Below, piece after piece: positions 1 to 64,000 of a stretch of 64,000 nucleotides of DNA (positions are counted from its first letter, which is position 1; each line of letters opens with the position of its first letter). The translations under genes were made by a program, and so were the position numbers. The stretch spans positions 6,040 through 70,039 of the forward strand of contig JAEKLQ010000036.1 in assembly GCA_019509785.1 (NCBI GenBank), given 5' to 3'. The notes beneath the pieces were generated by a model, which saw only the letters and a list, made by a program, of their open reading frames with translations, did not search any database and was not told where the DNA came from. Source of the DNA: Fibrobacterota bacterium. Its GTDB lineage: Bacteria; Fibrobacterota; Fibrobacteria; UBA11236.

Positions 1-91
1 CCGATCCCATCCGGCCATCCCCGGAAGAACGCCGGTCCAATCCCAGAAGCTCATGCGCCAAGCTGCGTTGGGCCGTCCGCGCGGCGACTTG

Positions 92-508
92 ATGCGGAAG
101 AAAATCCCGAAGCCCGCCGCCAAGGCGAAGACGCCTAAAGCAAAATCCGGAATCGCAAAATCCGTAACCGGGACCGCGCAATCGGAAATCGGCGCCATCG
201 TCGCGGACATCAAGAAATTCCGCGATGCCCGGGATTGGAAGCAATACCATGATCCCAAGAACCTGGCCATCTGCCTGAACGTGGAGGCGGCGGAATTACT
301 CGAGGTCTTCCTTTGGAAAGGCCATGAGGAAATCGATCGGGAACGATTCGCAGAGGAACTGGCCGACGTTTTGTACGCTGCGTTCCTGCTCGCCGACGGC
401 TACGGCCTGGACGTCGGGAAAATCATCCGGGCCAAGCTTAAGAAGAACGCGGTGAAATATCCCGTCCGGAAGGCGAAGGGCTCGCGGAAGAAATACGACG
501 AGCTCTGA
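92..508 (+). CDS. MazG-like nucleotide pyrophosphohydrolase
   Basis: A 138-residue member of the all-alpha NTP pyrophosphatase (MazG-like) superfamily. These cytosolic enzymes hydrolyse (d)NTPs to the monophosphate plus pyrophosphate, usually to clear unwanted nucleotides. After a Lys/Ala-rich basic leader of about 35 residues, the core shows the paired metal-binding helices: EAAELLE followed about 30 residues later by EELADVLY, matching the family ExxE...ExxD pattern for Mg2+. The C-terminus is basic (KYPVRKAKGS), as in short members of the family. An in-frame ATG at 53 would add 13 residues; 92 is chosen because Met-Arg-Lys-Lys opens the basic leader, but neither start has a convincing ribosome-binding site. 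The substrate cannot be read from sequence. Confidence 0.85.
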   Translation: MRKKIPKPAAKAKTPKAKSGIAKSVTGTAQSEIGAIVADIKKFRDARDWKQYHDPKNLAICLNVEAAELLEVFLWKGHEEIDRERFAEELADVLYAAFLLADGYGLDVGKIIRAKLKKNAVKYPVRKAKGSRKKYDEL

Positions 509-609
509 GCCGGAAGGGATCTCCCATAGCCGCCGGCATCGGAGCCGGGCCGCGGCCGCGCTTATTGTGCTAAATTGGACGGGCCGAATCAAATACAAGG
601 GTGTGTTCC

Positions 610-1287
610 ATGAGATTGCCGGTCCTCGCCGCATTGCTTCTGCTTGCCGTCGAATGCTTTTCCGAACCGAACGATTCCATTCCCGGGGAAACCGCGCGGA
701 CGTCCTACGGGATTTCCCTGCAGCCCTACAAGTACAAGATGGCCATCGAAAGCAAGGTCCCGATGGTCAACGCGGACGTGCTTATCGCAAAGGACCGGAA
801 GTGGTATTTCCTGAAAGCCTCCTGGTTCGGGAATAACAGTGAATCGGACTGCTACGGTTGCAACGCAACGCCGCAATACACGCCGAGCACCGAGGAGTTC
901 AGTTGGCTGAGGATCGGGTTTTCGCGACGCTTCCTGTTCAAGGAAACCGGCTTTTCCTTCTTCCATGAACCGGGGGTCAACCTTATCCGCTGGCATTGGA
1001 GGTACTCGGAATTCATGCAATTCATCCCGGGCACCACGACGTACCGGGAAGACAGGAATGAATACGAATTCATCGGGCTGCAACCGATCGAATACGGGGG
1101 GATGCAATGGCATTTCCACGGCTTCCTGGCGACGTTCGCCATCGGCATAGGGGCAAACCTCGGGCTGAATGAAGAATCGAAATCGGGGGTGGTCCAGTCT
1201 TCCGGCCGCTTCACCGTTCCGCTGTCGATTCCCGATTATTACTTCGTATCGGGCGATATCAACTTCGGCCTGGGGTACGTTTTCTAG
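610..1287 (+). CDS. secreted protein of unknown function
   Basis: Not recognised. The first 20 residues (MRLPVLAALLLLAVECFS) form a typical Sec signal peptide, so the product leaves the cytoplasm. The remaining 205 residues are rich in Tyr, Phe, Trp and Gly with alternating polar and apolar positions, and the chain ends in Phe (GLGYVF), which resembles a small outer-membrane beta-barrel. Two close cysteines (SDCYGCNA) could form a disulfide. ATG 610 is preferred over an in-frame GTG at 601 because it begins the signal peptide directly and has AAGG about 9 bases upstream. It stands alone between a MazG-like gene and an unrelated cytosolic protein gene on the same strand. Confidence 0.6.
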   Translation: MRLPVLAALLLLAVECFSEPNDSIPGETARTSYGISLQPYKYKMAIESKVPMVNADVLIAKDRKWYFLKASWFGNNSESDCYGCNATPQYTPSTEEFSWLRIGFSRRFLFKETGFSFFHEPGVNLIRWHWRYSEFMQFIPGTTTYREDRNEYEFIGLQPIEYGGMQWHFHGFLATFAIGIGANLGLNEESKSGVVQSSGRFTVPLSIPDYYFVSGDINFGLGYVF

Positions 1288-1355
1288 GGATTCGCCCGCT
1301 TCCTTGACTAAGCGGCCCGAGTGCGGTAAATAATGGATAGGCCAGGCGGATCCGC

Positions 1356-2390
1356 ATGAAAATCATATCCCGCAAAAAGAAACTCTTCCCCATCAGCGAC
1401 CCGCTGCAGGAATACCTGAAGTCTTACTCCCGTTCCCGGGATTTGCCCGTCAGCTACGCGGATCTGTCCCGCTATCAGGCCGCCACGCCTTTGATGGACA
1501 AGAACGACAAGGACACGCTCTGGGCCACGTGCATGTACTACCATGCCGATGAGGAACAGATTTACAAGGGCCTGACCCAGATCTATTCGCAATTGAAGGC
1601 GGCGGGCGATCAGGCCATTACCGATCATCTATACGTCGAGCGGGTGGACTTCTGCGCCTTCGGGAACTCGAACCCCTTCCGGGTGCGGGTCGTCAACCAG
1701 TACAACGACAACTACGATCATTTCTACGTGAAGAAAGCGGACGCGTCCCGCATCTACGGATTGGAATTGGAGGATATCCTATCCCCCAACCGCATCAATT
1801 ACATGGTCAGCGGCAATACCCTGATCGAGGAGCATATCGCGGGCATCCCGGGAGACGTCTTCCTGGCGGAGATACTCGACCGGACCTCGACGAACAAGGT
1901 GCGCATCGCCAAGGAATTCGTGAAATTCAACGAGCGCTGCTTCGCGCGCCTGCTGGGGGATATGCGGGCCTACAACTACGTCGTCGATATCACCCCCGAT
2001 TTCGAAGACGAGCAATACCGGGTGCGGGCCATCGATTTCGATCAGCAGAGCTATGAAGGGAAAATCCAGGCCTACCTTCCCCACTTCTTCCCGGACAACA
2101 AGAAAGTAGTGGATTTGTGCGGGCAAATCCTGAACGTGCAAACCATCCGCCAGTACCAATTGGAAGAGCGGACCCTGATCGCCCGGCGCCTGAATTTCTC
2201 CAAGGAACAGGTGGTCCGCTTGACGGAGGCCATGCGCTTCGGGGAGCTTTCCCTTCCCGAGAAGACCCAGGAACTGAAGGCGGGCCTGCGCCGTTTCCAT
2301 AAGGATGATCGCTTCCTCCAGTGCGCGAACATCGGGGACCTGCTGGTGCTGAACCTGGAAACGACCTTGGCTTGCCAGATCGCCCTATAA
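1356..2390 (+). CDS. hypothetical protein with faint kinase-like motifs
   Basis: A 344-residue cytosolic protein without signal peptide or membrane segments. No family is recognised with certainty. Several motifs fall in the order expected for an aminoglycoside-phosphotransferase/HipA-type kinase fold: FYVKKAD (about 123-129, possible beta-3 lysine), LIEEHIAGIPGD (156-167, hinge-like), GDMRAYN (201-207, in the place of a catalytic-loop HGDxxxxN) and AIDFD (225-229, in the place of DFG). The catalytic His is absent and the glycine loop is not clear, so activity is uncertain. The N-terminus (MKIISRKKKLF) is basic. The kinase reading is inference from motif order only. Confidence 0.55.
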   Translation: MKIISRKKKLFPISDPLQEYLKSYSRSRDLPVSYADLSRYQAATPLMDKNDKDTLWATCMYYHADEEQIYKGLTQIYSQLKAAGDQAITDHLYVERVDFCAFGNSNPFRVRVVNQYNDNYDHFYVKKADASRIYGLELEDILSPNRINYMVSGNTLIEEHIAGIPGDVFLAEILDRTSTNKVRIAKEFVKFNERCFARLLGDMRAYNYVVDITPDFEDEQYRVRAIDFDQQSYEGKIQAYLPHFFPDNKKVVDLCGQILNVQTIRQYQLEERTLIARRLNFSKEQVVRLTEAMRFGELSLPEKTQELKAGLRRFHKDDRFLQCANIGDLLVLNLETTLACQIAL

Positions 2391-2434
2391 GCCGGCGTTG
2401 TATCGTGGCTCGCGACCGCCGTGGCGACGACCTC

Positions 2435-2830
2435 TCAGGCGATCATGTAGAATTCCCAGGCGATACGATCCGGATCCTTGAAGGCCAGGTATTTGCGGCC
2501 GCCCAAGTAAGGATCCGACTTCACGCCCGTATGCTCCACACCCGCTGCCGTCAATGCGGCTGCCGCCCGCTGGAGTTCGGCCTCGTCGCGGCAGGCCAAG
2601 GCGAGGTGATCCAGCCCGATGCGGAAGGGATTGAAGACGTCGCCGGGGGGCGACGCGGCTTCGGGGCCTTTCATGGCGATGATGGCCGATCCCGCCTGGA
2701 AGATGAGGATGGGTTCGGGGCGGAGAATCGGGAACCCGAGGACGGTTCCGTAGAAATGGCGGGAGCGGGCCAAATCCCCGCAGCGGAGTCCGATATGGTG
2801 GAGGCCGGGAGTGTCGAAAAGAGGGGGCAT
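2435..2830 (-). CDS. VOC family (glyoxalase-like) protein
   Basis: A single-chain vicinal-oxygen-chelate protein of 131 residues, the usual size. It has two beta-alpha-beta-beta-beta modules: GLHHIGLRCGDL opens module one and GLDHLALACRD (72-82) opens module two. Likely metal ligands are His12, His75 and Glu126 (AWEFYM), three of the four positions normal for glyoxalase I-like enzymes. The FYGTVLGFPIL segment is the typical helix turn after strand 1. Reaction and substrate cannot be assigned; relatives include lactoylglutathione lyases, dioxygenases and resistance proteins. It lies between two plus-strand genes and is transcribed alone. Confidence 0.85.
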   Translation of the reverse strand: MPPLFDTPGLHHIGLRCGDLARSRHFYGTVLGFPILRPEPILIFQAGSAIIAMKGPEAASPPGDVFNPFRIGLDHLALACRDEAELQRAAAALTAAGVEHTGVKSDPYLGGRKYLAFKDPDRIAWEFYMIA

Positions 2831-2931
2831 TCCGGAAAAATAACTATAGATTTCCGTCCAGCGCCGCGGGTGCGGACAAATCGCCGCGGGCCCGGGCGGA
2901 ACGCCACCGGCTTGGATGGAAAGGTTGCGGA

Positions 2932-4125
2932 ATGGATTCGATGGGCAAACGATTCGGCAGGCATGGGCTGGTGAACATCACGGTGGCGTGGATGGCCTTC
3001 GCGGGCGCGGCCCGGGCGGCGGACATCCTGCTGGCTCCCGATAATCCGGCTATCAATTATTATGGTCGTTTCGATTTCTCGAACCCGAAGGCCCCGCGCT
3101 TCGATTGGTCCGGATCCGCCATCGAATTCACGGTGGCCGCCACGGCCAGCGTAGGCATGGAAATGGCGGATGGGGCGGGCTATTACGACGTCGAGATCGA
3201 CGGCACGATCCAGGCGACGCCCATCAACGCCAATTCAGCTAGTTCGAAGAAATACGCCCTGGCGGCCGGGCTCTCCGCGGATAAGCATCTAATCCGCGTC
3301 ATCCGGCGCAATGAACCCTATCCGAACATCGCGACCTTCGGCGGCGTTTACCTAGCCGACGGCGGCAGCCTGGCCGCCACCCCGAAACCGACCCGGAAAA
3401 TGGAGTTCGTGGGCGATTCCTGGACGGCGGGATATTTCAACGAGGCCTGCACCGAGCAGCAAGCCAACACCAATACCAATAAGGCCTGGGCCCGCCTGAC
3501 CAGCAAGGCCTTCCATGCCCAGGACATCATCGTGGCGGAATCGGGGATCGGATTGGCCAAAAGCCTGAGCGGGAAGACTGTCATGCCCAAGAAATACCCG
3601 GATACCTTCGACACCATCGGGACGGTCCCCACGCCGGCTTGGGACTTCGCCTGGAAGCCGGATATCGTGAGCGTTTTCCTGGGGATCAACGACAAGAATG
3701 CGGGCGCCACCGACCAGCAGTTCGCCACCGCGATGCACGACTTCGTTACCACCATCCGTGGTCATTATCCGGACGCGGCCATCCTGTTCATTTCGGCGAC
3801 CGGGGGCATGGATGCGGCCGCCAAGTCGGCCGTGGCAGCGGAGACCACGAGCCTGGGGCATAAGCGCGTGTACTGGCAGGAATGTAAAACCGTAGGATCG
3901 GGATGCCAGTATCATCCCACCTTGGCCCAACATCAGGAGATCGCCAACACGATGATCGCCCGCATCATGGGCATCACCGGCTGGGATACGACCTTGGCTT
4001 CCGTTCCCATCCGGGGGAAGAGGGCCGTGAAGAAGAAGACAGGGCGGACCGGACGGATCCCGGCTGCCCGCGTCGACGGTCGTATTTTGGCCGATTTGCC
4101 CCGGGCGCGACCGAAAATATATTAG
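2932..4125 (+). CDS. secreted CE2-type SGNH/GDSL carbohydrate esterase
   Basis: Likely removes acetyl groups from plant polysaccharides such as xylan or mannan. The layout is that of carbohydrate esterase family 2: signal peptide (about 1-30, ending ARAA), an N-terminal beta-sandwich (about 31-150) and a C-terminal SGNH hydrolase domain. SGNH blocks are visible: FVGDSW with nucleophile Ser163, SGIG (204-207), GIND with Asn253, and YHPT with catalytic His328. Cys319 and Cys325 bracket the His loop and could form a disulfide. A basic tail of about 40 residues (RGKRAVKKKTGR and onward) follows the domain and is unusual. ATG 2932 is used; ATG 2941 is equally possible. A two-TM small protein follows 17 bases downstream. 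Confidence 0.85.
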   Translation: MDSMGKRFGRHGLVNITVAWMAFAGAARAADILLAPDNPAINYYGRFDFSNPKAPRFDWSGSAIEFTVAATASVGMEMADGAGYYDVEIDGTIQATPINANSASSKKYALAAGLSADKHLIRVIRRNEPYPNIATFGGVYLADGGSLAATPKPTRKMEFVGDSWTAGYFNEACTEQQANTNTNKAWARLTSKAFHAQDIIVAESGIGLAKSLSGKTVMPKKYPDTFDTIGTVPTPAWDFAWKPDIVSVFLGINDKNAGATDQQFATAMHDFVTTIRGHYPDAAILFISATGGMDAAAKSAVAAETTSLGHKRVYWQECKTVGSGCQYHPTLAQHQEIANTMIARIMGITGWDTTLASVPIRGKRAVKKKTGRTGRIPAARVDGRILADLPRARPKIY

Positions 4126-4142
4126 CAGTGGGAGGGCTTCCC

Positions 4143-4322
4143 ATGTCCACGTTCGGCCTATACATGCTTGGTTTCGTCATGATTATCGGCGGTTTGGCCT
4201 ACGGGGCTTTGAGGCTCGGGGCGCCGCAGGTCTGGGTCATCATCGGCGCGGTGATACTACTGGGTCTTGGGATCGCATCCGGCGCCTCGCAAACGCGGCG
4301 ACGCGATGCGTCCGACGCTTAA
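4143..4322 (+). CDS. small two-helix membrane protein
   Basis: A 59-residue protein made almost entirely of two predicted transmembrane helices, about residues 3-22 (MSTFGLYMLGFVMIIGGLAY) and 30-47 (VWVIIGAVILLGLGIASG), with a short Arg-rich cytoplasmic tail (TRRRD). GGGAGGG lies about 5 bases before the ATG. It starts 17 bases after the esterase gene and may be co-transcribed with it. Function unknown; similar small hydrophobic proteins are common as unassigned inner-membrane proteins. Confidence 0.65.
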   Translation: MSTFGLYMLGFVMIIGGLAYGALRLGAPQVWVIIGAVILLGLGIASGASQTRRRDASDA

Positions 4323-4328
4323 GCCAAA

Positions 4329-5099
4329 CTATCCCGCCCCGATCCCCGTTTCCGCCGCGCCCAGCACCTCCAGCGATTCCGGATTCTGCGCATAGATGAC
4401 GGCCCGTAGGGCTTCGGCCCGGGCCCCCGCGGGCAGGGGCAAGCGACTCTCCCCATTTCCGCCGGCATCAAGTCGTAAGGTCGCGAAAGCGGCGACCACG
4501 CCATGATGCGCCAACCTCCGGCCGCCGTTCTCCCCTCGCCGTACGGCGACCGCCGTATCGGGATGGACCAGGGCCACCCGGATCAAGGACCCCGGCGGAG
4601 CCCCTGCCACCGCGAAGGTAACCTGTACGATTCCGTCCTTTCCGAGCGCGCGGAGCCGTTCGAAACGAGCCGCGGCCGGCCGCCCCAAGGCCAGTCGTAC
4701 CTCGCTGCGCGCCCGCGCGGCATCGGAGCCGACGAAGGCGGCCCTGCCGTTCACGATCATCTCGGGCGTATACACGCCTCCGCCCAAGGCGTCGGCATAG
4801 GACTTTTGGCGTTCGCTATAGGCCGGGCGGCTGAAGGGATCGGCCCAGCCGAGGCCGTTCCAATAATCGACGTGGAAGGATAAGGCGAAAACCGGCTGGC
4901 CGCCGCGGGTCGCTTCCGAAGCGATGTCCGCGAGCAGGCGATCGGCGGGAGGGCAACTGGAGCAGCCTTCGGAGGTGAAGAGTTCGACAACGGCGACCCC
5001 GGAGGGTCGGGCGACCCCGGTGGGTCGGGCAATCACGGAGGATGCGGCAATCCCGGAAGCCAGCGGTAAAGCGACTGCGGCGAGTAGGGCGAAGCGCAT
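4329..5099 (-). CDS. DUF1223 thioredoxin-fold secreted protein
   Basis: A 256-residue member of the DUF1223 family, periplasmic proteins with a thioredoxin-like fold and no settled function. The signal peptide spans about residues 1-22 (MRFALLAAVALPLASGIAA). The family hallmark follows: VVELFTSEGCSSCPPADRLL, in which CSSC occupies the redox-motif position, then HVDYWNGLGWADPFS and the YTPEMIVNGRAAFVGSD block. The start at 5099 has GGAGG six bases upstream, better than a TTG at 5102. A short in-frame duplication near residue 26-37 (ARPTGVARPSGVAV) lies just after the signal peptide. It is convergent with the small membrane protein gene, six bases away. Confidence 0.85.
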   Translation of the reverse strand: MRFALLAAVALPLASGIAASSVIARPTGVARPSGVAVVELFTSEGCSSCPPADRLLADIASEATRGGQPVFALSFHVDYWNGLGWADPFSRPAYSERQKSYADALGGGVYTPEMIVNGRAAFVGSDAARARSEVRLALGRPAAARFERLRALGKDGIVQVTFAVAGAPPGSLIRVALVHPDTAVAVRRGENGGRRLAHHGVVAAFATLRLDAGGNGESRLPLPAGARAEALRAVIYAQNPESLEVLGAAETGIGAG

Positions 5100-5154
5100 C
5101 AAAACCTCCGGGATCGGTCATCAACCCCCGTGGGTCGCGGCTCGGAGGCCGACG

Positions 5155-5667
5155 TTACAGCCTGTACTTCTCGGCCAAGACGCGGCGATGATGCCGCTCA
5201 TGCGCGATGATGTAGGAATGCAGCTCCCGCACCGTAAGCAGGATGCCGTTGGCAACGCCCGTCCGATCCATGGCGTCCGGGGGCAGGGTGCCGGCGATCC
5301 AGTCCGTCGTCGCGGCGGCCGCCCGGTATCCGCGCAACAGTTCGGCCAAGGGGATCCGCTCATGCCCGGCCACGGTGGCCCATAGGTTCTCATCCGCGCC
5401 GGGAAGTTCGCGTACCTCACCGCGGCCGAAACTGAGGATGCGGAAGGCCACGATGATATGCGAGTCGACCACGTGGCCGAGCAGGACCCGCGGCGTCCAT
5501 TTGCCGGGCGCGTAGGCCCGATCGAGCCGGTCTTCCGGAAGGCTTTCCATCCAGGCCGCATATTCCGCGGTATGTCTGCGGATCTCCTCGGCGGCGCCGG
5601 AAAGGCCAGCCAGCTCCGGGAGGAGGAGTTGGTAGTAGGGCGATTTTAAGAAAGGCACGGCGGTCAT
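5155..5667 (-). CDS. DinB-family protein
   Basis: A 170-residue four-helix-bundle protein of the DinB/YfiT superfamily, whose members bind a divalent metal and act in thiol-dependent transfer or stress responses. The three metal-ligand histidines of the family are apparent: one in LLGHVVDSH (helix 2) and two in HERHHRRVL (last helix). WTPRVLLGH is the usual motif entering helix 2. No signal peptide. It lies 56 bases upstream of the DUF1223 gene on the same strand, so the two may share a transcript. Substrate unknown. Confidence 0.8.
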   Translation of the reverse strand: MTAVPFLKSPYYQLLLPELAGLSGAAEEIRRHTAEYAAWMESLPEDRLDRAYAPGKWTPRVLLGHVVDSHIIVAFRILSFGRGEVRELPGADENLWATVAGHERIPLAELLRGYRAAAATTDWIAGTLPPDAMDRTGVANGILLTVRELHSYIIAHERHHRRVLAEKYRL

Positions 5668-5941
5668 GAATGCTCCGGGAAGTCGCGGAATGCATCCGGA
5701 ATAGGTAGCAACTCCGCCCTTCGACCGCTCACTCCCGAATGGCTGCGGCCCGGCTCTACCTATAGGCGACGGCCGCGCCCCTTGCAGGTGTCCCCGGCCC
5801 GGAAAAAATGCTCCTCTTTTTCACCGTCCGGGTAACCCACATTTCCAGCAAGGCGCCGGTCCCGGAATTCGCCGGCGGGAAACCGCCTTCGGGGAAGGAT
5901 ACTGAAGTAAGATGAGGGAAACGTCCGGCCGGGGAGGATAG

Positions 5942-7438
5942 ATGGATACCCAAATCAGGCGCGCCTTCGGGTTGATTTTCGCGACATGGGCTTCGGTATC
6001 GGCGGCGGTCTACCATATCGGCCCCGCGCGGACCGACAAGGCCTTCGCCGACGTGGTCGGCAAGCTGAACCCCGGCGATAGCCTGTACGTGGACGGCAAC
6101 GCCACCTACGCTTCCGTCGTCTTCACGCGGCCCGGAACGGCCCTCGCCCCCATTGTAGTCCAGGGTCTGGCCGTGGAAGGTAAGCGACCGCTGATCTCCG
6201 GCGGCGCCAATACCGTCCATTTCCGCAGCGATGATCCTTACGACCACGGGGCGGATCATTACGTGTTCCAGGGTTTCGAAATCACCGGCGGCACCTCCCG
6301 CTGCCTCTACCATCAATCCGACGATCTCACGGTACGCGACGTGGTCATCCACGATTGCCCCTTGCAGGGCCTACTGGGCGGCGATCAGGGATCGGGCTCC
6401 CTACTACTCGAGCGCAGCGAAGTCTACCATTGCGGATCGGGGGATCATAACCACCAGATTTACATGGCCACCGACGAAGTGCACCATCCCGGCAGCGTAT
6501 TCCGCATGCGCTATTGCTACTTGCATGACGCCAACGGGGGCAACAACGTCAAGTCGCGGGCCGAACGGAACGAGATCCAGTACAACTGGATCGAAGGCGC
6601 CTACTATCATGAGCTGGAATTGATCGGGCCCGATCCCGGCGGCGCGCCGGACGGATGGGACCCGCGCCTCAAGCGGGAGGATTCCGACGTGCTGGGGAAC
6701 GTGTTCCGCAAGCGCAGGACCGCCGCCGGCAACGACAGCAACGGATTCGTATTCCGCATCGGCGGCGACGGCACGGGGGAGTCCCACGGACGTTACCGCT
6801 TCGCCTTCAACACCGTCATCGCCGGCACGGGGGCCGTGTTCCGCTGCTTCGACAGCCTGGAAAGCGTGGAGATGCACGGCAACGTATTCCACGGGACGGG
6901 CGGGAGCCTGAACCTGATGCGCGTCGCCGAAGCGGCCTGGACCCAAGGCCATGCGGTGATCGCTGGGAGCGGGAATTGGATCACCATCGGCGCTGCCAAC
7001 GTCCCGTCGGAATGGACCGGGACCCTGCAAGGCGCCGATCCCGGATTCGTTTCCCTGGCGGCAAACGATTTCCGCCCCAAGGCCGGCAGCCCTTTGATCG
7101 ATGCGGGCCCTTCCGCGCCCGCGGGCCCCGCCGGCTTCGCCTTCCCGTCCCCCGCTTTCCCGCCCGTCTTCTCCCCGCCCTTCCGCGCCCTGGCTGACGA
7201 ACCCCTGGCGCGACCCTCCGATGGCAAGCTGGATATCGGTGCCTACGAAACAGGAACGGTGATAGGGCTTGCGCGGCGGCGGGGAAAAGCGCCCAATGCG
7301 CCCCCAGGGACCGGGCCTGGCGCCGGAGCCATGCTTTGGTACGGCCGGGGCATTCCCGCTTTCGGGGGGAAACCCGCGCGTTACCTCCCGGACGGGCGGT
7401 GGGCGGCGCCGGAAACGGATTTCAAAAGCGGAAGGTAA
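5942..7438 (+). CDS. secreted right-handed beta-helix protein (polysaccharide lyase-like)
   Basis: A 498-residue exported protein. After a signal peptide (about 1-22, ending VSAAV) comes a long run of short beta-strand rungs with repeated patterns (VFQGFEITGG, LTVRDVVIHDC, LLERSEVYHCG, VFRMRYCYLHDANGG, EIQYNWIEGA, YRFAFNTVIAGTG, VEMHGNVFHGTGG). This is the signature of a right-handed parallel beta-helix as in pectate lyases and related polysaccharide lyases or hydrolases. The motif DPGFVSLAANDFRPKAGSPL near residue 365 closes many such domains. The Pro/Gly-rich C-terminal 100 residues look like a linker or sorting tail. Catalytic residues cannot be fixed. GGGGAGG precedes the ATG. Its 3' end overlaps the convergent gene by 17 bases. 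Confidence 0.75.
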   Translation: MDTQIRRAFGLIFATWASVSAAVYHIGPARTDKAFADVVGKLNPGDSLYVDGNATYASVVFTRPGTALAPIVVQGLAVEGKRPLISGGANTVHFRSDDPYDHGADHYVFQGFEITGGTSRCLYHQSDDLTVRDVVIHDCPLQGLLGGDQGSGSLLLERSEVYHCGSGDHNHQIYMATDEVHHPGSVFRMRYCYLHDANGGNNVKSRAERNEIQYNWIEGAYYHELELIGPDPGGAPDGWDPRLKREDSDVLGNVFRKRRTAAGNDSNGFVFRIGGDGTGESHGRYRFAFNTVIAGTGAVFRCFDSLESVEMHGNVFHGTGGSLNLMRVAEAAWTQGHAVIAGSGNWITIGAANVPSEWTGTLQGADPGFVSLAANDFRPKAGSPLIDAGPSAPAGPAGFAFPSPAFPPVFSPPFRALADEPLARPSDGKLDIGAYETGTVIGLARRRGKAPNAPPGTGPGAGAMLWYGRGIPAFGGKPARYLPDGRWAAPETDFKSGR

Positions 7439-8027
7439 GCAGGTCGGCGCGGAACCGATTGGCCACGGGAGACGCGCCGGGCGGGCCGGTCCGGGCGAGC
7501 GTTTCCGCGGCGCGCGCCTCGCGCAGGCGTCGGGAGGTTTCGTTCAATTCCGCATCGTCGGCGTTGAGATAGTACCCGAAGGTTCCCGCCGCGGCGGGCA
7601 GGATGAGCATGGCCGGCAGCGCCAAATTCGCGTTGGCCGAAAAGACCAGGGGTATAGTGATCAATTGGCCCAAGAAGCCGCATACCGCCGCGCCGGCCGT
7701 AGAGCCGCCCGGATCCATGGCTTTACCGGTCAAAAAGATCCCCAAGGGATTACCCACCGCGTATCCGAGCATACCGCCTAGGATAATCCCCATCCCCTCG
7801 GCGGTGCTGCATTGCAAATCCTCGCAGCCATTTTTCTTGAATTGCGAGGCGACGATTAAGCTCCCGGCCGCGCCGATCAAGGCGCCCCCTGCCGCTCCGC
7901 CCAAGGTTTCCAACACCGCGGCTTGGGGAGACTTGGGGACGCGGCGGGCCGCGACTTCGCTAGGGGCGAGGCCGGCCGCAAGCAGGCACATCATGAGGGT
8001 CGAAGCGAACGGGGATTTATGGCGCAT
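7422..8027 (-). CDS. exported glycine-zipper membrane protein
   Basis: A 201-residue protein with an N-terminal signal sequence (MRHKSPFASTLMMCLLAAGL, cleavage near SEVAA) followed by three Gly/Ala-rich hydrophobic stretches (LGGAAGGALIGAAGSLIVAS, GIILGGMLGYAVGNPLGIF, AAVCGFLGQLITIPLVF) resembling glycine-zipper membrane-inserting hairpins. The pair in CEDLQC may be a disulfide. A charged C-terminal region (DDAELNETSRRLREARAAE) looks helical. ATG 8027 is preferred over a TTG at 8063 because it starts the signal peptide. Function unknown. It is the last gene of a possible minus-strand run with the channel and lipoprotein genes upstream, and its 3' end overlaps the beta-helix gene. Confidence 0.55.
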   Translation of the reverse strand: MRHKSPFASTLMMCLLAAGLAPSEVAARRVPKSPQAAVLETLGGAAGGALIGAAGSLIVASQFKKNGCEDLQCSTAEGMGIILGGMLGYAVGNPLGIFLTGKAMDPGGSTAGAAVCGFLGQLITIPLVFSANANLALPAMLILPAAAGTFGYYLNADDAELNETSRRLREARAAETLARTGPPGASPVANRFRADLLTFRF

Positions 8028-8067
8028 TGGCTTTAGACGAACCCATAAAATGATTTGTTCCAAAGGT

Positions 8068-8658
8068 TCAAGGTTCCTGCCCGGCTTTCAGCAGCGCGTT
8101 CTCGATCCGGCGATCCGGCACCAGCCAGATGATAGCTACCGTGACATACCCCGCTCCCGCAATCAACGGGCTTAGCCATGACGCCGGGATGGCGGTCGTG
8201 TAAATCGCCAGCGAAATCCAACCCTTCCGATCCTGTCCGATGGCCCGCGCCAAGGTGGATTCGCGGCCATGCAACCGGATCAACCCCCTAACCATAATGG
8301 TGTAGGATACGGCCGCCCCCCACAGCACTCCGCCGTACAGGGCCACGGGCAATGGCGCGAAATGGTTTTCGCCCATCCAACCGGTGACGAACGGGACCAA
8401 GGAAAGCCAGAACAGGAGATGCAGGTTGGCCCAGAGCACGCCTCCGCCCACGCGCTTGACCGCATGCCAGAGATGATGGTGGTTGTTCCAGTAGATGCCC
8501 AGGTAAACGTAGCTGAGCACGTAACAGAAGAAGGTGGGCAAAACGGGCCGAAGGGATGCCCAATCCGTCCCGTGGGGCACCTTCATCTCCAGCACCATGA
8601 TGGTGATGATGATGGCGATGACGCCGTCGCTGAACGCTTCGAGCCGGCCTTTACCCAT
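8068..8658 (-). CDS. TMEM175-like (DUF1211) potassium channel protein
   Basis: A 196-residue, six-helix inner-membrane protein of the TMEM175 family, K+-leak channels related to lysosomal TMEM175. The family signature RxxxFSDG is present as R5-LEA-FSDG12 at the start of helix 1, followed by VIAIIITIMVLEMKVP, the pore-lining helix with hydrophobic gate positions. The conserved YWNNHHHLWH segment lies between helices 2 and 3. Size and single-repeat layout match bacterial members, which act as tetramers. It lies 41 bases upstream of the exported protein gene on the same strand and 55 bases downstream of the lipoprotein gene. Confidence 0.88.
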   Translation of the reverse strand: MGKGRLEAFSDGVIAIIITIMVLEMKVPHGTDWASLRPVLPTFFCYVLSYVYLGIYWNNHHHLWHAVKRVGGGVLWANLHLLFWLSLVPFVTGWMGENHFAPLPVALYGGVLWGAAVSYTIMVRGLIRLHGRESTLARAIGQDRKGWISLAIYTTAIPASWLSPLIAGAGYVTVAIIWLVPDRRIENALLKAGQEP

Positions 8659-8713
8659 GGAAGAGTCCCTTCGCCATCGAAGGTAATAATACCGGGGCCG
8701 GGATAGGATGGAT

Positions 8714-9343
8714 CTAATGCGGCGAAGGGGAAACGCCGCGGAGATCCACGGCCGTATCGGCGGGGCCGGCGGCGATGGGATAGTAGGCCATGCCGGTAGG
8801 CGACGACAAGCTCCCGATCGCGATCACCGCCAGGGATTCCGCCGGGACATGGGGTAACCGCAAGGTTTCCCCTGCCCCCTCGCGGCGGGCGTAAACGTCG
8901 CTGCCCGGAAGGAAGGCGTAGGCGTCGGGCGGAGCGTCCGCCGGGAGATAAACGGCCAGGGTACGCGCGGCGGCAAGCTCGGAGGCCACCGTCAGGGTCT
9001 CCCCGGCGGCCAAGGCGTGGGCGGGATGGATCCAGTCCATGCGCGGCTCCGTCGGATGCAGGACTTCCAGGGTGAAGGCGCCCATGGCCTTCCCCGTGAA
9101 ACGGAACTCCCCGTACGCATCCGTGAAAGCCGTGCGCGTCGCACCCGCAGCGGAGTCCATCACCGGATTGTATCCGGCGGGCATCAGGATCACTTCCGCC
9201 CCGGACACCGCTACGCCTTGGTCCATCACCTGGCCTTGAACCAAGGCGTTGCCGACGTCGGTTCCGCCTCCGCTCACGCACCCGGACGGCAGCAATACGG
9301 CGAGGGCCAGGCCCGTGCCCGCTAATGCGCAGCGCGCCCTCAT
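8714..9343 (-). CDS. lipoprotein with GGGTDVGN motif, coupled to TIGR02147 regulator
   Basis: A 209-residue lipoprotein. The signal peptide ends in a lipobox (LLPSGC, Cys22), followed by GGGTDVGN (25-32) and a beta-sandwich that reads like a carboxypeptidase regulatory-like or Ig-type domain: VQGQVMDQGVAVSGAEVILM, then FTDAYGEFRFTGKAMGAFTL. The rest is low in recognisable motifs. Its ATG overlaps the stop codon of the upstream regulator gene (ATGA, 9340-9343), so translation of the two is probably coupled. The pairing suggests that the lipoprotein and the TIGR02147 regulator work together, for example in surface sensing or as the regulated product; that is inference. Confidence 0.75.
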   Translation of the reverse strand: MRARCALAGTGLALAVLLPSGCVSGGGTDVGNALVQGQVMDQGVAVSGAEVILMPAGYNPVMDSAAGATRTAFTDAYGEFRFTGKAMGAFTLEVLHPTEPRMDWIHPAHALAAGETLTVASELAAARTLAVYLPADAPPDAYAFLPGSDVYARREGAGETLRLPHVPAESLAVIAIGSLSSPTGMAYYPIAAGPADTAVDLRGVSPSPH

Positions 9344-10236
9344 GGCGCATCCTCCTGGGTCAAGGGGAAGAGGTTGATGTTCAATTGGTACAGGCCCGCC
9401 GGCGCGGAATCGCCTTCCGCCCTTTTGAGCAGTTCCGCGCGCAAGGCTTCGATACGCGCCAACGCATGCGCATACCCTTCGGCGGAAAGGCTGAGGGTGG
9501 TGTTGGCGATCAGGCGCCGATCGGGCGGCAATTTGAAAATGGCCTGCCGCGCCAACTCCGCCATCTGCAAATGATAGGCCCGGGCCGCCCGCGCCAGCGC
9601 TCCCGGCTCCATGCCTCCGGTGGCCAAGGTCGCCTGCTTGGGCACCAGACGTCCCGCGCCTTTCGCATTCGCCGCGACCCGCGCCAGATAGCCCTTCCGT
9701 TCCAGGAAGTCCAAAGCCGCACGAATGTCCTTCGCAGGGACCGGGAAGCCGAGACGCCGCGCGATCCAGGCGGGATCTTCCGAGAAGCCCGGCAGCGCGG
9801 CCAACTCCCGGATCACGGGCAAATACCAATGCGCGAGATAGGCCGCGTCGTCATCCGCCAGGAGCGCCGGCCCATCGCGTCGCTGACGGGCCTCCAGGCT
9901 TTCCAACGCGCGGCTACGCGTCTCCACGTCCTTGGCTTGGGCGAAGCGGACCAGGTCCAGGAAATGCGCCGCCTCTTCGCCCGTCAGGCCCATGGCCTCG
10001 GCAAGACGGCTCGCCGAATCCCCGGCCAGGTTCTTCTTCCCGTCCATCACCAACTGGATGAAGTTGGGCGATGAGAACCCCGCGGCTTGGGCGAAAGCGC
10101 GGAAGGAGAAGCGTCGCGTACTCCCCTTCCGGTCGGTGTAAAAATCCCGGAGGTAGCGGCGAAAATCCGTATACGCGAAAACGGATTCCAGACCCTTGGA
10201 AGGGCCTTTCAGGGGATCGCCGGAAGCGGGCTGCAT
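9340..10236 (-). CDS. TIGR02147 / DUF4423 family regulator
   Basis: A 298-residue member of the TIGR02147 family, first defined as a paralogous group in Fibrobacter and presumed transcriptional regulators. The N-terminus carries the hallmark VFAYTDFRRYLRDFYTDRK, then an HTH-like segment (FSFRAFAQAAGFSSPNFIQLVMDGKKNLAGDSA) that includes the FIQLVMDGKKNL motif. The C-terminal DUF4423 region begins near YLAHWYLPVIRELAAL and ends near YQLNINLFPLT. ATG 10236 is chosen; ATG 10254 and a TTG at 10266 are in frame but fall inside an inverted repeat. The promoter region carries repeated half-sites, suggesting autoregulation. It is divergent from the spondin-module gene and translationally coupled to the lipoprotein gene. 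Confidence 0.85.
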   Translation of the reverse strand: MQPASGDPLKGPSKGLESVFAYTDFRRYLRDFYTDRKGSTRRFSFRAFAQAAGFSSPNFIQLVMDGKKNLAGDSASRLAEAMGLTGEEAAHFLDLVRFAQAKDVETRSRALESLEARQRRDGPALLADDDAAYLAHWYLPVIRELAALPGFSEDPAWIARRLGFPVPAKDIRAALDFLERKGYLARVAANAKGAGRLVPKQATLATGGMEPGALARAARAYHLQMAELARQAIFKLPPDRRLIANTTLSLSAEGYAHALARIEALRAELLKRAEGDSAPAGLYQLNINLFPLTQEDAP

Positions 10237-10329
10237 TGTATTCCAAATATACATTCTGGAATACAAAAAATCTTTTAAAAAGATATGTAACGCCGCTTAT
10301 CGACTAAAGACGTATTTCCAGGAATACAA
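10236..10329. promoter_or_regulatory. three GGAATACAA half-sites between divergent genes (putative operator)
   Basis: A perfect 10-base inverted repeat, TTGTATTCCA (10236-10245) and TGGAATACAA (10257-10266), overlaps the start region of the TIGR02147 gene. A third copy, GGAATACAA (10321-10329), lies 36 bases before the ATG of the spondin-module gene and is itself part of an imperfect palindrome (GTATTTCCAGGAATAC, 10312-10327). Copy centres are 21 and 63 bases apart, close to whole numbers of helical turns. The AT-rich stretch 10261-10290 probably holds the promoters. Binding by the TIGR02147 protein is inferred. Confidence 0.6.
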
Positions 10330-10364
10330 AATTCCCTTCGTCATCACCCCCATAGGAGGTTCCC

Positions 10365-12206
10365 ATGCCCAATCCCATACGATTTCGCCGCTCCCTGCCA
10401 CTGTCCCTGGCCACCCTGGCCTTGGGAGGCCTTTCCGCCTGTATGAATACGGACAAGAACGATGCGACCCAAGCCCTTACGGTTACCGTGAAAAGCAAGG
10501 CCCCCGCCTTCAGCAGCTCCGTATCCGGGACCTACGGCTCGGGCGCGGCCAAACCGGGCGCCTCCTTTACGTTCGAGTTTTATGCCGCCAAGGGGAGCCG
10601 CCTCAGCTTCGCGTCCATGTTCGGCCAGAGCAACGATTGGTTCTTCGCCCCCGACACCGCGGGCATTCCGCTCTATGACGCCGCGGGCGCGCCCGTCTCC
10701 GGGGACGTAACGGATCAAGTCTACGTATGGGATGCGGGCACCGAGGAAGACCAGCCGCCTTTGCAAGGATCCAACCAGGCGCCGCGCCAGGCCGCGCCCA
10801 ATACCGGGCCCGCCGATCCCGACGCGCATGTCCGCCGCGTGCCGGAGTTCCCGGTGGCCGCCTTCGGGTCCGCGCCCGCTAAGCCCGGCGACAGCCTCGC
10901 CTTCGAGTTCACCGCGCCCAAGGGCAGCCGCATCAGCTTCGCTTCCATGTTCGGCCAGAGCAACGATTGGTTCTTCGCGCCGGATACCATGGGAATCGAC
11001 TTGTACGACGCCTCCGGCGCGCCCCGGAACGAGGACATCACCTCGTCGATCAAGCTTTGGGACCTAGGCACCGAGATGGATGAGCCGATCGGGGCGGGCC
11101 CGAACCAGGCCCCTCGCCAGGCGGCCCCCAATACCGGCGCGGCCGATCCGGACGATAAGGTCCGCATGGTAACCGATTCCGCCTATGCGGACGTTTCCAA
11201 GATCCTCTCCGCCCGCCTGGCTTCCTTGGGCGACGGAAAGTTCCGCGTTACCCTGTCCGTGCTGCCGGAATCGCCCACGCCCCTCTCCCCCGTCGTGTAC
11301 CAGGTCCACCTGGGCCATCATGCGCTCTTCACCCCCGGCGCCAAGGATGCCGGCATGGGCCTGGAAAGGCTGGCGGAGGACGGCAATCCCAAGGAGGCCG
11401 CCATGAATCTGGCCGGATACGATTTCGGCCGCGCGGGCAATAACCTGCATGTTACCCTCATGCCGCAGGGCGGCGGCAAGTTCCAGGCCCGCATCGACGT
11501 CCTGGACGGATCGGTGACGCCGGTGGGCCCGGGCGCTTTCTCCGTCCACTCCGGAAGCTCGCCGATCTTCGCCATCGGCGCCGCCGCGCCGGCCGGCCTG
11601 GAGCGCCTGTCGGAAGACGGAAATCCCGCCGACCGGGCCGCCGCGCTGGCCATGGCGACGGGCGTAACCACGCCGCTTTCCCCGGTGGTTTGGGCCATCG
11701 CGAACAAGAAGGATCTCCTCTTCGCCCAAGGCTCTCCCGACTACGGCAAAGGCCTGGAATCCCTGGCCGAGGAAGGCAACCCGAAAGCCCTGATGGATTA
11801 CCTGGCCTCGCAAGGCATCCAATCCGGCGCCGCCGGGACCGCCGCCTTCGCCGGCGGGGCTTCGGTCTCCTTCGACGTCATGCCCCGCGAAGGCGACGTG
11901 CTTTTCCTCGCCACCATGTTCGGCCAAAGCAACGATCTCTTCTTCGCACCCGGCGGCGACGGCATCTCCCTCTGGAACGGCGCGTACCTCCGTAGCGGCG
12001 ACGTTACCGGGGACATCTCGCTTTGGGACGCCGGCACCGAAATGAACGAAGCGCCCGGCGTGGGACCCAACCAGGCGCCGCGCGAAAGCGCTCCCGGCAT
12101 GGGCGGCCCCGGCGAGGGCAAGGTGCAACCCGTCGCCGCGGTGATGGACGGGTTCGCCTATCCCAAGGTCGGGGACCTGATCGAGGTGGACTTGTCGGCG
12201 AAGTAA
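10365..12206 (+). CDS. lipoprotein with repeated spondin-type modules
   Basis: A 613-residue lipoprotein: signal peptide with lipobox LSAC (Cys26), then repeated pieces of the Spondin_N domain. The C-terminal half-module of that domain (SFASMFGQSNDWFFAPD, then a WDxGTE motif and NQAPRQAAPNTG) occurs near residues 45-160 and 165-275 and again near 500-600 (MFGQSNDLFFAPG). Between them lie three N-terminal half-modules containing PLSPVV or equivalent and GLExLxEDGNP (about 293-345, 373-425 and 435-480). The AGGAGG ribosome site lies 5 bases before the ATG. Spondin-type domains are surface or matrix adhesion modules, so a cell-surface binding role is plausible. It is divergent from the TIGR02147 regulator, which probably controls it. 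Confidence 0.8.
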   Translation: MPNPIRFRRSLPLSLATLALGGLSACMNTDKNDATQALTVTVKSKAPAFSSSVSGTYGSGAAKPGASFTFEFYAAKGSRLSFASMFGQSNDWFFAPDTAGIPLYDAAGAPVSGDVTDQVYVWDAGTEEDQPPLQGSNQAPRQAAPNTGPADPDAHVRRVPEFPVAAFGSAPAKPGDSLAFEFTAPKGSRISFASMFGQSNDWFFAPDTMGIDLYDASGAPRNEDITSSIKLWDLGTEMDEPIGAGPNQAPRQAAPNTGAADPDDKVRMVTDSAYADVSKILSARLASLGDGKFRVTLSVLPESPTPLSPVVYQVHLGHHALFTPGAKDAGMGLERLAEDGNPKEAAMNLAGYDFGRAGNNLHVTLMPQGGGKFQARIDVLDGSVTPVGPGAFSVHSGSSPIFAIGAAAPAGLERLSEDGNPADRAAALAMATGVTTPLSPVVWAIANKKDLLFAQGSPDYGKGLESLAEEGNPKALMDYLASQGIQSGAAGTAAFAGGASVSFDVMPREGDVLFLATMFGQSNDLFFAPGGDGISLWNGAYLRSGDVTGDISLWDAGTEMNEAPGVGPNQAPRESAPGMGGPGEGKVQPVAAVMDGFAYPKVGDLIEVDLSAK

Positions 12207-12334
12207 AGAACCCCGGGCCTGGGCAGGCCCTTCCGGCGGAGGCTTCTTGCCCTCGCTTGCGCCGCCCTGGCGGGAATCGATTTTCCCCGCTAGGGCGTCT
12301 ATGTTATGATAGGCAGGCCAACCGAGGAGGAGCC

Positions 12335-13651
12335 ATGCGCGCGCGCAAGAACGGCAAGACGGATCACGACCGGAAGTTGAAGCCGGAAAGCCTCATGATG
12401 AGCTACGGCTACAATCCGGAATGGTCGGAAGGCGCCATCAAAAGCCCCATCTTCCAGACCTCCACCTTCGCCTTCCCTTCGGCCGAGCAAGGCAAGGCTT
12501 TCTTCGAAGTGGCCTATGGCCTGCGCGAGCAGCGGCCCAAGGAAAAGAGCGGGCTCATCTACAGCCGCATCAACAATCCCGATCTCGAGATCCTGGAGGA
12601 TCGCCTCACCCTCTGGGACGAGGCCGAGGATTGCGCCGTGTTCGAAAGCGGCATGGGAGCCATCACCACCGCTTTCCTGGAATTCCTGAAGCCGGGCGAT
12701 TTGATCCTCATGAGCGCGCCGCTCTACGGGGGCACCGATCATTTCATCCAGGCCTTCCTGCCCAAGATCGGGATCGAATCCATGGAGTTCAAGCCCAGCG
12801 AGGAACCGGAAGCCATCGCCCGTCGGCTGGAAGCCTCGGGCAAGTCGGCCAAGCTCGCAATGATCTTCATCGAGACGCCGGCCAATCCCACCAACGCGCT
12901 CATCGACATCGCCGCCTGCCGCGGCCTCGCCGATCGCTTCTCCCGGCCCGATCGGCGGATCCTTATCGCCGTCGACAACACCTATATGGGGCCGCTGTGG
13001 CAGCATCCCCTGAAGCACGGCGCGGATCTGGTCCTGTATTCGGCGACCAAATACATCGGCGGGCATAGCGACGTGATCGCCGGAGCCTGCCTGGGGAGCA
13101 AAGAACTCATCCACCGGGTGAAGGTATTGCGAACCTTCCTGGGCAACATGGCCGGGCCCATGACGGGCTGGCTTTTGATGCGGAGCCTGGAGACCCTCAA
13201 GGTGCGCATGGAGCGGCAGGCCGCCAACGCGCAAGAGGTGGCCGCCTGGCTCACCCGGCATCCCAAGGTCGGGAAGGTCTATTACCTGGGCTTGCTCACC
13301 GCTGAGGATGGGCAGCAGTACCGCATCTACAAGCAGCAACACAATTCGCCCGGCGCCATGATGGCCTTCGACGTCAAGCGCCCGGACGCCGCCCACGGCG
13401 CTTCCGATCCCGCCGCCGACGAGGCCGCCGCGTTCCGTTTCCTGAACCGGCTCAAGTTGATCAAGCTGGCCGTGAGCCTGGGCAGCACCGAATCCTTGGC
13501 CGAGCATCCCGCCACCATGACGCATATCGGCGTGGAAGAACATCATCGCGCCGAGATGAACATCACCAATAAGCTCATCCGCTTGTCGGTGGGCGTGGAA
13601 GACCCCCAGGATCTCATCTGGGACATCGGACAGGCGCTGGAAGCCGTGTAG
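12335..13651 (+). CDS. cystathionine gamma-synthase family PLP-dependent enzyme
   Basis: A 438-residue Cys/Met-metabolism PLP enzyme, acting on homoserine- or cysteine-derived substrates by gamma-replacement or gamma-elimination. Visible motifs are YSRINNPDLEILEDRL (substrate and phosphate loop), FESGMGAI (PLP phosphate), IFIETPANPTN, VDNTYMGPLWQHPL (Asp binding the pyridine nitrogen), SATKYIGGHSD with the Schiff-base lysine, and SLGSTESLAEHPATMTH. The close match of SATKYIGGHSDVIAG and the EHPATMTH block fits the methionine gamma-lyase and cystathionine synthase group; the exact reaction cannot be decided. GAGGAGG lies just upstream of ATG 12335. Monocistronic as far as can be seen. Confidence 0.9.
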   Translation: MRARKNGKTDHDRKLKPESLMMSYGYNPEWSEGAIKSPIFQTSTFAFPSAEQGKAFFEVAYGLREQRPKEKSGLIYSRINNPDLEILEDRLTLWDEAEDCAVFESGMGAITTAFLEFLKPGDLILMSAPLYGGTDHFIQAFLPKIGIESMEFKPSEEPEAIARRLEASGKSAKLAMIFIETPANPTNALIDIAACRGLADRFSRPDRRILIAVDNTYMGPLWQHPLKHGADLVLYSATKYIGGHSDVIAGACLGSKELIHRVKVLRTFLGNMAGPMTGWLLMRSLETLKVRMERQAANAQEVAAWLTRHPKVGKVYYLGLLTAEDGQQYRIYKQQHNSPGAMMAFDVKRPDAAHGASDPAADEAAAFRFLNRLKLIKLAVSLGSTESLAEHPATMTHIGVEEHHRAEMNITNKLIRLSVGVEDPQDLIWDIGQALEAV

Positions 13652-13823
13652 GCCGCAGACCCACCGATCGCACGAGCCGGGTCGCGGGGCCGCCCGCCCT
13701 TGTCCGGAAACCTGTCGGTTATCTTACCGAATCACGACGCTTGCGCCGCGTCCGAGGGCAAAGCGTAATTATTCTCATCCCCTAATCGATCTCCCCAGGT
13801 TCAATCTCTTCCAGGAGGATCCC

Positions 13824-14417
13824 ATGAAGACGCCCATGCATAGCCCGGCGCGTAAATTCGTGATGTTTGCCACGATTTCTATTTCTTCGGCGCTCGTCGC
13901 CTGCTCCAGCAATTACAGCAGCACCGGTTCGACCGCCGGGCTCTACGACACCACGTCCGCCATCGCCGCCTTGCGGGGTTATACGGACAGTACCATCCGC
14001 GGTACGGTGCGGTTCCGGCAGGAAGGCGATTCCGTAACCGTCGCGACCGACGATATTACCGGGCTGACCGGCACCATGTACGAACTGCAAATCCGCCAGA
14101 GCGGGAATTGCCTCTCCCCGGAGTCCAGCGGTGGCGCGTTCCCACCGGGAAATGACTCGAATTCGATTGCGGATAGCCTCGCGGGCCGCATCCAGTTGGG
14201 GACTTCCGGAACGGGCTCGGGAACCTTCCGTACATCGGTCCTCAGCCTGAACCCTTCGGAAAACGCGTCCATCATCGGCCGCAGCGTCGTCCTGCAGGCG
14301 CGCACCAACATGGAACCGCCCCAGGCCGGCGTCAGCGTTTGGACCAACGTCGCTTGCGGGATCATCACCCAGGGCAACGTGGCAGACACGTCCCGCACCG
14401 CGCGCGGCGCCTATTGA
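13824..14417 (+). CDS. Cu/Zn-superoxide-dismutase-like lipoprotein lacking metal ligands
   Basis: A 197-residue lipoprotein (lipobox LVAC, Cys27) whose mature part follows the SodC fold in order: GTVRFRQEGDSVTV, then ITGLTGTMYELQIRQSGNC, SSGGAFPP, SIIGRSVVLQA and NVACGII. The two disulfide cysteines are kept (Cys96, Cys178). Every recognisable metal position is changed: the GFHIHE histidines are Gln89 and Arg91, the SAGGHF histidine is Ala105, the VVxHA histidine is Gln158, and the catalytic Arg before ACG is Asn175. Dismutase activity is therefore not expected. It may be a structural or binding protein on the SodC scaffold. AGGAGG precedes the ATG. A GC-rich hairpin follows the stop. Confidence 0.7.
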   Translation: MKTPMHSPARKFVMFATISISSALVACSSNYSSTGSTAGLYDTTSAIAALRGYTDSTIRGTVRFRQEGDSVTVATDDITGLTGTMYELQIRQSGNCLSPESSGGAFPPGNDSNSIADSLAGRIQLGTSGTGSGTFRTSVLSLNPSENASIIGRSVVLQARTNMEPPQAGVSVWTNVACGIITQGNVADTSRTARGAY

Positions 14418-14424
14418 TTAAACC

Positions 14425-14453
14425 GGCCGCCGGGCCTATACGGTCCGGCGGCC
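14425..14453 (+). terminator. GC-rich hairpin after the SOD-like gene
   Basis: A perfect 9-base stem (GGCCGCCGG at 14425-14433 with CCGGCGGCC at 14445-14453) and an 11-base loop lie 7 bases after the stop codon. No T-tract follows, so it may act as an RNA-stabilising or Rho-assisted structure rather than a full intrinsic terminator. Confidence 0.35.
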
Positions 14454-14473
14454 AAGGCATCTATCTTGATACA

Positions 14474-15508
14474 ATGAACGATCCCATCCTCGGCACCGTG
14501 CCCTTGGGCTTTCCCTGGAAAACCCCCGATCCTTTCCTTTTCTGCGCCTACCATCATGACGCCTATCCCGCGGGCAACGGCCGGCTGGGCCCGGCGGCTT
14601 CCCTGGCGGGGCGTGATCTCGGTAACGACTTCGCTGGCAAGGACGGCTGGCGCATGTACCACGGGGAATCCATTCCCGGTTTCCCGCAACATCCCCACCG
14701 CGGCTTCGAAACGGTGACCATCGCGCGCCGGGGCCTCATCGACCACTGCGATTCCCTGGGCGCGGCGGCGCGCTTCGGGCCCGGACGCGGCGAACGCGGG
14801 CGCGGCGACGTGCAATGGGTGACTGCCGGCAAGGGGATCCTGCACTCGGAAATGTTCCCCCTGGTGGACGAAAGGGCGCCCAATCCCTTGGAGCTGTTCC
14901 AGATCTGGCTGAATCTTCCCGCCTCCGACAAGCTGGCCGTTCCGCATTTCACCATGCTTTGGGCCGAAGCCGTACCCATCCATGCCGAGAGGGACCGCGA
15001 AGGCCGTAGCACCGAAGTTACCGTCGTGGCCGGGCGACTGGGGGATTCCCAAGCCCCTCCTCCCCCGCCCCATTCCTGGGCCGCCCGGCCGGAATCGGAC
15101 GTGGCGATCTGGACCGCGCGCATGGATCCGTATGCCGAATGGACTTTGCCTCCAGCCGCGGCGGGCGCCAACCGCACCCTGTACTTCCACCGCGGCGCCT
15201 CGATGCGCATCGGCGCCCGCGAGATTCCCGCCGGGCATGCCGTCCGGCTCCGGGGGGAGGCGCCCGCTCCGATCCGCAACGGGAAGGAGGAAACGGAATT
15301 CCTCTTGCTGCAAGGACGCCCGATCGGCGAGCCGGTAGCGCAGTACGGGCCGTTCGTGATGAATACCCAAGGGGAGATCGAGCAGGCCATCCGCGAATAC
15401 CAGCAGACCCAGTTCGGGGGTTGGCCGTGGCCTTCGGACGATCCGGCGCATCCGGCCGGGGACGGCCGCTTCGCCCGGCATCCCGACGGCCGCATGGAAC
15501 GTCCTTAA
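14474..15508 (+). CDS. pirin family protein
   Basis: A 344-residue bicupin of the pirin family. Family members bind iron; some act as quercetin 2,3-dioxygenases and others as regulators. The first cupin keeps the metal site: HPHRGFET (His73, His75) and GILHSEM (His124, Glu126), the spacing known from human pirin. The second cupin (about 200-300) lacks a metal site, as usual. The sequence is somewhat longer than the common 230-300 residues because of a C-terminal extension (FGGWPWPSDDPAHPAGDGR). ATG 14474 is chosen because it begins the conserved PWKTPDPFLFCAYHHD region after a short leader. Its stop overlaps the convergent DsbA-like gene's stop by four bases. Confidence 0.88.
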   Translation: MNDPILGTVPLGFPWKTPDPFLFCAYHHDAYPAGNGRLGPAASLAGRDLGNDFAGKDGWRMYHGESIPGFPQHPHRGFETVTIARRGLIDHCDSLGAAARFGPGRGERGRGDVQWVTAGKGILHSEMFPLVDERAPNPLELFQIWLNLPASDKLAVPHFTMLWAEAVPIHAERDREGRSTEVTVVAGRLGDSQAPPPPPHSWAARPESDVAIWTARMDPYAEWTLPPAAAGANRTLYFHRGASMRIGAREIPAGHAVRLRGEAPAPIRNGKEETEFLLLQGRPIGEPVAQYGPFVMNTQGEIEQAIREYQQTQFGGWPWPSDDPAHPAGDGRFARHPDGRMERP

Positions 15509-16140
15509 GGTTCGGTCGCCTGGGCCAGCGCCCTGCGGAAAACCTCCGCGTCCTGGGCGCCGGAAACCGCGAAGCGCCGATCGAACACGAAAAATGGTAC
15601 TCCGGTCACTCCCAGCCGCTCCGCCTCCTCGATATCGGCCCGCACCTCCGCGGCGAAGGACTCCTTATCCGCCAGCACGGCCGCGGTCTTGACGGGATCG
15701 ATACCCGCTTCGCCCGCGAGCCCGGCCAATACCTTCGCTTCGCCCAGGTCCCGCCCCTCGGTGAAATATGCGCGGAACAGGCGCTCTTCCAACGCCTCGC
15801 CCTTTCCCTCGGCTTTGGCCAATTGGATCAACCGATGGGCATCGAAGGTATCCGCGATCACCGCCTTCTCGAATCGGTATTCCAAGCCCAACTCGGCGCC
15901 GGCCTGGGCCAAACGATCGTGGTTGGCGCGGATCTGGGAGAGCGACCAGCCTTTGCGTTCGGCTAGGTAGGTTTCGAGCCCCAGGCCCGGCTTGGCCTTC
16001 AACCCCGGATGCAATTGGAAGCTTTTCCAGGTCACGTTCACCTCGTCCCGGCCGGGGAATTCCTCCAAAGCCTTTTCCAGCCGGCGTTTCCCCAGATAGC
16101 AGAAGGGGCAAACGACGTCGGACCAGATTTCGATTTCCAT
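15505..16140 (-). CDS. DsbA-family (FrnE-like) oxidoreductase
   Basis: A 211-residue thioredoxin-fold protein of the FrnE/2-hydroxychromene isomerase-like DsbA group. MEIEIWSDVVCPFCYLGKRR gives strand 1 and the active site CPFC (Cys11-Cys14), followed by the helical insertion and the cis-proline loop GVTGVPFFVFD near residue 172. The domain ends with GAQDAEVFRRAL, typical for this family. No signal peptide, so it is probably cytosolic, unlike true periplasmic DsbA. ATG 16140 is clear. The divergent small lipoprotein gene starts 55 bases away. Confidence 0.9.
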   Translation of the reverse strand: MEIEIWSDVVCPFCYLGKRRLEKALEEFPGRDEVNVTWKSFQLHPGLKAKPGLGLETYLAERKGWSLSQIRANHDRLAQAGAELGLEYRFEKAVIADTFDAHRLIQLAKAEGKGEALEERLFRAYFTEGRDLGEAKVLAGLAGEAGIDPVKTAAVLADKESFAAEVRADIEEAERLGVTGVPFFVFDRRFAVSGAQDAEVFRRALAQATEP

Positions 16141-16195
16141 GCTTCCTCCGGAATTTATCTTCGCCCTATGGCCCGTGGGGGCCGGAGGTAAATTT

Positions 16196-16399
16196 ATGAA
16201 AAGGATGGCTTCATTGATCGCCTTGCCGCTGTGCATCGGCCTCGCGTTCACGGGATGCGGCAAGAAAGGGCCCGGCGAGAAGGCGGGCGAAAAGATCGAT
16301 CATGCCGGGGACAAGATCCATGACGCGGTAACGCCGGATGGACCGGCCGAGAAGGCGGGAAAGAAGATCGACCATGCGGTGGATAAGGCCACCCATTGA
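16196..16399 (+). CDS. small lipoprotein with KxxEKIDHA-type repeats
   Basis: A 67-residue lipoprotein: signal peptide with lipobox FTGC (Cys21), then a highly charged mature part built of short helical repeats, GEKAGEKIDHAGDKIHDAV and AEKAGKKIDHAVDKATH. Such repeats resemble small envelope lipoproteins and LEA-like helices of many Gram-negative bacteria. GGAGGT sits 6 bases before the ATG. It is divergent from the DsbA-like gene with a 55-base shared promoter region. Function unknown. Confidence 0.75.
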   Translation: MKRMASLIALPLCIGLAFTGCGKKGPGEKAGEKIDHAGDKIHDAVTPDGPAEKAGKKIDHAVDKATH

Positions 16400-16409
16400 G
16401 ATAAGCGCT

Positions 16410-16817
16410 TTAGCCGGTCGCCCGGTCATGCCAGACGTGATCTTCGCGCCGTACCGCCCGGTATTCCCGGCCTGCCGCCCATAGGCGGACCTCGAGATCG
16501 AAATCGAAATGCACGATGCGGGCGCGGTCCGTCGGGATGGCGCCCGTGCCGACGCGCAGGATCAGCTCCGCCGCCTGCAATTCCCGCGGGTCGATGCCTT
16601 TGCGGGCCAGACGCTCCGCCAGGGCCGTTTTCAGCTCGGACGCCAGGCGCAGGGGAATCGTGCCGGCGGATTCATGACGCGCCGAACCCGCGAGAACATC
16701 GATGGCGACGGCCCCGTCCGCCAGGCTCGCCAGAGTTTCCAGATCCCCATGATCCCTCCATGCGGCGGCGAGATGGGCCAAGACGCGGGCGATACGCTCA
16801 TATTCCGATTCCGGCAT
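16410..16817 (-). CDS. hypothetical cytosolic protein
   Basis: Not recognised. A 135-residue soluble protein, mainly helical in the first half (YERIARVLAHLAAAWRDHGD) with beta-like segments toward the end (ARIVHFDFDLEVRLWAAGREY). No signal, membrane segment or cysteine cluster. ATG 16817 is used; a GTG at 16835 would add six residues and neither has a good ribosome site. It is convergent with the small lipoprotein gene, ten bases away, and divergent from the SDR gene. Confidence 0.55.
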   Translation of the reverse strand: MPESEYERIARVLAHLAAAWRDHGDLETLASLADGAVAIDVLAGSARHESAGTIPLRLASELKTALAERLARKGIDPRELQAAELILRVGTGAIPTDRARIVHFDFDLEVRLWAAGREYRAVRREDHVWHDRATG

Positions 16818-16875
16818 GGCGGACAAAATAGGCACATGGCTATATTAGCGGCCATCGCTTTCCGCGGGAGGATGC

Positions 16876-17544
16876 ATGGCCGGGTCATTGCAGGGAACGC
16901 ATGTGGTGGTTACGGGAGCCGGCGGCGGCCTGGGCCCCTCGGTGGCGGAGGCCTTCCGCGCGGCGGGCGCCATCGTGCACGCCCCCGCGCGCGCCGAGCT
17001 GGATCTGCTCGACGAAGCCGCGGTGGCCAAATACTACGCGGCGCTACCCGCCCTATGGGCTTCGGTGCACGTGGCCGGGGGATTCTCCATGGCGCCCGTG
17101 ACGGAAACCTCCCTGGACGATTTCATGGCCCAATGGCGCATCAATACGGTCACCACCTTCCTCGCCTGCCGCGAGGCGGTAAGACGGATGCGCGCGGGCG
17201 CCCTGGTTCCGGGCCCTAACGGCCCCGCCGTCGGGCAGGCCGGCGGCCGCATCGTGAACGTGGCCGCTCGGGCCGCGATCGATCATCCCGGCGGCAAGAT
17301 CGCCTACGTCTCCGCCAAATCCGCCCTGGCCGGACTTACCCGTTCCCTGGCCGCCGAGTGCCGGGCGGAAGGCATCTTCGCCAACGCGGTCCTGCCCGAC
17401 ACCATCGATACGCCCGCCAATCGGGCCGCCATGCCCGGGGCGGACCATTCCCAATGGACCCGGCCGGAAGCCATCGCTTCCGCCATCCTGTGGCTGGCGT
17501 CCCCCGGGAACGCGACCGTAACCGGAGCGTTACTGCCTGTCTGA
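16876..17544 (+). CDS. SDR family oxidoreductase with a Ser-to-Ala substitution
   Basis: A 222-residue short-chain dehydrogenase/reductase. The Rossmann nucleotide motif is TGAGGGLG (13-20), a HVAGG segment (65-69) takes the place of NNAG, and YxxxK is Y144-VSA-K148. The Ser normally 13 residues before the Tyr is Ala131 (NVAARAAI), as in some dihydropteridine-reductase-like SDRs, so catalysis may be altered. The C-terminus (PSQWTRPEAIASAILWLAS-like region, TVTGALLPV) is normal for the family. GGGAGG lies before the ATG. Substrate unknown. Confidence 0.85.
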   Translation: MAGSLQGTHVVVTGAGGGLGPSVAEAFRAAGAIVHAPARAELDLLDEAAVAKYYAALPALWASVHVAGGFSMAPVTETSLDDFMAQWRINTVTTFLACREAVRRMRAGALVPGPNGPAVGQAGGRIVNVAARAAIDHPGGKIAYVSAKSALAGLTRSLAAECRAEGIFANAVLPDTIDTPANRAAMPGADHSQWTRPEAIASAILWLASPGNATVTGALLPV

Positions 17545-17680
17545 CGCGCGGAATCGGGGATCAGGTCCGTCCCGCCTTCCATTTCCCCGTTTTTTATCCC
17601 GTTCTCCCGCTTGCGCCCCCTACCCGTAAAGTGTTCTTTCGATCTGGAACGATTAGCGACACCTTTTCATCGGAGGCCCC

Positions 17681-18160
17681 ATGCGCAAGAGCTTTACCGC
17701 TTTCGCACGCATTTCCCCTTATCTGATGGTGGCGGCGGCCTGCCTGTCCGCTCCCCGTCTCGCCCATGCCGGAAAAGCCGGCGAAGTCCTCGAGGAGCGA
17801 TACCATGCGGCCTTGAGCCATGTCGCGCAGGAAGTGAAAGGAGCGCCGGATCCGGCCGAAAAACGCCGCATCCTGGCCGGATTCTTCCAACATATGGAAG
17901 AGGGCCTGCAAAAGGCGGAAACGCTTTCCTCGCTGCCCGAGGGGGATAGGCAATCACTGCACACCGTGCTGGGCAAGTATCTCGCTTACCAGGCCGAACT
18001 CGACGGCTCCCGAGGCTTCGCGCGCGTCGAGGATCGGGAGTTGGACGAATTCGCAGCCTACGTGCGCCAGGATATGGAACAGGCCCCCGTCGGCGGCGGC
18101 GTCTACATCAGCGCGGGAGCGCTGATCGTGATCCTATTGGTCCTGTTGCTGATAACCTGA
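17681..18160 (+). CDS. exported protein with C-terminal membrane anchor
   Basis: Not recognised. A 159-residue protein with a long signal sequence (about 1-30, ending LAHA), a helical charged middle (GEVLEERYHAALSHVAQEVK, FFQHMEEGLQKAETLSSLPE) and a C-terminal hydrophobic helix (YISAGALIVILLVLLLIT) that reaches the last residue and would anchor it in the inner membrane. The next gene begins one base after its stop codon, so the two are almost certainly co-translated. Its partner is a lipoprotein with caspase-like motifs. Confidence 0.65.
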   Translation: MRKSFTAFARISPYLMVAAACLSAPRLAHAGKAGEVLEERYHAALSHVAQEVKGAPDPAEKRRILAGFFQHMEEGLQKAETLSSLPEGDRQSLHTVLGKYLAYQAELDGSRGFARVEDRELDEFAAYVRQDMEQAPVGGGVYISAGALIVILLVLLLIT

Positions 18161-18161
18161 A

Positions 18162-19403
18162 ATGGAAAAGCGATCGGCCCGCTTATGGGCCTGGGCGGCG
18201 GCTTTGGCCGCCTTGGCCGCCTTGGCCGCCGGGCTGGAGGGCTGCGCTTCATCCCGCCTCCCTCCCCAATCGCAAACGGCCGCCGCGGACATCGCGGCGC
18301 CCGGCCTCGCGCAAGGGCCCGCCGACTCGTCCTTGCGCTATCAAATCATCTACGTGATCCACGGCGACGGCGGCTATGTCTGGTACGACGATGCCGGCGC
18401 GAGGCACGAGGCCGATCGCGAGGCGCTGGCCCAGGCCCGCGAGACCGCCGAGAACGCTTCCGCCGCCGAGGTCTTCATCTTCCATCAACGCCCGACGCGC
18501 TTCTTGCGAATCTTCCCCGGTTCGGACGGAACCTTGTGGCAATACCGTAAGGGCCGCCTGGTCCGCCGGCTCCCCTATAGCCGCAACCGCGAATATGATC
18601 CCGCCGCCCGGCCCGAGGATCCTTCCCGCGGCGAAGACGATCTAGCCGCCGAGGCCGGTCTCTTCGCCCGCTTCTCGGCCCTGCCCGCTCCCCGCCGCTG
18701 CGGGGCGCCCGCGGCGGCCGGGCCCGTGCGCGTCTTCTGCTACTTCGGGCACGGCATCCCCGTAACCGGCAAGGTACCCTACTTCCGCTCCCGCCCCGAT
18801 GTGGCCTTCTCCCTGGCGGGATTCTCCCGCGGCTTGGTCCGTTTCGGGGGGCCGGCCTGCCCGCCCGCCAAACCCTTCGCCTTGGTCGTACTCTCCGCCT
18901 GCCATGGCGGCACGCCGGAAGCCACCATGGCCGTGGCGCCCTTCGCCGATTGGATCCTCGCCTCGCCGGGGGAATTGCACCTCTCTTACCTGGATACGCG
19001 GGCCCTGGCCCGGGCGTCGCAGGAGAATCCCGTTCCCTCGCAGGAGAATCCCGTTTCCTTCGAGGCCGGGCAAGGCGGGGCATGGGGCCGTACCATCGCC
19101 ATGGAATCCTTCGCGCGCCTGGAGGCCTCGGTCCGCACCGGCGTTACCATCTCCCTCTACGAAACGGGGAAAGCGGAAACCTATCTGAAGGAGCATCGTG
19201 TCGCCTGGGGCGGTCCCGCGCTTTTCGCCGAGCCCACCGAATACCGCGATTGCGGGGAGAATACCGAGTTCGGTGCCGGAGGCGAAGCCGCGGGCGCGAT
19301 GGTCTTCTACCAGCCCCCCCGTTTCGGCATCGACCGGAACAAGAGCGGGCATTCCGGCTGGGAATGCCCCGTCTCGGAACCGCGCCGGGCCGAAGCCCCT
19401 TAG
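18162..19403 (+). CDS. lipoprotein with caspase/clostripain-like (clan CD) motifs
   Basis: A 413-residue lipoprotein (lipobox LEGC, Cys28). Two motifs have the order and setting of a clan CD cysteine peptidase: FCYFGHGI, with possible catalytic His197 after a hydrophobic strand, and FALVVLSACHGGTPE, with possible Cys247 at the end of another strand. Caspases, clostripain and CHAT domains all place HG and AC motifs this way. YQIIYVIHGDGGYVWYDD near residue 60 would be an early strand of the fold. A 21-base tandem duplication at 19017-19058 encodes two SQENPV units. It starts one base after the preceding gene. Fold assignment is motif-based; peptidase activity and substrate are unproven. Confidence 0.6.
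   Translation: MEKRSARLWAWAAALAALAALAAGLEGCASSRLPPQSQTAAADIAAPGLAQGPADSSLRYQIIYVIHGDGGYVWYDDAGARHEADREALAQARETAENASAAEVFIFHQRPTRFLRIFPGSDGTLWQYRKGRLVRRLPYSRNREYDPAARPEDPSRGEDDLAAEAGLFARFSALPAPRRCGAPAAAGPVRVFCYFGHGIPVTGKVPYFRSRPDVAFSLAGFSRGLVRFGGPACPPAKPFALVVLSACHGGTPEATMAVAPFADWILASPGELHLSYLDTRALARASQENPVPSQENPVSFEAGQGGAWGRTIAMESFARLEASVRTGVTISLYETGKAETYLKEHRVAWGGPALFAEPTEYRDCGENTEFGAGGEAAGAMVFYQPPRFGIDRNKSGHSGWECPVSEPRRAEAP
19017..19058 (+). repeat. two tandem 21-base units within the lipoprotein gene
   Basis: Units at 19017-19037 and 19038-19058 differ at one base and encode SQENPVP and SQENPVS. The repeat keeps the reading frame and looks like a recent slippage duplication in a surface-loop region. 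Confidence 0.9.
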
Positions 19404-19441
19404 CGATCCGGCTGCCTCTCACGATCGATGCCCGCCGGCGT

Positions 19442-21103
19442 TCAAGCCGGCCGGTGCCGCCGCTTATCTCCCGTCAGGATATTGAGGATCTGTACCAATC
19501 CTCCCACGCAGGCGCCCAGGAACAAGAGCACCGCCAGGCCCGGGTAGCCTAACAGCCGGAAAGGCGTGTCCACGCGCATCATCAGGGCCGCGCCGATGAT
19601 CAAGGCCGCCAATACCAGCCCCATGGTGATGCGGTTGGCGATCTTCTGGAGGCCGGTGATCAATTGATCTTCCCCGGGCGTCTCCACGCGCACCCGCAGT
19701 TCGTTGTTGACCGCCATCTCCAAGAGGGAGTTCAGCTTGCCCGGCAACTGTTGCAGGAATTCGTTCGCCTCCAGGGCGGTGTGGAAAATCCGGCCCGGGC
19801 TGATGGCGCGGAGCAGGCGCGATTGCATCAGTTGCGAGGCATAGTCGCGCACGGTCCGGTTGGGATTGAAATCGGGAGCCAGCGCCTTGGCCACGCGATC
19901 CAGCTTGAGCAAGGTCTTTCCCAGCATGGCGAATTGGGGCGGCGGGCTCACGCCGGCTCGCTCCGATACCGTCGCGATGTTCAAGAACAACCGGCCCACC
20001 GCGATGTCCGCGGCCTTGAGGTTGCGGAACTCCGCCACCATGGCGGCCGTGAGGTCCCGCCACTTCACGGGGTCGAAACCTTCCTCGCGGCGGCCAAGGC
20101 GCAGGGCGATCTCCGCGGCGTCCTCGCCGCGCCCTTCGGCGATGGACACCAGCATATTCGCCAATTGGCCCTGCATCCGGGGCGGAAGATAGCCCACCAT
20201 GCCGAAGTCGAGCAAGGCGAGCCGGTTGTCGTCCGTCAGGTACACGTTGCCGGGATGCGGGTCCACGTGCACCAACCCATCCAGCAGGATTTGCTTCATG
20301 AAAGCCTGGTAGAGCTGTTCGGCCAGGCGGGCGCCATCCACGTCCAGGCGCGCCAGGCGGGTGAGCTTGGTGATCTTCCGCCCGGCCAGATACTGCATGG
20401 TCAGCACCCGGCCCGCCGAATAGCTGTGCACCGGCCGCGGGATCAGGATGTCCGGGAATTCCGCCAGGTTGTCGGCCATCAACTCCATGTTGCGGGCTTC
20501 CTGGCGGTAATCCAATTCCCGCAAGAGCGAATTACGCAGCTCCGCCATCTGCTCGCGGAACCGGTAATGCCGGCCCGCCTCGGTATGGCGCTCCAGGAAT
20601 CCCGCCACCTCTTCCAGAACGTCCAGATCCTCCGCTACGATGTGCCGGACATTGGGCCGCTGGATCTTGACGACCACCTCCAGACCGTCATGGGTCTCGG
20701 CGCGGTGGACCTGAGCCAGGGATGCGGCGGCCAGCGGGACGGGGTCGAATGCCCGGAACATCTTTTTGATCCGGCCGCCCAATTCCTCCTCGAGGATGCG
20801 TTCGGCTTCCTCGACGGGGAAAGGCGGCACGCTGTCTTGCAATTCCTCCAGCGACCGGAGGTACGGTTCGGGGATCCAAGTGGATTGGGTGGAGAGTAAT
20901 TGCCCGAGCTTGATGTAAGTGGGGCCGAGCTCTTCCAAATCGCGGGCGAACTCCTCCGGTTTACCCGGTTCGACTTCCCGGGCCCGTTCTTCGGACATGC
21001 CGGGAATGTCCTGATGCATCTTATCCGCGAGATCGGAATGGCCGTATTTCAGGAATAAGCCCGCGATATCCTTATAGCGCTTCAGATGGCTGGCGGTCGG
21101 CAT
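19442..21103 (-). CDS. ABC1/UbiB-family atypical kinase
   Basis: A 553-residue member of the UbiB/AarF/COQ8 family, membrane-associated atypical kinases or ATPases needed in quinone synthesis or lipid homeostasis. All hallmarks are present: KxGQ motif (YIKLGQLLSTQ), Ala-rich loop (AAASLAQVHRA), beta-3 lysine (VVVKIQRP), catalytic loop (VHVDPHPGN) and LLDFGM in the DFG position. The C-terminal two transmembrane helices (ITMGLVLAALIIGAALMM, GYPGLAVLLFLGACVGGLV) match bacterial UbiB. No ubi or men genes lie nearby. ATG 21103 is clear. Confidence 0.92.
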   Translation of the reverse strand: MPTASHLKRYKDIAGLFLKYGHSDLADKMHQDIPGMSEERAREVEPGKPEEFARDLEELGPTYIKLGQLLSTQSTWIPEPYLRSLEELQDSVPPFPVEEAERILEEELGGRIKKMFRAFDPVPLAAASLAQVHRAETHDGLEVVVKIQRPNVRHIVAEDLDVLEEVAGFLERHTEAGRHYRFREQMAELRNSLLRELDYRQEARNMELMADNLAEFPDILIPRPVHSYSAGRVLTMQYLAGRKITKLTRLARLDVDGARLAEQLYQAFMKQILLDGLVHVDPHPGNVYLTDDNRLALLDFGMVGYLPPRMQGQLANMLVSIAEGRGEDAAEIALRLGRREEGFDPVKWRDLTAAMVAEFRNLKAADIAVGRLFLNIATVSERAGVSPPPQFAMLGKTLLKLDRVAKALAPDFNPNRTVRDYASQLMQSRLLRAISPGRIFHTALEANEFLQQLPGKLNSLLEMAVNNELRVRVETPGEDQLITGLQKIANRITMGLVLAALIIGAALMMRVDTPFRLLGYPGLAVLLFLGACVGGLVQILNILTGDKRRHRPA

Positions 21104-21190
21104 GGACTGGAATCCTTTTCAGGCGCGGGGCGCACCTTTAGGGTGAAACTACCTTCCCCCCGGTCCAATTCAAGCGATTCGGGTCTGGCG

Positions 21191-21541
21191 CTATTCGGCC
21201 AACCAGGCTTCGGCGTCCTCGCGGGTGGTCGACATCCGGATTTTTAATCCTCTATTATAGGCCGTGTTTTCAAGGAGGTTACTGATTTGGCCAGGTAAGG
21301 CCAGAACCGCGATCTTCATGCCACCTAGCCGTTTTGCGGCATATTCCCCGACAAAGAACTCGCCAATCCCGCCCAGTTGGATTTCCGCGCTCAGGGCATC
21401 CATGAGGCATTTCCGCACTTCCGGATTCCGGGAACGGGCCTCGGAGATTTGATCGATCAAGCGCAATAGGTCTGCCTGGTTGTACTTTCCGATGCAGGAA
21501 AGTTCCAGTTTATCGCCGGTTTCCGTCAAATCCGTCTCCAT
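21191..21541 (-). CDS. STAS-like hypothetical protein
   Basis: A 116-residue soluble protein with the alternation of strands and helices of a SpoIIAA/STAS-like domain (KLELSCIGKYNQADLLRLID, RKCLMDALSAE, GMKIAVLALPGQISNLLE, LKIRMSTTREDAEAWLAE). The final FxTxEEAxxWL-like ending is common in bacterial STAS-like proteins of unknown role. No phosphorylatable Ser of anti-sigma antagonists can be fixed. ATG 21541 is directly preceded by GGGGAGG with almost no spacer, so the in-frame TTG at 21550 could be used instead. It is divergent from the XRE regulator gene. Confidence 0.6.
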   Translation of the reverse strand: METDLTETGDKLELSCIGKYNQADLLRLIDQISEARSRNPEVRKCLMDALSAEIQLGGIGEFFVGEYAAKRLGGMKIAVLALPGQISNLLENTAYNRGLKIRMSTTREDAEAWLAE

Positions 21542-21719
21542 CCTCCCCAATCCGTTCTATTTACGATACGCCGACTTCAGGAATCCTTGCTATCATGATC
21601 GCGGTTTAATCACCACAAACCCTGGTTTGCCGGGAGATTTCCCCGAGCAATCCACCGTGGTTCCTCTTCCGCTGGTTTGCCAATTTGGCATTCTAGAGGA
21701 AAAGTATAGGTAATGGCGA

Positions 21720-22010
21720 ATGTTCCATCAACGGAACATACGACCGGAATCCCTTCCATACCTTCTTTCAGGGGTTGCATTGCAGAGAAGAGAGATCGTC
21801 GCGGAAAATATCAGGCGCATACTCCAACGCAGGATCAAACTGGGGGAATTCTCCAGTATTGAGCATTTTGCCAGCTCTACCGGGGTGCCGAAATCCCTGC
21901 TCAGCCGCATCTTGAACCTCAAGGCGGATCCGAAACTGAGCTCTTTGGACAAGATCGCCAGCGCGTTGGAAGTGCCGGTAGAGGATCTGCTGCGGGAGAA
22001 AGCCCGCTAG
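21720..22010 (+). CDS. XRE-family helix-turn-helix regulator
   Basis: A 96-residue DNA-binding protein with a lambda-Cro/CI-type HTH: IRRILQRRIKLGEFSSIEHF, then ASSTGVPKSLLSRILNLKADPKLSSLDKIASALEVPVEDLL. STGVPKSLLSRIL is the recognition-helix region. The first 20 residues (MFHQRNIRPESLPYLLSGV) are outside the domain; translation could also begin at the TTG near 21780, just before QRREIVAENI. It is a single-domain regulator of unknown targets, between divergent STAS-like and convergent helicase genes. Confidence 0.75.
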   Translation: MFHQRNIRPESLPYLLSGVALQRREIVAENIRRILQRRIKLGEFSSIEHFASSTGVPKSLLSRILNLKADPKLSSLDKIASALEVPVEDLLREKAR

Positions 22011-22062
22011 CTTCGGCGGTTGGACCATCTGCCGCTACAGGGAAACCCGGGTAGCGGAGATG

Positions 22063-24663
22063 TTACTCCGGCCCGAAACTTTCCAGCTTCAGGATGGGCG
22101 CTCCGGCGTTCCTGGAAGCGGCCAGATCCACGCCGAAAACCGCCGCCCAATCGTTGCGGCCTTCCGCATCCTGTAGGGCTTGAGCTACGCTCCAGAAGCC
22201 CGCGCCGGCTGAAGCATCCACCCGGGTATGTCGGGCCGCTCGACCTTCGGGATCGAGACGGAACATGCCGTGCTCCGAACGATAGGTCTCCAAGGCCTTG
22301 CGTAAAGAGTCGGCGGTCCAAGGAGCTCCCGCTCCTTGAGCGCCCGCTTCAGGAGCCCCTTCCGACAGGGATTCCAATGCGCCCGCGTAGTCGAGGCGGG
22401 CCAGGCTGGACAAGAAGCTGAGGACGCGCGCGCGGATGGATGCGGTGAAGGTCGCGGTATCGGCGGTGACGTCTCTGGCCGCGGCCCGGGCGGCCTCTTC
22501 GGCGCCCGGGGGCTTGGGCTCTCCGCGCTCGCCGGAGATATAAGCCGGATCGCGCATGCGCTCCCATTCGTCCAGCAGGCTGGAATCGATGCGCCGCACC
22601 AGATCCCCGAAATAAACCTCCATCTCGCGGATGGCTTCGGTCTTGGCCGCGGCGGGAAGCGTATTGGCCAAAACCTTGTAGACGCCGTTCAGATGCCGGA
22701 GCAGTAAGCCTTCGGAGCGCTCGAGTCCGTAGCGTTTCACGTAACCGGAGAAGGTGTAGTAGCCTTCGAGCATCTCGCGCGCGATGGACTTGGGCCGGAT
22801 GTTTTCGCCGCCCACCCAGGGGTGCTTTTCGGCGAAGGCGTTGAAGTTCGCGTAGACGAACTCGCGCAGGGGCTTGGGGTACTCCATGGCGTCCAACTCT
22901 TGCACGCGCTGATCGAACTCGACCCCTTGGGCCTTCAGCTCGGCCATGCGTTCGGTCTTGAGCATATCGAGCTGCTTGCGCAGGATGAGATCGGGATTCT
23001 CCAGGATGGATTCGGCCAAGGTGAGCACGTCCAGCGGATACTCCGGCGCTTCCGCGTCCAGCAGGGGCAGGGTGTCGATGAGGAAAAGCGAGAGGGACTG
23101 ATCGAGGGAGAAGTTGTCCTGCAAGTCCACGTTGACGCGCAGCCTGGCCCAAGGAGCGTGGCGTTCGGCGATGGGAACGATCGCGACGATCTTGCGATCG
23201 ACCAGGGCGCGGAAGAGCTGGAAGGCCCGCGCTTTGTGGGCCGCCTTGTCCTTGGGCGTTTCATGGCTGCTGGCGATGATCGCGCGCAAGGCGCGGCAAC
23301 CGTCTTCGCCGGGGCGCGAGAGCACGTTCAGGAGCATCCCGTGGGATACCTGGAAACGGGAGACCAGGCGCTCGGGCTGGGCGGTGATCATGCGCTCGAA
23401 GATGGCCTTGTCCCAAGGCACGTAGCCTTTTTCGGGCGGCTGCCGCTTCACGAACTTGCGCCCGCTCTGCGCGCTCTTGGCCGCCAGCTTGAGGTTCTCG
23501 ACCACGTGCTCGGGCGCCTGCGCGCCCACGAAGCCGACGTTGTCGAACCCCTTGCGCCCCGCGCGTCCGGAGATCTGGTGGAAGTCCCGCGCGGTGAGCA
23601 GAGCCGTCTTGTCTCCCGAGTATTTGCAGAGTTGGGTGAATAGCACGGTGCGGATGGGCACGTTCACGCCCACGCCCAGGGTATCGGTGCCGCAGATGAC
23701 CTTGAGCAGGCTCTGCTGCGCCAGCTTCTCGACCAGGATGCGGTACTTGGGCAAAAGGCCCGCATGATGCAGTCCGATGCCCTGGCGCAGCCAGCGCTTG
23801 AGATCGGGGCCGTACGGGCTGGAGAAACGGAAGCCCTCCAGCGCCGCGGCCAGCGCGGCCTTTTCCTCCTTGGTACAGAGATCGAGGCTGGTGAAGCTTT
23901 GCGCGTTCTTAGCCGCGTCGGCCTGGGTGAAATGCACCACGTAGACGGGAGCCTTGCCTTCATTGGCGAAGCGCAACACGGTCTCGGGCAGGGCGCTCTC
24001 GCACCACTGGAAATGCAGGGGCACCGGCCGGTCCTGGGATCGGACGGCCACCGTGGGTCGGCCGGTGAGGTCGGTGAGCGCCTTTTCGAAGAAGGCGGTG
24101 TCCCCCAGGGTGGCGGACATGAGGAGGAAGCGGGCGCGCTTCAGGATCAGCAAAGGCGTTTGCCATGCCACCCCACGGTCGCGATCGGAATAGTAATGGA
24201 ATTCGTCCATGACCACGTCGGCCATGGGGCAGGCTTCGCCTTCGGAGAGGGCCATATTGGCGAGGATCTCGGCGGTGCAGCATAGGATGGGCGCGTCCCG
24301 GTTGACGGTGGCGTCGCCGGTGGAGAGCCCTACGTTCTCGGGCCCGAACTCCTTGCAGAGGGCGAGCCACTTCTCGTTGACCAGGGCCTTGATGGGGCAG
24401 GTATAGACGGAACGGCGCCCTTGGGCCAGGGCCTGGAAATGCAGGACGGAAGCCACCAGGGACTTGCCCGACCCGGTCGGGGTGTTGAGGATGACGTTCT
24501 TGCCTTCGAAGAGCTCGAGCACGGCGGCCTCTTGGGCCGGGTACAGGGTGAGGCCCTTGAGCCGGGCCCAATCGAGAAAGGATTCCAGGAGGAAGCCGGT
24601 ATCGGCCCGGTATTCGGGGGAAAGGGAGGTAAGGATATCGCGGAAGGTGGGGGCCAGTGGCAT
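22063..24663 (-). CDS. Ski2-like DEAD/DEAH-box helicase with DUF3516-like C-terminus
   Basis: An 866-residue superfamily 2 helicase, close in layout to the Ski2/Mtr4-like bacterial RNA helicases. Motifs: Walker A PTGSGKS (62-68), [10 protein letters not shown] (Ia), Walker B DEFH (153-156), SAT (183-185), and motif [13 protein letters not shown]. The long C-terminal half, rich in Leu and Arg and containing [24 protein letters not shown], matches the DUF3516 region found in this group. It probably unwinds structured RNA in turnover or ribosome-related work; no partner exonuclease lies nearby. The ATG at 24663 starts the conserved region. Confidence 0.88.
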
Positions 24664-24748
24664 CGGGGCAAAGATAGGTCACCATTCGATCTGTTCCCAT
24701 TAAAGGCGCGAAAGGGGTCAGAACTGGCGTTGGAAAATCATCCCTGTC

Positions 24749-24791
24749 CTCCTATCATTTCCGCTTCCAAATCGATTCCTGATGATAGGAG
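24749..24791. promoter_or_regulatory. 10-base inverted repeat before the GmrSD-like gene
   Basis: CTCCTATCAT (24749-24758) and ATGATAGGAG (24782-24791) form a perfect inverted repeat with a 23-base spacer, ending 32 bases before the ATG of the restriction gene. The position suits an operator or an RNA leader structure. No regulator is identified. Confidence 0.45.
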
Positions 24792-24823
24792 CCGACCTGT
24801 AACCAGATGGGATTGAACGGACG

Positions 24824-26602
24824 ATGAGCGCCCAGAGTATTCAAAGCCAAGACATAAGCATCGCGGACGTATTCCAAGGATTTTATTCGGTTCCCGAATA
24901 TCAGCGCGAATTTGTTTGGCAGTCGGAGCAGGTGGAACTGCTACTCTCCGACATACACGGCGAAATGAGCGGCTCGAATCCGGAATCGGCGGCCGAGTAT
25001 TTCATCGGAAGTATCGTCGTCTGCCCGGGAAAAGATGGCGTTCTCGATTTAATCGACGGGCAACAGCGTATGACCACCATTTTCCTGGCGCTCTGCGCAA
25101 TCCGCGATCGGATCAAGGAGTTGGGAGGAATGCCTCCGGGGGCCTTGGGCGCGCAAATCTCCACGACCTCCAGCGATGATCGCGGCCGCGACGTTTTCCG
25201 TGACCGCCTTGTCCTGCAGTACGAGGACAGCGGTACCGTCTTATTGGGAATCGCAAGGGAAATGGGCGAATCCGCGAATGGAGTCGTTACCCGTTCGATC
25301 GAAAACATCAAGAACGCCTACGCAACAATCAAGAGCTTCCTTGCTCAACAATTCGGATCGGAGACGGATGAGATTCGGCGATTCTACGGGTATTTTACCA
25401 AGAAGGTGAAGCTGATCCGCATCCAGACCGAGGATGTTGCCAAGGCGCTCAAGATATTCGAAACGATAAATGATCGCGGGGTAGGCCTCGATTCGATGGA
25501 CCTGCTCAAAAACCTGCTGTTCATGAAAACCGTCCGGAAAGAGTTCGAAGCGCTTGGAAAAGTATGGAAGGAACTCCAGGACACGATCCACGACGCGCAT
25601 GAAAAACCGCTCCGCTTTCTGCGGTATTTCATTTTCAGCCGCTTCAGCGTGGAAGCCCTGAAAGAGGATGAAACCTACGGTTGGTTATCTAAAAACCAGA
25701 AGCTATGCGGATACGAAGAGCATCCGGTGGCATTTGCCAAGGAGTTGCTGGACGCTGCGAAGGCATATGCGGGCTTCATGAAGGGGCGGGATCCCTCGGG
25801 GAGAGAACGCCCGGAATTGCAAAGCCTCCAATTCCTCGGGGGAAGCGCTGCCAGGCAACATCTCGTATTGCTCTTAGCCGGGCGACACCTTCCGGAAGGA
25901 CTGCTTAGAATTCTGATTAAAGAAGTGGAAAACCTGTTTTTCATCTACGTCGTAAGCCGGGAGAACACCCGTGATTTTGAACGCAATTTCGCGAAATGGG
26001 CTCCCGAATTGAGAGCGGTCAAAACGGAAGAGGACTTACGCGATTTCCTGCGGCTCCGCATAGAGCCTTCAAAAGCCGCCTTATCTGACCGTTTCGATGA
26101 TGCATTTAAGCGTATGTCGTCCGGGGACCTCCAGATTTTCCGCCTGCGGTATATTCTCGCGAAGCTCAACCAGTACATCGAGATGAAGGCGTATGGCGAG
26201 ACGGAGAGGACGAGTTGGTTGAGGGACTACACCGATAGCGAATTCCAGATCGAACATATCCAACCCATCAATCCGTCCTCGGAAGCCGTCGAAGAATTCG
26301 GAGTTCCGGCCGACCCCGGAATAATCAATCGCCTGGGCAACTTGGTCCTCGTGGAAAGATCCATCAACGGATCATTGGGGAACAAGCCTTTTTCGAAAAA
26401 ACGCCCGGTCTACACCCAATCCAAAATCCTATTCGTACACGCCATCTCGGACCGTCCGAAAATCGGATCGAATACCAGCGTCGATCGCGCAGTACGCGAA
26501 TTGGAGTACTTCTCCGATTGGAACGAAACCTCCGTCCTTTCCCGCCAGGCGTTGATTGGGAGATTAGCCCGCGAGATTTGGGGCCTAGCCTCCCCGGCGT
26601 AA
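24824..26602 (+). CDS. GmrSD-like (DUF262/DUF1524) type IV restriction protein
   Basis: A 592-residue single-chain member of the DUF262-DUF1524 family, which includes the GmrSD and BrxU defence nucleases acting on modified phage DNA. The N-terminal ParB-like NTPase domain shows PEYQREFVW (24-32), YFIGSIVV (59-66) and LIDGQQRMTTI (76-86). The C-terminal HNH-type nuclease has FQIEHIQPINPSS with His478, then NRLGNLVLVERSINGSLGNK. Base and codon use is clearly less GC-rich than in the flanking genes, which points to horizontal gain. It stands alone, with no methylase or other defence gene beside it. The substrate modification cannot be predicted. Confidence 0.88.
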   Translation: MSAQSIQSQDISIADVFQGFYSVPEYQREFVWQSEQVELLLSDIHGEMSGSNPESAAEYFIGSIVVCPGKDGVLDLIDGQQRMTTIFLALCAIRDRIKELGGMPPGALGAQISTTSSDDRGRDVFRDRLVLQYEDSGTVLLGIAREMGESANGVVTRSIENIKNAYATIKSFLAQQFGSETDEIRRFYGYFTKKVKLIRIQTEDVAKALKIFETINDRGVGLDSMDLLKNLLFMKTVRKEFEALGKVWKELQDTIHDAHEKPLRFLRYFIFSRFSVEALKEDETYGWLSKNQKLCGYEEHPVAFAKELLDAAKAYAGFMKGRDPSGRERPELQSLQFLGGSAARQHLVLLLAGRHLPEGLLRILIKEVENLFFIYVVSRENTRDFERNFAKWAPELRAVKTEEDLRDFLRLRIEPSKAALSDRFDDAFKRMSSGDLQIFRLRYILAKLNQYIEMKAYGETERTSWLRDYTDSEFQIEHIQPINPSSEAVEEFGVPADPGIINRLGNLVLVERSINGSLGNKPFSKKRPVYTQSKILFVHAISDRPKIGSNTSVDRAVRELEYFSDWNETSVLSRQALIGRLAREIWGLASPA

Positions 26603-26919
26603 CCTATACGTTACCCTACGAATCCGGTAAGGTACCCGTAAAGTTACCTTCCCCCTTTTCTTACCTTCCTCTAACGGTTTCCCGCCCGCTGCCCGCCGCC
26701 ATTACGGGCCGTATGCGGCGATCTTCTCAACGAAGGGTAAAAAGATCACAGGAAGGTGGTTCGCGCTTGCGCGATAGTCTAAAATCTTCTTGCCGATGGA
26801 CCGGTCGGATTTTCCGCTTCCACCCGGCAGCCCGCGCCACAGGCGGGCTGCAAGGTTGACGCAGCGGTCCGGATCCACGGCTTTCACCCCTCGTCGGACT
26901 CGTTCCGTGGAAGGACCTC
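26603..26919. other. 317-base gap with a hairpin
   Basis: No gene seen. The left part, next to the restriction gene, has several GTTACC/GGTAAC-type words. A perfect 9-base hairpin (GCAGCCCGC at 26827-26835 with GCGGGCTGC at 26843-26851, 7-base loop) lies 68 bases before the next ATG. It has no T-tract and may sit in the leader of the following gene. Confidence 0.5.
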
Positions 26920-27921
26920 ATGCGTTCGAAGATTCCTTTTTCGCCTTTCGCCTCCCTGCCCGCCATCGCCCTGCTCGCCATCGCCTTCACCGGATGCGAT
27001 TTCCTTCCGCAAGCGACTTCCGCCGATGGTGATCAGGCCTCCGCTTCCCCCAATGCCACCACAGATGCGCAAGGGGCCACCCTCGCCGAAGCCGCCGATC
27101 TGATGCCCATGGGCGCTCCCGTGATCGATGACGGCTCCGGTAACGGCCTCGCCAAGCTCACCGGCGACCCCATCATGTGGAAGAGCGATCTCGAAGATCA
27201 GACCTCGACCTGCTGGGGCCCGCGCAACAGCTCCGGCTACGTGTCCACCGCTTGCGGCGAATGGGGCGGTATCGGATCCTTGGGCGCCAAGTTGTCCGAG
27301 AACGGGATTAGCCGGTCGGGCACCAAATCCCTGTCTTTCACCTATAGCAAAAACGAAGACGTGGCCGGGGCCGGCCTTACGCTTTCGGCCAACGTGGTGG
27401 ACGTGCGCGCCTATTACTACTTCGCTCCCGGCTACGATTTCGGCCAAGGCGTGAAGATCGCCCGCGTTTCGTCGTTCAACGATGCGACCCAGATGAACGA
27501 TATCGACATCGTATCCACCGTGCGCAGCCGCGGCGGGTCCAACCAATGCGGCACCACCGACATGGCCGACATGGGCCTGTTCTTCAACGGCCGTCCGGTC
27601 GGCTTCGACTGGGGCAACCTGACCGTTCCCGTGAGCTTCCAGCGCGGCCGCTGGTACGAGATGGAATACCAGGTGTTCTTGAACACCCCGGGCCTGCACG
27701 ACGGCTGGGTCAAGGTTTGGATCGACGGCGTCCAGGTGGGCACCAAGACCGGCCTCAACATCCGCGGCAACGGCGGCTGGAACGTGAAGCTGAACCGCGT
27801 CCGCGTGGGCGGCTGGTACTCCAATTCGGCCAACGGCAACTCGTGCGCCAATCCCGCCCAAGCTTCCACCATGTACGTCGATGACGTGGCGGTGAGCACC
27901 CAGTACATCGGACCGAACTAA
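26920..27921 (+). CDS. lipoprotein with ConA-like polysaccharide lyase fold
   Basis: A 333-residue lipoprotein (lipobox FTGC, Cys25) with a low-complexity Ala/Asp/Thr linker to about residue 60, then a beta-jelly-roll domain. The end of the domain, GWVKVWIDGVQVGTKTG and later MYVDDVAVSTQYIGPN, is characteristic of the PL14/PL20-like polysaccharide lyase and ConA-lectin superfamily. Cys pairs in CWGPRNSSGYVSTACGEWGG-like and SNQCG segments suggest disulfides. Action on uronic-acid-containing glycans such as alginate is possible but substrate residues cannot be assigned. A strong terminator follows. Confidence 0.7.
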   Translation: MRSKIPFSPFASLPAIALLAIAFTGCDFLPQATSADGDQASASPNATTDAQGATLAEAADLMPMGAPVIDDGSGNGLAKLTGDPIMWKSDLEDQTSTCWGPRNSSGYVSTACGEWGGIGSLGAKLSENGISRSGTKSLSFTYSKNEDVAGAGLTLSANVVDVRAYYYFAPGYDFGQGVKIARVSSFNDATQMNDIDIVSTVRSRGGSNQCGTTDMADMGLFFNGRPVGFDWGNLTVPVSFQRGRWYEMEYQVFLNTPGLHDGWVKVWIDGVQVGTKTGLNIRGNGGWNVKLNRVRVGGWYSNSANGNSCANPAQASTMYVDDVAVSTQYIGPN

Positions 27922-27998
27922 GAGCCGCTAGCCCGGCGGTTGCTTAAGGGCCGCCGGCCCGCGGCCCGCTGGGGTCGATGCCGGACAAGAATCGAATA

Positions 27999-28030
27999 AG
28001 GGCCGTCGGGAGATCCCGGCGGCCCTTTTC
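27999..28030 (+). terminator. intrinsic terminator of the ConA-fold lipoprotein gene
   Basis: A 13-base stem with one G-T pair (AGGGCCGTCGGGA, 27999-28011; TCCCGGCGGCCCT, 28014-28026) and a 2-base nominal loop is followed by TTTTC. It ends the plus-strand transcript 78 bases after the stop codon. The minus-strand kinase operon ends on the other side. Confidence 0.85.
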
Positions 28031-28074
28031 ATTTCACCCGTTTATTCCGCCATTTCATCCGGGATGAATGCGAT

Positions 28075-30459
28075 TCAGGAAGTTCCCTGGTGGGCGTGCG
28101 CGAAACTCGCCAAAGCCTCGCGAAGCTCCGCCAACTTGGGGGGTTTGCTCAGGAGGAGATCCACGTGCGGGGGCATCTCGCCTTCGTCGAGCAGGGATTG
28201 GCCCCAACCCGTCAACAGGATCACGGGCGTGGAAGGCGAGGCCTCCTTGACCGCGGCGGCCACCTTGCGGCCGTCCACGTAGGGCATGCCCAGATCGGTC
28301 ATCACCAGATCGAAAGTCCCGCCCGAAGCGTGCGGGGCCCTCGAAGCTAGGGCGGCCTTGAAGGTATCGATGCCCGCTTGCCCTCCATTCGCCGTGGTCA
28401 CGTCGTGGCCATCGGCCTTGAGAGTGTCGCGCAGAACCTTGGCCACCAGGGGATCATCGTCCACCACCAATACGCGCAGCTTGGCGGGCACCCTGGGAGG
28501 GCCGGGCTTGGCGGCCGGCGCCGGGGCTATGGCGGCGGCGGCCGGGAAGGTGAGCCGGAAGGTGGTGCCTTTGCCCGGGGCGCTTTCGATTTCCAAATCG
28601 GCGCTATGCCTTTCCGCCACGCCGAAAACCATGGCCAGCCCCAGTCCCGTGCCACGCTCACCTTTAGTGGTGTAGAAAGGCTCCAGGCAGCGCCGGCGCG
28701 TTTCTTCGTCCATGCCGGTGCCCGTATCGGACACCTCCACCAACACCAGTTCCTTCTGCGTGCGCGTGCGCAGGGTGAGGGTGCCGCCTTGCGGCATGGC
28801 ATCGAAGGCGTTGAGGAAAAGGTTGGTCAGGGCCTCGCGGACCTCCCCTTCCACCGCCATGACCGGCGGCAGGGCCTGATCGAATTCGGTTTCGATCCGG
28901 ATCACCAGGCCCCGCTGCTGCGGTTCGTCGTTCCAGCGCGCCCGCGTCAGATCGATCACCTGTTGCAGTGAACGATTGAGGTTCACGGGCACCAGGGCCA
29001 TTTTGGCTTCCCGTTTGCGCGAGTATTCCCGCATGCGGCCCACCGTTGCTGAAACGTCCTCGATGGCGTGGGCGATGGTCTGCAACTGTTCCCGCGATTG
29101 CGGGCCCAGGGCCTTTTCCCGCTCCAGGATGGCCTCGGCATAGAGCGCCGCCGGCGAGATGGCGTTGTTGATGTCGTGGGCGATCCCGCTGGCCATCTGG
29201 CCCAGGGCGCGCAGGCGCTCCTGGTCCATCACGGTTTGCTGCGACCGTCTCAGGTCCTCGTAGGCCTGTTGCAAGGCGCCGTAAAGGCGCGCCTGGTGGG
29301 CGGCCAAGGCGGCATGCGCGCTCAAGAGCCGGAGGAATTCGCGGTCCACCTGTCCGAAAGCGTCCGGCTCGCGGCGCGCGGCCGCCAGCACCCCGAACAC
29401 CGAGTTCTCCACGATGAGCGGGGCCAGCATCAGCGAACGCAATCCGCAAGCGGCCAGGCGATCGGCGAAGGGGGCGCGCAGGGCGGTGACATCGGCTTCG
29501 TAAACCAGTTGCCCCTTTACGCTGCGATCCAGCCCGCTGGCATCGATGGGTATGCGGGTGTTGAGCTCCAGGCCCGCGGAGGATGCCATCGCCGCGGTTT
29601 TGTCTCCCATGGTGGTCACGGTCAGCTTTTGTTGGGTGGCTTCGTAACGGCACACGAAGACCAAGTCCACCTGCAGGTTGTCTTCCAAGGCCCCGACCAT
29701 GACCTGGAATACGCTGGCCAGATCCAGCCGTTCGCCGATCGCGCGCGTGATTTGGCTTAACAGTTCCATGCGCCCCAATTGCTCCTGGATGCGCGTGAGC
29801 ATTTCGTTGAACGCCTCGGTCAGGAGGGAAAGTTCCCCCACGTTCCGGATGGGCCGGGCGCGCACGGAATAATCCCGTCGCTCGGCCACGGCCCGGGCGA
29901 TGTCGGCCAGATCGGTAATGGGCGCCGAGATGCGCTGCTGCAAGGCCCGCGAGATGAGGTAGGCCAAGAGGAAGGCCACTCCGCCCACCACCACCGCCAC
30001 CAAGGCGTACAGGCGGAAGCGCGCCGAAATGGCCCCCAGATCCGATTCCACGTAGAGCGTGCCCAAACGATGGTCGTTCTGCGCCACGGCCCGGAAGCCC
30101 CAGAGATCCCCGTGGCCGTAATGGTAGCCGTCCTGGCCGGGATGGGCCGGGAAATCGGAGGCGGGCCGGCCTTCGGGATAGGTGGTGAATATGTTGCCGG
30201 ACGCATCGTAAAGGACGGCGCCTACGATGTGATGCTCGGCCTTGAGCGCGGACAGCATTTCGGCGGCGCCCCGGCGATCCTCGAAGGCCAGGACCGCGGT
30301 GCTGTTGTCCGCCACGATGGACGCGATGGTGGCCAGATTCCGCGTGACCGCCTTGCGGAAGGCCACCATGTCGTAAGCCAGGAAGCTGGCGCAAGTCAGG
30401 GTCAGCACCGTCCCGCTGGTCAGAAGCATGATTGCCATCAGGCGTTGGCGCAACGGCAT
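28075..30459 (-). CDS. hybrid sensor histidine kinase with receiver domain
   Basis: A 794-residue membrane histidine kinase. Order of parts: transmembrane helix 1 (about 8-30), periplasmic CHASE8-like domain (to about 150), helix 2 (YALVAVVVGGVAFLLAYLI), HAMP (RISAPITDLADIARAV), GAF (about 240-390), HisKA with phospho-His428 (ASGIAHDINNAISP), HATPase (NLFLNAFDAM, DTGTGMDEE, GTGLGLAM) and a C-terminal receiver with phospho-Asp722 (MTDLGMPYVDG) and VVDDDP. There is no output domain and no DNA-binding partner adjacent. It is the last gene of a three-gene operon after a TonB receptor and YfiR, 3 bases after the YfiR stop, so YfiR probably modulates the periplasmic domain. Confidence 0.92.
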   Translation of the reverse strand: MPLRQRLMAIMLLTSGTVLTLTCASFLAYDMVAFRKAVTRNLATIASIVADNSTAVLAFEDRRGAAEMLSALKAEHHIVGAVLYDASGNIFTTYPEGRPASDFPAHPGQDGYHYGHGDLWGFRAVAQNDHRLGTLYVESDLGAISARFRLYALVAVVVGGVAFLLAYLISRALQQRISAPITDLADIARAVAERRDYSVRARPIRNVGELSLLTEAFNEMLTRIQEQLGRMELLSQITRAIGERLDLASVFQVMVGALEDNLQVDLVFVCRYEATQQKLTVTTMGDKTAAMASSAGLELNTRIPIDASGLDRSVKGQLVYEADVTALRAPFADRLAACGLRSLMLAPLIVENSVFGVLAAARREPDAFGQVDREFLRLLSAHAALAAHQARLYGALQQAYEDLRRSQQTVMDQERLRALGQMASGIAHDINNAISPAALYAEAILEREKALGPQSREQLQTIAHAIEDVSATVGRMREYSRKREAKMALVPVNLNRSLQQVIDLTRARWNDEPQQRGLVIRIETEFDQALPPVMAVEGEVREALTNLFLNAFDAMPQGGTLTLRTRTQKELVLVEVSDTGTGMDEETRRRCLEPFYTTKGERGTGLGLAMVFGVAERHSADLEIESAPGKGTTFRLTFPAAAAIAPAPAAKPGPPRVPAKLRVLVVDDDPLVAKVLRDTLKADGHDVTTANGGQAGIDTFKAALASRAPHASGGTFDLVMTDLGMPYVDGRKVAAAVKEASPSTPVILLTGWGQSLLDEGEMPPHVDLLLSKPPKLAELREALASFAHAHQGTS

Positions 30460-30462
30460 GGC

Positions 30463-31047
30463 TTATTCCCTGCCCGTCATGGTAACCTGGGCCACCTTCA
30501 GGAGCTTGGAACTCACGGATAAATCGGCCTCCTGAACCGCATCCAGGTTGATCTTGAAGCGTACCTTTCCGGCTTCTTCCACGAAACGGATCATGCCGCC
30601 TTGGGCGAGGAAATCCCGGGACTCGCCTACCGTAAGTATTTTCCGATCCTTCAGCGAAGCGATCATGCCATCGAGACGGCTCGCCTCGTTGGCGCCGATG
30701 AAGAGCACGTGGCATTCCTTGATGTCTTCTATGCGCTTGAAACGTTTGACCACGATGGGGCGGTCCCGCACCGATTCGCCCTTCACCACCTCGTCCAGGA
30801 AGTCGTCGAAGGGATCGTCTCCCAGGATGCCCACCACCAGGGAATCCTTGGGGCCCTGGAAGGCGCTTTCGGGCCAGTCCACGAACTGGGCGAAGTTGAA
30901 CAGGAAAACCGCCTGGACCCGATGCTCCTTATCAGGGCCGGCATGGGCCGGTCCGCCCAGGGCCAGGATGGCGGATACCAGCGCCGGCATCCATCGCGCC
31001 ACCGTCCGACGCGCCGCCCCCAGGGACATGTTCCTCGTCACCGACAT
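30463..31047 (-). CDS. YfiR family (DUF4154) periplasmic protein
   Basis: A 194-residue member of the YfiR/DUF4154 family, periplasmic repressors of membrane sensors such as the diguanylate cyclase YfiN. Signal peptide to about residue 36 (ILALGGPAHAG), then the family hallmarks VQAVFLFNFAQFVDWPESAF, LVVGILGDDPF, CHVLFIGANE, KILTVGES and GGMIRFVEEAGKVRFKINLDA. Its ATG shares one base with the TonB receptor stop (TGATG, 31045-31049), indicating coupled translation. Here the partner is a histidine kinase rather than a diguanylate cyclase. Confidence 0.93.
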   Translation of the reverse strand: MSVTRNMSLGAARRTVARWMPALVSAILALGGPAHAGPDKEHRVQAVFLFNFAQFVDWPESAFQGPKDSLVVGILGDDPFDDFLDEVVKGESVRDRPIVVKRFKRIEDIKECHVLFIGANEASRLDGMIASLKDRKILTVGESRDFLAQGGMIRFVEEAGKVRFKINLDAVQEADLSVSSKLLKVAQVTMTGRE

Positions 31048-33005
31048 CAGAAGTGCGCCGCCACGCGTGCCGAGGCCGAACTCGGGATTTCCTTCGGCAC
31101 CTGGGATCCGTCCTGGAATTCCTGATGCCTCCGCTCGGAAAGGTCCTGCCCCGAGAGCGTAACTTCCAGGTTACGGCAGGCCCAACCCAGCCCCAGGCCC
31201 GCGGCGGAGTAATAGGGGACTTCAGGCGTTCCCAGATCGGAGACGTAACGGAGCCATACGCTGGCCGAGAAGCCCCAACGGAGATCGACCGAGGAGCGCA
31301 GCGAATACTGCGCGTCGGGATCCTCCCCGTCGATTCCGGGCACCGGGATCGGCGTATGCCCGGCTTGGTAGCGGAAATCCTTCTTCAACCAGGTGGCGCC
31401 GGCGCGACATTGCCACCACCGCATCGGCTGCCAACCCAAATCGGCTTCCAGCCCGTAGATGTCCTGATCGGCGCCGTTGGCGATGACGGCGACGGAATCG
31501 GAGGCCGCTTCCAGGATGCGCAGATCGGAGTACCGGTTGTAGAAGGAAGAAAGCGCCACGCTCAGCATCGCGCCCAGGCTGGTGCGCCAGCCCGCCTCGT
31601 AGGCGGTCAGGTATTCCGATCCCATATCCGGGCCGCCTTCCACTGATAATGGAAAGGCGGCTTGCGGTTGCGCCGGGACGTAGAGGTCCTCGTCGATGCG
31701 GCTGGGGGCGCGCACGGCGCGCGAGACCGCAGCCCAGATGGTATTTCGGGAATCCGGGGTCCAAGCCGCGCGCGCCGACGGCATCGCCTCCAGACCGGAG
31801 TATGCGGTCCGCTGTAAACGCGTTCCCAAAGTGAAACGAATCCGATCGGGCCAGACCTCGATTTGATCCTGCGCGAACAGGTTGAAGTCGTGGAGGTCGC
31901 GGTAGGCCGGGCGGAATTGCAGCACCGCGCCATTGGTCACTTCGTCCTGGGAGAGCCGGTAGCCGGTGCCCCAGGTGATCGCGTTCCGATCGCCCAGGGC
32001 GAAGCGGTGCTGGAACTCCAGGTCCCAAGTGCGCAAATCCTCTTGGAAGGTGAGTGGGATAAGGCGCGCGGTGCGATCGAAATAGGCCTGGATCTCGATA
32101 CCCGCGGGCTCGCCGGTACCCCGGGACCAGCGCGCCTCCAGGTTCTGCCCGTCCATGTCGATCTGGCCCGCGGCGGCTGGGGAAGGTTGGGTTTGCGAAA
32201 CCACAGGCTGGGAGGCCCGCCCCTGGTACAAGGAGCCGATTACGGTAAGCCGATCGCGCGGATCGGGAGTCCAATCGGATCGGAAGCCGCTCTGCGACAA
32301 TCCCCAGGTATCCTGCGCGCTACTGCCGTCCGGGAGTTCGGAAGGGAAATGCCGGAAGCGCCTCGACCAAGCGTAGAAGTGCAGGTCCTTGGCGACCTTG
32401 CCCCCGGCGCGCACGGCTTCCAGGTCGCGCATGAAAGTCCCCGCGGCCGCGGTGGCGTAGCCGCCGCCCATTTCTTCGGCAGGCCGGGTGATGATGTTGA
32501 TGACGCCGTTGACGGCGTTGGCGCCCCACAAGGCGCCGGCCGGCCCGCTGATCACTTCGATATGATCGATGTTATCGATGAGCACGTCCTGCGCGTCCCA
32601 GAGCACGCCGGCGTAGAGCGGCGTGTAGACCGAGCGCCCGTCGATCATGACCAAGAGCTTGTTGGCCGTGGAAGAGTTCTGCCCGCGGGCGGTGATCGCC
32701 CAATCGCGGGCATCGATGCGGGCCACCTGGAGGTTGGAGGCCAGGCGCAGCGCCTCGGGCAAGGTGAAGATGCCGGCGCGGCGGATCTCGTCCCGGGTGA
32801 TCACCTGGATGGACGAGGCGCTGCGGGACAATTCCTCCGCTTGGCGCGAGGCCAGGGTCACCTTGACGTCCATCAGTTCCTCGAGGCTAAGTCCCTTGAG
32901 TTGGGCGGGAGTGGGGAGGGAGTCGGTCTCCGCGGCGCGCGCAACGGAACCGAGCATGGCCGCCCCGATGGCAGCGGCCCGCGTAATCCTTCCCAAACAA
33001 TCCAT
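31047..33005 (-). CDS. TonB-dependent outer-membrane receptor
   Basis: A 652-residue TonB-dependent receptor. Signal peptide about 1-24 (MDCLGRITRAAAIGAAMLGS), a segment LKGLSLEELMDVKVTLASRQ typical of the YfiR-linked receptor subfamily, then the plug (SIQVITRDEIRRAGIFTLPE, VMIDGRSVYTPLYAGVLWD, IDHIEVISGPAGALWGANAV, GVINIITRPA) and a 22-strand barrel ending RVAAHF. The LEELMDVKVTLASR segment is close to a TonB box location. ATG 33005 is used; ATG 33029 would add eight residues. It heads the operon with YfiR and the hybrid kinase. The ligand is unknown. Confidence 0.92.
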   Translation of the reverse strand: MDCLGRITRAAAIGAAMLGSVARAAETDSLPTPAQLKGLSLEELMDVKVTLASRQAEELSRSASSIQVITRDEIRRAGIFTLPEALRLASNLQVARIDARDWAITARGQNSSTANKLLVMIDGRSVYTPLYAGVLWDAQDVLIDNIDHIEVISGPAGALWGANAVNGVINIITRPAEEMGGGYATAAAGTFMRDLEAVRAGGKVAKDLHFYAWSRRFRHFPSELPDGSSAQDTWGLSQSGFRSDWTPDPRDRLTVIGSLYQGRASQPVVSQTQPSPAAAGQIDMDGQNLEARWSRGTGEPAGIEIQAYFDRTARLIPLTFQEDLRTWDLEFQHRFALGDRNAITWGTGYRLSQDEVTNGAVLQFRPAYRDLHDFNLFAQDQIEVWPDRIRFTLGTRLQRTAYSGLEAMPSARAAWTPDSRNTIWAAVSRAVRAPSRIDEDLYVPAQPQAAFPLSVEGGPDMGSEYLTAYEAGWRTSLGAMLSVALSSFYNRYSDLRILEAASDSVAVIANGADQDIYGLEADLGWQPMRWWQCRAGATWLKKDFRYQAGHTPIPVPGIDGEDPDAQYSLRSSVDLRWGFSASVWLRYVSDLGTPEVPYYSAAGLGLGWACRNLEVTLSGQDLSERRHQEFQDGSQVPKEIPSSASARVAAHF

Positions 33006-33138
33006 CCAGGAGCCCCCCCGCTCGAACATCCCCTAACTAACGTTTATCGCGCGGCAGGACAAGCTTAAACCGCCGGCCGCACGGCTCCGAATGATGGTAC
33101 GCTTGGGGTGAATCCGCCCGGAAACCGCCGCAAGTAAG

Positions 33139-34188
33139 GTGGCGGCCCGCGGAGAACGAGAGGCCCGATTGCCGCCCTTGCGACTCCTTTCCCGCTTGCG
33201 CTTTTCCTCTCCCCTCCCGCATCGGCTTTCCTATCGCCTCTCCTATCGTATCTGGACCTGGCTGGCTTTCACCCGCGCCCCCGGCAATGCGTTTTCCTTC
33301 TGGATACGCCGCCGTCTCCGTTGGTCGCGCGGCCTGCCGACCCTCACCGATGAGCCCAAAACCGATCTCTTCGCCTATCTCGACCCGGGGCCGGCGGGAG
33401 CGGGACTGTTGCCCGCGGCATCGCGGACCAAGGAAAATGCCGAGGCCCGCGAAAGCGAACTCCGGAAACGCTACCGTCTGGAACCATTGCGGACGCGCTC
33501 AACGGCTACCGTGTACCGTAAAAACCTCTACTTGCTCGACATCCTCGAGCGGGCGGCGTCAGGCCTCGACCTGCCTCCGCGCGGGACGGGAGCCTTTTCT
33601 GAAGAGCAGGGAGACCTTCCCACTTGGAAGGGGGCCCTTAAAGCCTTGGACATAGGCGCCCAGGATTGGCATTACGTCTTCGCGTTGGAACGGTGGCTGG
33701 CGCGCGGCGTCGCGCCGCGAAGCGACGGGGCGGATCGAGAGGTGGTCCTGCGCGGGGTGGAACTGGACGGGTATGGCGTATACCCGGACCTGCGTTCGCG
33801 CTATGATTACGCCCGGGCTTACGCGGCCCAGACCGGCAATCCTTCCGTCGCCTATGAAGTCGCCGATTTCCTGAACGTCGCCGGAGATGATCTCGATGTC
33901 ATTACTTGGTTCTATCCCTTCGTGGCCCGCCACCATCTTTTGCTGTGGGGACTGCCCCTGCGGCATTTCGCTCCGGCCCGCTTGATCGAAAAGGCGGCCC
34001 GGATGCTGCGCCCGGGCGGATGGCTGGTCGCCTTCACCCATACCTCGCCGGAACAGGAGGCCTTCCTGGCGCTGGGACGCGCCGACGGCCGCCTGGAACT
34101 CGTGCGTGCGGGAGAAGCCTGCAGCCGCTTGGTGGATTTCCACGCTGAGGTGGAGGACCGCCGCTTTTCATTCTGGCGGCGGAAATGA
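33139..34188 (+). CDS. class I methyltransferase-like protein
   Basis: A 349-residue cytosolic protein. The second half has a Rossmann-like order: ALKALDIGAQDWHYVFALER (motif I position), VVLRGVELDGYGVYPD (acidic end of strand 2), LDVITWFYPFVARHHLL (motif IV position) and AARMLRPGGWLVAFTHTSPE (post motif). This suggests an S-adenosylmethionine-dependent methyltransferase, although motif I lacks the usual GxGxG. The Arg-rich first 60 residues have no clear domain. No ATG exists in the first 250 codons; GTG 33139 with AAGG just before it is the most likely start, TTG starts soon after are possible. Confidence 0.6.
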   Translation: MAARGEREARLPPLRLLSRLRFSSPLPHRLSYRLSYRIWTWLAFTRAPGNAFSFWIRRRLRWSRGLPTLTDEPKTDLFAYLDPGPAGAGLLPAASRTKENAEARESELRKRYRLEPLRTRSTATVYRKNLYLLDILERAASGLDLPPRGTGAFSEEQGDLPTWKGALKALDIGAQDWHYVFALERWLARGVAPRSDGADREVVLRGVELDGYGVYPDLRSRYDYARAYAAQTGNPSVAYEVADFLNVAGDDLDVITWFYPFVARHHLLLWGLPLRHFAPARLIEKAARMLRPGGWLVAFTHTSPEQEAFLALGRADGRLELVRAGEACSRLVDFHAEVEDRRFSFWRRK

Positions 34189-34213
34189 TTCGCGGTCTAC
34201 CTCGCCGCGGGGG

Positions 34214-34756
34214 CTACCAGACCACGGCCACGGTAGCGCCGAAGGAGACGCCGGAATTGAAGTAATAGGTTAGCGGGATGTCCAACTTGACGGGGCCGAA
34301 TCCCAGGCCGACTCCGGTCATGGCGCGCAAGCGCATGAGGGAAGGGCCGTTGCTGCTGCTGCCTTCGACGTTTACCTTGGCCGCGTCGAAAGTCACCTTA
34401 TCGGAATTGCCCGTGATGTTGGCGTCGGACTGGCCTTCCAACTTTATTTTCGCGTTGCCGAAGTCCAGGTCCGCGCCCACGCCCGCGCTCAGGTTGATCA
34501 CGCCGAACAACAAGGCGACCGCGGTATTGGCTTCGAGGGGGATGGTGTAGGTGGAGACATCGACGGCCATCTTGAACAAGGGATGGATGGCGACCTGGGC
34601 GTCCGGCGTTCCCTGCCCGTAACCCATCTGGGCCAAGAGGGCCTCCTTGTCCGTGCTGTCTTGGCCCGTGGCCCCGGACATCACGGCCTGGCGGAGATGG
34701 GCATCGTTCTCGAAGGTGCCGACGGGAACCTGCATGTCCACCTTGTCCATCTGCAT
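34214..34756 (-). CDS. outer-membrane barrel protein, C-terminal part after an in-frame stop
   Basis: A 180-residue reading frame that continues the preceding one after a single TAG codon (34757-34759). It begins MQMDKVDMQVPV and has no signal peptide of its own. The repeats of alternating residues (IPLEANTAVALLFGVINLSA, VKLDIPLTYYFNSGVSFGAT, ending AVVW) are barrel strands that would complete the upstream half. It therefore looks like the back part of a single 400-residue outer-membrane protein interrupted by a nonsense codon, unless the stop is suppressed or the ATG is used after reinitiation. Confidence 0.6.
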   Translation of the reverse strand: MQMDKVDMQVPVGTFENDAHLRQAVMSGATGQDSTDKEALLAQMGYGQGTPDAQVAIHPLFKMAVDVSTYTIPLEANTAVALLFGVINLSAGVGADLDFGNAKIKLEGQSDANITGNSDKVTFDAAKVNVEGSSSNGPSLMRLRAMTGVGLGFGPVKLDIPLTYYFNSGVSFGATVAVVW

Positions 34757-35413
34757 CTAGAAGCCGGATCCCAGCGAGATGCCCCGCCACTTCACCAGTC
34801 CCGCGAAACTCCTCTTATCCAGCAACCGGTAATTGGCGCCGATCCCCATGACCTGGTTGTCGATGGAGAAATCAGAGACCTTCATCTTGAAGGTGCCGAA
34901 CTTGGCGTTCAGGTATAGGCCCGGGACCAGGAATTTGCAGTTCAGGCCCACGTTCACTTCAGTAAGGCCGGCGCCGAAACCCGCGTAAAGATCCCCTTCC
35001 TTCGCGATCTTATCCTGGAGATGTTCATAGACGGTCGGATCCAGGCTGGGCCCTTGCACGCCCATCATGAACCCCGTGGAGACGGCGAATAGATCGTAGT
35101 TCTGGAAACCCTGGAGGGTCGCGGAATTGGTCGCATAGGCGTTGGCGTTGGCCATGCCTTGCGCCAATTGTTTCTGGCTTTGGAATTGGCTCAGCTTCGC
35201 GTTGGCCGTATCGATGGTCTTGTCGAAGGCATCCTTCACTTCCGCGTTCATCTTGTCTTCGAAGTAGGCCTGCATGGCGGGGGTGAACCTGGGATCGGAG
35301 ATCCCCTTGAAGTGGACATTGGGCGCCGAACCCGAAACGCGGAAGGCATGGGCGGTGTTCAGGGCCATGGCCGCGGCGGCCAGAACGAGCGCGGCGGTTC
35401 GGGAAACTTGCAT
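34757..35413 (-). CDS. outer-membrane barrel protein, N-terminal part ending at an in-frame stop
   Basis: A 218-residue exported protein. ATG 35413 has AGGAG at good spacing and opens a signal peptide (MQVSRTAALVLAAAAMALNT, cleavage near AHA). A helical segment (about 40-100) precedes strands typical of an outer-membrane barrel: AGFGAGLTEVNVGLNCKFL, LYLNAKFGTFKMKVSDF, GIGANYRLLD, KWRGISLGSGF. The chain then stops at TAG in the middle of a strand pattern, and the same frame stays open for another 180 codons. The original codon was possibly CAG (Gln). Confidence 0.65.
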   Translation of the reverse strand: MQVSRTAALVLAAAAMALNTAHAFRVSGSAPNVHFKGISDPRFTPAMQAYFEDKMNAEVKDAFDKTIDTANAKLSQFQSQKQLAQGMANANAYATNSATLQGFQNYDLFAVSTGFMMGVQGPSLDPTVYEHLQDKIAKEGDLYAGFGAGLTEVNVGLNCKFLVPGLYLNAKFGTFKMKVSDFSIDNQVMGIGANYRLLDKRSFAGLVKWRGISLGSGF

Positions 35414-35565
35414 GTTACTCCTGTCGCGGTTGGGTATCGGGGTCCTAGCCGGAATCATATCAATCCCGGCATCCGGGGTTCAAGGGAACATCGAGGAGTA
35501 ATGAAGGGAAGAGGTTACCGCGATCCGGATCATATGCCTTAGGGCCTCCGCCCGGGTAAATCGCC

Positions 35566-36030
35566 TTAGGCGCCGTCCGCGACCGGCGGACGGATCTTCT
35601 CCTTGCGGAGATTCATCCAATTACCGGGAACGGGCAGGGGCCCGAAACCGACCTGGGCGTAAACGGGCTGGGCGTCGCGGGTGGCCAGGGCCCAATGGTA
35701 GACATCGGCGAGATCGGGATGGGACAGGGCCGCCGCGACGAGCGTGCGGGCCAAGCCCCGGCGGCGATGCGCGTCATCCACGTACACGTCCATGATAAAA
35801 GCGAAGCGGGTCCTGTCGCTGGCGACGCGCAGGTAACCTACCTGTTCCCCTCCCCGATAGCATCCCAGATTGAGGGCCGAGTTGCGGGCGCCTTGCAGGA
35901 TTTCCGGCATGCGGATGCCGGGGGACCAATAGGCCGCCGTCAACCAGCCTTCCAAGACCCGGAAATCCAGGCGCCCGAAGTCATCGTCGATCTCGTATTC
36001 CCCTGCCGCCCCTTCCAATCGCGTTCGCAT
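35566..36030 (-). CDS. GNAT family N-acetyltransferase
   Basis: A 154-residue acetyltransferase. The acetyl-CoA pyrophosphate-binding motif A is seen as AFIMDVYVDDAHRRRGLART (RRRGLA in the R/QxxGxG/A position), followed by the helix LVAAALSHPDLADVYHWALA and YAQVGFGPL, the usual closing motif. The region WLTAAYWSPGIRMPEILQGARNS matches a GNAT subgroup with Tyr/Trp near the substrate site. ATG 36030 with GGAGG 8 bases upstream is preferred to an upstream extension that lacks the domain pattern. Substrate unknown. Confidence 0.88.
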   Translation of the reverse strand: MRTRLEGAAGEYEIDDDFGRLDFRVLEGWLTAAYWSPGIRMPEILQGARNSALNLGCYRGGEQVGYLRVASDRTRFAFIMDVYVDDAHRRRGLARTLVAAALSHPDLADVYHWALATRDAQPVYAQVGFGPLPVPGNWMNLRKEKIRPPVADGA

Positions 36031-36167
36031 CGCCCATTCCTCCGCGTTGAAAGATAAATGAAACCGGATCTTCACGGAACCGGCACTCCCGCCGCTTAAC
36101 TTCCCGCGTCGCAATGGCGGCGTTGCCGCAGCGTGGACCACTACCGCACACATAAGGAGACTTTTTC

Positions 36168-38447
36168 ATGCCCAAATCCAACTTGCCGCGCGTCCTGGCG
36201 GGCCTATTGCTCGCCGCGGCCGCCGCGAAGGCGGCTTCGCCCGTGCTGATCGCCTTGGACTCCCTCAACCTGCCCAACGGCGATCTTTCCGGGCTGACCG
36301 GGACCTTGGAGAACGGCGTCCCCGCGACAAGCTTCGGCGGCATCGGATCGGGCCTGGCCTATGCGGGCGGCAATACCTTCCTCGCGGTCCCCGATCGCGG
36401 ACCCAACGCCACCCCTTTCGCGGGCGGAGACACCATCGATAATACGGCCAGCTTCATCGGGCGTTGGCACGACTTGGAAGTCAATTTGAACCCGGGTTCG
36501 GGCGTTCTCCCCTACTCGCTTTCCATTACCCTCAAGAAGTCGACCCTCATGGCCAGCGCGACGCCCCTGATTTACGGGAACGTCCTGCCCAACCCGGCTC
36601 CGGCCCTCAATCCTCCGGGCCTTTATTACTTCAACGGCCGCTCGGACAACTTCGGATCCGGCCTCTCCACCAATTCCGACTTCGCCCGGCTCGATCCCGA
36701 GGGCGTACGTCTCTCGCGCGATCGCAAAAGCGTTTTCGTAACGGATGAATACGGTCCCTACGTGTACCAATTCGATCGCGCCACCGGCAAGCGCACCCAT
36801 TCCTTCGCGCTACCCGATCATTTCGCCATCACCCACCTTAATTCCAAGGGCTCACTGGAAATCAGCGGCAACACCTCGGGCCGCGTAACCAATAAGGGGA
36901 TGGAAGGCCTGGCCATTTCCCCGGACGGAAAGACCCTGGTCGGCTTCGTCCAGAGCCCGCTCCTGCAGGACGGCGGAGACGGCGGACGCTTCTGCCGCAT
37001 CATCACCATCGACATCGCCTCCGGCGCGACCCATGAATACGCCTACGACGACACCATCCCGGCCCAGAAGAAGAACTTCAACAGCAGCGAGATCTTGGCC
37101 CTCAACGATCACCAGTTCCTGGTACTCGAACGCGACGGCAAGGGCCTGGGCGACGGCAGCAGCGCCGTGGTCAAGACCCTGTACGCGGTGGACATCAAGG
37201 GCGCGACCGACGTATCCAACATCTCCGGAGCCGCCAACCTCAAGCCCGTGGCCCTTTCCAAGACCTTGTTCCTCGACATCGTGGGCGCCTTGACGGCCAA
37301 AGGCATCAGCGTCAAGAGCATCCCGTCCAAGCTGGAAGGCATCGCCTTCGGCGCCGATATCGTCCGCAACGGCGTTGTCAACCATACCTTGTACATGGGC
37401 AACGACAACGACTTCGTCCCCGACGTATCGGGCCAGAACAAGATCTTCGTCTTCGCCTTCGCCGACGCCGATCTTCCCGCGGGCTTCAGCTATCAGCCCC
37501 AGGTCTTCAACGTGGCCCCCGTCGCCGACGCCGGTTCCAACCTCCAGATCACCACGTCGCAGGTCTCGGCAACCACCGTGAACGGAACCGTATCCGACGA
37601 GGATGGCGACGCCCTCTCCTGCCGTTGGAGCGAAGGCGGGACCGTGCTGCGCGACTGGTTCCCCGCCAATGCCGGCTCCTGTCCGCTGCCCTTGGCCGGT
37701 CTCGGGTTGTCGATCGAAACCCATGACCTGACCCTGAAGGTGACCGACCAGAAGGACGCCAGCGCCAACGACGTGTTGCTGACCATCGGGAACTCGGCGC
37801 CCACCGTGGACGCCGCAGGCGTGGGCACCTACGAGATCAACGTCTCCATATCCGTTTCCGGGACGGCCGCCGACTTCGACGGCGATCATCTGCACTTCGA
37901 ATGGACCGTGGACGGGCAAGCGCTCTGCTCCGGCGATATCGTCGCGCCTGCGGGCGGAACGCCCATCGCTTTGGGCAGCTGCCCCGCTAACGGCTTGTCC
38001 CTGGGTTCGCATACGGCCCTCCTCTCGGTGACCGACGGCGTCAACGCCCCGGCCTCCGCGTCGGTGGTTCTCGAAATCGTGGATACCTCGGTTCCGACCT
38101 TGGCTCCCGTGGTGACGCCCGCCATCTTGTGGCCCCCGAACCATAACATGGTGGACGTGGCCATCGATTCGCATGCGGCGGATAACAGCGGCATCGTGAC
38201 CGTTTCGGCTTCCGTCTCCAGCAACGAACCCCAGAACGGCTTAGGCGACGGAGATACCGATGTCGATTGGACCACCCCCGTCGTCGACCCTGCCACGGGA
38301 CGCGTCAGCCTGCAACTGCGGGCCGAGCGGTCGGGCAAGGGGAATGGCCGCATCTACACCGTCACCGTGAAAGCGGTGGACGACGTGGGCAATACCTCCC
38401 AGGCCAACGTCACCGTGAAAGTGCCTTTCAACGCTTCCAAGAAATAG
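36168..38447 (+). CDS. secreted phytase-like esterase protein with beta-sandwich repeats
   Basis: A 759-residue exported protein. After the signal peptide (about 1-22) comes a phytase-like beta-propeller domain of the esterase-like group (about 40-430): FGGIGSGLAYAGGNTFLAVPDRGPN, DPEGVRLSRDRKSVFVTDEYGPYVY, NKGMEGLAISPDGKTLVGFVQSPL and LEGIAFG. The C-terminal 300 residues contain PKD-like or cadherin-like repeats (VADAGSNLQITTSQV, SAPTVDAAGVGTYEINVSIS, ILWPPNHNMVDVAIDSHAAD) that end near FNASKK. The calcium-binding Asp/Glu of true phytase cannot be confirmed. GGAGACT lies before the ATG. It is probably cell-surface or secreted. Confidence 0.85.
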   Translation: MPKSNLPRVLAGLLLAAAAAKAASPVLIALDSLNLPNGDLSGLTGTLENGVPATSFGGIGSGLAYAGGNTFLAVPDRGPNATPFAGGDTIDNTASFIGRWHDLEVNLNPGSGVLPYSLSITLKKSTLMASATPLIYGNVLPNPAPALNPPGLYYFNGRSDNFGSGLSTNSDFARLDPEGVRLSRDRKSVFVTDEYGPYVYQFDRATGKRTHSFALPDHFAITHLNSKGSLEISGNTSGRVTNKGMEGLAISPDGKTLVGFVQSPLLQDGGDGGRFCRIITIDIASGATHEYAYDDTIPAQKKNFNSSEILALNDHQFLVLERDGKGLGDGSSAVVKTLYAVDIKGATDVSNISGAANLKPVALSKTLFLDIVGALTAKGISVKSIPSKLEGIAFGADIVRNGVVNHTLYMGNDNDFVPDVSGQNKIFVFAFADADLPAGFSYQPQVFNVAPVADAGSNLQITTSQVSATTVNGTVSDEDGDALSCRWSEGGTVLRDWFPANAGSCPLPLAGLGLSIETHDLTLKVTDQKDASANDVLLTIGNSAPTVDAAGVGTYEINVSISVSGTAADFDGDHLHFEWTVDGQALCSGDIVAPAGGTPIALGSCPANGLSLGSHTALLSVTDGVNAPASASVVLEIVDTSVPTLAPVVTPAILWPPNHNMVDVAIDSHAADNSGIVTVSASVSSNEPQNGLGDGDTDVDWTTPVVDPATGRVSLQLRAERSGKGNGRIYTVTVKAVDDVGNTSQANVTVKVPFNASKK

Positions 38448-38588
38448 CCGCATAAGCGCGGGCGCGAGCCTCCACCGGCCGCGCCCCATGGGGCCGAAAC
38501 GACCATTGACCCCCGCCGGGGAATTGCTACTTCACGGTTCTTGATCGGCCCGGGTCTTCATCCGGGCCGCGCCTTTTCCGGAGGAACC

Positions 38589-39554
38589 ATGGCCGATCCC
38601 GCGCCCGCCGACTTCATCTCCGTCATCGAACGCGTTTCCTCATCCCAGCCCGGCTATCGGCGGGCCCATGCCCGCGGTCTCGGCCTGCGGGGCGTCTTCC
38701 GCGCTTCCGAAGCCGCCCGCGCCCTTTCCGTAGCCGAGCATTTCCAAGGCGCAGACATCCCTTGCATCGTCCGTTTTTCCAACGCCTCCGCCAACCCTTG
38801 CACCTCCGACCGCATCTCCCCCAAGGAAGGCCGGGTGCTCGGGATGGCCATCCGCTTCGTCCTGCCTTCGGGAGCGGCCGCCAGCTGGGCCGCCATCAAT
38901 ATCCCGGCCTTTCCCGCGCGCACGCCGGAGGAATTCCTGGCCTTGACCGAGGCGCAAGCGCCCAAGCGCGATGGCAAGCCTTCCGCCCTGCGGCTGTTGG
39001 GCCACCTCATCCGGCATCTGCATATCCTGACCAGCGTGAAAGCCATCAAGGGCCTGAAGCCCGCGCGCAGCTTCGCGGGCGAAACCTTCCACGGGATCCA
39101 TACCTATTACTTCCGGGACGCCCAGGGCGGACGAAGGCCCTTCCGCTACCGCTGGGCCCCCGCGCTGAAAGCCGATCCCCTGTCCCCCGCCGAAGCCGCG
39201 CCCCTGCCCGCGCAGTATCTGCTGGACGAAGTGCGGTCCCGCGTGGGCCAAGGCCCGCTGGCCTGGGATCTGATCGCCGTTTTCCCGAAGGACGGGGATG
39301 CGCTGGAAGATCCTTCCCGGGCCTGGGCTCCGGGCCGCGAGGAAATCAAGGTGGGTCGGATGCATCTGGAACGGGTGCATGAGGATCAGAAGGAGGTGGA
39401 AGGCCTGGTTTTCGATCCGACGGCCGTGGTGGCCGGCCTGGAACTCTCGGAGGACCCCATCCTCCGCTATCGCGCCCTCGTCTATTCCGAATCCTACGCG
39501 CGGCGCTCGCAAGAACGGCGCGTCGGACCCGCTCCCGCCGATTTGGGCCAGTAG
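38589..39554 (+). CDS. catalase-related haem protein (SrpA-like)
   Basis: A 321-residue protein of the small catalase-like family. Catalase landmarks: RRAHARGLGLRGVFRAS with distal His27, IPCIVRFSNASANPC (VRFS motif), GMAIRFVLPSG, ETFHGIHTYYF and a proximal haem ligand region YRALVYSESYARR. It lacks the large C-terminal domains of classical catalase, as usual for SrpA-like proteins, which may have peroxidase rather than catalase activity. No signal peptide. ATG 38589 is preceded by GGAGGA. It is monocistronic and convergent with the RDD gene. Confidence 0.85.
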   Translation: MADPAPADFISVIERVSSSQPGYRRAHARGLGLRGVFRASEAARALSVAEHFQGADIPCIVRFSNASANPCTSDRISPKEGRVLGMAIRFVLPSGAAASWAAINIPAFPARTPEEFLALTEAQAPKRDGKPSALRLLGHLIRHLHILTSVKAIKGLKPARSFAGETFHGIHTYYFRDAQGGRRPFRYRWAPALKADPLSPAEAAPLPAQYLLDEVRSRVGQGPLAWDLIAVFPKDGDALEDPSRAWAPGREEIKVGRMHLERVHEDQKEVEGLVFDPTAVVAGLELSEDPILRYRALVYSESYARRSQERRVGPAPADLGQ

Positions 39555-39568
39555 CACGGCCGTAGCCG

Positions 39569-40027
39569 TTAATCCCGTTTCGGGATTTCCACGACCAGGG
39601 TACGGGACCAGCGATCATGCAGCGGCAGCCCCGGGGCTCCCTCCGCGTCCCGCATCAAGAGGGGAAACCATTCCAAGGGCCATTGGCGCAGGATGGTACG
39701 GAAGGCGATCTGGCCGAAGCTGGGCACCCCGCCCCCGAAGTCCACCACCCGCGTACGGGTCACCATCTTTCCTGGCGATCGCAGGGTGAGCGCTTCGCTG
39801 CCCACGTAATAGAAGAAGAAGATGACCAGGTTGGTGGCGATGGCCAAGCCGCGTTCGGTCTTCCATCGCTCCATGAAATTGGGCGCGGCTACCTCGATGG
39901 CCATCAGGATGCCGGTGAGGAAGAGGTAGAAGCCCAGCAGATCCAGCACCAGGTTCAGGATGCGCTTCCCCCGGGGCGCGGGGATGGGCATCTCTATTGC
40001 GGCTTCCGCGGAATCGTCCATAGCCAT
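39569..40027 (-). CDS. RDD family membrane protein
   Basis: A 152-residue inner-membrane protein with the RDD fold: PRGKRILNLVLDLLGFYLFL (Arg and Asp in helix 1), ATNLVIFFFYYVGSEALTL (helix 2) and SPGKMVTRTRVVDFGGG, the PGKxxxxxRVV motif of the family, then a third hydrophobic segment. RDD proteins are poorly understood; some are Na+ or Li+/H+ antiporters. ATG 40027 is used; ATG 40021 is two codons downstream. It is preceded by a TonB receptor gene on the same strand, about 100 bases away. Confidence 0.82.
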   Translation of the reverse strand: MAMDDSAEAAIEMPIPAPRGKRILNLVLDLLGFYLFLTGILMAIEVAAPNFMERWKTERGLAIATNLVIFFFYYVGSEALTLRSPGKMVTRTRVVDFGGGVPSFGQIAFRTILRQWPLEWFPLLMRDAEGAPGLPLHDRWSRTLVVEIPKRD

Positions 40028-40126
40028 GAACCTAATTAATTCGCCGCCCCGCGTACGAAGGAGATGGGGGCCGCCGCCGAGGCTCAAGGAGTCCCCGGGA
40101 CCGGCCCCGGGGAGGCTAGCCGAAGA

Positions 40127-42556
40127 TCAAATGGAACCCGACGCCCCCAAGAACAGGAACGGGAAGGGCCAGTTCAACTGCGCGGCCCGCAAACGGCCGG
40201 TATCCGCGTCGCGGGCGAAATAGTTGGGGCTGTTGGTGGCGTTCCACACCTCCAGATAGGTCGTCAACTCGCGCCCCCAGATCCGGTGCGCGCGCGACAG
40301 CCTCAGATCCAGCCGGCTGTAGGGCGCCAGACGGCCTTCATCCCGGGCCCCCACCACGATGGGATCGAAAGAGCCGCGTCCATCCCCTTCTCCGGAAAAG
40401 GTCGTATAGGGTTGGCCCATGGCCCAGCGGTAAGCCAAGGCGAGTTCGTATCCTCCCGCGAAGGCGAAGCGATTGGCCCAGTTGAAAATCACCGGGCGAT
40501 GGTAACGATAAGCGTAGGAAGGTTGGCCGGCCGCATCCTGCCGGTTCGAAAGACCTGCCTCCACGGAAGCCCAACCGCGCCAAGAGGGAATGGGCTGGTA
40601 ATCCAAGGACAGTTCGGCGCCCAGGCTGTTGCCGCTGCCGGTATTGGAGTAGGCGTAGCGCAAGCCCCCGAAGTCGGCATAGGCTTCCTCCTGCACCTCG
40701 GGCGGCAGCGTCGAGAAATCCGAAACCGTATCCAGTATTGCCTTGAGCTCGGCGGCCCGCTCCGCGGAAAGGCCCGACTCGGGCACCGGCAGCAGGAACC
40801 CGTCCAGTTGGATGGTATGATCGGGCACCAGCCGGGGGACCACGAGATCCTCGTAACGCTTGTAATACCCATCCAGGGATAGCTTCCAGCCTGGCGCCAG
40901 GCTTCTGGTGGCCCCCAGGCCGATCTGGGCGCATTTCTCGGACTTGAGGCCGGGATTATCATCGCGTTCGTAGAACGGAAGATTGTCCTGGGCGTAAAGC
41001 CCGGCGTTGACGCGCACATCGGTGCGGGCATCGGCATGGTACAGGTAGTCGGCGCGCGGGGCGGGGAAAAGCTCTTGGGAAAGCGTGTTGTACTGGGCCC
41101 GCAGGCCGTAGGTAAGCGTCCCGCGCCCGCGCGTCCATACGTCGGAAGCGAATACGGCGCCGGAGTGCTGTTCCAGGTAACCCTCATGGACGAAATGGAT
41201 GCGCGAGGGGAACTCCCCCAGGTAGTCGAGGTTGGTGCGCGAGCTGTCTTCCTTCGTCAGGGTGAATCCCGATTGGGAGAAATACCCCAGCGGCTCCAGC
41301 ATGTCCACGTTGCCGTCCACCATCACCTGGTACAGCACCCAGGGAAGATTCATGCGATAGCGATGCCATTGGTACTCGTAAGCGGCGCCGTAGGTCGCGC
41401 GATGCTCCTCGCCCGAGAGGGTGCCGAATCCGCGCCAGTCGAATTGCCGGATCGATTGCGACAAGGCCCAAGGCGGCGTCGGTGAGCCGGGGCCCTTGCG
41501 GAAGCCCACGCCCCAGTCCTGCATCTGCCAGCCGAAATCGCTTTCGTAGCGGGAGGCGGGCCTCGCGTCCCAGTTCAGCGCCAGGAAATGCGATTGATGG
41601 CGGATGGCCACCGAAGAGATGCTGTCGACGGAAAGCTTGTTGGCATGGCGGGCCTGCGGGATATACGGGCTGGAGCCGTTGGGCGCGACCGGGGCGCTGG
41701 GATCCCCGAAATTGGGGTTGAGACCGGACAGGATGTTGGACTCGTGCGGCACCACCACCGCGTAACCGTCCCCCGCCGTCAACCCCAGGTAATCGGCGCG
41801 GAAGCCCGGCGTAGGCGCGAAGGCGGCACCCCAATGCCAGTCCGTAAGCGAGGGCATATTCACGTGATCGCGGTAACCGCGCATTTCGCCGCGGAAGGCG
41901 CTGTCCCCGGATGCCGCCCCGGCCAGATCGAGGATTCCATGTACGGCGTCGGCGAAGAGCAGGGTTTGCGCCGCCCCGAAGACGGACAAGGTCCCGGGGA
42001 TGACCGGGGTTTCGGCATAGGCATCGCCGCGCACCAGGGAAAGGTCGCCGCGGGCGGAGGGACGTTCCGGCAGGCGCGGTTCGCTCCGTAATCGCAATAG
42101 GCCCGACAGGGCGCCGGGGTCCTCGGCCGGGAAGGCTTCCCGGTAGAGGCCCGCCGAACGCAGGGTGTTGGGATTGAAGATGGAAAAGGATCCGCCCGTA
42201 TGATAGGGCTGCAAAAGGGGTATGCCGTTCAGGATCACCCGGGTCATGTCGGCATCGCCGCCGCGCACGTAGGGACGGGCGTTCACGTCGCTCTGGGTCT
42301 GCACGCCGGGAGTGGTCGCCAGCGCCCGTATCGGATCATTCATGGCCCCCGGCAGCGCGCGCACGTCCCGCATGGGCAGATCGGATGCTGGGCCCGGCTC
42401 CCGGGTAGCTTGCACGTTACGGGTGGGAAGGTCCATGGCGGCCGTATCCCGGCGGGCCCCGGTCGTGTCCCGCGCGGCCGCGGCCGTATCCGCCCAAACG
42501 CCCGCGGACAGCATGGCCAGAACGCCCCCGGTCAGGGCCGCAAGCATGGGGCGCAT
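40127..42556 (-). CDS. TonB-dependent outer-membrane receptor
   Basis: An 809-residue TonB-dependent receptor. Signal peptide MRPMLAALTGGVLAMLSAGV (cleavage near WA), a short N-terminal region rich in DTT/RDT, then the plug: LPGAMNDPIRALATTPGVQT, ARPYVRGGDADMTRVILNGI, NPNTLRSAGLYREAFPAEDP. The barrel follows to the end (PFLFLGASGSI). The TLRSAGLYREAFPAEDPGAL segment and DPIRALATTPGV are typical of receptors carrying a plug near residue 90. Its ATG overlaps the stop of the upstream lipoprotein gene by one base (TGATG). The ligand is unknown. Confidence 0.88.
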   Translation of the reverse strand: MRPMLAALTGGVLAMLSAGVWADTAAAARDTTGARRDTAAMDLPTRNVQATREPGPASDLPMRDVRALPGAMNDPIRALATTPGVQTQSDVNARPYVRGGDADMTRVILNGIPLLQPYHTGGSFSIFNPNTLRSAGLYREAFPAEDPGALSGLLRLRSEPRLPERPSARGDLSLVRGDAYAETPVIPGTLSVFGAAQTLLFADAVHGILDLAGAASGDSAFRGEMRGYRDHVNMPSLTDWHWGAAFAPTPGFRADYLGLTAGDGYAVVVPHESNILSGLNPNFGDPSAPVAPNGSSPYIPQARHANKLSVDSISSVAIRHQSHFLALNWDARPASRYESDFGWQMQDWGVGFRKGPGSPTPPWALSQSIRQFDWRGFGTLSGEEHRATYGAAYEYQWHRYRMNLPWVLYQVMVDGNVDMLEPLGYFSQSGFTLTKEDSSRTNLDYLGEFPSRIHFVHEGYLEQHSGAVFASDVWTRGRGTLTYGLRAQYNTLSQELFPAPRADYLYHADARTDVRVNAGLYAQDNLPFYERDDNPGLKSEKCAQIGLGATRSLAPGWKLSLDGYYKRYEDLVVPRLVPDHTIQLDGFLLPVPESGLSAERAAELKAILDTVSDFSTLPPEVQEEAYADFGGLRYAYSNTGSGNSLGAELSLDYQPIPSWRGWASVEAGLSNRQDAAGQPSYAYRYHRPVIFNWANRFAFAGGYELALAYRWAMGQPYTTFSGEGDGRGSFDPIVVGARDEGRLAPYSRLDLRLSRAHRIWGRELTTYLEVWNATNSPNYFARDADTGRLRAAQLNWPFPFLFLGASGSI

Positions 42557-43311
42557 CACCAATCCCATCCCAGGCCCAGGTTCATGTCCCATTGCAGGGG
42601 CGGGATGTCGGCGCGGCGGAAATCCCGGTCGCCGGCGGGAATCTGCGGGTAGCTCACGTTGAATTGCGGGACCAGGAAGTCCGGGGCCAAGGGGGCATGG
42701 GGAAGCGGAAAGCGCGCGCCGAAGCCGGTCTGCAGCACCAGTACGCGATCGCTGGGCAAGGCGCGGGCGAAATCGTCCTTGAGCACGCGCGGCATCTGGG
42801 TCGCCAGCAAGGTCAGGCGCGTGTTGGCGAAGAAAAGCGGAAGGCCCACCCGGCGCGAGGCGGCGTATTGCAGGAAAAGCGAATTGTCCGCCCAGGCCCC
42901 GATTCCCCAGCCGGCTCCCAGCATATGACGCATGCCGCCCCAAGCAGGCATGGCCACGTTCAGCGCGAACTCCAGGCTGGCGGGGTTGGTGGGGGCTTCC
43001 AAATGCCATTGCAGCTCGGCGCCGGGGAAAGGTCCCACGTGGTCGGCGATGCCGAGGCGATAGTCGAGACTGACTTGGGGGACGTCGCTTTGGCTCACCT
43101 TTTCGGAACCGCTGCCGTCTTGGTTGCAGGCCTGCGGGTGCAGGGAATCGGCGGAAGCGGAGCAGTCCCAACGCGGCTGCCGGCCAATCCCGAAGGTCGC
43201 TTCGCCATGGCCTTCCGGCATCAGCACGCCGGTATGGAAATGCTGGGTGGAATACAGGCATCCGCTCAAGGCCCAAGCCAGGCAAGATAAGATGAGGATG
43301 CGCTGGTTCAC
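42556..43311 (-). CDS. lipoprotein coupled to the TonB receptor
   Basis: A 251-residue lipoprotein. The best start is GTG 43311, giving the signal peptide NQRILILSCLAWALSGC with lipobox LSGC; an upstream TTG at 43392 gives a worse leader. The mature part is rich in aromatic residues and Gly with alternating strand patterns, and ends WDMNLGLGWDW, like an outer-membrane barrel or barrel-associated lipoprotein. Its stop codon overlaps the ATG of the TonB receptor, so it is probably a partner of that receptor, in the way SusD partners SusC, though it is not SusD-like by sequence. Confidence 0.65.
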   Translation of the reverse strand: MNQRILILSCLAWALSGCLYSTQHFHTGVLMPEGHGEATFGIGRQPRWDCSASADSLHPQACNQDGSGSEKVSQSDVPQVSLDYRLGIADHVGPFPGAELQWHLEAPTNPASLEFALNVAMPAWGGMRHMLGAGWGIGAWADNSLFLQYAASRRVGLPLFFANTRLTLLATQMPRVLKDDFARALPSDRVLVLQTGFGARFPLPHAPLAPDFLVPQFNVSYPQIPAGDRDFRRADIPPLQWDMNLGLGWDW

Positions 43312-43464
43312 GATTGACCGTTCGGGTTGGCGGGAAGATACGAAGATCCGCGGATCCGCCGCCTCCCTGAAGACGAAAGGAAACGGAAGCAACTAGTATG
43401 CCGCCTCAAAATGCCAAAGGAGGATGGAAGAATGGAACGGGAAACCGGCCACCCGTTTCCCTGG

Positions 43465-43986
43465 TTAACCGGCTATCAAACCCGCCAGCGCGCGACCCAA
43501 TGCCATGCCGCCCCAGCCGAGCAGAAATAGCAGGGCCGCCGCTCCGAGCAGGAAAAGCGTCGCGAACAGCCAGTCCCCGCGCCGGGCGCGGCCGGGATCG
43601 CGCACGTGCGCCTTCAGCAGATCCACGTTTTTGCGGTTCGCCTGCCACCAGAAATCGAAGGCGTCCCCGACCAGAGGAACGATTCCCACCACGGTCTCGA
43701 GGGTGACGTTGAATCCCATCCGCAGGAGGGTAACACGCGGGATACCCAGGCGCGCCGCCCGGACCAGGATGTAGGCGGAGAAAAGCATGCCGACCAAATC
43801 CCCGACCACGGGGATGAGGCCGATGAGGGGATCCAGGCCGATGCGCAGGTTCGTTCCGGGAACGGGAATGCTGCTGTCCAGCAGCCAGGCCAAGGCTTCC
43901 AGCCGGCGCACCTCTTCGGCAAGGGCAGGGGCGGAGCGGGAGTCCGCTTCATCCCAACGGCCGATTTCCACGCGGGCGGTTCCCAT
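43465..43986 (-). CDS. DUF4112 membrane protein
   Basis: A 173-residue inner-membrane protein of the DUF4112 family. Hallmarks: LRIGLDPLIGLIPVVGDLVG and the second copy NVTLETVVGIVPLVGDAFDFWWQANRKNVDLL. Both contain the internal repeat GLxPxxGD. The C-terminal hydrophobic hairpin is LFATLFLLGAAALLFLLGWG. Function unknown; the family is widespread. ATG 43986 is clear. Confidence 0.85.
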   Translation of the reverse strand: MGTARVEIGRWDEADSRSAPALAEEVRRLEALAWLLDSSIPVPGTNLRIGLDPLIGLIPVVGDLVGMLFSAYILVRAARLGIPRVTLLRMGFNVTLETVVGIVPLVGDAFDFWWQANRKNVDLLKAHVRDPGRARRGDWLFATLFLLGAAALLFLLGWGGMALGRALAGLIAG

Positions 43987-44137
43987 ATCCTCAAGTTACA
44001 TCGCTCTGCGTCATGCGCCAGTAAAAACGCAACGCCCCTGTAACGCGCCCAGGCCCTGGAAAGGGCCCGGGCCGCGTGTCTGTCCACCGGTAGGGGGAAT
44101 GAATTAGTTTTCCCTGCCACTCAAAGCCGGAAAAATC

Positions 44138-45583
44138 ATGGAAACCGTAATCGCTCCCGCCCCGGGCCGGAAAACCGAAGTCCCGTTCACCCCTCCGCAA
44201 CGGCTGATGCTGACGCTTTTGTGCAGCTCCATCTGCATGGTGGTCCTCGACTTCTCCATCGTGAACGTCGCCCTCCCCTCCATCCAGACGGCCTTGGGAT
44301 TCAGCCAAGCGGGCGTGCAATGGCTGTTCACCGGCTACGGACTCGTGTTCGGCGGATTCCAATTGCTAGGCGGGCGTTTATCCGATCTCTATGGGCGCAA
44401 ACTCATGTTCCTATCCGGCATCGCCCTTTTCGTACTGGCGTCCTTCTTGGGCGGTTTGGCCGGCAGCCCGGCCATGCTGGTGGCCATGCGCTGCCTACAA
44501 GGCTTGGGCGCGGCCCTACTGGCCCCTTCGGCCCTGGCCTTGCTGATGGGCGTGTTCCCGGAGGGCCCCGCCCGCAATCGAGCCTTCGGCATCTGGGGCA
44601 CGGTCGCCGCCGCCGGCTATTCCATCGGCGTGGTGCTGGGCGGTATCCTGGTGGCTTGGCTCGGTTGGCGATGGATCTTGTTCGTCAACGTGCCCTTGGG
44701 CGCGGTGATCCTTGGCGCGGCCTGGCGCTTGCTTCCCGATCCCCGCGCCGAAGGCCCACGGCCCCGCCTCGACGTGCTAGGTAGCGTGCTGGTTACGGCG
44801 GGTCTGATGGCGCTGGTGTACGCCTTGGCCCGGGCCCCCGAGGTCGGTTGGCGTAATAACGCCACCTGGCGCACCGGCCTGGCCGCCCTGATCCTTCTCG
44901 GCGCCTTCCTGATCGTCGAGATGCGCACCGCCGAACCCCTGATGCCTTTGCGCATCTTCCGTTTGCCGGGCATCGCCGCCGCCAATCTGGTCTGCACCTT
45001 CCTGAGCGCCGCCATGGTGGCCATGAACCTGGTCCTGACCCTGCATCTGCAACGCGTGCTCGGCCTAACGCCCATCCTCACCGGACTGGCCCTGCTCCCG
45101 CACGGATTGGCCGCGACCTATGCGGGCCCCTGGGGAGGCCGTCTGGCGGGGCGCTTGGGCCCCAAACGGGTCTTGGTGGGCGGCATCGCGCTCGGGTTGT
45201 GCGGGCTGCTCATATTGGCCGCGTTCCTGTCCACGCGCAACACCTATTGGTACCAAATCTTTCCGGCCACCGTGCTTCTCTCTTTCGGGATCATGCCCGC
45301 CTTCGTATGCCTGACCCTTTTGGCGACTGCGGGCGCGCAGCCCCAGGACCACGGGCTCGTTTCCGGCATCGTGAATACCACCGGCCAATTGGGAGGGGCG
45401 CTGGGCCTGGCCGTGCTGGTGGCCGTCGCCGCGGGCCGCACCGCCGCCGCGCACGTCGCCGGCCTGCCCGAAACCGAAACGCTCATCGCCGGCTACCGCG
45501 CGGCGCTCGCGACCGGGGCCGGCTTCATCGCGGTCTCGTTGCTGATCGGGATGATCGGGCTAAAGGGCAGGTCGGAGGATTAG
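44138..45583 (+). CDS. MFS transporter, DHA2 (EmrB/QacA-like) family
   Basis: A 481-residue, about 14-helix major facilitator of the DHA2 drug:H+ antiporter family. LDFSIVNVALPSIQTALGFS (motif D1-type helix 1), GGRLSDLYGRKLMFLSG (motif A) and GYSIGVVLGGILVAWLGWRW (motif C, antiporter signature) are all present. It probably exports drugs or toxic metabolites across the inner membrane. No periplasmic adaptor (EmrA) gene is beside it, and no TetR/MarR regulator is nearby. Confidence 0.9.
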   Translation: METVIAPAPGRKTEVPFTPPQRLMLTLLCSSICMVVLDFSIVNVALPSIQTALGFSQAGVQWLFTGYGLVFGGFQLLGGRLSDLYGRKLMFLSGIALFVLASFLGGLAGSPAMLVAMRCLQGLGAALLAPSALALLMGVFPEGPARNRAFGIWGTVAAAGYSIGVVLGGILVAWLGWRWILFVNVPLGAVILGAAWRLLPDPRAEGPRPRLDVLGSVLVTAGLMALVYALARAPEVGWRNNATWRTGLAALILLGAFLIVEMRTAEPLMPLRIFRLPGIAAANLVCTFLSAAMVAMNLVLTLHLQRVLGLTPILTGLALLPHGLAATYAGPWGGRLAGRLGPKRVLVGGIALGLCGLLILAAFLSTRNTYWYQIFPATVLLSFGIMPAFVCLTLLATAGAQPQDHGLVSGIVNTTGQLGGALGLAVLVAVAAGRTAAAHVAGLPETETLIAGYRAALATGAGFIAVSLLIGMIGLKGRSED

Positions 45584-45606
45584 AAAACGATGACGTGGAA
45601 CGGGAT

Positions 45607-46212
45607 TCAATCGGCCGATGCGGTGCGGTCCGTCGCGCCGGAACCGGAATCCCGCCGGCACATGCATCTGCGGTATTCGACAAATTCGGCCTGCACTCCA
45701 TTCAAGAGCGGCGACGCATTCACGATCTCCAGGCTATCAGCCCGGATGTCCCAACCCGTGTTACCAATCTCGGTAGAATACGGCGAAGAAGAACCGCGAG
45801 GGAAGAGAACCGTCTCGCGAACCAGCTTCCTTTTCAAGTACATCTTAAGCGTACCCAGGTCGGTCCCTTTGGAGGTATCCTCGTCCACGTCCTGCCGCTT
45901 GGACCGATAGATGTCCGGATTGACGGCTTTGGAGGTATCGTAGTGGAGGGAGTGGATGCGGCGGTAGGTAGCGCTATCGCACCGGATGTTCATCTGGGAC
46001 AAGGTGCCAAAACCGCGGGTCCACATGTGCATTCCAAAATGCCCGTCCTGAACCCGAATCATCGTGCGGAAATGGACCGTGGATTCGCTGCATAAAAGGA
46101 GGGCGTAAACCCCGTACAGAGTGGTGCAACCCGAGAGAAGAATGAGCGCCGCCAGCGAACACGCCATCGACAGGGCCAAAAATCCATGGCACCTCCGAAT
46201 CGTCGCGTTCAT
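45607..46212 (-). CDS. lipoprotein downstream of the antidote-like regulator
   Basis: A 201-residue lipoprotein; ATG 46212 has GGAGGTGA just upstream and starts a signal peptide with lipobox LLSGC (Cys29). The mature part (TVHFRTMIRVQDGHFGMHMW, GFGTLSQMNIRCDSATYRRI) has no recognised domain and its base use is less GC-rich than most neighbours. It begins 21 bases after the antidote-like regulator gene, so the two form an operon. Confidence 0.6.
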   Translation of the reverse strand: MNATIRRCHGFLALSMACSLAALILLSGCTTLYGVYALLLCSESTVHFRTMIRVQDGHFGMHMWTRGFGTLSQMNIRCDSATYRRIHSLHYDTSKAVNPDIYRSKRQDVDEDTSKGTDLGTLKMYLKRKLVRETVLFPRGSSSPYSTEIGNTGWDIRADSLEIVNASPLLNGVQAEFVEYRRCMCRRDSGSGATDRTASAD

Positions 46213-46233
46213 CTTCACCTCCGGATTCGCTTT

Positions 46234-46662
46234 CTAGGCTTTGACGAAGGCGATCTTTACCTTCAACGCCGCCAGGATCTTCCGCAAGGTATCCACCCCC
46301 GGGTTGCCTCCGCGGGAGAGCGCCTTGTATAGGCTCTCGCGGTTGAGGCCGGAAGCCATGGAAATCTTCGCCATCCCTCCATGGGCGAGGACAACGTCCT
46401 TTAGCGCCACGAGAAAGGTTTCCTCGTACTCGTCGTTGAAGCATTCGGTAAGATATCCTAAAGCGCGATCCGGATCATCCCGGAGCGCGGGGTGGAGATA
46501 GGTTTCGTAAGCCGCGCGGGCGGGCCGTTCTTTTTTGGTAATCCGCCCAATATCCTTTTTCCCTTTCGATATCTTGGGCTTGTCCCCGCTTCGCCCCCCC
46601 AGTGATGAGGGGGATGAGCGCCCTCCCATCCTTTCCGCAGTAGATCCGATAGCCCGGGCCAT
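46234..46662 (-). CDS. addiction-module antidote-like HTH protein
   Basis: A 142-residue protein whose last 95 residues match the family of putative addiction-module antidotes (HigA/TIGR02684-like): YLHPALRDDPDRALGYLTEC, then DVVLAHGGMAKISMASGLNR and ESLYKALSRGGNPGVDTLRK, with the ending ILAALKVKIAFVKA. The N-terminal 45 residues are a basic, Ser-rich extension (GGRSSPSSLGGRSGDK) not normal in the family. No HigB/RelE-type toxin gene lies on either side. The promoter 84 bases upstream has a palindrome in its spacer, so the protein is probably autoregulated. The downstream partner is a lipoprotein gene. Confidence 0.78.
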   Translation of the reverse strand: MARAIGSTAERMGGRSSPSSLGGRSGDKPKISKGKKDIGRITKKERPARAAYETYLHPALRDDPDRALGYLTECFNDEYEETFLVALKDVVLAHGGMAKISMASGLNRESLYKALSRGGNPGVDTLRKILAALKVKIAFVKA

Positions 46663-46745
46663 AGTCAATCCTCAGCTTGATAAGGGTATGGAAATAATTG
46701 CATCCCCGAAGTTACCCGATTTCAACCTAGCGCGATACGCTTCAA

Positions 46746-46774
46746 AATGTAGCCTACAGGCTACAATGAGTCAA
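46746..46774 (-). promoter_or_regulatory. promoter with palindromic operator for the antidote-like operon
   Basis: On the minus strand: -35 TTGACT (46774-46769), a 17-base spacer and -10 TACATT (46751-46746). The palindrome TGTAGCCT-AC-AGGCTACA (46748-46765 on the plus strand) covers most of the spacer and part of the -10 box, as in autorepressed HigA-type promoters. The predicted leader is about 75 bases. Confidence 0.65.
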
Positions 46775-47161
46775 GATGAATCGGCCCATCCCCCAAATCA
46801 AATCAATCGCACCCATCCCGTTCTTCTCCGCCGCGCGCGAGGCGTCGATCCCCCAAGCATGACATCCCCGCTTTCCGCCGGTCCGGCGAAAAGCGATCGC
46901 TGCCGGGTCGATCCGGCGGGCCCGGCCTGCGGAGCCGGTGAGTTCGCGAGCGTACGTGCTTCGGGGTAGGGAACGGATCAAACCCAGCGAAAGCCCGCGC
47001 GCGCGATACAAGGGACCTCGAAGAAGAATGCGCGGGCGTCGTCTCCCCGAAACACGGAAGACCCGGATCCACGACCAGCGAGCATCCGAACCGGATCCGC
47101 AGTCCGGGACCGCCAGACCCACCCCAGCGAACTACTTTTTGCACAAAACGAAAGGAAAAAA
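46775..47161. other. gap without recognised gene
   Basis: Between the antidote promoter and the EamA gene I see no coding region that I trust; all frames here are short or of shadow type. An A-rich ribosome site (AAAGGAAAAAA) just before 47162 belongs to the EamA gene. Confidence 0.5.
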
Positions 47162-47578
47162 ATGTCCTGGTGGATCTACGCCCTCCTTTCCGCGTTCTTC
47201 GCCGCCCTCACCACCCTCTTCGCCAAAGGCGGCCTCAAGGGGATCGACTCCGATCTCGCCACCGCCCTGCGCACCGGCTTCGTCCTGGTTATCGCATGGG
47301 GCATCGTCTTCGCACGAGGCCAGGCGGCCGGGGTAACCTCCCTGTCACGGAGAACCCTGCTCTTCCTCGCGGCGTCGGCGCTCGGGACGGGGTTGTCATG
47401 GTTGTGCTATTTCCGGGCCCTGCAAGCGGGCAAAGCCGGTCCGGTGTCCGCCCTGGACAAGTCCAGCCTGGCGATGACGATAATCCTGGCGGCGGTTTTC
47501 CTGGGGGAGCGCCTTACCTTCAAAACGGGAATGGGGACGGGCCTCATCCTGGCGGGAATTCTCGTATTGGCGCTATGA
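47162..47578 (+). CDS. single-EamA-domain (DMT superfamily) transporter
   Basis: A 138-residue inner-membrane protein with five predicted helices and one EamA domain: WWIYALLSAFFAALTTLFAK, LATALRTGFVLVIAWGIVFA, LLFLAASALGTGLSWLCYFR, AGPVSALDKSSLAMTIILAA and FLGERLTFKTGMGTGLILAG. The PVSALDKSSL and FLGERLT motifs are typical. Full-length DMT proteins have two such domains, so this half-size protein probably works as a dimer. Substrate unknown. It faces the tRNA gene convergently. Confidence 0.88.
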   Translation: MSWWIYALLSAFFAALTTLFAKGGLKGIDSDLATALRTGFVLVIAWGIVFARGQAAGVTSLSRRTLLFLAASALGTGLSWLCYFRALQAGKAGPVSALDKSSLAMTIILAAVFLGERLTFKTGMGTGLILAGILVLAL

Positions 47579-47652
47579 GCCCCGGGCGGGGGGCGGTGTT
47601 CCCGGTGCAATCTTAAGCCCTTAGGCTTAAAGCATCGTTCAAGGGGAAAAGT

Positions 47653-47729
47653 TGGGGTGATCGATGGGATTTGAACCCACGACCAGTGGAACCACAATCC
47701 ACTGCTCTACCAACTGAGCTACGACCACC
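47653..47729 (-). tRNA. tRNA-His (GTG)
   Basis: A complete 77-base tRNA including G-1 and encoded CCA. Acceptor stem GTGGTCG pairs with CGATCAC, D-arm GCTCAGTTGGTAGAGC, anticodon loop TTGTGGT (anticodon GTG at 47693-47695 on the plus strand), T-loop TTCAAAT. The extra G-1 opposite C73 is the identity element of tRNA-His. Confidence 0.97.
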
Positions 47730-47783
47730 ACGGAACGGGGCTAATTTAGAAACGGCAGCGGGTTATGCCAAGCTCGGCGGCGC

Positions 47784-48038
47784 TTAAGCGCGCCGTGCGG
47801 CGTCGGAAAAGGCCTGTGTGGGGATACGGCCGGCCCGCAAGGATCCCGGAACGCCGGCGATATAGGCGCGGACGCGCCTCTTGACGGGGGTGCAACCTTT
47901 CCGCGGGGGAGGCGGAAGCAGCTTCATCGTGAATTGATTGTCCCCGAACTTCCGGTTCTCCCGGCTCATGAAAAGGGATAAGCCCAACAGGAAGAGGACG
48001 AAGCCGGACAGGAATGCGGTGACTGCGTAGGTGAGCAC
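47784..48038 (-). CDS. possible small membrane protein
   Basis: A GTG-started frame of 84 codons: one transmembrane helix (LTYAVTAFLSGFVLFLLGLS), followed by a basic tail (SRENRKFGDN, PPPPRKGCTPVKRRVRAYIA). The helix followed by positive charge is what a real single-pass protein would show. Against it, no ribosome site is visible and a TATACT box lies only about 7 bases before the GTG. Otherwise the 550 bases between the tRNA and the next gene hold nothing recognisable. Confidence 0.35.
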   Translation of the reverse strand: MLTYAVTAFLSGFVLFLLGLSLFMSRENRKFGDNQFTMKLLPPPPRKGCTPVKRRVRAYIAGVPGSLRAGRIPTQAFSDAARRA

Positions 48039-48279
48039 GATTCGAGTATAGCACCCGGCATTCCGGGTCGTCCATCGCTCCGTACCGGCCGGTACAGGAC
48101 CGGTCCATGGCCCTGGCATCGCGGCGGGGCATGCCGCAAGCTCCCCAAGCGCATGGGGCCGCGGGCCCCTATTCGCCTTTAGATTCCTAATCGTTTTTGG
48201 GGAACTGGAGGGTATCTTTCCCCGTATCCGGCGATTCGAGGACGCGCCGGATCCTTTATGGAACCTTGAGGAGGAGAAC

Positions 48280-50304
48280 GTGCCCCCATATCGCGGATGG
48301 CCTTCCGCCTTAGCGGTACTTTCCATCGCCACCCTGGCGTTGGGCGTGCTGTTGGCGGGATGCAATCTCTTTTCGCCCCTGGCCTCCGATAGCCGCGGCG
48401 ATCTCACCTATGAAGGGCTTTTGCTCAAGGGCGACAAGGCCATCAACGATGGCGATTTTCCGGCCGCGGAAGGTTGGTTCGCGCGCGCCATGCAGCTCAA
48501 CTACCGCGGGTCGGAAGCCTACCTGTTCGATGCCAAGGCCTTGGCCGCCGAGTATAAGATCGATTACACCACCCTGAACAACGAGTTCAACAAACGCCGC
48601 AACCAGGACGGGAACGGCGCGAAGGGAATCCCCTTCATCGACTCCGGGACCAGCATCGAGAAGATCGACAGCACCTACTATCCGGTGGCGCAATCGGTGG
48701 AGAACCTGGAACACATCCTGCGGCACGCCCGCGACACCGTGGTCATCCCGGGAGGATGGAAACTGCTTCCCGACGGGGACACCGCCGGCGACGGGCACGT
48801 CTCCGAAGGCGTCGCCCGGCTGGACCTGGGGCTGTTGGAAACCATCAAAGGCATGCTCGGCGCGCTGGACCTGGACGGCGATAACCATGTCTCCCGCGAT
48901 TGCGGACGCAATATCTGCCCGGACGACGGCTCCGCGGAGGCCTGCCGGGCCACATCGGCTTATAAGGCGAAATGCCCCGAAGGGCCCGCCAGCGAGCTGA
49001 ACCGCTTCGAACGCTTCAAGCTGCTCACCCAGAACATCAATATCGACAGCCTGACCAGCAATGACGTCCAGGCCAAGCAGATCTCCAGCAACCCGAACGA
49101 CATCAACGATTTCCTGGACCACATGCAGGGGCCCATCGCGGCCTCCAGCTACAACCTGGACTCGGTCACCGGCGCCATGAACGCGCATAACGAGACCAAG
49201 CTGAGCGGACAGCTGACCAGCATCGTCACCGACGTCTCCAACCTGAGCGATTTCCTTTCCTTCATGCGATACAATGATCACAAGGATAACGACTTCGACA
49301 CCCAGGATACGACCCGCACCGAACCCATGGTTTGGCACGACTACGACCGGGACCATGGCATCCGCTTCGATTACGACGACACCCTCACCTTCCTCAAGTA
49401 CATGAATTCGCCCAACAACTACGATGCGGCCAACATCGGGCATCCGCTGCATCGCTACCACTATCCAGACTTGTACGTGAAGTTCACCGATCCGGAATGG
49501 CTCAAACGGCCGGTCGCCTTCGACACCTCCAAGAATTCCCGCAGGTCCATCATGATCCACCATTGCATCGACGTGGCATCTAAATTGGTCATAGACGATG
49601 CGCTCAAGCTCCACTTGCAGACCGTCACCTGCTCCACCTATACCACCATCCTCAAGCCCACGGTAACGCCGCCTAAGCGTAACGGGGTGGTGCGCAGCGA
49701 TTGGCAAAGCGGGACCTACGGCATCGACGAAGAGATGTTCGATGATCACGACAACGATTACGACGGCTTGAAGGATGAGGACGCCCGCAACGCGAAGGGC
49801 ATGGACGACGACGACGACGGCAATCTGACCGTGGACATGATCGGCACCTCGCCGCCGCCCATGGTCTGGCACGATGTCGCCGGGCATCAGAACGATTGCC
49901 CCGACATGGACACCCTGCGGGCCATGCCGCCGCCGCCTTTCCAACGCAAGTTCTGCATCGGTTCCTTGGAAAACCGCATCTACCTGGCCCAGCATTATGG
50001 CGACGATTCCCTCTTGGCCTACTACTCCCCGGTCCTGAACGTCGGGGAATCGGGCAAGCACAGTTGCCTCGATGATGTCGATAGGCTCCCCGCCGACTAT
50101 AAAGCCGCGGCGGCGCAAGAACCCGATAGCAAGATGGATTTCAAGGATGCCACCATAAAAGCTTGTCAGTATAAGCATATCTGGAAATCGGGCATCCCTC
50201 CCCCCAACTCGGAATGGACCTCCGGCACCTTCGGGGTGGACGAGGAGATCTTCGACGGGATCGATAACGACGGCGACGGCTGGATCGACGAGGACGTAAG
50301 ATGA
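48280..50304 (+). CDS. lipoprotein with calcium-binding-type Asp loops
   Basis: A 674-residue lipoprotein (GTG start with GAGGAG; lipobox LLAGC, Cys28). A TPR-like helix pair follows (LLLKGDKAINDGDFPAAEGW, FARAMQLNYRGSEAYLFDAK). Asp-rich loops resembling EF-hand or thrombospondin-type Ca2+ sites occur near residues 197-207 (DLDGDNHVSRD), 488-501 (DDHDNDYDGLKDED) and 659-672 (DGIDNDGDGWIDED). The last is at the C-terminus. Cysteines are numerous and even. Its stop overlaps the ATG of the next gene (ATGA), so the two products likely act together at the outer membrane. Family not recognised. Confidence 0.7.
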   Translation: MPPYRGWPSALAVLSIATLALGVLLAGCNLFSPLASDSRGDLTYEGLLLKGDKAINDGDFPAAEGWFARAMQLNYRGSEAYLFDAKALAAEYKIDYTTLNNEFNKRRNQDGNGAKGIPFIDSGTSIEKIDSTYYPVAQSVENLEHILRHARDTVVIPGGWKLLPDGDTAGDGHVSEGVARLDLGLLETIKGMLGALDLDGDNHVSRDCGRNICPDDGSAEACRATSAYKAKCPEGPASELNRFERFKLLTQNINIDSLTSNDVQAKQISSNPNDINDFLDHMQGPIAASSYNLDSVTGAMNAHNETKLSGQLTSIVTDVSNLSDFLSFMRYNDHKDNDFDTQDTTRTEPMVWHDYDRDHGIRFDYDDTLTFLKYMNSPNNYDAANIGHPLHRYHYPDLYVKFTDPEWLKRPVAFDTSKNSRRSIMIHHCIDVASKLVIDDALKLHLQTVTCSTYTTILKPTVTPPKRNGVVRSDWQSGTYGIDEEMFDDHDNDYDGLKDEDARNAKGMDDDDDGNLTVDMIGTSPPPMVWHDVAGHQNDCPDMDTLRAMPPPPFQRKFCIGSLENRIYLAQHYGDDSLLAYYSPVLNVGESGKHSCLDDVDRLPADYKAAAAQEPDSKMDFKDATIKACQYKHIWKSGIPPPNSEWTSGTFGVDEEIFDGIDNDGDGWIDEDVR

Positions 50305-51455
50305 GCGCCCGCGCGACTTCGGGCCCGCGCGCCCTCGCCCGCTTCGCCGTCCCGGCCGTCCTGGCCGCCTTCACGCTCCTGCCCCACCCGGTCATGGCGG
50401 AGTCCGGGCCCCAGTTCCGCGATCTCGAGTCGCAGGCCATGGGCCGTTCCGGGGTAGCCTCCTCCCACGGAGCCTCCGCCCTCTTCCTCAACCCCGCCGC
50501 GTTGGGCCGGGCCACCGGAGGGGATTTCGGAGTCTCCGCGGACATGGGCGTCAACGGCGTGCTGCTCGACTACGCCCAATGGGCCAAGGACAATTCCCAG
50601 AACCTGAACAACTTCGATTCCCTCTTGGCCCATATAGGCCCCATCGACGATAAGTGGGCCCCCTTTTCCAATTCCATGATCGTCTACGGGAATTGGCAGG
50701 GGGTGGGCATGGCCGCCCTGTTGGATACCCGCTACGATCTCACCGTGGCCAAGGCCGTCGTCACTCCCGTGCTCGGGATCGGCGCCTTGTCGGACGTCGT
50801 GCTTACCGCGGGCCGCGGCTTCGCCGTCGACGATGGCTACCGCTTCGGCGTCGCCTTGAAGTATATGTACCGGCTGCGTTACGATGATCGCCTGGTGGGG
50901 CCGGGCGACGAGGATTTCTACACGGCCAAGCATCGGTTGGAGAGGAAAACCTCCGGGATATTCGGCGAGATCGCCAAGATCCAGGTGGCCGGCGACATCG
51001 CCCAGACCGAGCAGGGCGCCGGCCTCAATCTGGGCGCCGAGAAGGACATCGATAAGGCCTGGACGGCGGGCCTCTCGCTGCTGGATTTCCCCACCGTGCT
51101 CGATCAAAGCTTCGTCCGCCCGGATGTCGATCTGGGATTATCCTGGCATCCCGGAGTCAACTGGGTGCCCGACCTGGGGAACCACTTGGTGGTGAACCTG
51201 GATTGGCAGCATTTCCTCATCCCCGGCACGCCCTGGTTCAAGCAGCTCAAGCTCGGGGCCGCCTATGAGGGCTGGATGAACGGCCGGCAGGTGGCCTATA
51301 TCGGGATGGGCCTCAACGACGGCTATCCCACCTTCGGGGTCCGCGTGGGCTACATCGTCTACCTGAGCTACGTGTATACCGCCGAAGAGATCGGCACCTA
51401 TCCCGGGCAGGACAAGCTCAGCTTCCACAAACTCGTTTTGCAAGCGGAGTATTAA
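50301..51455 (+). CDS. outer-membrane beta-barrel protein (PorV/FadL-like)
   Basis: A 384-residue exported protein: signal peptide to about residue 33 (LLPHPVMA), then GRSGVASSHGASALFLNPAA, the N-terminal signature of FadL/PorV/UPF0164-type barrels (small residues then NPAALG). Strands with alternating residues fill the rest, ending FHKLVLQAEY. It overlaps the Ca2+-loop lipoprotein gene by four bases and is probably translated from the same message. A role as a porin, a transporter or a scaffold for the lipoprotein is possible. Confidence 0.75.
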   Translation: MSARATSGPRALARFAVPAVLAAFTLLPHPVMAESGPQFRDLESQAMGRSGVASSHGASALFLNPAALGRATGGDFGVSADMGVNGVLLDYAQWAKDNSQNLNNFDSLLAHIGPIDDKWAPFSNSMIVYGNWQGVGMAALLDTRYDLTVAKAVVTPVLGIGALSDVVLTAGRGFAVDDGYRFGVALKYMYRLRYDDRLVGPGDEDFYTAKHRLERKTSGIFGEIAKIQVAGDIAQTEQGAGLNLGAEKDIDKAWTAGLSLLDFPTVLDQSFVRPDVDLGLSWHPGVNWVPDLGNHLVVNLDWQHFLIPGTPWFKQLKLGAAYEGWMNGRQVAYIGMGLNDGYPTFGVRVGYIVYLSYVYTAEEIGTYPGQDKLSFHKLVLQAEY

Positions 51456-51507
51456 GGGCCCATTCGTTAAGGTCCCCCACTTCAGGGCCCCGCGGAACGG
51501 GCCCGGC

Positions 51508-52356
51508 TCATTCCCGCGCGCGCGCCAGCTTATCCAATATCAAGGAATGCACCATCCGGTTCGAGGCCACGATGCCCTGCCTCAAGACCGGATCCTGGCT
51601 GCGGAAATCCAAGCGCCGGCCGTCCAGGTCGGTCAGCCAGCCGCCGGCCTCTTCCAGGATCAACTGCGGGGCGGCCAAATCCCATAGGCACATGGGATTC
51701 TGGCGCGGCGAGACGAAAGCGGTGTAGGCGCCGCGCGCCACTTCGTTGATCTTGAGGGAACCGTTCATGCGATGGTAATGCGGATTGCCCAGCACCCGCA
51801 TCAAATCGGAGAGCCCCGGGGATTGCCGACCATGCGAGGTGATGAGGCTCAGGCGGGTCTCGGCATTCACCTTTACCGGCAGCACTTCCAAGGGCGCATC
51901 GACGGCCAGGAACCCCCGGAACGCCCCCTCGCCCTCGGCGGCGAAATAGATCTCCCCCAGTTCGGGCTTGTAGGTCATGCCGACCACCGGCTTCCCGTCC
52001 ACGGCCAGGGCCAGGATCACGCCGTAGTGCTGCCCGTTCCGGATGAAGCTGGAAGTCGAATCGAGAGGATCCAAGATCCAACAGCGATGGGCCTCGTGCC
52101 AGGGGGCTTCCTTGGGATTGAGGTGCCAGGTTTCCTCGTTGAGGATGGCATCGCCGGGGAAGGCGGCGGCGATCTCGCCGTCCAGATAGGCGGCGCACTG
52201 GTGATCGACGTTGGTGACGATGGAGTTATCGGCCTTGTAGGTGACTTCGGTGCCGGCGGCCCGGCCCGCCAGGAGGATATCGCCCGCCGCCTGGATGATG
52301 CGGTACATGAAATCGAATTCGGCGGCATGCCGAGAACCGGTGAAGACCTGCTGCAT
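51508..52356 (-). CDS. inositol-monophosphatase/CysQ-like phosphatase
   Basis: A 282-residue member of the lithium-sensitive IMPase superfamily, Mg2+-dependent phosphatases acting on inositol phosphate, fructose bisphosphate or 3'-phosphoadenosine. Motifs: ILNEET (first metal ligand Glu), WILDPLDSTSSFIRN (the DPLDST signature), and CLWDLAAPQLILEEAGG (third ligand Asp in WDxA). The sequence TNVDHQCAAYLDGEIAAAFP precedes them as usual. Substrate cannot be chosen between IMPase and CysQ type. No signal peptide. Confidence 0.9.
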   Translation of the reverse strand: MQQVFTGSRHAAEFDFMYRIIQAAGDILLAGRAAGTEVTYKADNSIVTNVDHQCAAYLDGEIAAAFPGDAILNEETWHLNPKEAPWHEAHRCWILDPLDSTSSFIRNGQHYGVILALAVDGKPVVGMTYKPELGEIYFAAEGEGAFRGFLAVDAPLEVLPVKVNAETRLSLITSHGRQSPGLSDLMRVLGNPHYHRMNGSLKINEVARGAYTAFVSPRQNPMCLWDLAAPQLILEEAGGWLTDLDGRRLDFRSQDPVLRQGIVASNRMVHSLILDKLARARE

Positions 52357-52386
52357 CCGGGAATAAAGTAAGAAACGGGAGGGACG

Positions 52387-53439
52387 TTAAGGGCGTCGGC
52401 CGAGGGCGTCGGAGGCCTCGCCGTCGGGGGCTTCGAAAAGAAAATCGGGCCGGCGGGAAACCGCATCGGCACGCATCGTTCCGGATCGCATCGCGGGAGG
52501 GGTGAGGGAGGTGCTCTTGGCCGTGAAGAATCCCTGCTTGTCCATCCACTTCAAGCTGGAATCGCACCAGGTATGCAGGACCGAATCGTTGGGCGCGCCT
52601 TGCTGGCCGTCGGCCATTCCGAAGCCATGGCCGCCATGATCGAATTTCATGAAGGAGGCGGGGATATGGTGCTTCTGCAGGGAGTCGTAATACGATTGCG
52701 GATTCTTGATGGGCACCGCCCCATCGTCGATGGCGTGGAAAAGGAACGCCGGCGGGGTCTTGTCGTTGACCTGCTTTTCGCTGGACAAGGAATCGATCAT
52801 GGCTTGGCTGTTATTGGGGCCCAGCAGGTTATCGCGCGATTGCAAATGGGTGAAGGAAGATTGCATGGTGATGACCGGATAGCCGAGGATGGAAACCGCG
52901 GGGCGGCAGGGATGGCGGTCGACGCTATCGGCGGCGGAAGGATTGCCATTGTCGTAATGGGTAGACACGGTGGAGGCCAAATGCCCGCCCGCGGAAAACC
53001 CGAGGACGCCGATACGGGAGGTATCGATGCCATACTCGGCCGCGTGGGCGTGGACCCAGCGGACCGCGCGCTGACCGTCCCACATCTCGACGGGATGATG
53101 GTACCCGTTCGATCCCAAGCGGTATTTCACCACGAAACCGGATACGCCTTTACTCGCGAGCCATTGGGCGGGAGTGTTGCCTTCGTAGGTGCTCGAAAGG
53201 CTTACGTAGGCCCCGCCGGGAAAGATTACCATGGCGGCGCCGTTCGGCTTGGACGCGGGAAAGGGCGTGATGCTCGGCTTACCGGTGGAGGCCGTGCCGG
53301 TAGAGAGGGTGCCGTTCGCGAGGGGGGCCCCCTTGGGCCATAAAAGGATTTCCTGCTGCGCCAGCGTGGCCATGGCCAGCATGGCCCAGAACGTTCCGAT
53401 GGCAGGCAAACGCCTGGCCGAACCACTAATAGCGAACAT
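52387..53439 (-). CDS. secreted alpha/beta hydrolase, acetylxylan-esterase-like
   Basis: A 350-residue exported esterase. Signal sequence MFAISGSARRLPAIGTFWAM to about residue 30 (LAMATLAQQ), then the alpha/beta fold: AMVIFPGGAYVSLS (HGGG-like oxyanion region), GVLGFSAGGHLAS (nucleophile Ser in GxSxG), and a C-terminal HAIDDGAVPI (Asp) and FDHGGHGFG (His). This order matches BD-FAE/Axe-type acetylesterases that remove acetyl from xylan. A long C-terminal tail (TPPAMRSGTMRADAVSRRPD) may be disordered. ATG 53439 is used. The upstream gene ends 16 bases away on the same strand. Confidence 0.82.
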   Translation of the reverse strand: MFAISGSARRLPAIGTFWAMLAMATLAQQEILLWPKGAPLANGTLSTGTASTGKPSITPFPASKPNGAAMVIFPGGAYVSLSSTYEGNTPAQWLASKGVSGFVVKYRLGSNGYHHPVEMWDGQRAVRWVHAHAAEYGIDTSRIGVLGFSAGGHLASTVSTHYDNGNPSAADSVDRHPCRPAVSILGYPVITMQSSFTHLQSRDNLLGPNNSQAMIDSLSSEKQVNDKTPPAFLFHAIDDGAVPIKNPQSYYDSLQKHHIPASFMKFDHGGHGFGMADGQQGAPNDSVLHTWCDSSLKWMDKQGFFTAKSTSLTPPAMRSGTMRADAVSRRPDFLFEAPDGEASDALGRRP

Positions 53440-53455
53440 GCTTAATTCCGCAGGA

Positions 53456-53851
53456 TCAGCGCGTGAACTTCCAGGCCACCGCCAGGATGGCCCCCACGAC
53501 GGCAATCAGCAGGAGGGCCTTGAGCGCCATCGGCATGCCGGACTTGGTTTCTTCGGACAACCACTCCGGGGACAAGGCCGGCATGGCGGCATCGGTGGAG
53601 GCATCCAAGGGGGCGTCGGCGCCGAAAGCGCCTGCGACTTCCTTGGGATAGGCCGAGGTGGCCATGCTGTCGGAGCGGACTTCGGCGGATGCGTGGGCCG
53701 CGTCCATATCTTCGATGCCACGCCGGCGATACTCGGCGAGGATCAAATCCACCGCCACCTGGGGCCCGTGTTCCCGGCCCGTAGAAAGCATTTGCCGCAG
53801 CTTGGCGTCCGAGACGGTTCCCAGCTTGGCTTCGAATTCGGATACTTTCAT
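53456..53851 (-). CDS. single-pass membrane protein with soluble N-terminal domain
   Basis: Not recognised. A 131-residue protein with a charged N-terminal part (MKVSEFEAKLGTVSDAKLRQ, DLILAEYRRRGIEDMDAAHA), an acidic linker and one C-terminal transmembrane helix (LKALLLIAVVGAILAVAWKF), ending in Arg. It is thus a tail-anchored type protein. It is 16 bases upstream of the esterase gene and may be in the same transcript. Confidence 0.6.
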   Translation of the reverse strand: MKVSEFEAKLGTVSDAKLRQMLSTGREHGPQVAVDLILAEYRRRGIEDMDAAHASAEVRSDSMATSAYPKEVAGAFGADAPLDASTDAAMPALSPEWLSEETKSGMPMALKALLLIAVVGAILAVAWKFTR

Positions 53852-53986
53852 CGAACCCTTTCATGCGGACGCAGGCGCAATTCCCGCCCTCGCGGCCGCC
53901 GACCCCCGGGAGGGATCGACCGGGCTATAGTTTAGCAAACCTGCTACGGCGCTTGCAAAGGGTTCCGGGAAAAGCGGTTAAGCCGC

Positions 53987-56077
53987 TTAGGGCAGACCCA
54001 GGCCGCGCAGGCCGGCGTCCCGCACGAAACCGAAGCGCGCCACCTTCACCTGGCTTCCCCTTTCCACGTAATCGCGCGGATCGAGCCCATATTCGAAATC
54101 CGCCCTCAGGATGTAGGCGCCGGTCGAGATGCGATGGCCGTCCTGGGAGATGGGGACCCATCCCAGGCGTAGCAGATAGGCGCGCGTAGCGGGGTCACGC
54201 GCGAGTTTCCCCGATTGCAAATCGTCCCGGGTCACTTCCACCTGGGAGCGGTTGACGAACTGGCCCAGATTGTCGTACACGTCCAGCTTCACGATGGCGG
54301 GATGGGAAAGCTTGAAGGTGAAAACGGCCAAACCGGGATTGGCATCGCCATAGCGGGTGCTGATCCAATCTTCCGCCGTCGCGGGATGCAGGGCGGCGTA
54401 ATCCTTGGCCACCCCCGCCGACTGGGAACTGGTGAGTAGCACGAAGGGATCGCGGACCTGGGACGGATTGGGGCCGGGTACCATTTTCCCGCCCGCCTCC
54501 GCGCGCAAGTCCCCGATGGTAACGCCCGGGAGCTTGGCATCGATGACGCGCCAGGGATTGGCGGGATGCGAAGAATTGCCCGCCGCATCCGTCACCTGGG
54601 TGACGCCGGCGATGGCGGTCTTCCAGCCTATCCCGGGCACGTTGGGGGATCCCGGGGCGATGGTGAAGCTCCACGAGACGGAGCGGCCGCCTACCAGGGA
54701 ATCGGGCGTGGCATCGATCAGATCCACTTGCTTCTCGACGCCGTTCTGATCCATGAACTTGAGCACGCTAGGCGCGGCCACCGCCACCGGTTCTGTGAAG
54801 CGGATGCGTATCAGGGGCTTGGGGACCTGGCTCAACGCGGTGTCGAGGATGATCTTCCAAGCCTTATCGATCACCGCCCCCACGCGATCATGCAGGGGGA
54901 AATCCCCCGCCAAGAGGCCCGTCGCCGGCTCGGCGAAGGCCTTACCGCGGTTGGCCGGATCCTTCTCGTCCCAGCCCGTCACCGCTTTGGTGAAGAGTTG
55001 CGAATGCGACGTGATCAGCGTCTTGGCTTGATCCAGGCCGATGTCCCAGCCCCCGCGAGCGGCCTCGCCCGCCAGATCCAGTTCGAAAGCGGTTGGCGTC
55101 TTGTCAGGCACGCTGTCCAGGGCGATCTCCGCCTTGTCGGCGATGCCGTCCCCGTCGCGATCGTACAGCCATCCTTCGACCGCCTTCACCGGCTTGGGCG
55201 GGACGGGAGGATCCGGTTTGTTCGGCGGTTCCAGTTCCAGCGAGGTGGTGATGGTGAGGCGCGATGAGATGATGCGCCTTTCCGCGAAGTAGAAGTCGAG
55301 GAAGTAGGACTTGCCGTCCGTGAGTCCCAGATTGTCCAGATCGACCGCCGCGTACTCGGCGTTGTGGATGCCGCCCAGGTCGATCACGAGCTTGTCGTTG
55401 ATGAACACCCACACGTCGTCGTCCCCGCGGAAATCGAAGCGCTGGCCCGTGCCCTTGTGGTAGCTGAACTTCGCGTGCAGCTCGAGGGTGAAGCCGAAAT
55501 TGTGGGAGGCCAGGTCCACGCCGTCCTTGAGGCCGGTCTGCCGATTGCCGAAGGTGGTGGTCACCGAGGGCACCTGGGGGCGCAAGGCGCCCAGCAGATT
55601 GCTATCGAGCGGGAAGAAGGCGGAGCTGTCGAAGGTGTACACCGAACCGTTCTTCTTGAAGGTCATGTCGAGGAAGAAGGCGCGATTGATGTCCGGGGTG
55701 CGCGTGGTATACCATTCGTTGAAGCGGCTGCGGAAGCAGTTGGGCGGGGCATCGAATCCCGCCTTGAGCCCGGGGCCCACCGAATCCCGATCCGCGTGGA
55801 TGAAGCCGGGAAGCTTGTCCGGATTGGGGTCGGAAGCGACGGGCGCGTTCTGCACCGCGCCCTGGGCCGCCGACGGCTTGTCGAAGCAGCCCCAGTTCTC
55901 ATGGCCGCTGGTGTCCTGGTTGGGGTTGAAATCGGGATGCCCCCCCGTGGCCTGCCCTTCTTGCAACTCCGCGAAATCCCGCACCACCCCGGTCAGGGTA
56001 AGCGCATCCTGCCCCCAAGCCGCCGCGACCATCAGAACGGCCGTCATGAAAGCCCGCCCACCGAATCCAGTCCTCAT
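53987..56077 (-). CDS. fibro-slime domain protein
   Basis: A 696-residue exported protein. After the signal peptide (about 1-22) comes the fibro-slime domain (TIGR02148, a PA14-like fold, about 28-280): [14 protein letters not shown] at its start, and [40 protein letters not shown] and [20 protein letters not shown] at its end. This domain is shared by Fibrobacter surface proteins and slime-mould cell-surface proteins. The C-terminal half has a repeat-free beta-rich region (VRITEPVA-like calls are weak) with a sandwich-like end, [20 protein letters not shown], similar to sorting-type C-terminal domains. A surface adhesion or fibre-binding role is likely, not proven. Confidence 0.85.
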
Positions 56078-56173
56078 CCTCTTCCCCTATTCCGTCCGGC
56101 CGAAGTTGCTAATTTCACCGCTCATACGTCCCGGATCCGCCATCGGAATCCGGGCCATGCAAAGGAGCATCCC

Positions 56174-57286
56174 TTGGCCATTGGCAAATCCAGAATCCCC
56201 TTGGCGGCGTTACCGCTCGTCTTCGCAGTTTGCGTTCCGGGCCTATCAACTGGCGCAGGTTCCGCGGGAACCCCCTCGTCCGAAGCCGCGCCCGCCAGCG
56301 ACACGGCCCATACCGCGGCCGTAGCCAAGGCCGCCCCCGAATCGAAGGGTCCCTTGGCTCCCGGCCTCTATGCCGCGATTTTCACGGCGAAGGGAAAAAT
56401 AACTACACAGTTGGAGCCGGAGAAAGCCCCTCTGACGGTAATCAACTTCGTCGCCCTCGCCGAAGGCGCCAAGTCGACCAATAAACCCGCGGGAACGCGT
56501 TTTTACGATGGATTGACCTTCCATCGGGTCGTCCCTAATTTCATGATTCAAGGCGGCGACCCCGATGGGAACGGCTCCGGCGGGCCCGGGTACCAGTTCG
56601 CCGACGAGTTCGACCCCTCCTTGAGGTTCGATCGCCCGGGCATCCTGGCCATGGCCAACGCGGGTCCCGGCACCAACGGCAGCCAATTCTTCATCACCCA
56701 CGTGCCCACCCCCCACCTCAACGATCACCACACCATTTTCGGCCACGTGGTGGAAGGCCAGGACGTGGTGAACGCGGTGGTGGTCGGCACCGTCATCGAT
56801 AGCATCCGCATCATTCGCGAAGGCGCGAAGGCGAAGAAGTTCAAGGCCGATGAAGCGGCCTTCCAGGCGCTGGAGAAAAAGACGGCCGCCCTGAACGAGG
56901 CCAAGAAGAAGAAGGCCGTGGCGGGAGACGAGGCCTTGCGGAAGAAGGCAATCAAAACCCCTTCGGGCCTCATGTACGTCGTGACCCGCCCCGGGGCCGG
57001 TCCCAAGCCCGCTCCGGGCGCCAAGGTAAAGGTCCACTATGCCGGCCGCCTCACCGATGGTACCGAGTTCGACAACAGCTACACGCGCGGGCAACCCATC
57101 GAAATCCAAATCGGCTCGGGCATGGTCATTCCCGGCTGGGACGAAGGCATCATGATGATGCAGAAGGGCGAGAAGCGGACCCTGTTCATCCCGGGCGAAC
57201 TCGGCTACGGCCCCCAAGGCTATCCGCCCCGGATTCCCCCGAACGCAACCCTCGTGTTCGACGTGGAGTTGGTCGACTTCCAATAA
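56174..57286 (+). CDS. secreted cyclophilin-FKBP fusion peptidyl-prolyl isomerase
   Basis: A 370-residue dual-domain peptidyl-prolyl cis-trans isomerase. TTG 56174 is the start: GGAG is 6 bases upstream and it opens a signal peptide ([20 protein letters not shown]); no in-frame ATG exists before the mature domain. Cyclophilin domain (about 60-225): [40 protein letters not shown] and [15 protein letters not shown] Lys-rich helical linker ([20 protein letters not shown]) leads to the FKBP domain (about 255-370): [56 protein letters not shown]. It should speed proline-limited folding outside the cytoplasm. Fusions of this kind are known but uncommon. Confidence 0.88.
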
Positions 57287-57308
57287 GCTCGGAAGGTGCG
57301 ATATCGGC

Positions 57309-57334
57309 TGACGCCCGCGCGGACGCGGGCGTCA
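57309..57334 (+). other. 11-base perfect hairpin after the PPIase gene
   Basis: TGACGCCCGCG and CGCGGGCGTCA pair around a CGGA loop, 22 bases after the stop codon. No T-tract follows, so it is not a standard intrinsic terminator. It is the last clearly native-looking feature before the lower-GC segment. Confidence 0.5.
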
Positions 57335-57524
57335 GCCCGCAGAGTTCGCGCCATGGCGAAGCGGCTTTTCAGGGCTGGCCTGCTACGCGAGGACAGGCGC
57401 GAAGTGGAGAGGGCCGACTCCCGGAGCGCTCGCCCGCAGCGTAAAGCGAAAGCCCATTTCAGAGCAAGCAGGGCTCACCAGAGCAGATTAAGGAATTAAT
57501 CCAAGGGTGCGTTTGGTTCGGAAA

Positions 57525-58640
57525 TTAGAGCTTCGTCCTTTGTTTTTTTTGCTTTGATTCGTACTCCGCGCGTGCTTTATATGCTACAGCATTCTCGATG
57601 AGCAATACGCCCCAGGCCTGCTCATCGTCCTGCTTCTGATCGAGAACGAATTGCACGTGCAGGTCATTGGATTTCCACTCCATTTCAGGGGCTGTCCATG
57701 CTTTACCATATGTGTTCCGGAACGAAGTCTTTATTTCCCGGGTGGGAGGACCGAACTTCTCGACGAGGTCCTCGCGGAAATTTGCATCTCTTGCCGATGC
57801 TCGCACTTGAACCGCAACGAGCATGGAATTCCAAATCTGACCCACCATCGGGGTGGCCGACGCGACCCAGTCCGGAACGGAAACTCCGACGAGTTTTACC
57901 GCGTCGCCGAGCAAATCCGGCTGCCATGCGCCCGCCGCGGCCGCTAGGCTCCCGAATAACATATTGGAAAAATCATCGCCTTCGCTGGAGTTTTTATTTC
58001 GCATCTCCTGGAAGCAAAGTCCCGAGCTCTGATTTGCGCAATTCGGCATCTGCTCGATAAGTTGGCCCCCTAGGACCAGGCCAAACACCTTGGGCAAATC
58101 GCGTTTGGCCTGTTCTGCCTCCATAACAAGGCGCGTTAGTGACTCGTGGAATTGGGGCGAATTGCGGTAGAATTCCACCGAAGCAGGGGTTAAGAACCGT
58201 GATAAAACCTCAATGCGGAACTTTTCGTCGTCCACATATCGTCCCGCAGGCGAGGAAGATGGTTCCTTCCAAACCTTCATCCCGCCGCCGTACTCCATCC
58301 AGTAATACCAAGCCTGATCTCCGTACGCAGGGATCCGTCCGCAGCGAGAATAGAGGTAATGTTTCATCACGCCGAGCGCAGCCAATAGGTGGACCGCTTG
58401 ATCCGGAGCTGCTTCCGCAGCGTAAGCCGCCGCGATGGTTTCCTTCTTCATGGGAAGCTCTTTGATCCAAGGAAGCGGGGTTATAACTCTCTTCTGATTG
58501 TCAGCAGTCGAGCCCGTGTTCCCTTGGTTAGCTTCCGTTTTGACCTGCTGTTTTGGTTCAGCTAAAGCCGACCGCGGAACCGAGAGGAACGTCAATGTGG
58601 CTAGTCCAGCCGCGAACCGAATTCTGACAATTGTATTCAT
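57525..58640 (-). CDS. exported protein of unknown function in a lower-GC segment
   Basis: Not recognised. A 371-residue protein with a signal peptide (MNTIVRIRFAAGLATLTFLS, cleavage near ALA). The mature part is mixed helical with aromatic clusters (GDQAWYYWMEYGGGMKVWKE) and cysteines in GQLIEQMPNCANQSSGLCFQ; the end is Lys/Gln-rich (YESKQKKQRTKL). Base and codon use is clearly less GC-rich than in the neighbours on both sides, which marks it as probably acquired. ATG 58640 with a distant GGAG is used. It is convergent with the PPIase gene. Confidence 0.6.
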   Translation of the reverse strand: MNTIVRIRFAAGLATLTFLSVPRSALAEPKQQVKTEANQGNTGSTADNQKRVITPLPWIKELPMKKETIAAAYAAEAAPDQAVHLLAALGVMKHYLYSRCGRIPAYGDQAWYYWMEYGGGMKVWKEPSSSPAGRYVDDEKFRIEVLSRFLTPASVEFYRNSPQFHESLTRLVMEAEQAKRDLPKVFGLVLGGQLIEQMPNCANQSSGLCFQEMRNKNSSEGDDFSNMLFGSLAAAAGAWQPDLLGDAVKLVGVSVPDWVASATPMVGQIWNSMLVAVQVRASARDANFREDLVEKFGPPTREIKTSFRNTYGKAWTAPEMEWKSNDLHVQFVLDQKQDDEQAWGVLLIENAVAYKARAEYESKQKKQRTKL

Positions 58641-59003
58641 CAAGTTCGAGGTCTCCTAGACCGCCCTGGGGTTGATCCTCAGCCGGGTAGCCTTTTTACG
58701 GGAAAGCAACCGAATTAGCAAAGTGAGCACATGAAAAAGCGTAAGTATTTTGAAGATTTTTTCCAAACTCGCCGGTACCGCCAAACGTCGATCCGCAATA
58801 AAAAATGGTCAGGGTGGAGGTTCGATCGGGGACCGGAAAAACTTGCCGACTGTGTGTTCGAAAACCAATTCCAGCATTTATCGTCGTCCGGAGACTAACA
58901 GCGCGGGCTTTAATAAGTATTCAATATTCGACTATTTAAATTTTACATCTCCGCAGCGCACGATGCGCTGCGGCTCGTATATCCGCACCCCCCATAGAAC
59001 ACA
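58641..59003. other. lower-GC gap with a 10-base hairpin at its right edge
   Basis: No gene is trusted here. The stretch is AT-richer than its surroundings. At 58951-58973 a perfect 10-base stem (CCGCAGCGCA with TGCGCTGCGG, loop CGA) marks the return to high GC, 30 bases before the FKBP-like remnant begins. Confidence 0.5.
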
Positions 59004-59122
59004 ACGGGCGCGAAGGTGAAAGTCCATTACGCGGGCCGCCTCACCGACGGCACCGAGTTCGACAGCAGCTACGAGCGCGGGGAACCGATCGAATTCCAAT
59101 TTGCACGGGCATGGTGAAACCC
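59004..59122 (+). pseudogene. FKBP gene remnant with frameshift
   Basis: Translation gives [20 protein letters not shown], then [12 protein letters not shown], a clear FKBP domain segment similar to the FKBP half of the PPIase fusion 1.7 kb upstream. One base is missing after the CAATTT stretch (59097-59102); restoring the frame gives GTGMVKP, the next conserved FKBP block. Nothing of the family is found before or after, so only about 40 codons remain. It ends at a strong terminator. Confidence 0.75.
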
Positions 59123-59125
59123 GAT

Positions 59126-59170
59126 CGCCCGGCGCAGCGCTCGCAGCGCCGGGCGCCCCTCCCCTTTTTT
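59126..59170 (+). terminator. intrinsic terminator after the FKBP remnant
   Basis: A perfect 10-base stem (CGCCCGGCGC at 59126-59135, GCGCCGGGCG at 59146-59155), a 10-base loop and a TTTTTT tract at 59165-59170. It is oriented with the FKBP remnant and is probably the terminator of the former intact gene. Confidence 0.75.
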
Positions 59171-59181
59171 CCGGATCGGGT

Positions 59182-60249
59182 TCAGCGGAAGGCGATGGCC
59201 GCGCTGGTAGGCCCGGCCAAAGGCATCCACTCCGTACGGGAGAACCCCGCTTGATGCGCCAGGCGGTCGAAATCGTTGAAGGTGAAATCCGCTCCGGCCT
59301 TGGTCTCGATCAGCATGTTGAGGGACATCAGCAAACCGAAGGCGTTCACGCTGCGGTCGTTGTCGATGATGTTCTCGACGCAGATGAAGGCGCCGCCCTT
59401 GGGCAGGGCTTCATACGCCTTCCGCATCAGCGTCAGCTTTTCCTGGTCGCCCCAGTCGTGGAGGATGTTGCCCATGGCGATCACATCGCTCTTGGGAAGC
59501 GCTTGCTTGAAGAAATCCCCGGCGGCGGTCTTCACCCGGGAGGACAGGTTGCGCTTGGCGATATGGGCCTGCGCGATGGGTTCCACGGCGGGCAAATCGA
59601 AACTGGTGCAATGCAGGGAAGGATTGTTCATCGCGACGGCGATGGAAAGCGAGCCGTTGGCGCCGCCCACATCGCAAAAAGTGGCGTAACCGGAAAAATC
59701 GAATTTGCCGGCCAGGGCCATGAAGGCGCCCATCTGGATTCCGGACATGGCCTGCAGGAACTCCTGCAAGGCTTCCGGATTGGCGTATACCGCATCGAAT
59801 ATGTTCCCGCTTACGGAGGGATCCTTCACTTCATTCTGAGGCAAGCCCGTCTTGAGACCCGTTTCCAAGTCGCCCCAAAACCGGTACAGCCGGTTGTTGG
59901 ACATCTCCAGGACTCCGCCCAGGTAGGCGGGCTTGTTCTTGTCCAGGAAGAAATCGGAATCCGGTGCGTTGGCGTAGACGCCTTCCGCGCCGATCCCCTC
60001 CCGCTTCAGGAAACCCAAGGCGACCAGCGCGTCCAGGAAATCCAGGTAAGCCCGGGGGTGCAGCCCCAGGGTTTGGCGGATCGCCTCCCCCGTCAGGGGT
60101 TTGCGCGCGAGCAAGGTGAACAATTTCAGGTTTACGGCGGTAAGCACGGTCTTGGATGCCCAGAACCCCATGCCGATTTTCAGGATGTGCTCGGGATTGG
60201 GGTGATGGGCGGGGGCTTGGGCCGGGGCGGATTGGGTCAAGGTTTCCAT
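59182..60249 (-). CDS. small-molecule O-methyltransferase-type enzyme
   Basis: A 355-residue S-adenosylmethionine-dependent methyltransferase of the plant/bacterial O-methyltransferase class (Methyltransf_2). The N-terminal dimerisation winged helix is about residues 25-100 (FWASKTVLTAVNLKLFTLLA, RKPLTGEAIRQTLGLHPRAY). Motif I is FCDVGGANGSLSIAVA, and the catalytic His is in NILHDWGDQEK. GAFICVENIIDNDR is the post motif. ATG 60249 with GGAGG 7 bases upstream is preferred over ATG 60267. Two Fnr-like boxes lie about 75-110 bases upstream, and the Crp/Fnr-family gene is immediately before it. Confidence 0.88.
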   Translation of the reverse strand: METLTQSAPAQAPAHHPNPEHILKIGMGFWASKTVLTAVNLKLFTLLARKPLTGEAIRQTLGLHPRAYLDFLDALVALGFLKREGIGAEGVYANAPDSDFFLDKNKPAYLGGVLEMSNNRLYRFWGDLETGLKTGLPQNEVKDPSVSGNIFDAVYANPEALQEFLQAMSGIQMGAFMALAGKFDFSGYATFCDVGGANGSLSIAVAMNNPSLHCTSFDLPAVEPIAQAHIAKRNLSSRVKTAAGDFFKQALPKSDVIAMGNILHDWGDQEKLTLMRKAYEALPKGGAFICVENIIDNDRSVNAFGLLMSLNMLIETKAGADFTFNDFDRLAHQAGFSRTEWMPLAGPTSAAIAFR

Positions 60250-60322
60250 GTCGATTCCTCCATTCACGTTCGTGGCGTTACGAATCGTACAGGAAAGGTA
60301 CGCCTCCGCGTGGCGGATTCCC

Positions 60323-60359
60323 TTGACTCGGGTTAGGATCGCTCCTTGACTTGGGTTAA
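60323..60359. promoter_or_regulatory. tandem Fnr/Crp-like boxes upstream of the methyltransferase gene
   Basis: TTGACTCGGGTTAG (60323-60336) and TTGACTTGGGTTAA (60346-60359) are near-copies with a 23-base period. Each has the TTGAC-N4-GTTAA shape, close to the Fnr-type TTGAT-N4-ATCAA. The second overlaps the stop codon of the Crp/Fnr-family gene. They are in the right place to control the methyltransferase gene. Confidence 0.55.
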
Positions 60360-60958
60360 GATTTTTCGGGGTTTCCCGCCAGGCGCCTCCGGATGCGGCT
60401 GAGGGACTCCGGTTCGATGCCGAGATAGGATGCGATATAATGCAACGGGATGCGTTGGAACAGGCCGGGCTGCTCTTTGAACAACAAGAGATACCTGTCC
60501 TCGGGCGATCCGGTTTTGGAGATGGACATCCGTTTCAGCGTCGCGAAATGGTTACGCTGGATTTTTTCATCATGGAATTGCCCGTACTTGGGGAAAGCCT
60601 CCTTAACGCGCGCGAACTCTTCCAACGGCAGGGTCAGCAACTCCGAGTCTTCCAGGGCCTGGACATAGTAGATGGTCGGCTTCTGGAAAAGGAAACTTTC
60701 CAAATCGCCTACCCACCAGTCTTCCGTGGCGAAGTTGACGATGCTTTCCTTGCCTTGGTCATTGATGACGTACCTGCGAAAACATCCCTTGTTGACATAG
60801 GCCTTCGCGCGGCAGATTTCCCCGGCCTGGAGGAAATGATCCTTTTTCCGGACGCACCGGCTTTGCCAGTACCCCAGGAAAGCATCGATCTCCCCTTCGC
60901 TTAAGCCTACCTTATCGCGCAAGAGATCCACGAAGCGCGTATCGGGCCGGATTGCCAT
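60356..60958 (-). CDS. Crp/Fnr family transcriptional regulator
   Basis: A 200-residue regulator with an N-terminal cyclic-nucleotide-binding-type beta-roll (VRKKDHFLQAGEICRAKAYV, GCFRRYVINDQGKESIVNFA, LEDSELLTLPLEEFARVKEA) and a C-terminal winged helix (FQRIPLHYIASYLGIEPESL, SRIRRRLAG). The form, with LxYWQSRCVRKKDHFLQAGE and a YIASYLGI(E/T)PESLSRIRR ending, is common in Bacteroidota/Fibrobacterota-type Crp regulators. It lacks the Fnr N-terminal cysteine cluster. The methyltransferase gene follows 107 bases downstream with two Fnr-like boxes between them, so it probably controls that gene. Confidence 0.88.
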   Translation of the reverse strand: MAIRPDTRFVDLLRDKVGLSEGEIDAFLGYWQSRCVRKKDHFLQAGEICRAKAYVNKGCFRRYVINDQGKESIVNFATEDWWVGDLESFLFQKPTIYYVQALEDSELLTLPLEEFARVKEAFPKYGQFHDEKIQRNHFATLKRMSISKTGSPEDRYLLLFKEQPGLFQRIPLHYIASYLGIEPESLSRIRRRLAGNPEKS

Positions 60959-61084
60959 GTCGTAAAACTAACACCTGTTCCGGTGGAACTTGCCTTCCCT
61001 CCCCGCAAAGCCGTAATTATAAAGGTCGCCGTCGCGCCGGCGCGCTTAATCTGACCCGCAATCACGAAACCAAGCAGGTCCCCC

Positions 61085-62131
61085 ATGCTTACCAGGGAAT
61101 CCGCCATCCCGCGCCTCGGCCTCAAGGCCGGCGAATGGGTCATCGTCCGCCCAAAGGAAGAAATCCTCGCCACCCTCGATTCGCGCTCGCGACTGGAAGG
61201 CATGCCCTTCCAACCAGAAATGCTGGTCTATTGCGGCCGGCGGTTCCGGGTGGGGAAGGTCGCGCACAAGACCTGCGATACCGTGAACAAGACAGGCAGC
61301 CGACGGGTCGCCAATGCCGTCCACCTGGAAGGGATCCGCTGCGACGGGGGGGCGCACGGAGGCTGCCAGGCAGGATGCCTGCTATTCTGGAAGGAAGCCT
61401 GGTTGAAAAGGGCCGACGGGCCGGCCCGGACGATTCCTATGCGCCGTCCGGCCGTGGAGGCTAAATCCGCCCCCTGCGCGGAGGCGACCGTATGGGCTTC
61501 CGCGGTCGCGCCCGGATCCCAGCCCGCCGATGCCAACACCATCTGGGTCTGCCAGGCCACGGCCCTCCCCGAAATGACCCGGCCCTTGCGATGGTGGGAC
61601 ATCCGGCAATACTTGATGGATGTCTGGACGCGGAACCATTCCCCCGGAAGAGTCCTCAAGATGCTCGCTTTCGGGACCTTCCGGAACCTGCTTCGCTTAA
61701 GATCAATGCAAGGCTTTCTGTTGCGCGCCTACGATGGCTTCCAACGCATCCGGGGCGGAAGGCCGTATCCCCATGCCAAGGGGACCATCCCGCTCGATCG
61801 CGCCACGCCCCATCAAGAGTTGGGCCTCAAGGCCGGGGACACGGTCCGGGTGAAATCCCCGGAGGAGATCCGGGCGACACTCAACGTGCAAGGCCGCAAT
61901 CGCGGCATGTGGTTCGATCAGGAGATGGTGAAGTATTGCGGCAACCGTTACACCGTGGAAATGCGCGTGGAACGCCTCATCGACGAAACCACCGGGAAGA
62001 TGCTGGCCATGAAATACCCGTGCATCCAGCTGAAAGGGGTGACCTGCGCGGGGGAGTGCACGGCGGATCGCCTGGGTTGCCCGCGCGGGATCAACGCCTA
62101 TTGGCGGGAAATCTGGCTCCAGCGCGCTTAG
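61085..62131 (+). CDS. conserved protein with two copies of a Cys-rich module
   Basis: A 348-residue cytosolic protein. The same module of about 100 residues occurs at the start and end: GLKAGEWVIVRPKEEILATL...MLVYCGRRFRV...CDGGAHGGCQAGC...FWKEAWLKRA (about 12-110), and GLKAGDTVRVKSPEEIRATL...MVKYCGNRYTV...GVTCAGEC...YWREIWLQRA (about 249-348). Each has a CG pair followed by a CxxxxxxC-type cluster and a WKE/WRE-WLxR ending, so metal binding by the cysteines is possible. The middle region (ANTIWVCQATALPEMTRPLR) links the two. I recall similar uncharacterised proteins but no function is known. Confidence 0.75.
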   Translation: MLTRESAIPRLGLKAGEWVIVRPKEEILATLDSRSRLEGMPFQPEMLVYCGRRFRVGKVAHKTCDTVNKTGSRRVANAVHLEGIRCDGGAHGGCQAGCLLFWKEAWLKRADGPARTIPMRRPAVEAKSAPCAEATVWASAVAPGSQPADANTIWVCQATALPEMTRPLRWWDIRQYLMDVWTRNHSPGRVLKMLAFGTFRNLLRLRSMQGFLLRAYDGFQRIRGGRPYPHAKGTIPLDRATPHQELGLKAGDTVRVKSPEEIRATLNVQGRNRGMWFDQEMVKYCGNRYTVEMRVERLIDETTGKMLAMKYPCIQLKGVTCAGECTADRLGCPRGINAYWREIWLQRA

Positions 62132-62171
62132 AATCCGTTTTCGCCCTCGCGCATTTTTTAAATATTACCCC

Positions 62172-63749
62172 ATGCCCAAAAAGCTCTGCTTCCGCCTCGC
62201 GCTCGCATGCGCGGTTTTCCTCGCCTGCGCCTCCGCCGCCCGCGCCAACGCCCTGAAGGATCATCTCTCCGTGTTCTTCGAGATGGAACCCAGCGATTCG
62301 GTCGTGGCCCTGGAACAACTCTCCGCCACCACCCTTAAGATTACCGTAGCCGATCCGGCCACCGGCCAAACGCGCGCCTTGAAAGAAGAGATCGGCTCCA
62401 AGCCGATGCAAAAGCTTTTGACCGAAGCCAACGATCTCGGCCTCAAGACCATCCACTGGTCCTCTGCAGATGAATCCGCCCTGCCGCCCGTCCAGGGAAC
62501 CGGGGGGGCCGGGAAATCCTCCGCCTCCGATCCGCTGTCGACTACCGGCCCCGCCGCTTCGGCCCATCCCGCGGCCGATAGCGGATCGTCACCGCGATCC
62601 CTTTCCGCCGAAGCCGACGCGGGACCGTCACCGGCCCAAGCCCGCAAGCCGGAACCGGGCTCGCGCCGCAGCTTGTCTTCGCAGCGCAAGAACCGCATGT
62701 ATTACATCGGCAGCCAAACGCTCCTCAGCACCTACGTATACGGGCTTTCGGTGCCGCTCGCCTTCGACGTGCAAAGCACGCGGGCCAAGGTCGCCGCGCC
62801 CATGATCATCGCCCCCTTCGCCTTCGGAACGCATTTCTGGTTCGCCAAGAACCGCCCCTTCGAGGACGCCCATGCCAAGGGCACCTCGTACTTGTCCCTC
62901 GCGTCCCTATACGCGTCGCACGCCCTGCCCTTCGCGCTCATGTCCTGGGACGATGCGGAGGCCGCCTGGAAGGTGGCCGCCACCGCCACCCTGTTCACCT
63001 ATCCCTTGGGCATCTACGGCGGGTACATGCTGGGCGATGCGCATGTCGATCAACCCGGCCGCATCGATATCGAATCCAAGTTCGCCCTCGGTTTCGGCCT
63101 GCTGGGTTTCTTCTCGCCCTTCATCTATTACGAAAAGGTGAATGAGCGTACGCAAGAGCCCATCATCCGCTTGGGGTTGGGGCAGGCGGTGGCGCTGGCG
63201 ACTGCCGGGCATTTCCTGGCCGATCAATATCGCAGCGGGGAGAACATCCCGGACGGGGTGAACACCGGCATTCTCGATCATACCGCCTTGGGCGGAACGC
63301 TGGGCCTGGAAATCGCCGCCCTCTCCGATGCCGGCTCGGTGCGGCCCTGGTTCGGAGCGGCCTTACTGGGCGGAACCTTAGGTTTCATGGAGGGCTTGTT
63401 CTACTACCGCGACAGTTACGACAGCAAGGAGCGCGGCCTTTACAACAGCCTCGGGGCCCTGGCGGGCACCATGGTGGGCGGCGGGATCGCCGTCCTCGTC
63501 TTCGATGGTGGGCAATCGGATTACGCCATGAAGGCGGGCATTACCTCATTACTGGTGGGAGGCGCCTGGGCCGGCTACTGGATCACCGACATCCTGACCA
63601 TGGGAATGGAGGACCGCGGGGCGGCGAGGCCGGCGAAATGGACCGATCGCCTGGCGCTGAATCCCTTTCCGCTGCCGGAGCCGGTGGTTCTGAACCACCA
63701 TGTCTCGGATGTACGCTATCGGGTGCCGGGCGTGACCTTCACGTTCTGA
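62172..63749 (+). CDS. exported multi-pass membrane protein of unknown function
   Basis: Not recognised. A 525-residue protein with a signal peptide (MPKKLCFRLALACAVFLACA, cleavage near ARA), a short soluble domain (about 30-100), a Ser/Pro/Ala-rich linker (about 100-165) and then about eight Gly-rich hydrophobic segments (ATATLFTYPLGIYGGYMLGD, FALGFGLLGFFSPFIYYEKV, ALGGTLGLEIAAL, GALAGTMVGGGIAVLVF). The glycine-zipper look recalls the exported protein at 7422-8027. The C-terminus ends GVTFTF. It follows the Cys-module gene by 40 bases on the same strand and may be in the same transcript. Confidence 0.6.
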   Translation: MPKKLCFRLALACAVFLACASAARANALKDHLSVFFEMEPSDSVVALEQLSATTLKITVADPATGQTRALKEEIGSKPMQKLLTEANDLGLKTIHWSSADESALPPVQGTGGAGKSSASDPLSTTGPAASAHPAADSGSSPRSLSAEADAGPSPAQARKPEPGSRRSLSSQRKNRMYYIGSQTLLSTYVYGLSVPLAFDVQSTRAKVAAPMIIAPFAFGTHFWFAKNRPFEDAHAKGTSYLSLASLYASHALPFALMSWDDAEAAWKVAATATLFTYPLGIYGGYMLGDAHVDQPGRIDIESKFALGFGLLGFFSPFIYYEKVNERTQEPIIRLGLGQAVALATAGHFLADQYRSGENIPDGVNTGILDHTALGGTLGLEIAALSDAGSVRPWFGAALLGGTLGFMEGLFYYRDSYDSKERGLYNSLGALAGTMVGGGIAVLVFDGGQSDYAMKAGITSLLVGGAWAGYWITDILTMGMEDRGAARPAKWTDRLALNPFPLPEPVVLNHHVSDVRYRVPGVTFTF

Positions 63750-64000
63750 GCCGGCTCCGCTGATAGGAACGCCGGCGCTTCCGACGAAATTAGGGAAAGG
63801 TTTTCCCCACTAGTTTATCCGGATCCCGCCGAACAATTGGCCTTCGGAACCCGTTAAAACAATCTATTATAAAGACCTACACCGATTTGAAACACCGGCA
63901 GACTGTCGTTTCGCCGGTTTCGGGAGAGGGATGCAGCAGATACCGGGTCGCGCCGCATGAAGCTGGTCGAGGTCATCCAGCCCGCTCCAGACGTAATCCG

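Follow-up and report, generated by a model that had tools for sequence, protein, structure and literature searches.

The 129-bp gap between two divergent genes of a Fibrobacterota bacterium contains three exact copies of a short repeat and a degenerate fourth copy, and these are very probably operator half-sites read by the adjacent TIGR02147 regulator, which would repress its own gene and would also control the divergent gene. The whole stretch of DNA analysed, 64,000 nucleotides in length, is called the window below. The features of the region were the following:

8714 to 9343, minus strand: partner lipoprotein, with an LPSGC lipobox, a GGGTDVGN motif and a weak CarboxypepD_reg match
9340 to 10236, minus strand: TIGR02147/DUF4423 regulator of 298 aa, assigned by profile match and predicted structure
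10236 to 10245, minus strand: half-site 1, TTGTATTCCA on the plus strand and TGGAATACAA on the minus strand, with the A of the regulator ATG as its end base
10246 to 10251, minus strand: TATATT, probable -10 element of the regulator, lying within the inverted repeat and 9 nt upstream of the ATG
10257 to 10266, plus strand: half-site 2, TGGAATACAA, which pairs with half-site 1 as a perfect inverted repeat with an 11-bp spacer
10312 to 10319, minus strand: GTATTTCC, a degenerate inverted counterpart to half-site 3, read as GTATTTCC-A-GGAATAC
10320 to 10329, plus strand: half-site 3, AGGAATACAA, 63 bp from half-site 2
10354 to 10359, plus strand: AGGAGG, ribosome-binding site of the spondin lipoprotein, recognised from the sequence
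10365 to 12206, plus strand: divergent lipoprotein with repeated spondin modules, assigned by profile match, the probable co-target

A preliminary description of this DNA had placed a TIGR02147 regulator and a spondin-module lipoprotein on the two sides of the gap, and had claimed three copies of a repeat in the divergent promoter region, one of them inverted, two of which formed a perfect 10-base inverted repeat. All of this was borne out. The regulator belongs to the family, with scores of 217.8 bits against the TIGR02147 profile (cut-off 50) and 97 bits against DUF4423 (cut-off 30), and the profile search showed the divergent gene to encode a multi-module spondin lipoprotein, the only gene with spondin domains in the genome. 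The start of the partner lipoprotein overlaps the stop of the regulator via ATGA. Elsewhere in the window (13824-14417) a small lipoprotein-like gene matches the Cu/Zn superoxide dismutase domain. Exact copies of GGAATACAA were located at 10236-10244 (minus strand), 10258-10266 (plus) and 10321-10329 (plus), all confined to 94 bp, and no further copy was present in the 64 kb. Half-sites 1 and 2 match each other exactly as an inverted repeat (10236-10245 and 10257-10266). The 27-bp core of the latter, GTATTCC-N13-GGAATAC, occurs only once in the 5.4-Mb genome at 0 mismatches, and the three matches with 1 mismatch are all within ORFs. A wider TGTATTCC-type regulon was not found in the source genome.

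The AlphaFold2 model of the regulator, built from an 84-member alignment (pLDDT 91), comprises an N-terminal XRE-type HTH, a middle domain that resembles a winged helix and a pair of long C-terminal helices. The HTH, a candidate for sequence-specific DNA binding, is predicted with high confidence. Its best PDB structure matches were HigA antitoxins, some of them bound to operator DNA, while the remainder of the protein gave MarR-type folds; a search of the PDB with the full-length fold gave no significant match (best E 0.12) and the PDB sequence search gave marginal matches only. Like the HigA-type antitoxins with their palindromic operators (PDB 7csy, 7csw, 6lb3), the regulator has the N-terminal HTH fold and an operator candidate at its own promoter, but it carries the extra winged-helix-like domain and the C-terminal helices and has no toxin partner. 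The adjacent HigB-like toxin gene expected for a HigA antitoxin was not found; the neighbour is the lipoprotein with the weak CarboxypepD_reg match. The controllers of restriction-modification systems of the C.BclI type (PDB 2b5a), which control their own gene from multi-site operators, gave a weak profile match to the HTH (E 0.018), but the TIGR02147 regulator is much larger and no restriction-modification genes were seen adjoining it. The C-terminal domain weakly resembles the winged-helix regulators MarR, PadR and TrmB in structure and profile; the resemblance covers only part of the protein, with insignificant E-values.

The position of the inverted repeat suggests what it may do. The regulator ATG is at 10236-10234 on the minus strand, and its A is shared with the last base of the proximal GGAATACAA copy, so the overlap of the site with the regulator's own start, as described earlier, is real. 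A scan for consensus promoters and terminators gave nothing, and no full sigma-70 consensus was seen. TATAAT-like hexamers in the family upstreams cluster at -20 to -11 from the ATG, with TATATT the most frequent, and from this clustering the TATATT of the window is probably the -10 box of a near-leaderless regulator start. Many TIGR02147 upstreams of the genus lack an evident Shine-Dalgarno sequence and have TATACT or TATATT 6-10 nt upstream of the ATG, which suggests leaderless mRNAs. Autorepression is the reading that best suits an inverted repeat which brackets the probable -10 box and has one base in common with the ATG: a regulator dimer on 10236-10266 would cover the -10 box and the start and would shut down the regulator-lipoprotein operon. 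The distal near-palindrome (10312-10329) is situated some 36 bp upstream of the spondin ATG, and through it the same protein may control the divergent gene. Binding by the regulator, its dimerisation, repression as opposed to activation and the control of the divergent gene are all inferred; the autorepression put forward in the preliminary description is plausible from the site position.

Alternatively, the TIGR02147 protein might bind the boxes as an activator, or might activate the spondin gene and repress itself as a divergent switch, which we consider unlikely. In the relatives the sites are placed over the -35 region or upstream of it, as would also suit an activator: the proximal half-site of the Fibrobacter loci is at or just upstream of -35, and that of three orthologs in the genus (L115, L147 and L170) is upstream of it. 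In the window, however, two half-sites bracket the probable -10 box and touch the ATG, a placement typical of occlusion.

Less can be drawn from the spacing of the sites. The centre distances of the 10-mers in the gap are 21 and 63, which are numerically whole helical turns as had been pointed out, but the cooperative looping proposed on that basis gains little. Phasing alone is weak evidence, since roughly one arbitrary spacing in four comes within 1 bp of whole turns. The half-site spacings in Fibrobacter are 20-23 and 70-74 bp, which makes phasing suggestive only; a distance of 70 bp does not correspond to whole turns.

For the autoregulatory operator favoured here, conservation before related regulators would also be expected. 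The search for homologues of the window regulator gave none with more than 39% identity, and direct footprinting on orthologs was therefore impossible; instead, members of the family were collected together with their upstream DNA (236 TIGR02147 proteins). In addition, 126 genomes of the class were scanned, blind to genes, with the pattern TGTATTCC-N0-28-GGAATACA. This gave 21 sites in 20 genomes, and the reversed control pattern gave 0. Eleven of the 21 sites were inside long ORFs, and the remaining ones were upstream of a TIGR02147 gene in 10 out of 10 cases, namely in the window and in nine Fibrobacter loci, one in each of nine other genomes; by estimate, the 200 bp upstream of such genes make up about 0.14% of a genome. 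The half-site which the preliminary description proposed to look for near related genes in Fibrobacterota is thus present there: the promoter region of the window regulator contains an inverted repeat, and the site is conserved before related regulators.

The form of the site was TGTATTCC-W-GGAATACA (W = A/T) in eight of the nine Fibrobacter loci and a longer-spaced version in the ninth, and in 9/9 the site ended about 113-116 bp before the conserved TIGR02147 domain. In the Fibrobacter group the half-sites recur at approximately -131, -121 (inverted), -110 and -40 from the ATG. The arms are mostly 1 bp apart, as against 11 bp in the inverted repeat of the window; copy 3 of the window with its partner, read on the minus strand (TGTATTCCTGGAAATACG), is equal to the Fibrobacter palindrome TGTATTCCTGGAATACA plus one inserted base; on the plus strand, GTATTTCC-A-GGAATAC is likewise longer by one base than the Fibrobacter palindrome GTATTCC-A-GGAATAC. 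The Fibrobacter loci count as approximately one evolutionary event because most of them are close relatives. In Fibrobacter group A (L032-L059), pairs of TTGTATCAT-type boxes stand upstream of TIGR02147 orthologs of several species, at a distance of 74 bp from each other (73 in one case). In the tree, the neighbours of the window gene are, with modest support (0.89, 0.80), L107, a Myxococcales protein, and the genus orthologs L115, L147 and L170. The upstream DNA of these nearest genus relatives keeps a conserved GTATCC-TTAT-GGAATAC, in line with the conservation looked for near related genes; that of L107 contains GAATAC-N5-GTATTC, and that of a further relative, L106, GTATACAA-A-TTGTATAC.

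Other members of the family have other palindromes. The source genome has 36 TIGR02147 matches, and between 23 and 79 per genome were counted in five relatives from the genus. None of the other paralogs of the source genome has an exact half-site nearby, as expected if the sites are private; some of them (L014, L016, L024) have repeated boxes of their own, e.g. GTACACTTTTGTGTAC, GTTCTCAA in three copies and TGTGCGCA. Palindromes with arms of at least 8 were found in 20.5% of the genus TIGR02147 upstreams, compared with 7.1% for neighbouring genes and 3.6% for shuffles; for the Fibrobacter set that matched the window gene best by BLAST the corresponding values were 40%, 6% and 7.5%. Direct repeats were modestly enriched, the longest exact one reaching at least 9 in 24% family-wide and in 17% of random pieces of the same loci. 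In nine of 26 ortholog groups a palindrome lay within the upstream conservation beyond column permutation at p<0.05 (8 at p<=0.01), and some of these conserved palindromes may be terminators of the preceding gene. When two predicted palindromes, each specific to one group, were looked for in 11 genomes, TGTTTCCA-N2-TGGAAACA was found before TIGR02147 genes in 3/3 cases and CGTTTAC-N4-GTAAACG in 5/14, the latter being not exclusive to those upstreams. At L280 and L284, CGTTTAC palindromes were also seen about 2-3 kb from the TIGR02147 gene, roughly at the operon end, possibly marking a further target gene. Recognition helices look alike where sites look alike (SPNFIQLV with TTGTAT), but this is an impression only, since a crude test of co-variation between recognition helix and shared upstream 8-mers, with an imperfect null, gave no signal beyond permutation. 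The different palindromes indicate that different ortholog groups appear to read different sites.

These observations bear on the possibility that a different, global transcription factor acts on TIGR02147 promoters through the boxes. The link between regulator and boxes is a predicted one and the same half-site was found in another genus, as a global factor would allow, but the inverted repeat is unique in the source genome, and distinct TIGR02147 groups with distinct palindromes argue that each regulator reads its own site, which makes such a factor very improbable. A chance repeat in AT-rich intergenic DNA is highly unlikely: the gap has 36% GC and an inverted repeat with arms of at least 10 alone appeared in 15 of 3000 dinucleotide shuffles of the 129 bp (0.5%), but three copies of a 9-mer appeared in none of 3000 (the largest three-copy word was 7), and in other genomes, too, the same word precedes members of the family.

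Regulators with palindromic operators at their own promoters are an ordinary kind of system. The DNA target of this family and the probable system of many private operators coupled to lipoproteins appear to be undescribed; in agreement with the earlier statement, our literature search found no DNA target for TIGR02147/DUF4423 proteins, TIGR02147 being met in no paper and DUF4423 only in a proteome list. Translational coupling of these regulators to a surface lipoprotein is usual: a lipoprotein-like gene overlaps the 3' end of the TIGR02147 gene in 128 of the 236 loci, with the exact ATGA overlap in 73, and 48 of these 128 genes have a G-N motif after the lipobox (GGGTDVGN, AGSETGNP). Partner genes of TIGR02147 carry CarboxypepD_reg, laminin-G, LRR or Fib_succ_major domains.

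We tentatively propose, as a wider model that is somewhat less likely to hold than to fail, that Fibrobacterota have dozens of switches working in parallel and insulated from one another, in each of which a TIGR02147 protein with a private multi-half-site operator is translationally coupled to a surface lipoprotein; the window would contain one of these, with the spondin gene as an extra target. If this is true, a paralogous TIGR02147 family with 23 to 79 members per genome individually controls a repertoire of surface lipoproteins. The family is strongly expanded in Fibrobacterota (36 matches here, up to 79 in a relative) and no target or function was found described for it. The half-site TTGTATTCC, its Fibrobacter version and the group-specific palindromes make the family testable, and they point to the control of surface lipoproteins.
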